From Arhodomonas aquaeolei DSM 8974 (GTDB lineage: Bacteria; Pseudomonadota; Gammaproteobacteria; Nitrococcales; Nitrococcaceae), in the NCBI RefSeq assembly GCF_000374645.1, contig NZ_KB894821.1, positions 1 to 43,686 of the forward strand: DNA of 43,686 bases, read 5' to 3'. Below are positions 1 through 43,686 of the stretch, one piece after another; position 1 is the first letter of the stretch, and each line of letters begins with the position of its first letter. Made by a program: the position numbers and the translations under genes. Below the pieces are notes generated by a model that saw nothing but the letters and a program-made list of their open reading frames with translations, searched no databases and was not told the DNA's origin.

Positions 1-864
1 GCCTCGGCCGACGCCACGCAGCACTATGTCCCCGGCGTGGAGGGCAGCCTGGGGGCGTCGGTGCCGCCGCCGGGCTTCTACCTGCGCACCTACGGCGTGT
101 ACTACGACTCCGACAACGTCAAGGTCGACGCCATCAGCGACAACGACGGCGAGATCCCCGGCGGCGACGACAGCGCCACGGTCCGGGCGGTGGTGCCCCG
201 CGCGATCTGGATCACCGACAAGCAGTTCCTCGGCGCGGACTACGGCATGGAGGCCATCGCCCCGATCCTGGACAAGGACGTCGACGCCATGGGCCTGAGT
301 GAGAGCGACAGCGGCCTCGGCGACGTCTTCCTCAGCCCGCTGATCCTCGCCTGGCACGGCGAGCGCTACGACACGGTCCTCGCCGCCGGCTACTGGACCG
401 ACGCGTTCAGCGACTACGACGACGACAACCCCGTGGCCGCGGCGGCCTCAGTGGGCCAGGGCTACTCCAACGTGATGGTCACCCTCGGCGGCACCTGGTA
501 TCTCACCGCCGACCGCACCTGGGCGGTCTCGCTGCTCAACCGCTACGAGACCATGGCCTCGGAGGTCGAGGGCAGCAATATCACCCCGGGCGACAACCTG
601 GTCGCCGAGTGGGGGGTCAGCTACGACGTCAACCCGGCGCTGACCCTGGGGCTGGTGGGCTACGACAGCTGGCAGCTCACCGAGGACGACGCCCCGGCGG
701 GTGTGCCCACGCCCGAGGACGAGGTCCACGCCATCGGCGGGCAGCTCACCTACCGCTCGAAGTCGCTGGGCATGGCCTTCGATGCCGCGCTCTACGACGA
801 GTACGACAGCAAACATCGCCCCGAGGGCACCACCGCCCGGGTCATCGTCACCATACCGTTCTGA
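1..864 (+). CDS. Outer-membrane channel, phenol-degradation MetA/SphA type (5' end missing)
   Basis: The reading frame is open from the first base, so the start codon and most of the signal peptide lie outside the window. The first visible residues, ASADATQHYVPGVEG, look like a signal-peptidase site followed by the mature N-terminus usual in the Phenol_MetA_deg (SphA-like) family. The rest is rich in alternating aromatic/polar beta-strands (LRTYGVYYDSD, VMVTLGGTWYLTA, MAFDAALYDEYDS) and ends in a terminal Phe (VIVTIPF), the usual beta-barrel assembly signal. Family members are thought to be outer-membrane channels for hydrophobic or aromatic compounds. The tautomerase and isomerase genes just downstream fit that idea. 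Family call fairly sure; substrate unknown. Confidence 0.75.
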   Translation, partial: ASADATQHYVPGVEGSLGASVPPPGFYLRTYGVYYDSDNVKVDAISDNDGEIPGGDDSATVRAVVPRAIWITDKQFLGADYGMEAIAPILDKDVDAMGLSESDSGLGDVFLSPLILAWHGERYDTVLAAGYWTDAFSDYDDDNPVAAAASVGQGYSNVMVTLGGTWYLTADRTWAVSLLNRYETMASEVEGSNITPGDNLVAEWGVSYDVNPALTLGLVGYDSWQLTEDDAPAGVPTPEDEVHAIGGQLTYRSKSLGMAFDAALYDEYDSKHRPEGTTARVIVTIPF

Positions 865-869
865 TACCC

Positions 870-900
870 GGCGCGGGTCGTCCCCGGGGTGGCCCGCGCC
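870..900 (+). terminator. GC-rich stem-loop after the porin gene
   Basis: GGCGCGGG (870-877) pairs perfectly with CCCGCGCC (893-900) around a 15-base loop, six bases past the porin stop codon. There is no T-tract, so it may be a weak or Rho-assisted terminator or an mRNA-stabilising hairpin that separates the porin from the operon starting at 926. Confidence 0.4.
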
Positions 901-925
901 AGGCATGCACAGGGAGATTGACGCG

Positions 926-1126
926 ATGCCGATTGCGCACCTGCATATCCTCGAGGGCCGACCGAAGGACAAGCGCGTGGCGCTGATCCGCAACGTCACC
1001 CACGCCATTGCCGAGAGCCTGGACGTGCCCGCCGACCGCGTGCGGGTGCTGGTCCAGGAGGTGGCGCTGGACCACTGGGGCATCGGCGGCGAGACCGTCG
1101 AGGAACGCCGTCGAGGCGGTGGCTGA
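926..1126 (+). CDS. 4-oxalocrotonate tautomerase family protein
   Basis: A 66-residue protein, the usual length for 4-oxalocrotonate tautomerases. After Met comes the catalytic N-terminal proline (MPIAHLHILEGR); Arg12 and Arg40 match Arg11 and Arg39 of the mature enzymes, and the WGIGGE stretch matches the conserved FGIGGE turn. These small homo-oligomers move protons between keto and enol forms of 2-oxo acids, typically in meta-cleavage of aromatics. The ATG at 926 is preceded by AGGGAG and is the only start that exposes Pro1, so the longer in-frame extension is ruled out. It heads a four-gene operon with an isomerase and a GST. The physiological substrate is unknown. Confidence 0.88.
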   Translation: MPIAHLHILEGRPKDKRVALIRNVTHAIAESLDVPADRVRVLVQEVALDHWGIGGETVEERRRGGG

Positions 1127-1140
1127 CCGGGAGGCCGGAA

Positions 1141-1731
1141 ATGGATCCCGTGGACCTGGAAATATTCTTCAACTTCCGCAGCCCGTACTGCTATCTCGCC
1201 TCCAAGCGGCTGTTCCGCCTGCTCGACGACTTCCACGTACGCCTGGTCTGGCGGCCGCTGGGCGGCTGGCACGGCCGTTCACCGCCGGAACGGGCAAAGA
1301 AGAAGCTGCCCATCGCCCGCCAGGACGTGGGGCGCTTTGCCCGGCGCATGGGCATCCCGCTGAACCCGCCGCCGAAGGAGACGGATCCCACCCGGGCCAG
1401 TGCCGGCTCGCTGCTCGCCGAGGAGCAGGGCATGTTGCGCGCCTACACGGTGGAGGCAATGCGCGCGGAGTGGGCCGAGGGGCGCGACATCGGCGAGCCG
1501 GCGGTCCTGCGGGACGTGGCGGACCGGGTCGGCCTGGATCCGGATGCGCTGGCGGCGGCAGCGGATGATCCGGGGCGCCGGGAGCGCCTTGACGCCAATT
1601 GGGCCGTGGCGGACGAGCGTGGCGCCTTCGGCGTGCCGACCTTCGCCGTGGGCGAGGAGATCTTCTGGGGGCAGGACCGCATCGACTTCGTCGCGGAGCA
1701 CCTCCGGGAACTCAGGCTGGCACGGTTATGA
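1141..1731 (+). CDS. DsbA-family 2-hydroxychromene-2-carboxylate isomerase-like protein
   Basis: A 196-residue cytoplasmic DsbA-like thioredoxin-fold protein with no signal peptide. The N-terminus [17 protein letters not shown] fits the HCCA isomerase/GST-kappa family, where the CxxC motif is replaced by a Ser (here Ser14 of RSPYCY) that activates glutathione. The C-terminal cis-Pro segment [21 protein letters not shown] is also typical. Family enzymes isomerise ring-cleavage intermediates in naphthalene-type pathways using GSH. A GST is encoded in the same operon, so glutathione chemistry is plausible. It starts 14 bases after the tautomerase stop and its TGA overlaps the next ATG (ATGA). 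Confidence 0.8.
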
Positions 1732-3116
1732 GCGTCCGCCAGGCCCTGGAGCTGCGTCCGATGCCTGTGTCGGGGGCGCTCGCCATGCTGGTGGCGGTTG
1801 GCCTGGCGGCCCATGGGCGGATGGCGGTTTACCCTGCCTTCATTCTGGCACTGGTGGGCGCGGCGCTGGTCCTGGTGCGCTGGCGCCGGGATCCGGTGCA
1901 GCCCGGGGCCCACGATCAGGACGGCCGGCCGGACGCCCGGCTCGATGAGCTGGACGCCGCCGGACTGGAGCTGACGGTGACCAGCGCGACCCTGGTCTCC
2001 CAGTTCACGGGCGTGATGGCCAGTGCCGACAAGCAGGTGGAGGCGGCCCACCGCATCGTGGCGCTGAAGGAAGAGCTGGGCCGCAGCTCCGAGAGTACCG
2101 CGGCCGCGGCCGGTCAGTCGGCGGCCAGCGTGGGCGAGACCCATACCAACGCCGAGGCCGGACACCGCTATGTGCATGACGCCTCCGGCGCGATCGAGGG
2201 CGTGGCCCGGACGGTGGACGGCGTGGTCGAGGAGTTCCAGGGCGTGGTGGGGTCCTCGGAGGAGATCGGCGGTATCGCCCGCACGATCCAGGGCATCGCC
2301 AAGCAGACCAGCCTGCTGGCGCTCAACGCGGCCATCGAGGCCGCCCGCGCCGGGGAGCAGGGGCGCGGTTTCGCCGTGGTCGCGGAGTCGGTCCGCGAGC
2401 TCTCGGAACGTACCCGCCTGGCCACGGCGGACATAGAGACCATCCTCGAGCGGATCACCGGCAGCACCGAGTCCGTGGCCGGCGCACTGGCCGGTGCGGG
2501 CGAACAGGTCCGCGAGAGCGTCGACCTTGCCACCCGGGCGGCGACGTCGCTGGAGGAGATCACGCGGCACGCCCGCGAAGCCAACGCCATGACGGAAACC
2601 CTGCAGGCGGAATGCCGTACCCAGCTGGGCACGTTCTCGCGGATGGCCGACGAGCTGGAATCCCTGGATTCCGCAGTGCAGTCCACCGACGACGCGGCAC
2701 TGCGCTGCAACGAGCAGCTGCGCACGGTCGTGGAGAAGGTGGCGACTGCAAAGGAAGTCACGGCGTCCATGAACCCGGACAAGGACCCCCGGACGGCCCT
2801 GCTGGAGGCCGTGGAGGAAATGCGGGTCTGCAACATCCTGATCATGAACTCGCGCACGGTGGCCGAGGCCGAGGGACCCATCGGCCGGGTCGCCGATGTG
2901 GACCGGCGGATCGACCGGAACTGGCACCGGTACCGGGAACGCTTCCCGGACGCGCCCGGGGAGCGCTTCAGCGACGCCCTGGAGGCCTACCGCGCCGCCC
3001 GTGACGCCATGCTTGCGCCGGCGCGGGAGGGGGATTTCGACGCGGTCCGGGCAGTGCTCGCCGAACGGGTCCGCCCGGCCTACGGCAACCTCAAGAACGT
3101 GATGGGGGAACTATGA
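1728..3116 (+). CDS. Methyl-accepting chemotaxis-like protein with C-terminal helical domain
   Basis: A 462-residue protein. Two hydrophobic helices (about 12-28 and 33-50) are joined by a very short loop, so there is no periplasmic sensor domain and no obvious HAMP. A long coiled coil follows, with the conserved receptor hairpin tip at about 190-222 ([20 protein letters not shown], then [12 protein letters not shown]). This tip binds CheW/CheA in known receptors. After the signalling coil, residues about 355-460 form another all-helical segment resembling the four-helix-bundle sensor that normally lies N-terminal and periplasmic. The ATG overlaps the preceding stop and its own stop overlaps the GST start. 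Signal and partner kinase are unknown. Confidence 0.78.
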
Positions 3117-3778
3117 GTCGGCAAACCGGCGATGACCGCCCCGGGATCGAGCTGTTCGACAAGCCCGAGTGTCCGTTCTGCTTCAAGGTGCGTATCGCGC
3201 TCGCGGAGCAGGATCGGCCATACCGCCACCGGCCCCATGACGACCCGGCGGTGGAGGCGGAGCGCGAACGGCTCTCGCCCACCGGTACGGTGCCGATCCT
3301 GGTGGAGGGCGGTGGCCGGGTGCTCACCGAGTCCGCCGTTATCATGGAATATCTCGCCGAGACCGGTCCCGGCCTGATGCCGGACGACGCCTGGGAGCGG
3401 GCGCGGGCCCGCAGCATCGCCCACTTCTCGGACAACCGTGTCGGCCGGGCGGTGCGCGAGGTCATCTTCGAGAAGCGCGACCGGCCGGCGCATGAATGGG
3501 ACCGGGCGCGCATCGACGCCGGGGTCGCCGCCTGGCGCGGGCAGTGCCTGCCGTATCTCGCCGACGCCCTCGGCGACCGGGCGTTCTTTGCCGGCGTCTA
3601 CTCCATCGCCGATGCCGCGCTCACCGCGCGTTTCGCCCTGGCGCATGCCTATGGCATGGACGTTCCGGTCGCCTTCCCGAACCTGCGGGCATGGTTCGCG
3701 CGAATGACGGACCGGGCCAGCTTCGCCCCCGCGGCGCCGCCGAAGGTGCGTGAGTGCCTGTCGGCCGCGGCCGGTTGA
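3113..3778 (+). CDS. Glutathione S-transferase family protein
   Basis: A 221-residue protein with a thioredoxin-fold GST N-domain. The CPFC motif at 20-23 ([18 protein letters not shown]) is usual in beta/omega-like GSTs, and [11 protein letters not shown] with [13 protein letters not shown] is the cis-Pro plus glutathione-binding Glu-Ser pair. A helical C-domain follows from about residue 90 ([30 protein letters not shown]). Such proteins conjugate GSH or act as thiol transferases or dehalogenases. It is the last gene of the 926-3778 operon and overlaps the chemotaxis-like gene by 4 bases. The LysR gene converges on it after only 18 bases. Confidence 0.85.
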
Positions 3779-3796
3779 AGTCGATGCCGTTTCCCC

Positions 3797-4684
3797 CTAC
3801 GTCGCCGGGTCCGGCTCGCGGCTGCCGTCGCGCAGGCGCGAGACGACCAGGTCCGTGAGCCGCTGGGTTGCCACGCTGGGCCGTCCGGGACTGCGGTGCA
3901 GGGCGATCTCCACGCCGGGGAGCACCGGCAGCCCGGTCTCCGCCGGGTCCAGCACGGTCAGCCCCGGACCCAGCATGCTCGGCGTGGCCACGCCCACGGC
4001 GAGGCCCACGCTGACCGGTGACTGCAGCGCCGCAAACGCCTGGCTCACGTAGGCCGCCCGCCAGGGCCGGCCAGCGTCGTCCAGACGGCTGGTGGCGGCG
4101 GCGCGGAACTCGCAGGTGCCTTCCGGGTAGAGCGCCAGCGGCAGCGGGTCCTGGATGTGGGCGGCACTGCCGGGGGCGCCCACCCAGACCAGCGGCTCCC
4201 GCCGCAGCAACGTGCCGCCGGGGGAGTGCTGTTGGCGCGTGACCACGGCCACGTCGATCTCGCCGGCGCGCACCCGGGCGACCAGCGCCTCGCTCAGCTC
4301 CGAGCGGACCTCCACCTCCACGCGCGGGTACTGTTCGGCGAAGGAGGCGAGGGTGGCCGGCAGGTAGAGTGCGTAATCCGCCGGTATGCCCAGGCGCACC
4401 GTGCCCGCGACCGCCCCGCCCTCGATCCGCCGCCAGACCTCGCCGTTGAGCCGCAGCATCTCCCGGGCGTAGCCGAGCACCTCCTGGCCCTGGCGGGTGG
4501 GCTGCACGGTGCGGGAGCTGCGCTGCAGCAGGGTGATCCCGAGCTCCGACTCGAGTCGCCGCAGCTGCATGCTCACCGCCGACTGGGTATAGCTCAGCCG
4601 CCGGGCGGCCGTGGTGAAGCTGCCCGCATCCGCCACGGTGACGAGTGTCTGCAGGGCGCGCAGATCGAGGGTCCGCTGTCTCAT
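3797..4684 (-). CDS. LysR family transcriptional regulator
   Basis: A 295-residue protein, standard LysR length. The N-terminal winged HTH covers about residues 6-65 (LQTLVTVADAGSFTTAARRL, YTQSAVSMQLRRLE). The effector-binding domain starts near residue 93 (GTVRLGIPADYAL) and includes the typical VRAGEIDVAVVTR segment. It is transcribed away from the EamA transporter gene and, as usual for divergent LysR pairs, probably controls that gene. The effector cannot be read from the sequence. No strong ribosome-binding site is visible before the chosen ATG. Confidence 0.88.
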   Translation of the reverse strand: MRQRTLDLRALQTLVTVADAGSFTTAARRLSYTQSAVSMQLRRLESELGITLLQRSSRTVQPTRQGQEVLGYAREMLRLNGEVWRRIEGGAVAGTVRLGIPADYALYLPATLASFAEQYPRVEVEVRSELSEALVARVRAGEIDVAVVTRQQHSPGGTLLRREPLVWVGAPGSAAHIQDPLPLALYPEGTCEFRAAATSRLDDAGRPWRAAYVSQAFAALQSPVSVGLAVGVATPSMLGPGLTVLDPAETGLPVLPGVEIALHRSPGRPSVATQRLTDLVVSRLRDGSREPDPAT

Positions 4685-4800
4685 CCGAACATCACAGATA
4701 TTGATGGATAGGTAATTATAATTCGTTAGCCAGATAGATGAATTCTGCCCGAAAATCCCCGCCGACGTACACGGTGCAGGCCTGGAAACGGAGAGGTGTC
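4685..4800. promoter_or_regulatory. Divergent LysR/EamA control region
   Basis: This AT-rich segment in an otherwise GC-rich region contains a perfect TATAAT on the plus strand (4717-4722) suitable as a -10 for the EamA gene. There is no good -35 at 17 bp, which is common for LysR-activated promoters. An ATG at 4738 is in frame with the transporter, but the ATG at 4801 has GGAGAGG before it and is preferred. Confidence 0.4.
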
Positions 4801-5706
4801 ATGGTCGGGCAGAACAGTAATCGAATTTTACAGCACCGTTATGGTCTGATCGTCACCTCCGCTCTGGTGGTGGTGCTCTGGGGACTGCTGCCGGTGCTGC
4901 GGGCGATGGCGGCGTCCGTTCCGGCGCTGCAGCTCACCGGCATGGCGATGGCCTGCGCGGCGCTCACGGGCCGTGTGCTGCCCGGCGTCGGCGGCTCGTT
5001 CCGGGGTGCCGCGCGTGAGCACCCGTGGTATGCGTGGGTCGCCGTGGTGGGCGGGTTCATCGGCGCGCTCGCCTTCTACTTCGTGGCCCTCGCCCATGCG
5101 CCGCCCCACGAGGTGGTGGTGGTGACCTACACGTGGCCGCTGGTCTTCGGTGTGGTCGCGGCGCTCTGTGCCGGGCGGCGGCCGTCGGTGGTCACGGCCC
5201 TTGCCCTGTGTCTCGCCCTGGCCGGGGTCGCGGTGCTGCGCGAGGGGGCCGGCGGCGGTGGGAATACCGTGTGGTTCGGCTACGGCGCGGGGCTGCTCTC
5301 CGGGCTGTGCTGGGTGGGCTACTCGCTGTTCCTGCAACGCTATTCGCGGCCAGTGACGCCGGCGTATCCGGCCTTTTTCGCCGCGGCCGCGGTGGTCGCG
5401 CTCGCCCTGCAGGCCGTCGCCGGCGGGCTGGTCTGGCCGTTACCGCCGGAGGCCCTTCTGGCCGGGGCGTTGCTGGGTATCGGCCCCTATGGCCTGGCGT
5501 TCGTCGGCTGGGGGCACGTGGTACGCCATGGCAGCCCGCGGCTGGTGCCGATGGTGCCGTACCTCGTGCCGGTGGTTGCGGCGGCGGTGATGATGCTGGC
5601 GGGCTCACTGGAGCCCACGCCGCGCCTGGCCGCGGGTACGGCGCTGGTGACGGCCGCCTGCGCGATGGCGGTGTTCGCCGTGCGCCGCCGCCCCGGGGAC
5701 GCCTGA
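4801..5706 (+). CDS. EamA/DMT family inner-membrane transporter
   Basis: A 301-residue protein with about ten hydrophobic helices in two repeats (first LIVTSALVVVLWGLLPVL, second starting near YGAGLLSGLCWVGYSLFLQR). This is the layout of EamA-domain drug/metabolite transporters, which mostly export amino acids or other metabolites. The first repeat contains the FYFVALAHAPPHEVVVVTY segment typical of the family. The start at 4801 is chosen for its upstream GGAG and because the extra 21 residues from 4738 are polar and unlike the family N-terminus. The substrate is unknown; control by the divergent LysR protein is inferred from position. Confidence 0.85.
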   Translation: MVGQNSNRILQHRYGLIVTSALVVVLWGLLPVLRAMAASVPALQLTGMAMACAALTGRVLPGVGGSFRGAAREHPWYAWVAVVGGFIGALAFYFVALAHAPPHEVVVVTYTWPLVFGVVAALCAGRRPSVVTALALCLALAGVAVLREGAGGGGNTVWFGYGAGLLSGLCWVGYSLFLQRYSRPVTPAYPAFFAAAAVVALALQAVAGGLVWPLPPEALLAGALLGIGPYGLAFVGWGHVVRHGSPRLVPMVPYLVPVVAAAVMMLAGSLEPTPRLAAGTALVTAACAMAVFAVRRRPGDA

Positions 5707-5725
5707 GCCCCGGGGCGGATTCCGG

Positions 5726-8023
5726 TCAGCCGGTGCGGCTGTCCGGGTAGGCGGCGCGCAGCTCGTTGGCCGCGTGGACCATGTTGCGCAGGGCGGGGAT
5801 GACCTCCTCCCAGCTCCGGGTCTTGAGTCCGCAGTCCGGGTTCACCCACAGCCGCTCCACCGGGATCAGCTCCGCGGCCCGCTGGAGGAGGCGCTTCATC
5901 TCCGCCACCTCCGGCGTCCGCGGCGAGTGGATGTCGTAGACACCCGGGCCGATCTCGTTGGGGTACTCGAAGGAGACGAAGGCATCGAGCAGCGTCATCG
6001 CGGAGCGGGACGTCTCGATGGTGATGACGTCGGCATCCAGCGCCGCGATGGCCTCGATGATGTCGTTGAACTCCGAATAGCACATGTGGGTGTGGATCTG
6101 GGTCTCGTCGCGCACCCCGCTGGTGGCCAGGCGGAAGGCCCGGGTCGCCCAGTCCAGGTAGTCCGCCCAGTCGGCGCGGCGCAGCGGCAGGCCCTCGCGG
6201 AAGGCGGGCTCGTCCACCTGGATGGCGGCGATGCCGGCGGACTCCAGGTCCACGACCTCGTCGCGCAGGGCCAGCGCGATCTGCTCGCAGGTGCGCGAGC
6301 GGGGCTGGTCGTCGCGCACGAACGACCACTGCAGGATGGTCACCGGGCCGGTGAGCATGCCCTTCATGGGCCGCTCGGTGAGCGACTGGGCGTAGCGCGA
6401 CCACTCCACGGTCATGGGGCCGGGGCGGCTGACGTCGCCGAAGATCACCGGCGGCTTCACGCCGCGGGAGCCGAAGCTCTGCACCCAGCCGTGCCGGGTG
6501 AAGCAGAAGCCCTCCAGCAGCTCGCCGAAGTACTCGACCATGTCGTTCCGCTCGGCCTCGCCGTGGACGAGCATGTCCAGGCCCACGTCCTCCTGCTGGT
6601 GCACGGCGTAGGCGATTTCCTCGCGCATGCGCTCGGCGTAGGCGGCGTCGTCCAGCCGGCCGGCGCGGTTGTCCCGGCGGGCCTTGCGGATGCCCCCGGT
6701 CTGGGGGAACGAGCCGATGGTCGTGGTCGGCAGCAGGGGCAGTGCCAGACGGGCGTGTTGGGCCGGGGCGCGCTCGGCGTAGGCGTGGGCACGCCGGCTC
6801 ATGGCCGCGTCGATCGCCGCGGCGCGCTCGCGCACGTCGCCGCGGTGGATGCGCGTCGAGCGCTCCCGGGCCTCGCGTGCCTGTCCGCTGGCCGCCAGGG
6901 CCGCGCGCACGTGCTCGCGGCCCTGGCTGAGGGCCGCGCCGAGGGTGGTGACCTCCCCGACCTTCTGTACCGCGAAGGCAAGCCAGCCGCGGAGCTCGTC
7001 GTCGAGCCGTTCCTCCGCGGTGACGTCCACCGGCACGTGGAGCAGCGAGCAGCTCGGGGCGAGCCACAGGCGCTCGCCGAGGCGGCGGTAGGCGGTTTCC
7101 AGGTCGTCGAGCTCGGCGTTGAGGTCCGTGCGCCAGACGTTGCGCCCGTCGATCACGCCCAGGGACAGGATCTGGTCGCCAGGCAGGGCGGCGATGAGCG
7201 CGCCCGGGTCGTCGTTGCCGCGCACCAGATCGACGTGCAGGCCTTCCTTGGACAGCGCAACGGCGGTGTCGAGGTTGTCCCCGAGGGCGCCGAAGTAGCT
7301 GGTCACCAGCCGGCGCACGCCGGTGTCCGCGAGGCCGCGGTGAGCCCGGGTCAGCGCTTCGCGCCATTCCGCGTCGAGATCCGTGACCAGCACGGGCTCG
7401 TCGATCTGCACCCATTCGACACCGGCCTCCGCCAGCCGGGAGAGCAGCTCACGGTAGACCACCACCAGCGGCTCCAGCAGCGCCAGTCTGCCGTTTTCCG
7501 GGTCCTCGTTGCGGGACAGGGCGAGGTAGGTGACCGGGCCGATGAGTACCGGCTTCGGCGTGTAGCCCGCGGCCTGGGCCTCGGTGACCTGCGCGATCAG
7601 CGGGCCCGCGTCCAGCTCGAAGCACTGGCCGGCGGCAAGCTCCGGGACGATGTAGTGGTAGTTGGTGTCGAACCACTTGGTCATCTCGCAGGCGTGGGTA
7701 TCCGTGCCGGTGGGGGCGCGGCCGCGAGCCATGCGGAAGTAGGTGTCGATGTCGCGGTCGTTGTCGCCGGTACGGAATCGCTCGGGGATGACGCCGAACA
7801 TCAGGGAGTGGTCGAGCACGCCGTCGTACCAGGAGAAGTCGCCGACCGGAACCATGTCCAGGCCGGCCTCCGCCTGCTGCCGCCAGTGGCGGTGACGGAG
7901 CTCCCTGCCCGTCTCCGCGAGGGCGTCACGGCCGGTGTCGCCGCGCCAGTAGCTCTCCAGCGCGCGCTTGAGCTCGCGGTGCAGGCCGAAGCGGGGAAAG
8001 CCGAGGGTGTGTGTCGTGACCAT
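5726..8023 (-). CDS. metE: Cobalamin-independent methionine synthase
   Basis: A 765-residue protein (the E. coli enzyme is 753). It transfers a methyl group from 5-methyltetrahydropteroyl-glutamate to homocysteine, the last step of methionine synthesis, in the cytosol without B12. The N-domain begins [18 protein letters not shown]. The C-domain carries all four zinc ligands: His646 and Cys648 in HTHMCYSEF, Glu670, and Cys731 in NPDCGLKTR. Their spacing equals His641/Cys643/Glu665/Cys726 of E. coli. The start at 8023 is set by AGGAGG 5 bases upstream; a 22-residue upstream extension lacks family similarity. A MetR box lies 90 bases upstream, and the gene diverges from the B12-riboswitch nrd operon. 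Confidence 0.97.
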
Positions 8024-8081
8024 CGATCCTCCTGTGTGGTCGTCGTCCATCGGTCCGGGGAGCATGCGCGCCGTATAAACG

Positions 8082-8125
8082 TGAATCAAACTAATTATAT
8101 TAAAGAAAGACGTGAATATATTTCA
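8082..8125 (-). promoter_or_regulatory. MetR boxes and metE promoter
   Basis: TGAATATATTTCA at 8113-8125 is an exact match to the MetR palindrome TGAA-N5-TTCA. TGAATCAAACTAA at 8082-8094 is a weaker half-site. Between them, on the minus strand, lies a perfect TATAAT (8094-8099); the box covers its poor -35 region. Activator-dependent transcription of metE from about 8087, giving a leader of about 64 nt, follows by analogy with enteric metE, which has tandem MetR sites. Confidence 0.7.
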
Positions 8126-8228
8126 TGTACCCGGGTCACGCCGACCTCGGCAAGGGTCCGCGCTCGCGTTGTCAACCGGGTTGCAAGAACGCGGGAGGGG
8201 CTATATCGTGAGGAGTAGTCCTGATAAG

Positions 8229-8244
8229 ACACCATATGTTGTGG
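8229..8244 (+). promoter_or_regulatory. Candidate NrdR box before nrdAB
   Basis: ACACCATATGTTGTGG matches the 16-base NrdR palindrome (ACAC-W-ATATAT-W-GTGT type) at 13 of 16 positions by hand alignment. A weaker copy with a CTATAT core sits exactly 31 bases upstream (8198-8213), the spacing usual for paired NrdR boxes. NrdR is the ATP/dATP-sensing repressor of ribonucleotide reductase genes. The first base pairs also belong to an RNA inverted repeat, so the call is tentative. Confidence 0.42.
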
Positions 8245-8326
8245 TGTCGAGAGGGGAACACCGGTGAGAATCCGGGGCTGACGCGCAACGGTAACGCGGT
8301 CCTCCGCGAAGCCCGAACACCTCTCA
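8242..8326 (+). promoter_or_regulatory. Cobalamin (B12) riboswitch upstream of nrdAB
   Basis: The plus strand carries the B12-aptamer landmarks in order: GGUGUC (8243-8248), GGGAAC-ACCGGUGAGAAUCCGG (8254-8275), the B12 box GACGCGCAACGGUAA (8280-8294), and AAGCCCGAACACCU (8309-8322). GGUGU at 8243 can pair with ACACC at 8317 to close the core. The order and sequences match the E. coli btuB aptamer. The peripheral arm between the B12 box and the 3' landmark is very short, so this is a compact version. It faces nrdA, not the divergent metE. Binding of B12 is expected to lower nrdAB expression. Confidence 0.93.
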
Positions 8327-8396
8327 GGACAGGGCCATCCGGCCCCACCGCTGGCTGCCTTCGCGACCGAGGTACCCGGTGCAGAGCGACACCCCG

Positions 8397-8418
8397 CGCC
8401 CGCCGCCGTTGGCGGGCG
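8397..8418 (+). promoter_or_regulatory. Perfect GC hairpin in the nrdA leader
   Basis: CGCCCGCC (8397-8404) pairs with GGCGGGCG (8411-8418) around a six-base loop, between the riboswitch and the start codon. A short TTT follows at 8428, but there is no real T-tract. It may be part of the expression platform (Rho-type or weak intrinsic termination). The AUG at 8487 and its GGAGG lie 60-70 bases downstream, so it does not itself mask the ribosome site. Confidence 0.45.
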
Positions 8419-8486
8419 GACAGCTGCTTTGCACACCTTCGCCGCGTAGGGGCCTCCCGGGAATCGACACGATCTGGAGGTCACCG

Positions 8487-11291
<2,805 letters not shown>

Positions 11292-11343
11292 CACGGCGCC
11301 GCGCCCCCGGGGCGCGGACGATTACCGGAGACGGAGTGACATC

Positions 11344-12405
11344 ATGCTGAGCTGGAACGACGAGAACACGGCGCGGAGCGAACCCAGGGCCGCGGATGCC
11401 GCCGAGCCCGTGCGCGTTGAGGACAAGCGCGTGATCAACGGCCAGGCGGACATCAATCAGCTGGCCCCGTTCCGCTATCCCTGGGCCTGGGAGTACTTCC
11501 TCAAGGCCAACAAGAACCACTGGACGCCGGTGGACATCAACATGTCCCAGGACGTGCACGATTACCACCACCGGCTCACGGACACCGAGCGCCACGTCTA
11601 CGAGAACGTGCTCGCCTACCTCACCACCGCGGACATCCTGGCGATGCGCAACATCGGCCTGGCGGTGATGGAGAAGATGTCGGCCCCGGAGCTGCAGATC
11701 TACCAGGCCCGGCAGGTCTACGAGGAGTCCATGCACACCTGGGCCTACCAGCACTGCATCGAGACCATCGGCCTGGAGCAGAGCGAGATCTACAACCGCT
11801 ACCGCGTGGTGCCCGCCATCCACCGCAAGATCGCGCTCTCCAACCGCCGCCTCAACGCGGTGCTGCGCCCGGACATCGACCTCACCGAGCCCGAGGCCCT
11901 GCAGGAGTTCCTGATGTCCTATCTCTTCTTCGCCGCGGTGTTCGAGGGGAGCTGGTTCTACAACGGCTTCAGCCCGATCTTCTCGCTGCAGCGCCGCGGG
12001 TTGATGAAGGGCACTGCGGAACAGCTGCAGTACATCATGCGCGACGAGGTCATGCACTTCACCTTCGGTATGCGCGTGGTGCGCCAGATCATGCAGGAGG
12101 AGAGCGTGCGCCCGGACCCGGCCGCGGTCACTGCCATGTGGGAGGAGGCGGACGAGGCCGAGCGGGCCTATTCCGATTACCTCCTCGCTGACCCGATCCT
12201 CGGCTACGACGCGGACATGCACCACGAGCAGTTCCGCTTCGTCGCCAACCGCCGGGCGCGCAAGGTCGGCCTGGACGAGCCCTTCCCCGGCGCACGCAAC
12301 GCCCTGCCGTGGCTCGACGAGCAGGCGAACCTGCGCAAGGAGAAGAACTTCTTCGAGACCCGGGTGACGGAGTACCAGACTGGCGGGGCCCTGACCTGGG
12401 AATGA
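11344..12405 (+). CDS. nrdB: Ribonucleoside-diphosphate reductase class Ia, beta subunit
   Basis: A 353-residue radical-generating subunit. The di-iron ligands are present: Asp97 (LTTADILA), Glu128 and His131 (ESMH), a Glu in AAVFEGSWFY, and Glu plus His in MRDEVMHF. Tyr135 stands four residues after His131, exactly where the radical Tyr122 of E. coli lies, so this is a tyrosyl-radical enzyme rather than a Tyr-less class. It needs iron (or manganese) and oxygen. The start is 52 bases after nrdA stops, with GGAG upstream. A Fur-boxed promoter begins five bases after its stop codon. Confidence 0.96.
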   Translation: MLSWNDENTARSEPRAADAAEPVRVEDKRVINGQADINQLAPFRYPWAWEYFLKANKNHWTPVDINMSQDVHDYHHRLTDTERHVYENVLAYLTTADILAMRNIGLAVMEKMSAPELQIYQARQVYEESMHTWAYQHCIETIGLEQSEIYNRYRVVPAIHRKIALSNRRLNAVLRPDIDLTEPEALQEFLMSYLFFAAVFEGSWFYNGFSPIFSLQRRGLMKGTAEQLQYIMRDEVMHFTFGMRVVRQIMQEESVRPDPAAVTAMWEEADEAERAYSDYLLADPILGYDADMHHEQFRFVANRRARKVGLDEPFPGARNALPWLDEQANLRKEKNFFETRVTEYQTGGALTWE

Positions 12406-12409
12406 CGTT

Positions 12410-12452
12410 ATTCCGGTACATGACAATGAGAATCATTGTCATGTACCGGAAT
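12410..12452. promoter_or_regulatory. Fur box inside a perfect 20-bp-arm palindrome
   Basis: Arms 12410-12429 and 12433-12452 are perfectly complementary around the 3-base centre GAA. The inner 19 bases (12422-12440, GACAATGAGAATCATTGTC) match the classical Fur consensus GATAATGATAATCATTATC at 16 of 19 positions. The outer part (ATTCCGGTACAT and its complement) extends the symmetry beyond what Fur needs. It could also act as a hairpin at the end of nrdB mRNA, but no T-tract follows. Confidence 0.85.
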
Positions 12453-12464
12453 CCTGTGTATACT
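12436..12464 (+). promoter_or_regulatory. Sigma70 promoter overlapped by the Fur box
   Basis: TTGTCA (12436-12441) and TATACT (12459-12464) are separated by exactly 17 bases, each one or two bases off consensus. The Fur box covers the -35, so iron-loaded Fur should repress it. The expected start is A12472, seven to eight bases past the -10. The mirror-image direction has no -10, so transcription is rightward, away from nrdB and towards a region without a protein gene. Confidence 0.75.
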
Positions 12465-12471
12465 CTCTCCC

Positions 12472-12562
12472 ATCGCGGTCGCGGTGGCGTGTGTCAGGAC
12501 GTCCCCCGGTTCGTCGCCCCAGACGGGCTAGTCAGCATTAGCGCACGCCCCGTGGCCGCGAT
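12472..12562 (+). ncRNA. Candidate Fur-regulated structured small RNA
   Basis: From the predicted first transcribed base, 12472-12484 pairs with 12550-12562 (13 bp). After one bulged base (12485), 12486-12494 pairs with 12541-12549 (9 bp). Of the 22 pairs, four are G-U wobbles, which fits an RNA helix rather than a DNA palindrome. An inner loop of about 46 bases can form CGTC/GACG (12512-12525). No same-strand protein gene follows until 15993, so it is not an obvious riboswitch leader. No U-rich terminator follows the stem, so the 3' end is uncertain. It does not resemble 4.5S, 6S or tmRNA. The RNA identity is inferred from sequence alone. Confidence 0.55.
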
Positions 12563-12602
12563 CCCTTCAATCATCAGCCGAGGCCGATGGAACGACAGGC
12601 AG

Positions 12603-12620
12603 GGCGTACGTCTGTACGCC
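12603..12620. terminator. Small hairpin at the end of the amidohydrolase gene
   Basis: GGCGTAC (12603-12609) pairs with GTACGCC (12614-12620) around a GTCT loop, three bases past the amidohydrolase stop on the minus strand. It has no T-run on either strand. It could serve as a two-way end point for that gene and for rightward transcripts from 12472. Confidence 0.3.
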
Positions 12621-12622
12621 GC

Positions 12623-13900
12623 CTACGCGACCTCCTGCTGATGGCTCATGCGGGCGGACGGGGCCTTGTGGAACTGCCCGTCCTTCATGATCGCGAGCAG
12701 ACGGTCGTGGTCCTGAAGTATGCGAATGTCCTTGAGTGGATCGCCGTCGACCAGGATCAGGTCGGCAAGGAAGCCGGGGCGAACCTGTCCGAGCTCGTCA
12801 GGCTGTTTCATGATCTCTCCGCCCAGGCGGGTCGCCGCGACGAGCGTATCCATCGGCGAGAGCCCGAGCAGGTCGACGAAGTACTCCAGGTCCTTGGCGT
12901 AGGTCCCGTGGGGCGTCCATGCGAAGCCGTAGTCGCCGCCGGGCAGCACCTTGACCCCACGTTCGATCATGCGCTTCATCGAGTCGATCGCGGCCTCCAG
13001 CTCGCGGACGTAGCCGAGGTCCGCGGCGATCTCCGGGGTCAGGCCCCAGTCGCCGGCGCCGTAGGCCGTCTGCACGAGCCATCCGATCCCCGGTGCCACG
13101 AATATCCTGTCGCGGGCCTCCTCGAGCATGTCCAGGGTTTCCTCGTCGACGAAGCTCGCGTGATAGATGATGTCGACGCCCAGGCGCAGGCACATCCGGA
13201 TCGACTCGTTGCTGCGGGCATGGGCGCACACGCGCACCCCCGGTTTGCGGCGCGCCTCGCGTACCGCCATCTCCGCTTCCTCGTCGGACATGGTGGTCTC
13301 TTCCGCCATGACGTTGCCCGTGATGTTCTCCCCGGAGAGATTCAGCTTGATCTGATCCACCCCCTCCTTGAGCAGCATGCGCACGGCACGCCGCATCTCC
13401 TCCGGGCCGTTGATCATCTCGACGAAGCTGTAGGCGTTGATGTGACTGGGATTGACGTCGCCCAGGCCGCCGATGGTGGAGATCTCCGGGCCGTTCGCGA
13501 GATAGCGGGGGCCGGGGATCTGACCGCTGTTGATCGCGTCCCGGATGACCACGTCCAGCCGCGGCTTGGCGGCGGCCGCGCCGCAGCACATGGTGTAACC
13601 GCTGTCCAGATAGGTCTTGGCCGATCCGGCCGCCGCGAGGATGTGCTCCTCGACGGGCATGATGCCGATCTTGTCCAGGCCTGCCTGGTCGATCCAGCTC
13701 AGATGGGTGTGCGCGTCGCACAGGCCGGACATCAGCGTGGCGCCGCTGCCGTTGACGACCGTCGCCGCCGGGGCCTTGATCTGGCCGCTCCCCGCGGCGA
13801 CCTCGGCAATGCGGTTGTCCCGCACGAGGACCTCTCCGGCATAGGGTTGGCTGCCGGTGGAATCCAGGACGTTGACGTTGGTGAACAGGGTCTCGCTCAT
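12623..13900 (-). CDS. Metal-dependent amidohydrolase family protein
   Basis: A 425-residue protein of the amidohydrolase superfamily (imidazolonepropionase/prolidase-like branch). It has an N-terminal beta-sandwich entry (NVNVLDSTGSQPYAGEVLVR), the metal motif DAHTHL near residue 65, further metal-site candidates in CAHARSNESIRM and DIIYHASFVDEE, and a C-terminal composite strand (GFLADLILVDGDPLKDIRIL). These enzymes hydrolyse amide or cyclic C-N bonds. The ATG at 13900 has GGAGGAG upstream; an 18-residue longer form is unlikely. It is the last gene of a catabolic set with an alpha/beta-hydrolase and an FAH-family gene. The substrate is unknown. Confidence 0.82.
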   Translation of the reverse strand: MSETLFTNVNVLDSTGSQPYAGEVLVRDNRIAEVAAGSGQIKAPAATVVNGSGATLMSGLCDAHTHLSWIDQAGLDKIGIMPVEEHILAAAGSAKTYLDSGYTMCCGAAAAKPRLDVVIRDAINSGQIPGPRYLANGPEISTIGGLGDVNPSHINAYSFVEMINGPEEMRRAVRMLLKEGVDQIKLNLSGENITGNVMAEETTMSDEEAEMAVREARRKPGVRVCAHARSNESIRMCLRLGVDIIYHASFVDEETLDMLEEARDRIFVAPGIGWLVQTAYGAGDWGLTPEIAADLGYVRELEAAIDSMKRMIERGVKVLPGGDYGFAWTPHGTYAKDLEYFVDLLGLSPMDTLVAATRLGGEIMKQPDELGQVRPGFLADLILVDGDPLKDIRILQDHDRLLAIMKDGQFHKAPSARMSHQQEVA

Positions 13901-13931
13901 GACACTCTCCTCCAGTGCAATTCTCGGGCGT

Positions 13932-13999
13932 GGCGCGCCGGGACGGCGCGCCATTCTCGCCAGTACCCGTGTGCGGCTTGGGCGGCGGCCGTGCCGCCC
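13932..13999 (-). terminator. Two GC hairpins between hydrolase and amidohydrolase genes
   Basis: GGCGCGCC occurs at 13932-13939 and 13945-13952 and can form an 8-bp stem. GGGCGGC (13980-13986) pairs with GCCGCCC (13993-13999). They lie in the 156-base gap between two same-strand genes and have no T-tract. They may stabilise the upstream mRNA or reduce read-through into the amidohydrolase gene. Confidence 0.4.
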
Positions 14000-14056
14000 G
14001 GTGCCGCTTTCTGTCGTTGTGCGTCAGTCACCGGTGCCGCGCGTTGCGGCGGGGCA

Positions 14057-14836
14057 TCAGGCGTGGTTGTGGAAATACAGGTTGAGTAGCGCGTGGTTGA
14101 CCTCGTTGGCGCGTTCCAGCGGGGTCCAGTGGCCACAGCGGTGCAGGATCTCCAGGTGGGCCCCGGCGATCCGTTTCGCCATGTCACGGGCGGCGGTGGG
14201 CGGGGCGACCCCGTCCTCGTCGCCGGTGACCAGCAGGGTCGGGCAGCCAATCGCTCCGAGGTCCGCGGCCTGTGCGGCGGCCAGCGCCTCGCAGGTGCGT
14301 GCATAGCCTTCCGGGGCCTGGCGCATGACGAGCTCGCGCACGAATGCGGCGACCGCGGGCTGGTGCGCGCGGGTGTCCGCGGCGAGGCTGCCCTGGTACA
14401 GGGCGTCGGCGATCGGGATCATGCCGTTGTCCCGGGCTGCGGCGGCGCGGTCGCGGATACCCTTGCGAGCGGCCTCCGGGGGTTCGAGGATCGGCCCCAT
14501 CAGTGCCAGGCTCGCCGTACGTTCCGGGTGCCGTGCGGCGATGTGCTGACACACGATCGTCCCCATCGAGTGGCCCACCCAGTGGGCGCGCTCGACGCCG
14601 AGGGAATCCGCCAGGGCGAGCAGGTCGTCGACGAAGCCGTCGATGGACAGCTCGCCGGTGCACGGTGACAGGCCCGAGCCCTCGAGATCCGGGCGGATCA
14701 CCCGGAAATGGCGCGACAGCATATTGGCCTGGGGGCCCCAGGCATTCGAGTCGCCGCCGAGCCCGTGCACCATGATCACGGCCTCGCCGTCGCCGTGCTC
14801 TTCCACGAGGAGTTGTTTTCCGTTGACCGCGTGCAT
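14057..14836 (-). CDS. Alpha/beta-fold hydrolase
   Basis: A 259-residue cytoplasmic hydrolase. It has the oxyanion segment VHGLGGDSNAWG, the nucleophile elbow GHSMG with Ser90, a late acidic residue in LVTGDEDGVAPP, and the catalytic His in RCGHWTPLE, giving a complete Ser-Asp-His triad. Length and motif order resemble 3-oxoadipate enol-lactonase and meta-cleavage hydrolases, but this cannot be settled by eye. The start has AGGAGCG upstream. Its neighbours are an FAH-family gene upstream and an amidohydrolase downstream on the same strand, suggesting a joint pathway for a ring or amide compound. Confidence 0.85.
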   Translation of the reverse strand: MHAVNGKQLLVEEHGDGEAVIMVHGLGGDSNAWGPQANMLSRHFRVIRPDLEGSGLSPCTGELSIDGFVDDLLALADSLGVERAHWVGHSMGTIVCQHIAARHPERTASLALMGPILEPPEAARKGIRDRAAAARDNGMIPIADALYQGSLAADTRAHQPAVAAFVRELVMRQAPEGYARTCEALAAAQAADLGAIGCPTLLVTGDEDGVAPPTAARDMAKRIAGAHLEILHRCGHWTPLERANEVNHALLNLYFHNHA

Positions 14837-14888
14837 TGGTTTGCGCTCCTGTCGTCGAATTTGCGGTTAGTCCGGCTTTTCCGGTGTC

Positions 14889-15779
14889 TTACGCGGAGGT
14901 GACGTCGTTGACCAGTTCGCCGAGCCCGTCGATGGCGACACGGACGCGATCGCCCACCTGCAGGAAGCGGGGGGGATCGAAGCCGATCCCGACGCCCTGC
15001 GGTGTCCCGGTCGCGATGATGTCGCCGGGCCGCAGTGTCATGCCCGCCGACAGGGTCTCGATCAGTGTCGGGATGTCGAAAATCAGGTCGCGGGTGTTGG
15101 CTTCCTGGCGCAGCTCGTCATTCACCCAGCAGCGGACGTTCAGATTCTCAGGGTCCACTTCGTCCGCGGTGGCGATCCATGGTCCCATCGGGCAGAAGGT
15201 GTCGAGTGATTTGCCGATGAACCACTGGCGGTGAAGCGCCTGCAGATCGCGTGCGGTGACGTCGTTGACCGCCACGTATCCGAACACGTGCCGATACGCG
15301 TCGGCGGCGCGGATCCCGCGGCCGCCCTGGCCGATGACCACGCCCACCTCGGCCTCGTAGTCGAGCTTCTCGCTGATCCCTTCGGGATAGATGACGCGTG
15401 CTCCCGGACCGATGACACTGGAAGGCGCCTTGGTGAAAACGATCGGCGCCTCCGGTGCGTCCGCGGACCGTTTGGCGTCGCTGCGGTCGAAACCGCTGCG
15501 TGAGAACTCGTTGGCGTGGGCGAGGTAGTTCTTGCCTACACACATGAGGTTGCGCCCGGGGGTGGGGATCGGCGCCATGAGCGCGACCTGGTCGAGACCG
15601 ATGGCCTTGGCATCATCGAAGGAGGCGTCGGGGACCGATACGCCGTATTGGTTGATCCACTGGGTCATGCTCTCCGGGGCGCCGGCGACGCACGCGGAGG
15701 CCGGAAACACGCGTCCCCGGTCCGCGTCGAGAATCCCCAGGCGTGTCGCGCCGTCGTGGCGGTAAGTGACTAGTTTCAT
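14889..15779 (-). CDS. Fumarylacetoacetate hydrolase (FAH) family protein
   Basis: A 296-residue protein. The C-terminal FAH domain spans about 80-290 with the metal ligands Glu-x-Glu in KLDYEAEVGVVIG and Asp in AVNDVTARDLQ, plus PMGPWIAT and GDIIATGTPQGVG, all typical of the FahA/2-oxohepta-3-ene-dioate hydratase family. These enzymes cleave or hydrate 2,4-dioxo acids. MKLVTYRHDG at 15779 is the usual family start; seven residues further upstream are possible. It is first in the minus-strand catabolic set and faces the GntR gene across a 213-base control region full of TTGGT half-sites. Confidence 0.87.
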   Translation of the reverse strand: MKLVTYRHDGATRLGILDADRGRVFPASACVAGAPESMTQWINQYGVSVPDASFDDAKAIGLDQVALMAPIPTPGRNLMCVGKNYLAHANEFSRSGFDRSDAKRSADAPEAPIVFTKAPSSVIGPGARVIYPEGISEKLDYEAEVGVVIGQGGRGIRAADAYRHVFGYVAVNDVTARDLQALHRQWFIGKSLDTFCPMGPWIATADEVDPENLNVRCWVNDELRQEANTRDLIFDIPTLIETLSAGMTLRPGDIIATGTPQGVGIGFDPPRFLQVGDRVRVAIDGLGELVNDVTSA

Positions 15780-15791
15780 GGGCGGTCCCTT

Positions 15792-15845
15792 TTGGTCCAA
15801 TTAAACCAATCATTATTTATTGGTTGAGAAAAACCCTAATTTGGT
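15792..15845. promoter_or_regulatory. Likely GntR/FadR-family operator cluster
   Basis: TTGGT/ACCAA half-sites occur at 15792-15796, 15805-15809, 15820-15824 and 15841-15845 in an AT-rich stretch. AACCAAT (15804-15810) and ATTGGTT (15819-15825) form a perfect inverted repeat with an 8-base spacer. FadR-subfamily regulators such as LldR or VanR bind ATTGGT/ACCAAT-type palindromes, so this is the probable site through which the adjacent GntR protein controls the FAH operon and itself. Confidence 0.6.
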
Positions 15846-15937
15846 TCCGCATGGGTGTCAAGCGTCGCGGAGGGTCCGAAAGCGCCGGTTCACGTGCTTT
15901 TCGAGCCGGATGGCACCGGTGGACGCGCGTAGTGATG

Positions 15938-15943
15938 TATAAT
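15938..15943 (+). promoter_or_regulatory. -10 element of the GntR gene
   Basis: A perfect TATAAT on the plus strand, with no convincing -35. A start near 15950 would leave a leader of about 43 bases before the GTG at 15993. It would exclude the ATG at 15948 as start codon. Confidence 0.45.
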
Positions 15944-15992
15944 TCCGGTGAACCATTTCGCCCTGTTTGGTATGGCATTAGAGGGAGGTGGC

Positions 15993-16679
15993 GTGTCCAC
16001 GAGTCCAGGCGTCGCGACCGGCAAGGAGGCTGTACAGGCCTATCTGGAGGAGCGCATCGCGTCCGGCGAGCTCGCGCCGGGGGACAAGCTCCCCACCGAG
16101 CGTGCGCTCGTGGAGCAGTTCGGCCTGTCCCGCAACACGGTCCGGGGTGTGCTCCGGGACCTGGAGGCCAGCGGCAAGATCATCCGCTTCATCGGGCGGG
16201 GGACGTTCGTGACCGGGCGCCAGCCGAAGGATCGTGTCCCCGACGTGCCGGCCGGCGCCGATGCGAGTCCGGCGGAGGTGATGGAGGTCCGGCTCATGCT
16301 CGAGCCGGCGGTGGCGGAGGCACTGGTCACCCGGGCGAGCGGTGCCGATCTCGCCTACATGCGTACCTGCCTGGAGCGTGCCGAGGCGGCCCGGGACTGG
16401 CGGGACTTCGAGAAATGGGATGCGGCGCTGCATGCGGCCATGGTCCGGGCGACCCGCAACCAGTTCCTCATCGAGATATTCGAGCGGATAGACGAGGCCC
16501 GGAGTCAGGCCGAGTGGGGCAAGCTCAAGCGGGCGAGCCTCACGGAGGAGCGGCGGCTCGGCTACCAGCACGAGCACCGGGAGATCGTGGGCGCGCTGCA
16601 GGAGCGAGACGGCCAGCTCGCCCGGGAGCTGACCGAAAAGCACCTGCTGCACGTGCGCCGGAATCTGTTGGGCTACTGA
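15993..16679 (+). CDS. GntR family (FadR-type) transcriptional regulator
   Basis: A 228-residue protein. The winged HTH covers about 10-75 (KLPTERALVEQFGLSRNTVR, then GRGTFVTGR). An all-helical FCD effector domain follows from about 90 (EVMEVRLMLEPAVAEALV), with DAALHAAMVRATRN supplying the usual metal-site Asp/His positions. The GTG at 15993 is preceded by AGGGAGG at 15982-15988; the ATG codons at 15948 and 15972 have weaker support. FadR-type regulators bind acidic pathway intermediates, so it probably represses the divergent FAH/hydrolase/amidohydrolase genes until the substrate is present. Confidence 0.87.
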   Translation: MSTSPGVATGKEAVQAYLEERIASGELAPGDKLPTERALVEQFGLSRNTVRGVLRDLEASGKIIRFIGRGTFVTGRQPKDRVPDVPAGADASPAEVMEVRLMLEPAVAEALVTRASGADLAYMRTCLERAEAARDWRDFEKWDAALHAAMVRATRNQFLIEIFERIDEARSQAEWGKLKRASLTEERRLGYQHEHREIVGALQERDGQLARELTEKHLLHVRRNLLGY

Positions 16680-16696
16680 GCGGCCACCGGCCGACG

Positions 16697-17890
16697 CTAG
16701 CCGGTATGGTCTGTGGCGAAGGTCGGGGCCGTACCGCCCGCCCGCTCGGGCACGAGGGCCGACGCGGTGCAGACCAGCGCCCCCGCCAGGGCGAAGCCAG
16801 TGAATACCGCAGCGTAACCGAACCCGGGGATGAGCACGCCGGCGAGCGACGAGCCGCAGACCTGGCCGACGGCGATAGCGGTGAACGGCGGTACCGCCCC
16901 GGCGGCGGGACGGTCGTGCAGGATCCTCACGCCGCAGACCACGTGCAGCCCGGTCAGGGTCATGTAGGCGACGCCGAACAGCGCGGCCGAGAGCAGGGCC
17001 ACCGCGCCGTTGCCTGGCGCGGCGGCGATCAGCACCAGCGCCAGGGCCAGCAGGCCGAGGGCGGCCCCGTGGGTCAGCGGTGCGCCCAGCCGGTGGACGA
17101 TGTCGCCGGTGCCGCCGCCGGCGAGCCCGGCGAGACCTACCGCGAGCCAGATCAGCGCGGTCTGCCGTGGCGATGCCCCGGCCAGGGCGGTGACCAGGTC
17201 CGGGGTGAATACCCAGTACGGCGCGCTCACCAGGCCCATGACGAAGGCGAAGACGGACAGCGTCGCCATCGCGTGACGCTGATCGCGGCCCAGTGCAGGG
17301 CGCGTGCCCGGTGCCTCGCCGTTCCCCCCGGGACGCGGTCCCGGCAGGTGGCGCCAGGCGAGCACGGCCGCCATGAGCGCCACGGCGGCGAAGGCCGTGT
17401 ACGCGCTGCGCCAGTCGGTGGCCCAGGCGAGCACCGCGGGTGCCGCGGCGGCCACACCGATGCTGGTGCCCGCGTTGTTGACGGCGTTGAGCCGGCCATG
17501 GAGGCCGGACGGGGCCGAGGCGCGCACCGCCTCGGTCATCGCCGGCATGATCAGCCCCGTGCACACACCGCAGGCGCCGACCCCGAGTGCCAGTACGCCG
17601 GCACCGCGGGCACCGGCGATGGCCGCCAGGCCGACGAGGGCGGCCGCCGACGCCAGGACCGCCGTGGTCCGGGCGCCGAGGCGCTCGGCGAGAAACGGCG
17701 CGAACAGGCTGGTGGCGACGAAGCTCACGAACGTCAGTGCGCCGATGAACCCGACCGCCTCCGGCGATAGTCCGAGGGTCTCCCGGATGAAGGGCACGAA
17801 CAGCCCGTAGGCGAAGCGGGCGAGGCCGTAGCCCAGGGCGACCAGCCCGGCGCCGAGTGCTGCGAAGCCGGTCACGCCCCGCCGGGTCAT
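16697..17890 (-). CDS. MFS transporter, YbfB/YjiJ-like
   Basis: A 397-residue protein with about twelve hydrophobic helices. The opening segment ALGYGLARFAYGLFVPFIRE resembles the YbfB/YjiJ branch of the major facilitator superfamily, and FLAERLGARTTAV is the loop 2-3 region. The central cytoplasmic loop falls near residues 190-210. Its ATG overlaps the stop of the upstream TetR gene (ATGA), so the two are co-translated and the TetR protein probably controls this exporter. A small stem (ACCGGC/GCCGGT, 16686-16705) lies at its 3' end against the converging GntR gene. The substrate is unknown. Confidence 0.85.
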   Translation of the reverse strand: MTRRGVTGFAALGAGLVALGYGLARFAYGLFVPFIRETLGLSPEAVGFIGALTFVSFVATSLFAPFLAERLGARTTAVLASAAALVGLAAIAGARGAGVLALGVGACGVCTGLIMPAMTEAVRASAPSGLHGRLNAVNNAGTSIGVAAAAPAVLAWATDWRSAYTAFAAVALMAAVLAWRHLPGPRPGGNGEAPGTRPALGRDQRHAMATLSVFAFVMGLVSAPYWVFTPDLVTALAGASPRQTALIWLAVGLAGLAGGGTGDIVHRLGAPLTHGAALGLLALALVLIAAAPGNGAVALLSAALFGVAYMTLTGLHVVCGVRILHDRPAAGAVPPFTAIAVGQVCGSSLAGVLIPGFGYAAVFTGFALAGALVCTASALVPERAGGTAPTFATDHTG

Positions 17891-18441
17891 GGCGCCTCCC
17901 GGCCGTGCATCGCCCCGAGTAGCGCCCGGGCGTCGGCCCGGATCCGCTCCGCCCCGGTCACCGGGAGCGCCTGGGTCGCCCCTTCCAGTATCAGGTAGAC
18001 TCGTCCGGCGAGCCGTTCCGGATCGCCGGCGCCATCCCGTGCGGCGGCCTCGCGGATGACCCCGATGACCTCGCGCTTGCAGGCGAGGGCGTTGATGTGG
18101 ACCGCGGGGTCGTGGTGCTCGTATTCCCCCATAGCCTTCACCAGCATGCAGCCGTGGGCGCTGCGCTCGGCGAGCCATGCGCAGTGGGCGTCGACGAGCC
18201 GGGCGACCGAGTTCCCGGGGCCTTCATCCAGTGCCGCGCGCAGTACCGCCAGGTAGCGCCGGTGGCGCCGTGCGAGCACGGCGGCGACCAGCTCCTCCTT
18301 GGCCGGGAAGTGATGATAGAGGGTCATGCGGGCCACGCCGGCCTCGTTGACGAGGCGGTCGATCCCGGTGGCATGGAAGCCCTCCGTGTAGAAGAGCCGC
18401 TCGGCGGTGTCGAGCAGGGCGTCTCGTTTGCTGACGGTCAT
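17887..18441 (-). CDS. TetR/AcrR family transcriptional regulator
   Basis: A 184-residue protein with the TetR HTH at about 8-52 (DALLDTAERLFYTEGFHATG, then GVARMTLYHHFPAKEELVAA) and a helical ligand domain. The first-helix pattern and HGCMLVKAMGEY segment resemble regulators of small exporters. It is the promoter-proximal gene of a two-gene operon with the MFS transporter and probably represses both. A semi-palindrome at 18465-18480 upstream is its likely operator. The ligand is unknown. Confidence 0.87.
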   Translation of the reverse strand: MTVSKRDALLDTAERLFYTEGFHATGIDRLVNEAGVARMTLYHHFPAKEELVAAVLARRHRRYLAVLRAALDEGPGNSVARLVDAHCAWLAERSAHGCMLVKAMGEYEHHDPAVHINALACKREVIGVIREAAARDGAGDPERLAGRVYLILEGATQALPVTGAERIRADARALLGAMHGREAP

Positions 18442-18464
18442 GCTGCGCCCCCGTCCGAACTGTA

Positions 18465-18480
18465 TAGAACGATCAGTCTA
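18465..18480. promoter_or_regulatory. Likely TetR-family operator
   Basis: TAGAACGATCAGTCTA is palindromic at 12 of 16 positions (six matched pairs), centred on GATC, and lies 24 bases upstream of the TetR start codon. Position and form are typical of an autoregulatory TetR operator. AACAATCGGTCG follows and adds a further GATCGGTC-like half. Confidence 0.5.
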
Positions 18481-18518
18481 ACAATCGGTCGGGGGACGCC
18501 TGAAGGGGGGGCGGCGGG

Positions 18519-19448
18519 TCAGAAGGCCACGCGGTCGGCGCCCTTGAGCGCGAGCATCTCCCGGGCCTCCGCCGGTGTGGCGATCTCCAGGCCGAGCCCG
18601 TCGAGCACCTGGCGGATGCGCCCGACCTGGGCGGCGTTGGAGGGCGCGAGCACGCCACGGTCGAGGAACAGGTTGTCCTCCAGGCCCACGCGCACGTTGC
18701 CCCCCATGGCCGCGCCCATGCTCGCCAGCGGGAGCTGGTGTCGGCCCGCCCCCAGCACGGAGAAGCGGTAGTCGTCGCCGAACAGCCGGTCGGCGGTGCG
18801 TTTCATGTGTGCGAGCTGGTCCGGGTCCGCGCCGATGCCGCCGAGGATGCCGAGCACGAACTGCACGAACAGCGGCGGCCGCACCAGTCCCCGGTCGAGG
18901 AAATGGGCGAGGGTGAACAGGTGGCCGACGTCGTAGCACTCGAACTCGAAGCGCGTGCCGCAACCGTCGCCCAGCTCGGCGAGCAGGGTCTCGATGTCGG
19001 CGAAGGTGTTCTTGAACACGAAGTCGCGGCTGGCGTCGAGGAACGCCGGCTCCCAGTCGTAGCGCCAGTGGTCGTAGCGCGAGAGTGCCGGATAGAGGCC
19101 GAAATTCATGGTGCCCATGTTCAGCGAGGCCATCTCCGGCTGCGCGCGCAGCGCCGCCTGCATACGCTCGTGCACGGTCATGGGCATGCCGCCGCCGGTG
19201 GAGATGTTTACCACCGCGTCGGTGGCCGCGCGGATACGCGGGAGGAAGCGCATGAACACCCCGGGGTCCGGCGTGGGCCGGCCGTCCTCGGGGTTGCGGG
19301 CGTGGAGGTGGAGCACTGCCGCGCCGGCCTCGGCGGCGCCGATGGCCTGCTCGGCGATCTGCTCCGGGGTGATCGGCAGGTACTCGCTCATGGTCGGGGT
19401 GTGCACCGAGCCGGTCACCGCACAGGTGATGATGACCTTGCGTGTCAC
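18519..19448 (-). CDS. Beta-keto acid cleavage enzyme (BKACE, DUF849 family)
   Basis: A 309-residue TIM-barrel protein. It has KVIITCAVTGSVHTPTM at the N-terminus, zinc ligands His47 and His49 in VLHLHARNPEDGRP, NISTGGGMPMT, MASLNMGTMNFG, and the late GGNVRVGLEDNLFLDRG segment with the conserved Glu. BKACE proteins condense a beta-keto acid with acetyl-CoA to give acetoacetate plus a new CoA ester; Kce of lysine fermentation is the best-known member. The start is GTG with GGAGG upstream. It lies directly after the aminotransferase gene, which could supply a beta-keto acid from a beta-amino acid. The actual substrate is unknown. Confidence 0.9.
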   Translation of the reverse strand: MTRKVIITCAVTGSVHTPTMSEYLPITPEQIAEQAIGAAEAGAAVLHLHARNPEDGRPTPDPGVFMRFLPRIRAATDAVVNISTGGGMPMTVHERMQAALRAQPEMASLNMGTMNFGLYPALSRYDHWRYDWEPAFLDASRDFVFKNTFADIETLLAELGDGCGTRFEFECYDVGHLFTLAHFLDRGLVRPPLFVQFVLGILGGIGADPDQLAHMKRTADRLFGDDYRFSVLGAGRHQLPLASMGAAMGGNVRVGLEDNLFLDRGVLAPSNAAQVGRIRQVLDGLGLEIATPAEAREMLALKGADRVAF

Positions 19449-19521
19449 GACGCGCCTCCGTTGATTGTCTGTTCCAGGGGACGGGACGGTCCGCGGGACG
19501 CCGTGGCGGCGTCCCGCGGCG

Positions 19522-20880
19522 TTACAGCGGCGCCGCGAGCTCCGCTTCCAGCGCCGCGAGGGCGTCGCCGAGGGTCGCGGCGATCTCCTCGATGTGGGAC
19601 TCGTCGACGATCAGCGGCGGGCAGACCAGCACGTGGTCGCCGCTGTAGCCGCCGCGACTGCGGCGCCAGTAGATGATCAGGCCGCGCTCGTAGGCGAGCT
19701 CCACCAGGCGCGCGGCGGCCATGCGCTCCGGGGGCAGTACCGCCATGGTCTCGTGGTCGGCGACCAGCTCCATGGCCAGCAGCAGGCCCTTGCCACGGAC
19801 GTCGCCGATCATCGGGAAGCGCTCCGCCAGCCCGTCCAGCCGGGCGCGGAGCCGCTCGCCCATGCGCGCGGCATTGCCCACCAGGTCCCGGGATTCGATC
19901 TCGTCGAGCACCGCCAGCCCGGCGGCACAGGCGAGGGGGTTGCCGGCGTAGGTGTAGCCATGGATGAACCCGCCGGTGTCGAGCACCGGCTCGACCATCC
20001 AGCCCGGCGCGACCATGGCGCCGAGGGGCGCGTAGCCGGCGGCGAAGCCCTTGGACAGGGCGATCAGGTCGGGGGTCACGCCCCAGTGCTCGCCGGCGAG
20101 GAAGCGCCCGGTGCGCCCGGCGCCGGACATCACCTCGTCGTGGATGAGCAGCACGCCGTAGCGCTCGCAGATCTCGCGAATGCGCGGGTAGTAGCTGTCC
20201 GGGGCGACCAGGGCGCCGGTGGCGGCGCCGCCCACCGGCTCCATGATGAAGGCGAGCACCGTCTCCGGGCCCTGGCGCAGGATCTCCGCCTCCAGCATGT
20301 TGGCGTAGCGCAGCCCGCGCTGGTGCATGTCGAGCCCGTCCCGGTCCAGGTAGCAGGTGGGTGCCGGGATCTTGGGCATCTCGTGCATCATCGGCGAGAA
20401 CGGCGCGCTCATGGGGGCGTAGCCGGTCACCGCCAGCGCCCCGAGGGTGGCGCCGTGGTAGCTCGGAAACCGGGAGATGACCTTGTATCGGCTGGCCTGG
20501 CCGGTGGCGACGGCATACTGGCGCGCCAGCTTCATGCAGCTCTCCACGGCCTCCGAGCCGCCGGAGACGAAGAAAACCCGGTCCATTTCCGGGGGCATGG
20601 CCGCCGCGGTGCGGGCGGCGAGCCGCTCGGCGGGTTCGTTCTCGAAGTGCAGCCGGTAGGCGAAGGTCGCGCGGGCCATCTGGGCCTGCATCGCCTCCAG
20701 CACCCGGGGGTTGGAGTGGCCGATGTTGCTGACCATCGCCCCGGAGGAGCCGTCCAGGTAGCGCCGGCCGTCGGTGTCCCACAGGTACACGCCCTCGGCC
20801 CGGTCGATCAGCGGGCGGCGCTGGCGGGACTGGTAGAACAGGTGGGATGGTGGTCGTTCGTCGCCGGCGGATGCGCTCAT
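19522..20880 (-). CDS. Class III PLP-dependent aminotransferase
   Basis: A 452-residue fold-type I omega-aminotransferase. Visible are the substrate-side segment YLDGSSGAMVSNIGHSNPRV, phosphate-binding GSEAVE (108-113), Tyr-His of FPSYHGAT that stacks on PLP, Asp248 in LLIHDEV, Lys277 (Schiff base) in IALSKGFAAGY, and GYTYAGNPLACAAG. Family members move amino groups from terminal amines or beta-amino acids to pyruvate or 2-oxoglutarate in the cytosol. Position between a polyamine-type importer and BKACE suggests deamination of the imported amine, with a beta-keto acid as product. Substrate assignment is inference. Confidence 0.9.
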   Translation of the reverse strand: MSASAGDERPPSHLFYQSRQRRPLIDRAEGVYLWDTDGRRYLDGSSGAMVSNIGHSNPRVLEAMQAQMARATFAYRLHFENEPAERLAARTAAAMPPEMDRVFFVSGGSEAVESCMKLARQYAVATGQASRYKVISRFPSYHGATLGALAVTGYAPMSAPFSPMMHEMPKIPAPTCYLDRDGLDMHQRGLRYANMLEAEILRQGPETVLAFIMEPVGGAATGALVAPDSYYPRIREICERYGVLLIHDEVMSGAGRTGRFLAGEHWGVTPDLIALSKGFAAGYAPLGAMVAPGWMVEPVLDTGGFIHGYTYAGNPLACAAGLAVLDEIESRDLVGNAARMGERLRARLDGLAERFPMIGDVRGKGLLLAMELVADHETMAVLPPERMAAARLVELAYERGLIIYWRRSRGGYSGDHVLVCPPLIVDESHIEEIAATLGDALAALEAELAAPL

Positions 20881-20912
20881 GGTCGTTCCCTTCGCTTGCC
20901 TGTCGGTGGCGG

Positions 20913-22013
20913 TCAGTCGCCGTGGCCGTGGAGTATCACGCAGTCGTCGCCGCGCACGCGGACCTGCACCGTCGCGCCCTCGGCGAAGGGGCGGCGGTCG
21001 ATGGCGTTGATCGCCTGCAGCTGCATCCCGGCGACGCTGAGGAAATAACGGGCCAGCTGGCCCTGGTAGTCGACGGTGTCCACCCGGGCGTTGAGCAGGG
21101 TGTCGCCGTCGCGGTGCTCGTGGCCGTCGCCGAGGCGCAGGCGCTCGGCGCGGAGCACCAGCCGCACCGGTGCGCCGGTCTCCAGCGGCCCGGCGTTTCC
21201 GGCGGCGGTGAGGATCTCCATGCCCGTGTCCTCGAGGGCGACGCGGTAGTAGTCGCCCTCGCGGCCGCGCACCCGTGCCGGCAGGATGTTCGAGTGGCCG
21301 AGGAAGTCGGCGACGAAGGCGGTGGCCGGTTCGTTGTAGACCGCCTCCGGCGTGCCCTCCTGCTCGATCACACCGTGGTTCATGACCACGACCTTGTCGG
21401 ACATGGCCAGCGCCTCGGACTGGTCGTGGGTGACGAAGATCGTGGCGATGCCGAGCTCGCGCTGGATGCGCTTGAGCTCGATACGCATCTCCTCGCGCAG
21501 GTTCGCGTCCAGCGCCGACAGCGGCTCGTCGAGCAGCAGCACGTCCGGCTCGAAGACGATGGCGCGGGCGAGGGCGATGCGCTGTTGCTGGCCGCCGGAA
21601 AGCTGGATGGGCAACCGCTCCTCGACGTCGGGCAGGCGCACCAGCGCCAGGGCCTCGCGCACCCGCCGGGTGACCTCCGAGCGCGATACCCGGCGGTACT
21701 TAAGGCCGAAGGCGACGTTGTCGAAGATCGACTTGTGGGGGAACAGCGCGTAGTTCTGGAACACCAGTCCGAGGTTGCGCCGGTGGATGGGCACGTCGTT
21801 GATGCGCCGGCCCTTGACCAGGATATCCCCCTCGCTGGGGTCCAGCAGGCCCGCGATCATCCGCAGTGTCGTGGTCTTGCCGCAGCCCGAGGGCCCGAGG
21901 AAGGTCACGAAGCTGCCCTCGGGTACGTCCAGGTCCGCGCGGCGCAGGGCCACGAAGTCGTCGAAGCGCTTGACCACGCCGCGCAGCTCCACGGCATTGC
22001 CGTTGTCCGCCAT
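20913..22013 (-). CDS. Polyamine-type ABC transporter ATP-binding protein
   Basis: A 366-residue PotA/PotG-like ATPase. Walker A is GPSGCGKTT (40-48), the Q-loop VFQNYALFPH, the signature LSGGQQQRIALARA, Walker B VLLLDEPLSALD, and the switch His in VTHDQSEALAM. A TOBE regulatory domain follows from about 270 (GAPVRLVLRAERLRL). It powers uptake through the two permeases encoded upstream. It lies 47 bases after the binding-protein gene, past a strong hairpin, and 32 bases before the aminotransferase. Confidence 0.92.
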   Translation of the reverse strand: MADNGNAVELRGVVKRFDDFVALRRADLDVPEGSFVTFLGPSGCGKTTTLRMIAGLLDPSEGDILVKGRRINDVPIHRRNLGLVFQNYALFPHKSIFDNVAFGLKYRRVSRSEVTRRVREALALVRLPDVEERLPIQLSGGQQQRIALARAIVFEPDVLLLDEPLSALDANLREEMRIELKRIQRELGIATIFVTHDQSEALAMSDKVVVMNHGVIEQEGTPEAVYNEPATAFVADFLGHSNILPARVRGREGDYYRVALEDTGMEILTAAGNAGPLETGAPVRLVLRAERLRLGDGHEHRDGDTLLNARVDTVDYQGQLARYFLSVAGMQLQAINAIDRRPFAEGATVQVRVRGDDCVILHGHGD

Positions 22014-22031
22014 GCTCTACTCCCGTCGTCG

Positions 22032-22054
22032 GGCGGGGGCGCGCTGCCCCCGCC
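22032..22054 (-). terminator. Strong intra-operon hairpin after the binding-protein gene
   Basis: GGCGGGGGC (22032-22040) and GCCCCCGCC (22046-22054) form a perfect 9-bp stem with a GCGCT loop in the 47-base gap between the binding-protein and ATPase genes. No T-run follows. Such stems usually protect the upstream message and allow more binding protein than ATPase to be made. Confidence 0.5.
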
Positions 22055-22060
22055 AACCGC

Positions 22061-23215
22061 TCAGTAGCCGCGCTGGACGCGGCCGAAGGTCTTCGACCAC
22101 TGGCCCTCGTGGTCATTCCAGTAGGCCGGATCGAAGAAGTTCAGCGACGCCAGCGTCCCGCTGGGATCGAACGCCGGCAGGGTCGGCACCTTCTCGCCGA
22201 GGTCGACCTTCTTCGGGTTCAGTGCCGGCGGGTAGTTCTGGCCCTCGGCGACGGCGATGGCGACCTCGGGCTCGAGCATGAAGTTGAGCAGCTCCTCGCA
22301 GGCGGCCATGGGGCTGCCCTTGATCACGAACAGGCACTCCTGCCAGGCGAGCCCGCCGGGCGGGTCGAGGTAGCCGATGTCGTGGCCCTGGTCCTGCAGT
22401 GCGCGGATGCGCCCGGACCAGCCCTCGGTGACGTAGATCTCCTCCTCGCCGAGCAGGCTCATGAGCTCGGCGCCGGAGCTCCAGTACTTGAGCGCGAGGT
22501 CGCGGTGCTGGCGCACCGCGTCCCAGACCGCGTCCATGTCCTCGATGTCGTTGGGGTCCTGGCCGGTCTGCAGGGCGGCGTACCAGATGCGCGTCTTCCA
22601 CTCGCTCCAGCCGCCGATCTTGTCCTTGAAGCGCTCGTCGATGAGCAGCTTCGCACCCTTATCCCTGGCTTCCTCGTCGCTGACGTACTTGCGGTTGTAG
22701 GCGATGCCGGTGGTGCCGTAGTCGTAGGGCACCGCCGAGAGGCGGCCGTCGGTGATCCGGCGGAAGGGCTTCTGCAGCGTCTCGATGACCAGCTTCAGGT
22801 TCGGGATGTTGTCCTCGTCGAGGGTGGTCGACAGGCCGAGGCCGTCGTAGCGGGCGTAGTCGAACACGCCGGAGAGGTGGGCAATGTTGAACTCCCCGGG
22901 CTGGCTGGCGCGGACCCGTGCGAGGTACTCGTCGGCGCCGCCGAAGGTGCCGTCCACCACCTCGATGCCGGTGGCCTTGGTGTAGGGCTTGAAGGCGTAC
23001 TCGCGGAATGCCTCCGAGACCACGCCGCCCCAGCCGTCGAAGCGGACCTGCTCGACCGCCGCCTTCGCCTCGCGGGGCGTGAGCAGGCCGAACGGTCCGC
23101 CGGCGAGGCCGGCGGCCATGCCGGCGAGGCCGAGCATCTTCAGGAAGGTGCGGCGGTCGATGTCCCCGTCGCGGTATCGCGCCAGCAGGCGCTCGTAACG
23201 TGTGCTCTCGTCCAT
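22061..23215 (-). CDS. Periplasmic substrate-binding protein, PotD/PotF-like (Tat signal)
   Basis: A 384-residue family 1 extracellular solute-binding protein. The N-terminus has the twin arginines 21-22 in IDRRTFLKMLGLAGM, then a hydrophobic stretch ending near Ala50 (PREAKA), so export through the Tat system is likely. The mature part has VRFDGWGGVVSEAFREYAFK and ends with ALNPKKVDLGEK and FFDPAYWNDHEGQW, as in putrescine/spermidine-type binding proteins. It delivers substrate to the two permeases encoded just upstream. Polyamine, amino-acid or related amine substrates are all possible. Confidence 0.9.
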   Translation of the reverse strand: MDESTRYERLLARYRDGDIDRRTFLKMLGLAGMAAGLAGGPFGLLTPREAKAAVEQVRFDGWGGVVSEAFREYAFKPYTKATGIEVVDGTFGGADEYLARVRASQPGEFNIAHLSGVFDYARYDGLGLSTTLDEDNIPNLKLVIETLQKPFRRITDGRLSAVPYDYGTTGIAYNRKYVSDEEARDKGAKLLIDERFKDKIGGWSEWKTRIWYAALQTGQDPNDIEDMDAVWDAVRQHRDLALKYWSSGAELMSLLGEEEIYVTEGWSGRIRALQDQGHDIGYLDPPGGLAWQECLFVIKGSPMAACEELLNFMLEPEVAIAVAEGQNYPPALNPKKVDLGEKVPTLPAFDPSGTLASLNFFDPAYWNDHEGQWSKTFGRVQRGY

Positions 23216-23264
23216 CTCGCTGTCTCCTCTCGTGGGATGCGTGGCGGTGGTTGCCGTGGCGCGC

Positions 23265-24068
23265 TCAACGCCCGCGCATACGGGCGGCGAGCCGCCGTGC
23301 GAGTGCGGCGCCGGTCAGGGGCAGGGCGACAGTGATCAGCACCATCACCGTGCCCAGGGCGTTGATCTCGGGGCTGATGGAGTTGCGCAGCATCGCGAAG
23401 ATCTGCGTCGGCACGGTCTCCACGCCCCCGGGCTTCCAGAACAGCGTGCCGGTGATGTCGTCGAAGGAGATCGTGAAGCTGAACAGCATCCCGGCGAGTA
23501 CCGCCGGCAGCATCAGCGGCAGCGTGACCTCGCGGAAGGTCTGCAGCGGGTTCGCGCCGAGGCTGCGGGCGGCGTCCTCGTATTCCCGGCGGATGCCCAC
23601 CAGCCGCGCCTGTACCACCAGCACCACGAAGGGCAGGGTGAAGATCACGTGGCCGGCGAGCAGCAGCGGGAAGCTCTTGGGCACCGAGAGGAACTGCAGG
23701 AACAGCAGCAGGGCGACCGCGAGCACCACTTCCGGCACCAGGATCGGTGCCACCAGCGCGGTGGAGACCAGACGCTTGCCGGGGAAGTCATAGCGCACCA
23801 TCGCCATCGAGGCGAGCACGCCGATGGTGGTGGAGATCATGCTGGTGAGCGCGCCGAGCACCAGCGATGTCTGGAACGCGCGGACAATGGCGTCGTTGTG
23901 CCACAGCTCCACGAACCAGCGCAGCGACAGGCCCTCCATGGGGAAGCTGCCGAACTGGCTCGAGTTGAACGACAGCAGCATCACCACCGCCACCGGCGCG
24001 AACATGAACAGGCACACCACGATCGTGGCGAGACGGATCGTCGACCAGCCGAGGCCCGTGTCCTTCAT
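23265..24068 (-). CDS. ABC transporter permease, PotC-like
   Basis: A 267-residue inner-membrane protein with six hydrophobic helices. The EAA loop that contacts the ATPase reads EYEDAARSLGANPLQTFREV, followed by TLPLMLPAVLAGMLFSF. The segment FSFTISFDDITGTLF is typical of PotC/YdcV proteins. It is the second permease of the importer, starting 9 bases after the first, with GGGAGG before its ATG. Confidence 0.92.
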   Translation of the reverse strand: MKDTGLGWSTIRLATIVVCLFMFAPVAVVMLLSFNSSQFGSFPMEGLSLRWFVELWHNDAIVRAFQTSLVLGALTSMISTTIGVLASMAMVRYDFPGKRLVSTALVAPILVPEVVLAVALLLFLQFLSVPKSFPLLLAGHVIFTLPFVVLVVQARLVGIRREYEDAARSLGANPLQTFREVTLPLMLPAVLAGMLFSFTISFDDITGTLFWKPGGVETVPTQIFAMLRNSISPEINALGTVMVLITVALPLTGAALARRLAARMRGR

Positions 24069-24077
24069 CGTGCCTCC

Positions 24078-24947
24078 CTATCGAAAGCTCTTCGCGATCT
24101 GGTCGATGCCCAGATAGCGGGTATAGATGGCCACGAGCCCGCCGAGCAGGGCGAGCAGTACCAGCGACAGCGCCGAGCCCAGCGGCCAGTTGAGCTGGGT
24201 GATGATGGCCTCGTAGACGAGGTTGGCGAACATCGCGTCGGTGGGGCCGCCGAGGATCATCGGGGTGATGTAGGTGCCCGCCCCGAGCACGAAGCACAGC
24301 AGGCAGCCGGCGGCGAGTCCGGGCAGCGACAGCGGCAGGGTGACCTCGCGGAACGCCTGCCAGCCGGTGCAGCCCAGGGACTTGGCGGCGTCGGTGAGGC
24401 TGCGGTCGATCCCGTCCAGGCTCACGTAGATGTTGAGGATCATGAATGGCAGCAGGAAGTGCACCAGCCCGAGGATCACGCTGGGCTCGTTGTAGAGCAT
24501 CTGCAGCGGCTCATCGATGATCCCGAGCCACTGCAGCAGCGCGTTCACTGCGCCGGAGACGCCGAGGATGCTGATCCACGACATCGTGCGGATGATGTAG
24601 CTGATCCAGAACGGCAGCATCAGCAGCAGCAGGAGGTAGGCGCGGTGGCGGAAGCGGGTGTAGGCGATGAAGTAGGCCGGCATGTAGCCGAGCAGGGCGC
24701 ACACCAGCGTGGAGATGCCGGCGATGCGCAGGGTCTGGCCGAGGATGTCGCGGTAGAACGGGTCGGTGAGGACCTCGCGCCAGTTGTCCAGGTAGAAGCC
24801 CGCCTGCTCGGCGCCGGTGCCGGTTCGCAGCCAGAACGAGTAGACCACGATGAAGCACGCCGGGATCACCAGCAGCAGCGTGACCGCGGTCAGCGCGGGC
24901 GTCAGCAGCACCCACGGACGGCGGTCCCCGCGCGCCGTCGCCGTCAT
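24078..24947 (-). CDS. ABC transporter permease, PotB-like
   Basis: A 289-residue inner-membrane protein with six helices. It has the PotB/PotH hallmark LPFWISYIIRTMSWISILG and the EAA loop SLTDAAKSLGCTGWQAFREV. The ATG at 24947 follows AGGAGGAGG, so the 22-residue longer reading is rejected. It is the first gene of the importer operon and diverges from the LysR gene across 167 bases. Confidence 0.92.
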   Translation of the reverse strand: MTATARGDRRPWVLLTPALTAVTLLLVIPACFIVVYSFWLRTGTGAEQAGFYLDNWREVLTDPFYRDILGQTLRIAGISTLVCALLGYMPAYFIAYTRFRHRAYLLLLLMLPFWISYIIRTMSWISILGVSGAVNALLQWLGIIDEPLQMLYNEPSVILGLVHFLLPFMILNIYVSLDGIDRSLTDAAKSLGCTGWQAFREVTLPLSLPGLAAGCLLCFVLGAGTYITPMILGGPTDAMFANLVYEAIITQLNWPLGSALSLVLLALLGGLVAIYTRYLGIDQIAKSFR

Positions 24948-25036
24948 GTGTCCTCCTCCTCTGGGGCGGGCCGTTGTCGTGTATGGATGGGCGCCCGCAC
25001 CGCGGTGGTTCATTTCAGTTAAGTAAGGGCTCTGGC

Positions 25037-25047
25037 ATTTCGCAAAT
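25037..25047. promoter_or_regulatory. Possible LysR-type binding palindrome
   Basis: ATTTCGCAAAT is a short dyad (ATTT-CGC-AAAT) inside the 167-base divergent region between the importer operon and the LysR gene. LysR proteins favour such T-N11-A type dyads. No clear -35/-10 pair stands out. Confidence 0.3.
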
Positions 25048-25114
25048 AGATAATGGGAATGCAGCGCATAGCCGTGTGCTATGTTCAGGGGGCGACGACG
25101 CCCTTGGAGGCAGC

Positions 25115-26107
25115 GTGACCGGCACCGACGACCCCAGACAGCCGCTGCGGCGCAACTTCGACTGGAACCTGCTCTACACTTTCCTGGTGATCGTGCAGGA
25201 GGGTTCCATCACCCGCGCGGCGGAGCGCCTGCTCTTTCGCCAGCCGACGGTGAGCAACGCCCTGCGCCGGCTCGAGGAGCAGCTCGGCAAGCGTCTGGTC
25301 GATCGTGGTCCCGGGCGTTTCGAGCTCACCGAGCACGGCAGCGTGCTCTACCGGGAGTGCCAGGAGATCTGCGGCTCCATCGGGCGGCTGCGCCAGCTCC
25401 TGGATGACGACGGTGCCGAGCTCACCGGCCACCTCACCATCCACATGGCGAGTCACGTGGCGTTTCCACCCCTGGACGACACGCTGGCGGCGTTTCACGC
25501 CCACTTCCCCCGCGTGACCCTGGACATCGAGATCGGCACGTCCAGCAACGTCACCCAGGCGGTGCTCGCCAAGGAGGCGACCCTGGGGATCTGCCTGGTG
25601 CACGAGAAGCACCCGCGGCTGGACTACGAGCTCCTTTACCGCGAGCACTTCGGTTTCTTCTGCGGTCCGCGCCACCGGCTGTTCCAGCGCCGCGGGCTGC
25701 ACCTGGAGGACCTGGGCGGCGAGACCTTCGTGTCGTTCCGCACGGACCAGCTCACCGACGCCCTGCGGCCGGTGGCGATGCTGCGTGCGCAGCTCCCGGT
25801 GCAGGGGCCCACGGTGGGGACGTCGTCCAACCTGGAGGAGGTGCGGCGGATGATCGTCGCGGGGCTCGGCATCGGCCCACTGCCGATCCACGTTGTCGAC
25901 CGGGAGGTGCGCGACGGTGTGCTCTGGCAGCTCCCGCCGTACGACGAGCCGCCGGCGGTGGACATCTACGTCGTCACCAACCCGCGCTCACGCCTCGGCC
26001 GTGCCGAGCGGCTGTTCCTGGAGTTGCTGATCGCCCGTGCCGGCGTGCACGAGCAGGGGGCGCTGGAGCTGCCGGGCAACCGCCGGCTGCCGCCCCGGAC
26101 GGGGTAG
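25115..26107 (+). CDS. LysR family transcriptional regulator
   Basis: A 330-residue protein. The HTH is at about 18-75 (NLLYTFLVIVQEGSITRAAE, then FRQPTVSNALRRLEEQLGKR), and the effector domain starts near 105 (GHLTIHMASHVAFPP). The GTG at 25115 has GGAGG at 25106-25110; the 47 codons upstream are non-coding in character. It diverges from the polyamine-type importer/aminotransferase/BKACE operon and is its probable regulator, perhaps with the imported amine or the keto acid as inducer. The C-terminus is somewhat longer than usual. Confidence 0.88.
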   Translation: MTGTDDPRQPLRRNFDWNLLYTFLVIVQEGSITRAAERLLFRQPTVSNALRRLEEQLGKRLVDRGPGRFELTEHGSVLYRECQEICGSIGRLRQLLDDDGAELTGHLTIHMASHVAFPPLDDTLAAFHAHFPRVTLDIEIGTSSNVTQAVLAKEATLGICLVHEKHPRLDYELLYREHFGFFCGPRHRLFQRRGLHLEDLGGETFVSFRTDQLTDALRPVAMLRAQLPVQGPTVGTSSNLEEVRRMIVAGLGIGPLPIHVVDREVRDGVLWQLPPYDEPPAVDIYVVTNPRSRLGRAERLFLELLIARAGVHEQGALELPGNRRLPPRTG

Positions 26108-26129
26108 GGGCTGGGAATCGGAGTGGCAG

Positions 26130-26159
26130 GGCCGCGGCCCGCCGGGGGAGGCCGCGGCC
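26130..26159. terminator. Bidirectional GC hairpin between convergent genes
   Basis: GGCCGCGGCC occurs at 26130-26139 and 26150-26159 and can form a 10-bp stem with a 10-base loop. TTT follows on the plus strand at 26162-26164. It lies between the converging LysR and PfpI-like genes. Confidence 0.5.
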
Positions 26160-26167
26160 GGTTTCAG

Positions 26168-26752
26168 TTACTCGTGGCTGATGCGGGTGCCCAGCACGGC
26201 GAGGAACTGCGCGATCCAGGCCGGGTGGGCCGGCCAGGCCGGGGCGGTCACGAGGTGGCCGTCGGTCACCGCGTCCGTGACCTCGATCTCCGCGTACTCG
26301 CCGCCGCCGAGGCGCACTTCCGGCGCGCAGGCGGGATAGGCGGAGATCCGCCGGCCGCGGCCGACACCGGCCGCCGCCAGGATCTGCGCGGCATGGCAGA
26401 TCGCGGCGATGGGCTTGCCCGTCTCGTCGAAGTGGCGCACCGCGGCGAGGACCCGCTCGTCGAGGCGCAGGTACTCCGGCGCCCGTCCGCCGGGCAGGCA
26501 CAGGGCGTCGTAGTCCGCCGGGTCGACGGCGTCGAAATCGGTGTTGAGCGCGAAGTTGTGGCCGGGTTTCTCGGAGTAGGTCTGGTCGCCCTCGAAGTCG
26601 TGGATCGCCGTGCGCACGCTCTCGCCGGCGCGCTTGCCCGGACACACGGCGTCGACCGTGTGTCCCACGGCCTGGAGTGCCTGGAAGGGCACCATGATCT
26701 CGTAGTCCTCGCCGAAGTCGCCGACGATCATCAGGATCCTGCGTCCGCTCAT
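26168..26752 (-). CDS. DJ-1/PfpI family protein
   Basis: A 194-residue protein of the class I glutamine-amidotransferase-like DJ-1/PfpI family. Motifs are [20 protein letters not shown] with a conserved acidic residue, [14 protein letters not shown], and the nucleophile elbow AAICHAAQ with Cys119-His120. Relatives act as glyoxalases (methylglyoxal to lactate), chaperones or proteases; which applies here cannot be read. It lies 34 bases after hexR on the same strand and may be the last gene of the zwf-pgl-hexR unit. A methylglyoxal link is interesting given the MGS-like gene in the divergent ED operon. Confidence 0.85.
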
Positions 26753-26786
26753 GACGGTCTCTCCCTTGCTGCCAGAGGTTATGGGA

Positions 26787-27704
26787 TCACTGTCCGGTAT
26801 CGGCGGCGGCCGTGTCGCGGTCGCTGCCGCCCCGTGCCGCCGTCAGACTGCGCTTGGTGCGACGCAGCCGTTCCAGCGCCTCGTCGCCGCCGGCGACGGC
26901 AAGTCCGGCGGCGAGGACGTCGAGGATGGCGAGGTGGACCAGCCGCGACATCATCGGGGTGTAGAGATCGGTGTCCTCGTCGGCCTCCGCCCCGAGAACG
27001 ACGCTGCATTGCGCCGCCAGCGGCGAATCCGCGGCGGTGACGCCGATCACCGCGGCGCCGTTGCCCCGTGCCCGGGCCACGCTCTCCACGATGTCACGAC
27101 TGCGTCCGGTGTGCGATATCGCCACGACCACCGCGTCCGCCGGGACGATGGCCGCGGCCATGCCGTGGACGTGGGGGTCGGTATAGGCCACCACCGGGAT
27201 ACCGAGGCGGAAGAGCTTGTGCTGCGCGTCCGCGGCGACGACGCCGGAGGCGCCCTGGCCGTAGAGCTCGATGCGGCTCGCGCCGGCGAGCAGGGCCACG
27301 GCGGCCTCGATGCGTGCGGTGTCGAGGCTGCGGCGTGCCTGCAGCAGGGTCGCCACGGAGCGGTCCATGACCTTCGCGGTCAGGGATGCGATATCGTCGT
27401 CCCGCTCGATACCGCTGATCATGCAGGCGTCGCCGCCGGCGGCGTCGCGGGCCAGGGCCAGACGGAACTGCTGGAACCCGCTGTGGCCCAGCGCCCGGCA
27501 GAAACGCACGACCGTGGGCTCGCTCACGCCGGCCCGGGCCGCGAGTGCCGCGATTGGCGCCTCGGGCACCGCGCCGGGGTCGGCGAGCACGCATTCCGCG
27601 ACCTTACGCTCGGAGCGGCGCAGGCCCGGCAGGGCGGCGCGGATCCCGGCGATCACGGAACGGGCCCCGGTGGCGGCGATCTCGTCCGGGTGCGGCGTGC
27701 TCAT
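26787..27704 (-). CDS. hexR: HexR-type RpiR family regulator of sugar catabolism
   Basis: A 305-residue RpiR-family protein. The HTH domain is at about 20-85 ([20 protein letters not shown], then [20 protein letters not shown]). The SIS sugar-phosphate domain is at about 130-265 ([37 protein letters not shown]). HexR represses ED and zwf genes and is released by KDPG. Its identity rests on three things: the RpiR fold, its place in the zwf-pgl operon, and two HexR-consensus operators between zwf and edd. The ATG overlaps the pgl stop (ATGA), so it is co-translated and likely autoregulated. Confidence 0.88.
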
Positions 27705-28435
27705 GCGGGTCCTCCCGGCGTGTCCGCCCAGTAGAGCTCCACCGGGCAGTCGGCCTGCCGGGCGACGGCGGCGATGGGCAGCGGCTTCGTGGTGCCGGCA
27801 TCGGCCAGGGCCCGGTCGAAGACCGCGCGCTTGTCGTGGCCGGTGAAGCACACGATCAGGCGGCGGGTGGCGGCGAGCCGTGCCGCGGACTGGGAGAGCC
27901 GGCCCTCGGGGGCGACCGGGGCGGTCACCGCGGCGCAGTCGGCGTCCGGCCCGCCGGGGATCCGTCCGGGGAAGAGCGACGCGGTATGGCCATCCCCGCC
28001 CATGCCCAGGATCACGACGTCGTATGGTCGGGGCAGGCCGGCGAGGCGCTTGCAGCACGAGCGTGTCGCCTGCGCGGCGTCGCCGCCCGGGTCGCCCGCC
28101 AGGGGCACGAAACGCGCCGCCCGGGCCGCGCCGGTGAGCAGGTGCGTGTGCACCAGGTGCGCGTTGCTTTGGGGATCGTCCGCCGGCACCCGGCGCTCGT
28201 CGGTGAGCGTGACCATCACCGACGACCAGGGCAGCTCGATGCGGGACAGCGCCCGGAACAGGGCGACCGGCGTGCGCCCGCCGGGCACCACCAGTGTGGC
28301 GACGCCGCGGGCGGCCACGGCCTCGGTGAGGCTCGCAGCGACGCTCTCCGCCAGCGCGACGGCGAGGGCGTCGGGGTCGGCGTGCTCGACGATGCGGACG
28401 TCGGGCGAGGGGGCGACGCGGGAAGGCATGCTCAT
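27701..28435 (-). CDS. pgl: 6-phosphogluconolactonase
   Basis: A 244-residue NagB-fold lactonase that hydrolyses 6-phosphogluconolactone to 6-phosphogluconate, linking Zwf to Edd. Family motifs are VVPGGRTPVALFRAL, VTLTDERRVPADDPQSNAHL, and VVILGMGGDGHTASLFPG with the catalytic region Asp and His. The ATG at 28435 overlaps the zwf stop and its own stop overlaps the hexR start, so the three genes are translationally coupled. A second Met two codons later is possible. Confidence 0.93.
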   Translation of the reverse strand: MSMPSRVAPSPDVRIVEHADPDALAVALAESVAASLTEAVAARGVATLVVPGGRTPVALFRALSRIELPWSSVMVTLTDERRVPADDPQSNAHLVHTHLLTGAARAARFVPLAGDPGGDAAQATRSCCKRLAGLPRPYDVVILGMGGDGHTASLFPGRIPGGPDADCAAVTAPVAPEGRLSQSAARLAATRRLIVCFTGHDKRAVFDRALADAGTTKPLPIAAVARQADCPVELYWADTPGGPA

Positions 28436-29895
28436 GACTCCTCCCGCCAGGCCGAGCCGTTGCGTCCCAGCAGGGCGCTGGAGGCGGCGGGGCCCCAGGT
28501 GCCGGCGGTGTAAGGTTTGGGCTCGTCCTCTGTCTCCCGCCAGGCGTCCAGGATCGGGTCGACCCATTCCCAGGCGGCGGCGAGCTCGTCACGGCGCATG
28601 AACAGGGTCAGCGAGCCGCGGAGGACGTCCATCAGCAGCCGCTCGTAGGCGTCGGGCTGGCGCGCCTTGAACGCCTCGGCGAAATCGAGGTCCAGGTACA
28701 CCGGGCGCAGCCGCATGCGGTTGCCCCGGGACTTGGCCATGAGGTAGAGGCGCACGCCCTCGTCGGGCTGGAGCCGGATCACCAGGCGGTTGGGCTGGGG
28801 GCCGGCGCCCATGCCCTCGAACAGGTTGTGGGGTACGCCGCGGAAGTTCACCACGATCTCCGCGAGGCGCTGCTGCAGGCGCTTGCCCGTGCGCAGGTGG
28901 AACGGCACTCCGGACCAGCGCCAGCTCGCCAGCCCCGCCCGCACTGCGACAAAGGTCTCCGTGGTGCTGGTGGCGGGGATGCCGGACTCCTCGCGGTAGC
29001 CGGGCACGGGCTGGCCGTCGACGGCGCCGGCGCGGTATTGCCCGCGCACGGTGTTGCGCAGGGCGTCCGTGCCCTGCAACGGCTCCAGCGCGCGCAGGAC
29101 CTTGAGCTTTTCGTCGCGCACGGCGTCCGCCTCGAGGCTGACCGGCGGCTCCATGGCGACAATGCACAGCAGCTGCAGCAGGTGGTTCTGGACCATGTCC
29201 CGCAGCGCGCCGGTGCGGTCGTAGAAGGCGCCGCGGCCCGCGACGCCGCCGTCCTCGGCGACGGTGATCTGCACGTCGCTGATCCACTCCCGCCGCCACA
29301 GCGGCTCGAAGAGCATGTTGCCGAAGCGCAGGGCCATCAGGTTCTGAACCGTCTCCTTCCCCAGGTAGTGGTCGATGCGGTAGATCTGGGATTCGGAGAA
29401 GATCGCGCCGATGCGCTCGGAGATCGCCGTGGCGGAGGCGAGGTCGTGCCCCAGGGGCTTCTCCAGTACCACCCGCGAGGCCGGTGTGACCAGGTCCCTG
29501 GCGGCGAGGTTGTCGCAGATGTCGACGAACAGCGCCGGACTGGTCGCGAGGTAGAACACGCGGGTGCGCCCGGGGTGCGGCGCGAGCCATTCCGCAAGGG
29601 TGACGTAGTCTCCCGGGCTGCCGGCATCGACCTGACGGAAGTCGAGCAGCTCGGTGAAACGCCGCCACTGGTGCACGTCGAACTCCTCCGCGGGCACGAA
29701 CTCGCGGCACTGGGCCTCCGCCTGCTGGAGGAAGCCGTCGCGGTCGAGGGCGGTGCGGGAGAGCGCGAGAACGCGGCCGTTGTCCGGGAGGTCGCCGTCG
29801 CGGTGGCGCTGGTAGAGCGCCGGGACGAGCTTGCGCATCGCGAGGTCGCCGGTACCCCCGAAGATGATCAGGTCGAATGGCTCGACAGTGGCCAA
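28432..29895 (-). CDS. zwf: Glucose-6-phosphate 1-dehydrogenase
   Basis: A 487-residue enzyme (E. coli is 491) that oxidises glucose-6-phosphate to 6-phosphogluconolactone with NAD(P). It has the nucleotide-binding loop LIIFGGTGDLAMRKL (13-21), VVLEKPLGHDL, and the active-site motif YRIDHYLGKE with His176 and Lys180. The start is taken as TTG at 29895, preceded by GGAGGGG; the next upstream codons show no family similarity and no ATG gives the right N-terminus (ATVEPFDLIIFGG). It is the first gene of zwf-pgl-hexR, 46 bases downstream of a HexR operator. Confidence 0.95.
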   Translation of the reverse strand: MATVEPFDLIIFGGTGDLAMRKLVPALYQRHRDGDLPDNGRVLALSRTALDRDGFLQQAEAQCREFVPAEEFDVHQWRRFTELLDFRQVDAGSPGDYVTLAEWLAPHPGRTRVFYLATSPALFVDICDNLAARDLVTPASRVVLEKPLGHDLASATAISERIGAIFSESQIYRIDHYLGKETVQNLMALRFGNMLFEPLWRREWISDVQITVAEDGGVAGRGAFYDRTGALRDMVQNHLLQLLCIVAMEPPVSLEADAVRDEKLKVLRALEPLQGTDALRNTVRGQYRAGAVDGQPVPGYREESGIPATSTTETFVAVRAGLASWRWSGVPFHLRTGKRLQQRLAEIVVNFRGVPHNLFEGMGAGPQPNRLVIRLQPDEGVRLYLMAKSRGNRMRLRPVYLDLDFAEAFKARQPDAYERLLMDVLRGSLTLFMRRDELAAAWEWVDPILDAWRETEDEPKPYTAGTWGPAASSALLGRNGSAWREES

Positions 29896-29940
29896 GGTGC
29901 GTCCCCTCCGTCGGGATGGTCGGGATCGTCCGAGATGGTG

Positions 29941-29955
29941 TGTAGTAAAATTACA
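29941..29955. promoter_or_regulatory. HexR operator, zwf side
   Basis: TGTAGTAAAATTACA matches the HexR palindrome TGTAAT-WWW-ATTACA (described in Shewanella and other gammaproteobacteria) at 14 of 15 positions. It is 46 bases upstream of the zwf start codon, close to the expected promoter, so HexR bound here should repress zwf-pgl-hexR. Confidence 0.85.
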
Positions 29956-30013
29956 TAAATGACGCGACAATCCAAGCACTCTCTGGTCGGTCACGCGGTA
30001 TCGGGCGCCTTTT

Positions 30014-30042
30014 TTGACGCTGGAAGGTAGAGGGGCTACCGT
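30014..30042 (+). promoter_or_regulatory. Promoter of the edd-eda operon
   Basis: TTGACG (30014-30019) is one base from the -35 consensus. It is followed by a 17-base spacer and a weak -10 TACCGT (30037-30042). The expected start near 30049 falls inside the second HexR operator, which fits repression by steric block. Confidence 0.55.
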
Positions 30043-30045
30043 TGT

Positions 30046-30060
30046 TGTAGTTTTCTTACA
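30046..30060. promoter_or_regulatory. HexR operator, edd side
   Basis: TGTAGTTTTCTTACA matches the HexR palindrome at 13 of 15 positions. It overlaps the predicted transcription start of edd-eda. With the site at 29941-29955 it gives each divergent unit its own operator. Confidence 0.82.
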
Positions 30061-30089
30061 TAACCATGACCGTTCCCCGGAGCCCGTCC

Positions 30090-31937
30090 ATGACAGACAT
30101 CCATCCCGTGCTCGCCGAGGTGTGCGAGCGCATCCGCGAGCGCAGCCGTGAACGCCGCCGCGACTACCTGGCCGGCATCGATGCGGCGGGCCGCGAGGGG
30201 CCCGTCCGCGCGGGCCTGTCGTGCACGAATCTCGCCCACGCCTTCGCTGCTGCCGGCGACTCCGACAAGGCGGCGCTGCGCGGTCTGCAGCGGCCGAACG
30301 TCGCCATTGTCTCGGCCTACAACGACATGCTGAGCGCCCACCAGCCGCTGGGGGACTTCCCGCCGCTGATACGGCAGGCGGCGCGGGACGCCGGCGCAAC
30401 CGCGCAGTTCGCCGGCGGCGTGCCGGCGATGTGCGACGGCATCACCCAGGGCCAGCCCGGCATGGAGCTGTCGCTGTTCAGTCGCGATACCATCGCCATG
30501 GCCACGGCGATCGCGCTGTCTCACAACGCCTTCGATGCGGGGCTCTGCCTAGGGGTGTGCGACAAGATCGTGCCCGGACTGCTGATCGGGGCGCTTCACT
30601 TCGGTCACCTGCCTTTCGTGTTCGTCCCCGCCGGGCCGATGCCGTCGGGACTGCCGAACGCCGAGAAGTCCCGCATCCGCCAGCTCTACGCCGAGGGCCG
30701 GGTGGACCGCGCGGCGCTGCTCGAGGCGGAGTCGCAGTCCTATCACGCCCCGGGCACCTGCACCTTCTACGGCACGGCGAACAGCAACCAGCTGCTCATG
30801 GAGGTCATGGGGCTGCACCTGCCCGGTGCCGCGTTCGTGAACCCGGGCACGCCGCTGCGCGACGCGCTTACCATCGCCGCCACCCGTCGCGTGGTCGAGC
30901 TGCGTCACGGGGGCGAGGAATACACACCGGTCGGGCGGGTGGTCTGCGAGGAGGCCATCGTCAACGCGGTGGTCGGTCTGCTCGCCACCGGCGGCTCCAC
31001 CAATCACACCATCCACCTGCCGGCCATCGCCCGCGCTGCGGGCATCGAGCTCACCTGGGATGACTTCGCAGAGCTCTCCCGGGTGGTGCCGCTGCTCGCG
31101 CGGATCTACCCCAGCGGCAAGGCGGACGTGAATCACTTCCACGCCGCCGGCGGCATGGCCTACCTCATCGACCAGCTCCTGGACGCCGGGCTGCTGTTTC
31201 CGGACGTCATGACCGTGGCCGGCTCCGAGGGGCTGAGCCACTACCGCCGGGAGCCGTACCTGGCCGAGGGCGGCGTCGCCTGGCGGGAGCCCGCGGCGGA
31301 GAGCCTGGATTCCTCGGTGCTGCGCGGCTGTGACGCGCCGTTCGACAGGGAAGGCGGGCTGCGACTGCTCACGGGCAATCTCGGCCGCGCGGTGATCAAG
31401 GTCTCCGCGGTGGAGCGGGAGCGCTGGTGCGTGGAGGCGCCGGCGCGGGTGTTCGAGAGCCAGGAGGCGCTGCTGGAGGCGTTCTCCCGCGACGAGCTCA
31501 ATGAGGACATGGTGGCGGTGGTGCGCTTCCAGGGTCCCGGCGCCAACGGCATGCCGGAGCTGCACAAGCTCACGCCACAGCTCGGCGTCCTCCAGGACCG
31601 CGGCTACCGCGTGGCGCTGGTGACCGACGGGCGCATGTCCGGTGCCTCCGGCCGGGTGCCGGCGGCGATCCACCTCACCCCGGAATCCACGGCCGGTGGT
31701 GCGCTCGCGCGGGTGCGCGACGGCGACCGCATCCGCCTCGACGCCGGCGCCGGGACCCTGGAGGCCCTGGTCGATGCCGACGAGTGGGCGGCGCGGGCGC
31801 CGGCGGTCGCGCCGGACGCGGGCGGCCGGGGTATGGGCCGCGAGCTCTTCCAGCTCTTCCGTGCCAACGCCACGCCGGCGGAGGCCGGCGCGCGGGTGTT
31901 CGGTCTCGACGGCACGGCGCAGCACGGGGGTGGCTGA
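30090..31937 (+). CDS. edd: Phosphogluconate dehydratase (Entner-Doudoroff)
   Basis: A 615-residue [4Fe-4S] dehydratase of the IlvD/Edd family that converts 6-phosphogluconate to 2-keto-3-deoxy-6-phosphogluconate (KDPG). It is collinear with E. coli Edd: [64 protein letters not shown] and [16 protein letters not shown] are all conserved, including the cluster cysteines. The start at 30090 is preferred because GGAG lies 8 bases upstream; the ATG at 30066 is only six bases past the HexR operator and too close to the predicted transcription start. First gene of an operon with eda. Confidence 0.95.
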
Positions 31938-31938
31938 G

Positions 31939-32607
31939 ATGACGGGAATGGAGGGGATTGTCTCCCGGGTGAACGTGATCCCGGTGCTTGCCGTCGACGG
32001 CGTCGACTCGGCGGTGGAGACGGTACGCGCCCTGGTGGCGGGGGGGCTGCCGGTGGTGGAGATCACCCTGCGCACGCCGGCGGCACCCGCGGCGATCCGT
32101 GCCGCGGCCGGGCTGCCCGGTGCCGTGGTCGGGGCGGGTACGGTGCTGACCGGTGCGGACCTGCAGGGCGCCGTCGATGCCGGCGCGGCGTTCGCCGTCA
32201 GCCCCGGGGCGACGCCGTCGCTGCTCACCGCGGCGCGTCATAACGGCGTGCCGTTCATGCCCGGTGTGGCCACGCCCTCGGAGGTGCAGGGTGCGCTCGA
32301 GGCGGGCTTCACCCACCTGAAGTTCTTCCCCGCCGGGGTGGCGGGCGGCGTCGCCATGCTACGCGCACTCGCGGGCCCCTTCGCCGACGTGCGTTTCTGC
32401 CCCACGGGCGGGATCGACCCCGCCTCCGCGCCGGACTATCTCGCCCTCGACAATGTCGTGTGCGTGGGCGGGAGCTGGCTCGCGCCGCCGGCCAGCGTGG
32501 CGGCCGGGGACTGGGCCGGGATCACGGAGCGGGCGCGGGCGGCCGCGGCGCTCGGCGGGCGCACGCCGCCGCCGGGCCCCGCCGTGCCGGACCGGAGGCG
32601 CGCATGA
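31939..32607 (+). CDS. eda: KDPG aldolase (2-dehydro-3-deoxy-phosphogluconate aldolase)
   Basis: A 222-residue class I aldolase that splits KDPG into pyruvate and glyceraldehyde-3-phosphate. The catalytic Glu41 (VVEITLRTP), Schiff-base Lys128 (THLKFFPA), phosphate-binding GAGTVL and CPTGGI are in place. It starts two bases after the edd stop. The C-terminal 20 residues ([17 protein letters not shown]) are a Pro/Arg-rich extension beyond the usual fold. Its TGA overlaps the ATG of the next gene, tying the aldolase to the MGS-like protein. Confidence 0.95.
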
Positions 32608-34232
32608 GCGGAGGTGCGGGCGGGGCACGCCCGGCGGTCGCCGTCCTCGCCAGCCGTAGCCTCCGGCTTGGCCCCGACAGCCCCGCGGCGCGCTTCATCC
32701 GGCGGTTCGAGCCGTACTTCCGCGAGGTCCTGCGCCCGGAGCTCCATCTGCTCGAGGGTACGTACCGCTCGCTGTTGCGGTGCGGCCTGCTGCACGACTA
32801 CGAGCCGGTGGTGCGGGTTCCGCCAGGGGGCGAGGGCGGACTGGTGGCGCTGAGCGACCGGGTCGTCTCCGGGCTGCCCGACGGGCGCCGGCTCGATGCT
32901 GTGGTGTATTTCTCGGACCCGCGGGACGCCACCTCGCTGTTCCCGGACAGCCTGGCGCTGAAGCGCGAGTGCGTGGTCACGCGCACGCCGTTCCTTGCCT
33001 CCGAGGCCGCCGCGGTGGCGTGGTTCGGTATCGACTGGCTCGCCCGGGACGGGCGCAGTGCCGCGGCCAGCCACATCGATGGCGACGAGGCCGACGCCCT
33101 GGGCATGCGCTGGGATCCGGCGAACGACGCGGTTGCCCTGATCGCCCATGACACCCTCAAGGCGGAGATGCTGGCCTTTGCCGACGAGCACCGGGGGTTC
33201 CTCTCCCGGTTCGGCACGCGGCTCGGCACGGGGACCACCGGTGCGCTGCTCAACGGCCGCCTCCCGGAGCGCCTGGGGGAGCCGGCACCGGAGGTCCGGA
33301 ATCTGGCCGGGCGCCTGCGCGGGCTCTCCGCCGCCGGTGACTGGGTCACGGGGATGGCCAGCGGCCCCCGCGGCGGCGACGTGCAGATCGCCGAGCTCGT
33401 GCGCCAGCGGCGCTGTCAGGCGGTGGTGTTCTTCGAGGACCCCCACGTCTCCCGGGAGCACGAGGCGGATATCCAGCTCATGGAGCGGGCCACGCGCATC
33501 CCCGGCAACGAGGTGCTCTGTCTACACGATCCGGCGACCGCCCGCGAGTGGGCCGCACGCCACCAGCGCTGCGAGGCCGCCGGCCGGGACGGCTGGATGA
33601 CCCTGATCGACGCCTGCCGCCGGCGCTGGGGCGTGGAGCTCGTGCCCGTGGCGCCGACGGACGAAGGCGGCGATGCGCGCACCGCGCTGCTGGACGCCGC
33701 CGCCTGGTACATCCGTGCCCTGGTCTCCGAGCGTGCCCGCGGCACCGCCGCCACCGCCGGGCGGCTGCGTGTCGGCGTGGGCGGTGGTGGCCTGATCGGG
33801 GATCTCCTGGACGTCATCGCCTCGCTTGCGGAGCGGCTTCAGGCCGTGGACGATGCCCGTGGCGGTTTCGCCATGCCGCTGGTGCGGCGCGGCTATCGCC
33901 GCATGGCCAACGTCGAGGTCGTTCCGGAAGGCGGGGGCGCGGATGCGGTGCGCAATGCCGGTCACCTCGCCGCCGCGCTGTCCGCGACGCTCGCGCGGCC
34001 GGCGGCCACGGCGGACGGCGTCGACGTGAGGATCACGACGCTGTCGGACCCGCCGGGGAATGCCGGGGCGGTATCCGCGGGTCGACGCCAATCGATGGGT
34101 GACGACGTGCTCGTGGTGCCACCCGGCGCGCACCTGCGGCTCGACGGTCACGTCAGCGGCGGCGGGCTCACCACGGTGATCTCGATGGCGCGGGACGCAC
34201 GCGCCGCGCTGACGGGGAAGACGCCGGGTTAG
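32604..34232 (+). CDS. Tandem methylglyoxal-synthase-like protein, function unknown
   Basis: A 542-residue protein. Residues about 175-315 resemble methylglyoxal synthase: AHDTLK (181-186), GTGTTG (208-213), SGPRGGD with Asp259 where MgsA has its catalytic Asp (Asp71 in E. coli), AVVFFEDPH (273-281), and a final LCLHDPATA. Residues about 11-141 look like a second, degenerate copy (VVYFSDPRDATSLFPD, TRTPFLASEAAAVAW) in which the GGD Asp is replaced (GGL). Residues about 385-535 form an unassigned domain with RLRVGVGGGGLIGDLLDVIA. MgsA proteins are usually about 150 residues. It is translationally coupled to eda in a HexR-controlled operon, so a role in triose-phosphate overflow or sensing is inferred. 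Confidence 0.7.
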   Translation: MSGGAGGARPAVAVLASRSLRLGPDSPAARFIRRFEPYFREVLRPELHLLEGTYRSLLRCGLLHDYEPVVRVPPGGEGGLVALSDRVVSGLPDGRRLDAVVYFSDPRDATSLFPDSLALKRECVVTRTPFLASEAAAVAWFGIDWLARDGRSAAASHIDGDEADALGMRWDPANDAVALIAHDTLKAEMLAFADEHRGFLSRFGTRLGTGTTGALLNGRLPERLGEPAPEVRNLAGRLRGLSAAGDWVTGMASGPRGGDVQIAELVRQRRCQAVVFFEDPHVSREHEADIQLMERATRIPGNEVLCLHDPATAREWAARHQRCEAAGRDGWMTLIDACRRRWGVELVPVAPTDEGGDARTALLDAAAWYIRALVSERARGTAATAGRLRVGVGGGGLIGDLLDVIASLAERLQAVDDARGGFAMPLVRRGYRRMANVEVVPEGGGADAVRNAGHLAAALSATLARPAATADGVDVRITTLSDPPGNAGAVSAGRRQSMGDDVLVVPPGAHLRLDGHVSGGGLTTVISMARDARAALTGKTPG

Positions 34233-34537
34233 GGCGGCGCCGGGTCCCGCACGCCTGGCTGTGGCCTGCCAGTAGGTTGTTCACCCGGGGCCTGCCCGAA
34301 GACTGGAGGTGCGAGCCGGACGTGTCTGTCAGGACGCCCGGGTGTACAACCTTGTACGTTGTTCCCGGTCCGGGGTGGCGGATGGAAGTTCGGGCAGGTC
34401 GTGCGCCGCAGGCGTGGGACATTCCGGACCGGTCCCGGCGGCGTGGCGCACGGCGCCCCCCGGGCGTCCGTCGGCGACGATGTCGGCTGCCGGGTGCAGC
34501 CGACCTTGCATGTCTCGGGTTTGAGGGGGCTGCGCGG
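34233..34537. other. Structured 305-base region between convergent genes
   Basis: No protein gene is supported here. It holds several long inverted repeats: 34274-34289 with 34337-34352 (15 of 16 pairs), 34291-34300 with 34389-34398 (10 of 10), and 34365-34373 with 34424-34432 (9 of 9). The first two interleave like a pseudoknot. A terminator-like hairpin closes the region. GTTGT/ACAAC elements recur at 34276, 34346 and 34358. Function unknown. Confidence 0.5.
34482..34504 (+). terminator. Terminator-like hairpin after the ED operon
   Basis: GTCGGCTGC (34482-34490) and GCAGCCGAC (34496-34504) form a perfect 9-bp stem with a CGGGT loop, in the gap between convergent genes. No T-run follows. 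It could serve transcripts from either side. Confidence 0.45.
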
Positions 34538-34972
34538 CTAGCCGGAGAACCGCGCCGAGACACTCTGGAACGCCTGGCGGAAGGTCTCCGTCACCCGCTC
34601 CACGGTCGCCGCCTCATCGGCCGGGTCGACGTCGAACTCGGCCCACCATTCGCCGAAGGTCCGACCGGATTCCGTTACCGGCCAGAGGCGCATCTGCGAG
34701 ACGTAGTTGCGCACGGGCATGCCCGCCTCGAGGATCCGGTAGGCGCACAGGTATTCCCGGTCCGAGAGGGCGAGGAGCTCCTCGCGGATGCGCCCGCCCT
34801 CGTGGTCGACGAAGTTGCGCACACACCCGACCTGATCCGCGGGGCGGCCGTCCTCGATATGGCTTTCCGCGAACATCGGATGGTAGTCCGGCAGGCCGTT
34901 GAAGTCCCGGAGCACCCCCCAGGCCTGTTCGATGTCCGCGTCGAGCACCATGGTTACGTAAACCCTTGCCAT
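34538..34972 (-). CDS. SRPBCC (polyketide cyclase/START-like) family protein
   Basis: A 144-residue protein with the helix-grip fold pattern: VTMVLDADIEQAWGVLRDFN, then GLPDYHPMFAESHIEDG, then the strands VGCVRNFVDHEGGRIREELL and SQMRLWPVTESGRTFGEWWA, and a long C-terminal helix (ATVERVTETFRQAFQSV). Such proteins bind hydrophobic ligands or act as cyclases or dehydratases. GAGGAGG lies before the ATG. It is the last gene of the minus-strand importer/PEP-hydrolase unit, so it may handle the imported compound. Function unknown. Confidence 0.82.
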   Translation of the reverse strand: MARVYVTMVLDADIEQAWGVLRDFNGLPDYHPMFAESHIEDGRPADQVGCVRNFVDHEGGRIREELLALSDREYLCAYRILEAGMPVRNYVSQMRLWPVTESGRTFGEWWAEFDVDPADEAATVERVTETFRQAFQSVSARFSG

Positions 34973-35003
34973 CGTCTCTCTCCTCCTCGGTGATCCTGCG
35001 GGG

Positions 35004-35831
35004 TCAGGCGATGTCCTTGAAGCGCCGGATCTGGTCGGTCAGCGCGATCTCCGTGGGCAGACGCTCCATGCTGCTCGCGCCGTAGAAGCCCTGGCAGTGC
35101 TCGCTGTTGCGCAGCACGTAGCTCGCGTCGTCGGGGTTGGCGATCGGTCCGCCGTGGCAGATAACGAGCACGTCCGGGCGCACGCGCTTGGCCGCCTCGG
35201 CCCATTCGTCGATCAGTGCCACGCACTCGTCGAGCGTCCGCGAGGACTGTGCACCGATGCTGCCGCCGGTGGTCACGCCCATGTGCGGCACGATCATGTC
35301 GGCGCCGGCGCGTGCCATCTCGACCGCCTCGTCGGCGGAGAACACGTACGGCGTGGTCAGCAGGTCCAGCTCATGGGCCTGGCGGATCATGTCCACTTCC
35401 GTGGAGAAGTTGATGCCGGTCTCCTCCAGCGAAACCCGGAACGTCCCGTCGATGATGCCCACCGTCGGGAAATTCTGGACGCCGGAGTAGCCGAGCTCCT
35501 TCAGCTCGCGCAGCAGCTTGGGCATGATCACGAACGGATCGGTGCCATTAACGCCCGCCAGCACCGGTGTGTGCTTGACCACCGGCAGGATCTCGCCGGC
35601 CATGTCCTGGACGATCTCGTTGGCGTTGCCGTAGGCCAGCAGCCCCGCCGAGGAGGCCCGGCCCGCCATGCGGTAGCGCCCGGAGTTGTAGACGACGATC
35701 AGGTCGATGGCCCCGGCCTCTTCGCACTTGGCGGAGATCCCGGTACCGGCGCCGCCGCCGATGATGGGTTGGCCGCGCCGCGCCATTTCCTGGAATCGCT
35801 CGACGAGGACCTTGCGCTCGACTCTTGCCAT
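35004..35831 (-). CDS. PEP-hydrolase-like TIM-barrel family protein
   Basis: A 275-residue protein of the phosphoenolpyruvate hydrolase-like TIM-barrel family (often called TIM-barrel signal transduction protein). Features are the opening [53 protein letters not shown], and [20 protein letters not shown]. In plants and fungi this domain is found fused behind a Tm-1-like UPF0261 domain. Here the UPF0261 partner is a separate gene (42003-43202) on the other side of the same locus. The chemical role in bacteria is not established. It starts 45 bases after the permease gene. Confidence 0.82.
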
Positions 35832-35876
35832 TGTCGGTTCCTTTGCTTGCGTGTCGATTGCCGTGCCGGACCCGGG

Positions 35877-36968
35877 TTACCGGGTCTGCGGCGACGTTCC
35901 GTTACCGGCAGGGGCGCGCGCGCCGTCGCCGGACCCCGCCCCGGTCCAGCGCGTGAGCACGCGCTCGAGGACCCGGCGGGTGCGGGCGTCGACGCCGAAG
36001 ATCCCGTTCGGGAAGTTCTTGACGACGACGACGAAGATCAGGCCCACCACCGTCCAGTAATGGCTGGTGCCGAACCACTGCTGCATGAGGTAGCTGACGA
36101 CACTGATCAGCACGGTGACGAGGATGCCCCCGATCAGCCCGCCGACCAGGCTGGATACCCCGCCGACGAGCGCGGACAGGACCACGATCAGCGACGCCGT
36201 CAGGCCGGCGACGTCCGGGCTCACCACACCGTGGTAGTAGACGCCCAGCACCCCGGCGAGGCCGGCGATGACGCCCGAGAGCACCATCAGCAGCCAGCGG
36301 TGCAGCTGGACGCGGAAGCCGAGGGCCCGCATGCGCTCGGGGCGGTCGCGTATACCCTGGAGGGTCAGGCCGAAGGGGGTGCGCAGCAGCCAGCGCAGGC
36401 CCAGGTAGCTCGCCGCGGCCACGATCACGGTCACCAGGTACAGCGGGGCCGCGTCACCCAGCGAGAAGCCGGCCACCTCGGGGGCCTGTATGCCGGCGAC
36501 GCCGTTGTAGCCGCCGGTCACGGACTGCCACTGCATCGCCACGCCGAAGAACATCTGCAGCAGCGCCAGGGTCATGATCAGGAAGTAGATCCCCGAGGAG
36601 CGCACGGCGATCAGCCCGAACAGGCCGGCCAGCACCGCGGCGGAGAGTACTGCCAGCGGCACCGTGAGCAGGGCCGGCAGGCCCATGTCGTGGCCGCCGA
36701 TGCCGACCACGTAGGCGGCCATGCCGTAGAAGGCCATCTGCGCCAGCGAGACCATGCCGCCGAAGCCCGCGAGGAGGCTGAAGCTCATCGCGACCATGCC
36801 CGTGATCAGCCCGCTGGTGAGCAGCTGGAGCTGGAACGTGGTCCCGAGTAGCGGGTAGAGCACCGCCAGGGCCATCAGCACGGCCGCGGTCGTCACGTCG
36901 CGGCGGTTGCCGCGCCGGGCGGTGTCCGCCAGCCGCTCATTGAGGGACGTCCGGATCTCGGTATGCAT
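35877..36968 (-). CDS. Branched-chain-type ABC permease (LivM-like)
   Basis: A 363-residue inner-membrane permease with eight to ten helices and polar ends. The signature cytoplasmic segment is LTLQGIRDRPERMRALGFRV, preceded by LGLRWLLRTPFG, as in LivM/UrtC proteins. It pairs with the LivH-like permease encoded 4 bases upstream to form the channel. The C-terminal 40 residues are Arg/Gly-rich. Substrates of this family include branched-chain amino acids, urea, amides and aromatic acids. Confidence 0.92.
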   Translation of the reverse strand: MHTEIRTSLNERLADTARRGNRRDVTTAAVLMALAVLYPLLGTTFQLQLLTSGLITGMVAMSFSLLAGFGGMVSLAQMAFYGMAAYVVGIGGHDMGLPALLTVPLAVLSAAVLAGLFGLIAVRSSGIYFLIMTLALLQMFFGVAMQWQSVTGGYNGVAGIQAPEVAGFSLGDAAPLYLVTVIVAAASYLGLRWLLRTPFGLTLQGIRDRPERMRALGFRVQLHRWLLMVLSGVIAGLAGVLGVYYHGVVSPDVAGLTASLIVVLSALVGGVSSLVGGLIGGILVTVLISVVSYLMQQWFGTSHYWTVVGLIFVVVVKNFPNGIFGVDARTRRVLERVLTRWTGAGSGDGARAPAGNGTSPQTR

Positions 36969-36972
36969 GGGC

Positions 36973-37881
36973 CTATCCCCTCTCGACGGAGCGCCCGAAC
37001 AGGCCCTGGGTGCGGAATGCCAGCACCAGGATCACCGTTCCGCTCAACAGGAACATGGACAGCTCGCTGAAGTAGGCGCGCCCGAAGCTGTCGATCAGCC
37101 CGACGATCACCGCACCCACCGCGGAGCCGAGGAGGCTGCCGAGGCCGCCGATCACCACCACGAACAGCGCGATGGTGAGGATCTCGAAATCGGTGCCGGG
37201 CTGAAACGCGAGGTAGGAGCCGCCGATGGCGCCGCTCACCCCGGTGAGCGCGCCGCCGAGCATGAACACCTTGAGGAACAGACGGTCGATGTCGACGCCC
37301 GTTGCGGCGACCATCTCGCGGTTGTCGACCCCCGCGCGGATGATCCGGCCGAGCTGGGAGCGGAACAGCAGCAGGTAGAGCGCGACGCCGATGAACAGCG
37401 CAAACGCGATCACGAACACGCGATAGCCCGGGTAGGGGATGCCGGCGATGCGAACCGCCTGGCTCACCGCCTCCGGCGGCTCCAGGGTCAGGGGCAGGCC
37501 GCCCCAGATCCACAGGCACAGGTCGCCGATGGTGATCGCGAGCCCCAGGGTGAGCAGGGTCTGCGGCAGCTCGCCGTCGACGCCCCGGATCAGGCGCTGG
37601 AGCACCAGGGCGATCAGCGCACCGGCGAGCCCGGCGCCGCAGACCCCGGCTACCCAGCCGACACCGCCGAGGGCGGGCAGCCAGGCGGTGACCCAGTCCG
37701 TGACCGTCCGGGAGACGGTGTAGCCCACGTAGGCGCCGAGCAGGTAGATGGCGCCGTGGCTCAGGTTGAGGACGCGCATGAGCCCGAAGACCAGGGTGAA
37801 GCCGCTCGCGATGGCGAACAGCAGCGCGCCGTAGGTAAGCCCGTTCATCAGGGTCAGAACGAACTGGAAATAGCTTGGCAT
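36973..37881 (-). CDS. Branched-chain-type ABC permease (LivH-like)
   Basis: A 302-residue inner-membrane permease. It has FVLTLMNGLTYGALLFAIAS and GLMRVLNLSHGAIYLLGAYV at the N-terminus, and the loop RSQLGRIIRAGVDNREMVAA that contacts the ATPases, followed by TGVDIDRLFLKVFMLGGALT. This is the LivH/UrtB layout. CGGAGGA stands before the ATG. Part of the five-gene importer 35877-40648. Confidence 0.93.
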   Translation of the reverse strand: MPSYFQFVLTLMNGLTYGALLFAIASGFTLVFGLMRVLNLSHGAIYLLGAYVGYTVSRTVTDWVTAWLPALGGVGWVAGVCGAGLAGALIALVLQRLIRGVDGELPQTLLTLGLAITIGDLCLWIWGGLPLTLEPPEAVSQAVRIAGIPYPGYRVFVIAFALFIGVALYLLLFRSQLGRIIRAGVDNREMVAATGVDIDRLFLKVFMLGGALTGVSGAIGGSYLAFQPGTDFEILTIALFVVVIGGLGSLLGSAVGAVIVGLIDSFGRAYFSELSMFLLSGTVILVLAFRTQGLFGRSVERG

Positions 37882-37913
37882 TGGTGTTTCCTCCGCTGCC
37901 GCACGGGCGGCGG

Positions 37914-38624
37914 TCAGTCGTTCATCGTGACGCCGAGCAGCTGCTGCTGGAGCGCGCTGTCCGCCTCGAGCTCCCGGGGCGGGATACGCGCCTCCAGGCG
38001 GCCGGAGACCATGATCAGCAGCTCGTCGGCTACCGCCGTCGCCATGCGCAGGTTCTGCTCGATCAGCAGGATCGCCATGCCCGAGGCCGCCAGGGTGCGC
38101 AGCTTCTCGATCAGCGGCTCCACGATCACCGGGGCCAGCCCCTCGGAGGGCTCGTCCATGATCATCAGCGACGGGTTGGTCATCAGTGCCCGTGCGATGG
38201 CCAGCATCTGCTGCTCACCGCCGGACAGGTGGCCGGCATGGACCGTGCGGCGTTCCTCCAGGCGGGGAAAGAGCTCGTAGACCCGGGGCATGGTCCATTC
38301 CCCCTCGGTACGACCCGCCAGCATGCGCAGGTGCTCGTCGACGGTGAGCGAGGGGTAGATGTCCCGGCCCTGGGGGACGTAGCCCACGCCCCGCGCGGCC
38401 ACCCTGTGGGGCGCGTGATTGGTCACCGCGTCGCCCCGTACCCGGACCTCGCCGTCACTGACCGGGACCAGGCCCATGATCGAGCGGGCCAGGGTGGTCT
38501 TGCCCATGCCGTTGCGCCCGAGCAGGCAGAGGACGCCGCCGTCGTGCTCGAAGCTCACGCCCTGGAGGACGTGGGCCGAGGCGTAATAGACGTGCAGATC
38601 GTCGATGGAGAGCAACGCGCTCAT
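37914..38624 (-). CDS. Branched-chain-type ABC ATPase (LivF-like)
   Basis: A 236-residue ATPase. Walker A is GRNGMGKTT, the signature LSGGEQQMLAIARALM, Walker B LMIMDEPSEGLAP, and the switch region ILLIEQNLRMA with the Gln typical of LivF. It forms the ATPase pair with the LivG-like protein; the two genes overlap by ATGA, which supports equal synthesis. Confidence 0.93.
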   Translation of the reverse strand: MSALLSIDDLHVYYASAHVLQGVSFEHDGGVLCLLGRNGMGKTTLARSIMGLVPVSDGEVRVRGDAVTNHAPHRVAARGVGYVPQGRDIYPSLTVDEHLRMLAGRTEGEWTMPRVYELFPRLEERRTVHAGHLSGGEQQMLAIARALMTNPSLMIMDEPSEGLAPVIVEPLIEKLRTLAASGMAILLIEQNLRMATAVADELLIMVSGRLEARIPPRELEADSALQQQLLGVTMND

Positions 38625-39379
38625 GCCGCTTCGCCTCCCCCGCCGAGATAGACCTCGCGGACGAGCGGGTCGTCCACGATCTGCTCCGGGGTGCCCTCGG
38701 CGACCAGCGCCCCGTCGCTGAGCACCACCACGCGCTCGGTCAGGGCCAGGGCCATGTCCATGTCGTGCTCGATCATCACCAGCGAACAGTCCCGGGAGAG
38801 CCCGGAGAGCAGTCCCGTCAGGGTCGCGCGTTCCTCGGGCGAAAGGCCGGCGGCGGGCTCATCCAGGAGGATCATCCGCGCGTCCTCGCCCAGTGCCAGG
38901 CCGATCTCGAGCTGTCGGCGCTCGCCGTGGGACAGCGCCGCCGCGGTGGTCGTGAGATGCCCGGAGAGACCGACCATGTCCGCGGTGTGCTCCACCTGCG
39001 CCCAGCGCGCCCGGGCCGAGCGCAGTGATCGGCCGACCGTGAGGTGGCCGCGTCCGCCGGGACCGAGGGCGCCCAGAAAGAGGTTCTCCGCGACGCTCAG
39101 GTTGTCGAACAGCGCGGACTTCTGGTAAGTGCGCCGCAGCCCGCGCCAGACGCGGGCTGCGACCGGGTGCCGGGTGATGTCCTCGCCGAAGAGCTCGATG
39201 CGTCCCGAGCTCGGCGGGATGTCCCCGGCGATGAGGTTGAACAGTGTGGTCTTGCCTGCCCCGTTGGGCCCGAGGAGCGCGCAGCGCTCCCCGGGCTCGA
39301 GGTCGAGGTGGACGTTGCTGACCGCGGTGATCCCGCCGAACTGGCGGCTCACGCCCGTCAGCTTCAGTGCCGCATCCAT
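38621..39379 (-). CDS. Branched-chain-type ABC ATPase (LivG-like)
   Basis: A 252-residue ATPase. Walker A is GPNGAGKTTLFNLIAGD, the signature LSHGERRQLEIGLAL, Walker B MILLDEPAAGLSPEE, and the switch His in VMIEHDMDMAL. LVAEGTPEQIVDDPLVREVY at the end is the LivG C-terminal tail. It starts 30 bases after the binding-protein gene with GGAGG upstream. Confidence 0.93.
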   Translation of the reverse strand: MDAALKLTGVSRQFGGITAVSNVHLDLEPGERCALLGPNGAGKTTLFNLIAGDIPPSSGRIELFGEDITRHPVAARVWRGLRRTYQKSALFDNLSVAENLFLGALGPGGRGHLTVGRSLRSARARWAQVEHTADMVGLSGHLTTTAAALSHGERRQLEIGLALGEDARMILLDEPAAGLSPEERATLTGLLSGLSRDCSLVMIEHDMDMALALTERVVVLSDGALVAEGTPEQIVDDPLVREVYLGGGGEAA

Positions 39380-39409
39380 CGTGCGCCTCCCTCGAGCGCC
39401 CCGGCTGCC

Positions 39410-40648
39410 TTACGGGCAGCTCGGGGTGTCGCGGTCATAGGCCGGCGCAGCCTGGTACTGCTCCGGATCGAAGGTCCAGAACTGGCTCACCCGCGAATAG
39501 GTCCGGATGGGCACGTTGCGCCACTCGCCGTTCACCTTCTCCACGCGGTTGAGGTACACGTCCGGCACCACGTTGTGATAGCGGTCGAAGGAGACGAACG
39601 AGCCCGGCGCCTGGAAGCTGGTCTGCAGCAGTTCCTTGCGCAGTGCCTCCTGGTCCTCGACATTGCCGTCGACGTCCTCCAGCGCAAGCAGCGCCCACTT
39701 GGCGGCGCGGTAGTAGTTCTCCACGAACAGGGACGGCGGACGCCCGCGCAGCTCGCCGAACTTGCGGTCCAGCGATTTGTAGGCGTCGTTCTCGAGCTGA
39801 CCGGACATGATCGATCCGGACACCACGCCCTCCATCAGTGGGCCGATGGAGGCCAGCTGGGTGCCGTCCACGGTGACGGTGCCGCCCAGGATGTCCATCT
39901 GGTCGAGCAGACCGAAGTCGTCCATCTGGCGGATGAAGTTCACCGCGTCGGTACCGCCCAGGGCGACGAACAGCGCGTCGACATCCGGCGGGATCTGTGC
40001 GACGGCGGAGCTGTAGTCGCTGGTGCCGATGGGGACCCAGATCTTCTTGGGCACGCTGCCGCCGCGGGCGCAGAACGTCTTCATGAAGCCGCCGACCTGC
40101 GCGTACGGAAAGGCGTAGTCCTCGGCCACGATCGCCACCTTGCGGTAGCCCTGGTCATAGGCGTAATCACCGAGGGGGAAGGTCGGCTGTGCGCCGGTGT
40201 AGGACGTGCGGAACACGTTGGGCGCGACCCCGCGCATGGTGATGTCCTCGGCGGCGGAGCCGGCCACGATGATGGTGGCGTCCGGGAATTCGCCGGCACC
40301 CTTCTTCACCGCCAGGCCGGCGGCGCCGCTCAGGGGGCCGAGAACCACCTGTGCGCCGTCGCGGTTCACCAGCGCGCGGGTCTTCTCGACGGCGACACTG
40401 GGATCCATGGCGCTGTCCTCGATGAACAGCTTCACCGGCCGGCCGTTGATCTCGCCGCCGAACTCCTCAACCGCCAGCTTCACGCCGTCGACGCCGTCGG
40501 CGCCCATCTGGGCGAATGCCCCGCTGAGGCTCGCCATCACCCCGATGCGAATGGGTTCCTTGTCCTGTGCCATGAGCGGCGAGCTCACCATGCCGAGGGC
40601 CATGCCGCAGCCGGCGATGGCCGCGGTCACTCTGGTCGTGACTCTCAT
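39410..40648 (-). CDS. Periplasmic binding protein of the branched-chain-type importer
   Basis: A 412-residue type I periplasmic binding protein. A Sec signal peptide occupies about residues 1-27 (AAIAGCGMALGMVSSPLMA before QDKEPI). The mature part has IRIGVMASLSGAFAQMGADG, VKLFIEDSAMDPSVAVEKTR, VLGPLSGAAGLAVKKGA, and SDYSSAVAQIPPDVDALFVA, as in LivK/AmiC-like proteins. It is longer than typical LivK, closer to binding proteins for amides and aromatic acids. First gene of the importer operon, with GGAGG upstream. Ligand unknown. Confidence 0.92.
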   Translation of the reverse strand: MRVTTRVTAAIAGCGMALGMVSSPLMAQDKEPIRIGVMASLSGAFAQMGADGVDGVKLAVEEFGGEINGRPVKLFIEDSAMDPSVAVEKTRALVNRDGAQVVLGPLSGAAGLAVKKGAGEFPDATIIVAGSAAEDITMRGVAPNVFRTSYTGAQPTFPLGDYAYDQGYRKVAIVAEDYAFPYAQVGGFMKTFCARGGSVPKKIWVPIGTSDYSSAVAQIPPDVDALFVALGGTDAVNFIRQMDDFGLLDQMDILGGTVTVDGTQLASIGPLMEGVVSGSIMSGQLENDAYKSLDRKFGELRGRPPSLFVENYYRAAKWALLALEDVDGNVEDQEALRKELLQTSFQAPGSFVSFDRYHNVVPDVYLNRVEKVNGEWRNVPIRTYSRVSQFWTFDPEQYQAAPAYDRDTPSCP

Positions 40649-40962
40649 CTCTCTCCTCCGTCGGGCGTATCGCCCGGTTCTGGTTGTGTCGGTCCGCCCG
40701 GTGCCGGTCCGTCTGGCCTGAGCCTCCGTGCTGCGCCCCGTTTATACCGATAAGCACATGCCGCACCGTGCCGCCGCAGGTCCCCCGGGAGGCGGTGCCT
40801 GCGGTGGTGCGGGGCGGCCGTTCCGCCCCGGGGGCGGCTCTCCGGCCGCGGCCGCGATCAGCCCCGCTTCGGGCACGCTTGCACCCCTTTCAGGGGTCTG
40901 GCGTTATGATTCGTGGCGCGTGACCGTGCTTGAAAACTAGTACGCGACGAGAAAGGCGGGCC
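40649..40962. promoter_or_regulatory. Divergent control region of the importer and AraC genes
   Basis: No gene is supported in this 314-base gap. For the importer operon the minus strand has a TATAAA (40741-40746) that would give an 86-base leader; no clear -35. Further out lie strong GC hairpins, for example GGGGCGG/CCGCCCC (40811-40829). On the plus side, TTATGATT near 40904-40911 may belong to the AraC promoter. Confidence 0.4.
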
Positions 40963-41829
40963 ATGGCTACAAGACACGACGACCTGTCCGAAACACACAT
41001 CGTGGGTGAGGACACACAGCAGTGGATCGTCCGCGCCCAGGACTGTCCATCCCTGGCGGGCAGGCACATCTCCCATGTGGGTGTCGGCGATGCCGCCGTG
41101 CCCTACCGGATCGTGCGGCTGCGCCTCAGCGGGGCCTATATCCATGCCTGCCTGGGCGGTGAGGGGGTGATGCTGCTGGACGGCCGCTGGCGGCGCATGG
41201 GTCCGGGCATGATGTCGTTCGCGCCCGCTCATGGCCTGCACGCCTTTCATGCGGTCCCCCGGAGCCGCTGGCAGTACTGCTGGGTACGCTATCTGCCGAC
41301 CGCGCCGCGCTCCGTGGTGGGCACCATGGCGCCGGTCATGGGTGCGTTCCGGGCGGAGCCGCTCAAGCACGCGATCCTGGGTCTGCACAGCGAGGTGTTC
41401 CTGGGTGAACACGACCCCGCCGCGTGCGTGCTCTGGATCGACAGCATCGAGCGTTACATCTCGCGGTTCGCGGATCCGTGGCGCAACGACCGGCGCATCG
41501 TGGCGGTCCTGGAGCGTGTCGAGGCCGGGCTTGAGCAGCGCTGGACCGTGGAGTCCATGGCGGCGATCGCCCACGTCAGCGCCGAGCACCTGCGGCGGAT
41601 ATGCCAGGCCGCGTTCGGCCGAAGTCCGATGCAGCAGCTCGCCCACCTGCGCATGCAGCACGCCGCCCACCAGCTCGCCACCACCGAGTTCAGCATCGAG
41701 GCGATCGCGCGTTCGGTGGGCTATCACAGTGCATTTGCGTTCTCCAAAACCTTCAAGCGGATGACCGGGGTGTCGCCCTCGGATTTCCGCGCCCGTTCGA
41801 CCGCCGTCACGGCTGCGCCGGGGGACTGA
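40963..41829 (+). CDS. AraC family transcriptional regulator
   Basis: A 288-residue protein. The N-terminal part resembles the cupin-like arm of AraC (RIVRLRLSGAYIHACLGGEG). The C-terminal DNA-binding domain has two HTH motifs: WTVESMAAIAHVSAEHLRRI and FSIEAIARSVGYHSAFAFSK, then RMTGVSPSDFRAR. The ATG at 40963 follows AAGGCGGG; an upstream TTG at 40930 is less likely. It sits between the importer operon (divergent) and the UPF0261 gene (same strand) and probably controls both: a 16-base element occurs in inverted orientation at 40983-40998 and 41859-41874. Confidence 0.87.
   Translation: MATRHDDLSETHIVGEDTQQWIVRAQDCPSLAGRHISHVGVGDAAVPYRIVRLRLSGAYIHACLGGEGVMLLDGRWRRMGPGMMSFAPAHGLHAFHAVPRSRWQYCWVRYLPTAPRSVVGTMAPVMGAFRAEPLKHAILGLHSEVFLGEHDPAACVLWIDSIERYISRFADPWRNDRRIVAVLERVEAGLEQRWTVESMAAIAHVSAEHLRRICQAAFGRSPMQQLAHLRMQHAAHQLATTEFSIEAIARSVGYHSAFAFSKTFKRMTGVSPSDFRARSTAVTAAPGD
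40983..40998 (-). promoter_or_regulatory. Repeat element pointing to the importer operon
   Basis: On the minus strand this reads GTGTGTTTCGGACAGG. It matches the element at 41859-41874 (GTGCGTTTCGGACAGG) at 15 of 16 positions. It lies inside the first codons of the AraC gene, 335 bases from the binding-protein start. A likely AraC-protein half-site that may also give autoregulation. Confidence 0.45.
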
Positions 41830-41858
41830 GCGCGCGGCGCGGGCACCGACCCGCCCGT

Positions 41859-41891
41859 GTGCGTTTCGGACAGGTGGTTGCGTTTCTGGAC
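41859..41891 (+). promoter_or_regulatory. Direct repeats upstream of the UPF0261 gene, probable AraC site
   Basis: GCGTTTCGGAC (41861-41871) and GCGTTTCTGGAC (41880-41891) are direct repeats with a 19-20 base period, about two helical turns, the arrangement AraC proteins bind. They end 112 bases before the UPF0261 start codon. The first copy is shared, inverted, with the element at 40983-40998. Confidence 0.5.
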
Positions 41892-42002
41892 CATTCCGGC
41901 GGTGCCACGTTTTGCGGCAGCGTCAGGGCATCGACGCGATAACAGGATGCACAGCGACGACACGGATGCCCGCCGGTGCCGGGGTCCGGGAGCGAGGAGA
42001 GC

Positions 42003-43202
42003 ATGACCACTGCCTATCTGATCGGCACGTGCGATACGAAGGCTGAAGAGCTGTCGTACGTCGCCGGATGCCTGCACGCCTGGGGAATGGATACACGGGT
42101 CGTCGACATCGGCACGCGTAGCGACGCCGGCTGGGTGGATATCCCGGCCGCCGAGGTGGCCGCGTACCACCCCGAAGGGGCTGCAGCCGTGCTGGTGGAC
42201 GACCGGGGCAGGGCGGTATCCGCCATGGCCACGGCGCTGGAGCGCTTCCTGCCGGAGCAGGGGGATGTCGCCGGCGTGATCGCGCTGGGGGGATCCGGGG
42301 GTACGTCCGCCGCGGCGCCGGCGATGCGGGCCCTGCCCATCGGCGTGCCCAAGATCATTGTCTCCACGGTCGCGTCCGGGAACGTGCGCCGCTACGTCGG
42401 ACCGGCGGACATCATGATGATGAACGCCGTCACGGACCTTGCCGGACTGAACAGTGTCTCCCGGCGCGTGCTCGCCAACGCGGCGAATGCACTCGCCGGA
42501 GCGGTCCTGGGGGACGTACCGTCCGCCGGCGATCAGCGCCCGGCGGTGGGGCTGAGCATGTTCGGCGTCACCACCGAATGCGTCGGGCGGCTGGTCGACG
42601 CCCTTTCCGCCGATTACGAGCCACTGGTCTTTCATGCCACCGGCGTTGGTGGCGAGTCTCTGGAAAAGCTCGTCGACACCGGCGCGATTGGCGCGGTGCT
42701 CGACGTCACGCTCACCGAGGTCTGCGATCTGCTGATGGGCGGTGAGCTCTCTGCGGGCGAGGATCGTCTCGGCGCGGCCATCCGCACGCGCATCCCCTTC
42801 GTGGGGTCCGTGGGCGCACTCGACATGGTGAATTTCGGTCCCCGCGAGACGGTCCCGGAGCGTTACCACGACCGGCTGTTCTACGAGCACAACGCGCAGG
42901 TCACGCTCATGCGCACCACCGCCGAGGAAAACCGGCGCATGGGGTACTGGATCGCGGACCGTCTCAACCGCATGGAGGGGCCCGTGCGTTTCGTGCTGCC
43001 GGAGGGTGGTGTCAGCGCAATCGACCGCCCGGGCCAGCCCTTCCATGACCCGGAGGCGGACCAGGCGCTGTTCGACGCCGTCCGGGAACGTTTCCGTCCG
43101 GCGCCGCAGCGCCGCCTGGTCTCTACGCCGTACAACGTCAACGACCCGGAGTTCACGCGGGAGCTGCTTGTGTGTTTCGAGCAGGTCATGCACGGCGGCT
43201 GA
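42003..43202 (+). CDS. Tm-1-like ATP-binding domain protein (UPF0261)
   Basis: A 399-residue protein covering the whole UPF0261 family. The opening AYLIGTCDTKAEELSYVAG, IALGGSGGTSAAAPAMRALP, PKIIVSTVASGNVRRYVGP, SMFGVTTECVGRLVDAL and FHATGVGGESLEKL are all family hallmarks. The plant relative, tomato Tm-1, blocks tobamovirus replication and binds ATP in its N-terminal domain; the bacterial role is unknown. AGGAG precedes the ATG. It lies 173 bases after the AraC gene. The TIM-barrel partner normally fused to it in eukaryotes is encoded at 35004-35831. Confidence 0.88.
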   Translation: MTTAYLIGTCDTKAEELSYVAGCLHAWGMDTRVVDIGTRSDAGWVDIPAAEVAAYHPEGAAAVLVDDRGRAVSAMATALERFLPEQGDVAGVIALGGSGGTSAAAPAMRALPIGVPKIIVSTVASGNVRRYVGPADIMMMNAVTDLAGLNSVSRRVLANAANALAGAVLGDVPSAGDQRPAVGLSMFGVTTECVGRLVDALSADYEPLVFHATGVGGESLEKLVDTGAIGAVLDVTLTEVCDLLMGGELSAGEDRLGAAIRTRIPFVGSVGALDMVNFGPRETVPERYHDRLFYEHNAQVTLMRTTAEENRRMGYWIADRLNRMEGPVRFVLPEGGVSAIDRPGQPFHDPEADQALFDAVRERFRPAPQRRLVSTPYNVNDPEFTRELLVCFEQVMHGG

Positions 43203-43262
43203 CGCGTGCCCCGACGGATGAACGGAGTCCGGGTAGCACGGCAATCGCGACGAGAGGCAGCA

Positions 43263-43686
43263 ATGACGATCAAGGTAGGCATCAACGGTTACGGGCGTAT
43301 CGGCCGTAACGTGCTGCGTGCGCTCTACGAGACGGGGCGCAGCGACGAGCTCCGCGTGGTGGCGGTCAACGACCTTGGCGACGTGGAGACGAACGCCCAT
43401 CTCACGCGCCACGACACCACGCACGGCCGCTTCCCCGGCGAGGTGGCGGTGAGCGAGGGGGCGCTGGAGGTGAACGGCGATCGCATCGAGATGCTCAGCG
43501 AGCGCGACCCGGCGAAACTGCCCTGGGGCGAGCTCGGCGTGGACGTGGTGCTGGAGTGCACGGGGCTGTTCGCGAGCGGCGAGAAGGCGTCCGCGCACCT
43601 GGCGGCCGGCGCGCGCAAGGTGGTGATCTCGGCGCCGGCGGGCAGCGACGTGGACGCCACGGTGGTCTACGGGGTCAACCACAGCG
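43263..43686 (+). CDS. gap: Glyceraldehyde-3-phosphate dehydrogenase, type I (3' end missing)
   Basis: The first 141 codons are visible. [20 protein letters not shown] is the NAD-binding start, [20 protein letters not shown] has the Asp expected for NAD use, HGRFPGEV and [20 protein letters not shown] are family hallmarks, and [13 protein letters not shown] follows; the catalytic Cys lies beyond the window. The enzyme oxidises glyceraldehyde-3-phosphate, the product of Eda. Erythrose-4-phosphate dehydrogenase is a close relative and cannot be fully excluded from this part. GAGAGG precedes the ATG, 60 bases after the UPF0261 gene. Confidence 0.88.

Follow-up and report, generated by a model that had tools for sequence, protein, structure and literature searches.

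Within the window analysed, the whole 43,686-nucleotide stretch of the Arhodomonas aquaeolei DSM 8974 genome, the ribonucleotide reductase gene nrdB ends at position 12405 on the plus strand and an amidohydrolase gene (PF01979; 12623-13954) ends at 12623 on the minus strand. The two genes are convergent and are separated by a gap of 217 bases, 12406-12622. Five open reading frames overlap this gap, and none of the five reached the Pfam cut-off, in agreement with the original prediction, which had described a gene-free gap just after the ribonucleotide reductase genes. Among them, the plus-strand frames 12489-12641, 12309-12641 and 12587-14089 have no family match, so that the promoter described below has no recognisable same-strand coding gene downstream of it. 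One weak match in the gap, to DUF3693 (E 0.11; 12497-12574, minus strand), fell under its Pfam cut-off and was set aside. At the other end of the operon, a cobalamin riboswitch (RF00174, 41 bits; 8205-8342, plus strand) lies directly upstream of nrdA, and B12 may therefore also control this class I ribonucleotide reductase operon, whose enzyme presumably requires iron.

A predicted Fur box at the centre of a long palindrome

Four bases separate the nrdB stop codon from a 43-base palindrome (12410-12452, assigned to neither strand), which consists of perfect 20-bp arms around a 3-nt centre. In the 363,686 genome bases that we sampled, window included, no perfect inverted repeat with a 0-8 nt centre is longer. 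At its centre, on the plus strand, lies a predicted Fur box (12422-12440) that matches the Fur consensus, taken from general knowledge, at 16 of 19 positions; weaker Fur-like matches of 12/19 lie 6 bp to either side. The palindrome is far longer than the 19-bp box, and with these flanking matches it may be able to accommodate more than one Fur dimer. Within three mismatches of the consensus, the 3.96-Mb genome has only two sites, this box being one of them, and the reversed control gave none; the other sits between what we take to be TonB-dependent receptor-like and ExbB-like frames. Sites with at most three mismatches were present in 7 of 23 family genomes, and nine of these family-genome loci were inspected, for their surrounding frames only.

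Overlapping the predicted Fur box is a sigma-70-like promoter, TTGTCA-17-TATACT (12436-12464, plus strand), which scores 10/12. It is the sole match in 12000-13200, where 0.1 would be expected, and remains the sole match in 8000-20000, where 0.8 would be expected at that threshold. RyhB-like Fur-controlled sRNAs are recognised functionally by a Fur box over an orphan promoter, and the same arrangement, with a predicted site, is found here. The earlier proposal of a Fur promoter in this gap is supported by a 16/19 predicted box and the promoter that overlaps it. The expected +1, placed from the -10 with a spacing of seven bases, is A12472.

A 22-pair helix beginning at the expected +1

An RNA starting at A12472 would open with a long helix. 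Its 5' arm spans 12472-12494 (plus strand), with U12485 bulged, and its 3' arm spans 12541-12562 on the same strand. Between them lies a 46-nt apical region (12495-12540, plus strand), in which 12508-12515 pairs with 12522-12529 as an inner 8-bp hairpin and C-rich segments are left unpaired. Four of the pairs are G-U: 12479/12555, 12481/12553, 12492/12543 and 12494/12541. Folding confirmed this helix as it had originally been predicted, with A12472 opening 22 pairs with 12541-12562, one bulge and four G-U pairs. The minimum free energy of 12472-12562 is -52.9 kcal/mol (z -5.16), which none of 200 shuffles equalled, and moving this 91-nt frame 4 nt in either direction loses more than 8 kcal/mol. 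The minus strand of the same region folds at -43.1 (z -2.36), and all four stem wobbles are G-U on the plus strand; the better plus-strand fold and the direction of the wobbles together favour an RNA made from the plus strand, four wobble events being weak evidence.

Further downstream the structure is less striking. The longer stretch 12472-12660 gave z -2.31, with 4 of 200 shuffles as good, and 12563-12622 by itself only z -1.81. A possible second structured domain or 3' end region lies at 12572-12645 (plus strand; z -3.15, 1 of 200 shuffles as good); it has no U-tract and extends into the convergent amidohydrolase gene at that gene's 3' end.

Palindrome and stem as possible 3'-end structures

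As RNA, the palindrome forms a 20-bp hairpin, and the stretch 12406-12471 folds at z -8.59; this hairpin may be the 3' end of the nrdAB message. The strongest rival to a small RNA starts from that point. It takes the palindrome as the terminator or stabiliser hairpin of nrdAB, with a Fur box that is incidental or weakly used, and the 22-pair stem as a further 3'-UTR structure or a bidirectional terminator between convergent genes. The hairpin's strength, its position 4 bases past the nrdB stop and the convergence of the flanking genes all speak for this account, as does the nearest relative that we found, which also has a strong hairpin soon after nrdB. That relative is represented by L032 and L125, two loci with 4053 bases of identical sequence, and these were the relatives read downstream of nrdB. 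Their nrdAB shares about 83% DNA identity with that of A. aquaeolei, and the match to L032 stops at the nrdB stop codon (12405; 4056 in L032), a gene-order break at the very edge of the gap. Beyond it the relative has a different hairpin and a different gene, and L032 contains no Fur-like site scoring at least 13. Among the best 80 of 384 NrdB loci, the top plus-strand Fur-like site scored 15/19 and lay inside the nrdB match of a single locus (L088). Within the 23 family genomes, A. aquaeolei included, one other genome has a close NrdB (88%), and three others have one at 43-45%.

Several features do not fit this account. Neither the palindrome nor the 22-pair stem is followed by a U-tract, and terminators do not usually have a loop as large as 46 nt. 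The account would also leave unexplained why a 16/19 Fur box and a 10/12 promoter stand exactly before the stem. We consider it unlikely that palindrome and stem are both 3'-end structures and nothing more; a palindrome that serves as the nrdAB 3' hairpin is in any case also compatible with an sRNA.

Possible transcription beyond the helix

Between 12464 and 13200 we found no Rho-independent terminator with a U-tract. Transcription from the predicted Fur-controlled promoter could accordingly be imagined to run into the amidohydrolase gene (12623-13954, minus strand) and to act as a cis-antisense or collision regulator. The convergent genes, the lack of a terminator before 12623 and the long following plus-strand frame 12587-14089, with no family match, would suit this explanation, but we know of no reason for an amidohydrolase gene to answer to iron, and a stable 5' stem would be superfluous for the purpose. 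We regard it as improbable. We give slightly less credence again to a Fur-repressed message that encodes a small protein, such as the 50-codon frame from GTG 12489 to a stop at 12639-12641: this frame is open, and is part of a 110-codon frame (12309-12641), but 12489-12638 has no Pfam match, the start codon lies within the helix and lacks a convincing ribosome site, and no DNA homologue was found in the order and class genomes searched.

Searches for homologues

The locus appears to be confined to this genome among those searched. Within the genome itself there was no second copy, the only matches being the locus and its palindrome read backwards. Among 59 relatives (its own genome included), the best match outside A. 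aquaeolei, of those listed, had an E of 0.006 over 22 bases. A search of 54 genomes of the order (own included), in which up to 14 first-look candidates were scored per genome, returned one match, the locus itself. Plasmids and phages gave no homologue. No genome listed from the searches of the 59 relatives and the 54 order genomes is marked as belonging to the same genus. In the class (369 genomes, own included), with up to two first-look candidates scored per genome, two matches emerged, the locus itself and a 31-nt match in another genome, G163 (E 2.1e-5). The latter falls inside a 953-codon open frame, presumably that of an RND-type transporter-like protein, and just six shared residues are visible (LMIEGI); because of the long frame and these six residues only, we treat it as most probably a chance match.

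The covariance model R1 had a single sequence, entered twice, as its basis and so contains no covariation. Against the 59 genomes, with stricter filters and up to 73 candidates scored per genome, it matched the locus alone. Run on the window and seven further loci, it matched the locus itself on both strands and gave eight additional weak matches, the best of them at 14184-14229 of the window (21.9 bits, E 0.02). Since no homologue was found, no covariation stands behind the helix.

The coincidence at the +1

We counted helices under our own definition, in which the partner lies 60-159 nt away and one bulge or mismatch is permitted. Of the window's 87,032 start positions, that at 12472 has the longest helix. 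In the 363,686 genome bases, window included, helices of at least 22 pairs begin at 6 of 721,592 starts, which fall in five places, or about one per 73 kb, in a genome of 69% G+C. With five such places in the sample, the helix is rare rather than unique, and it is its position that counts. The same bases contain four promoters with at least 10/12 matches; helices starting 4-9 nt past the -10 of these have 22, 13, 7 and 7 pairs, so that a helix of at least 14 pairs occurs only behind the promoter at 12436-12464. By chance, one or another of the four would be followed by a 22-pair helix with a probability of about 2e-4 (about 8e-6 per start x 6 positions x 4 promoters), a figure that serves as a guide only, being a post hoc test with the observed place among the counts. 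It is unlikely that Fur box, promoter and +1-anchored helix coincide by chance. A chance origin, in which a lone Fur box and an accidental stem share a gap that was rearranged recently, would be consistent with the lack of conservation in the genomes searched and with the five places that have helices this long, but, set against the roughly 2e-4 post hoc coincidence at +1, it is the reading to which we give the least weight.

Known RNA families and target pairing

Rfam includes families for RyhB, PrrF and NrrF. At the gathering score, the whole window matched the cobalamin riboswitch only, and these three models were unmatched. At E <=10, the region 12380-12680 gave nine matches, all of them to miRNA or snoRNA models, all on the palindrome and all under the gathering score; the best reached 28.2 bits (E 0.00094) where the gathering score is 82, and we dropped them all as generic hairpin matches. 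The 22-pair helix had no match at E <=10. A known family of other function, which the original prediction had named as a finding that would count against it, was thus seen on the helix at neither threshold, and its remark that the RNA resembles neither RyhB nor PrrF nor NrrF is in keeping with the absence of any Rfam family match.

The genome encodes Hfq, and Fur-family proteins at three places. Target prediction with the 46-base loop, which had been put forward with the locus, gave no signal for sdhC or sodB, the only classical targets tried. This was a crude comparison of duplex energies that took no account of accessibility, with the amidohydrolase start set 2 nt off, against a background of 336 starts. 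These were the first ATGs of all frames with 250 or more codons, read in six frames without removing spurious ones. Ranked as fractions of this background, with 0 strongest, the loop scored 0.92, 0.96, 0.70, 0.36 and 0.73 against sdhC, sodB, nrdA, nrdB and the amidohydrolase gene, and 12563-12600 scored 0.99, 0.77, 0.75, 0.77 and 0.85. The sdhC and sodB starts therefore pair more weakly than most of the background. Because no target stands out in this crude test, it argues weakly against the standard RyhB target set.

A candidate iron-regulated small RNA

The likeliest explanation is an sRNA that is specific to this lineage and repressed by Fur, with a new sequence and a known kind of function. 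We put at about one half the probability that an orphan non-coding RNA is made from a Fur-repressed promoter, with A12472 as its first base, judging from the DNA. That the locus gives rise to a Fur-regulated transcript of some sort we think likely; that base pairing as an sRNA is the purpose of this transcript we consider an evenly balanced proposition. When iron is plentiful, Fe-Fur would cover the -35 region and block RNA polymerase, and in low iron an RNA with a closed 5' end would be made from A12472. The sealed end may make the RNA resistant to 5'-dependent decay. Pairing with mRNAs, probably together with Hfq as in RNAs of the RyhB class, could involve the C-rich apical region or else the linker at 12563-12571. 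The inverted repeats around 12572-12645 would be the likeliest place for its 3' end.

How far does this candidate belong with RyhB, PrrF and NrrF, the class to which it was first assigned? The assignment holds in part: the Fur box, the promoter, the helix at +1, the Fur and Hfq genes and the lack of any Rfam family on the helix are in its favour, but neither a terminator nor a homologue was found, and pairing with sdhC and sodB is below most of the background. Fur-regulated analogues of RyhB include PrrF, FsrA, HrrF, BrrF, IsrR and NrrF. The candidate has in common with RyhB-type sRNAs a predicted Fur-controlled orphan promoter, in a genome with Fur and Hfq, and differs from them in opening directly with a 22-pair stem, in the absence of a detectable U-tract terminator and in matching no Rfam family. 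According to PMC9294342, the RyhB-like iron-sparing sRNAs of different bacteria share a function and have little or no sequence likeness; that our candidate resembles none of them is therefore what one would expect and does not show it to be new in kind. We regard it as a candidate member of the RyhB-like functional kind that belongs to no named family. According to PMC11005374, RusT of Caulobacter crescentus is an Hfq-bound sRNA that is induced by iron starvation and controlled by NtrYX, whereas our candidate has a predicted Fur box. Literature searches on nearby lineages (Ectothiorhodospiraceae, Arhodomonas) returned no such iron-regulated sRNA, the one paper listed being on a Spiribacter genome, and no report of an operator/terminator hairpin combined with Fur was returned.

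If real, this RNA would be an independent case of an iron-sparing sRNA, with an unusual closed 5' end, beside ribonucleotide reductase. More tentatively, and with considerable doubt, one palindrome may have two roles, as the DNA operator at which Fur controls a 5'-sealed sRNA and as the RNA hairpin at the 3' end of nrdAB. Were this double role true, iron control of an sRNA would be built into the tail of a ribonucleotide reductase operon that is presumably iron-dependent and apparently controlled by a B12 riboswitch.
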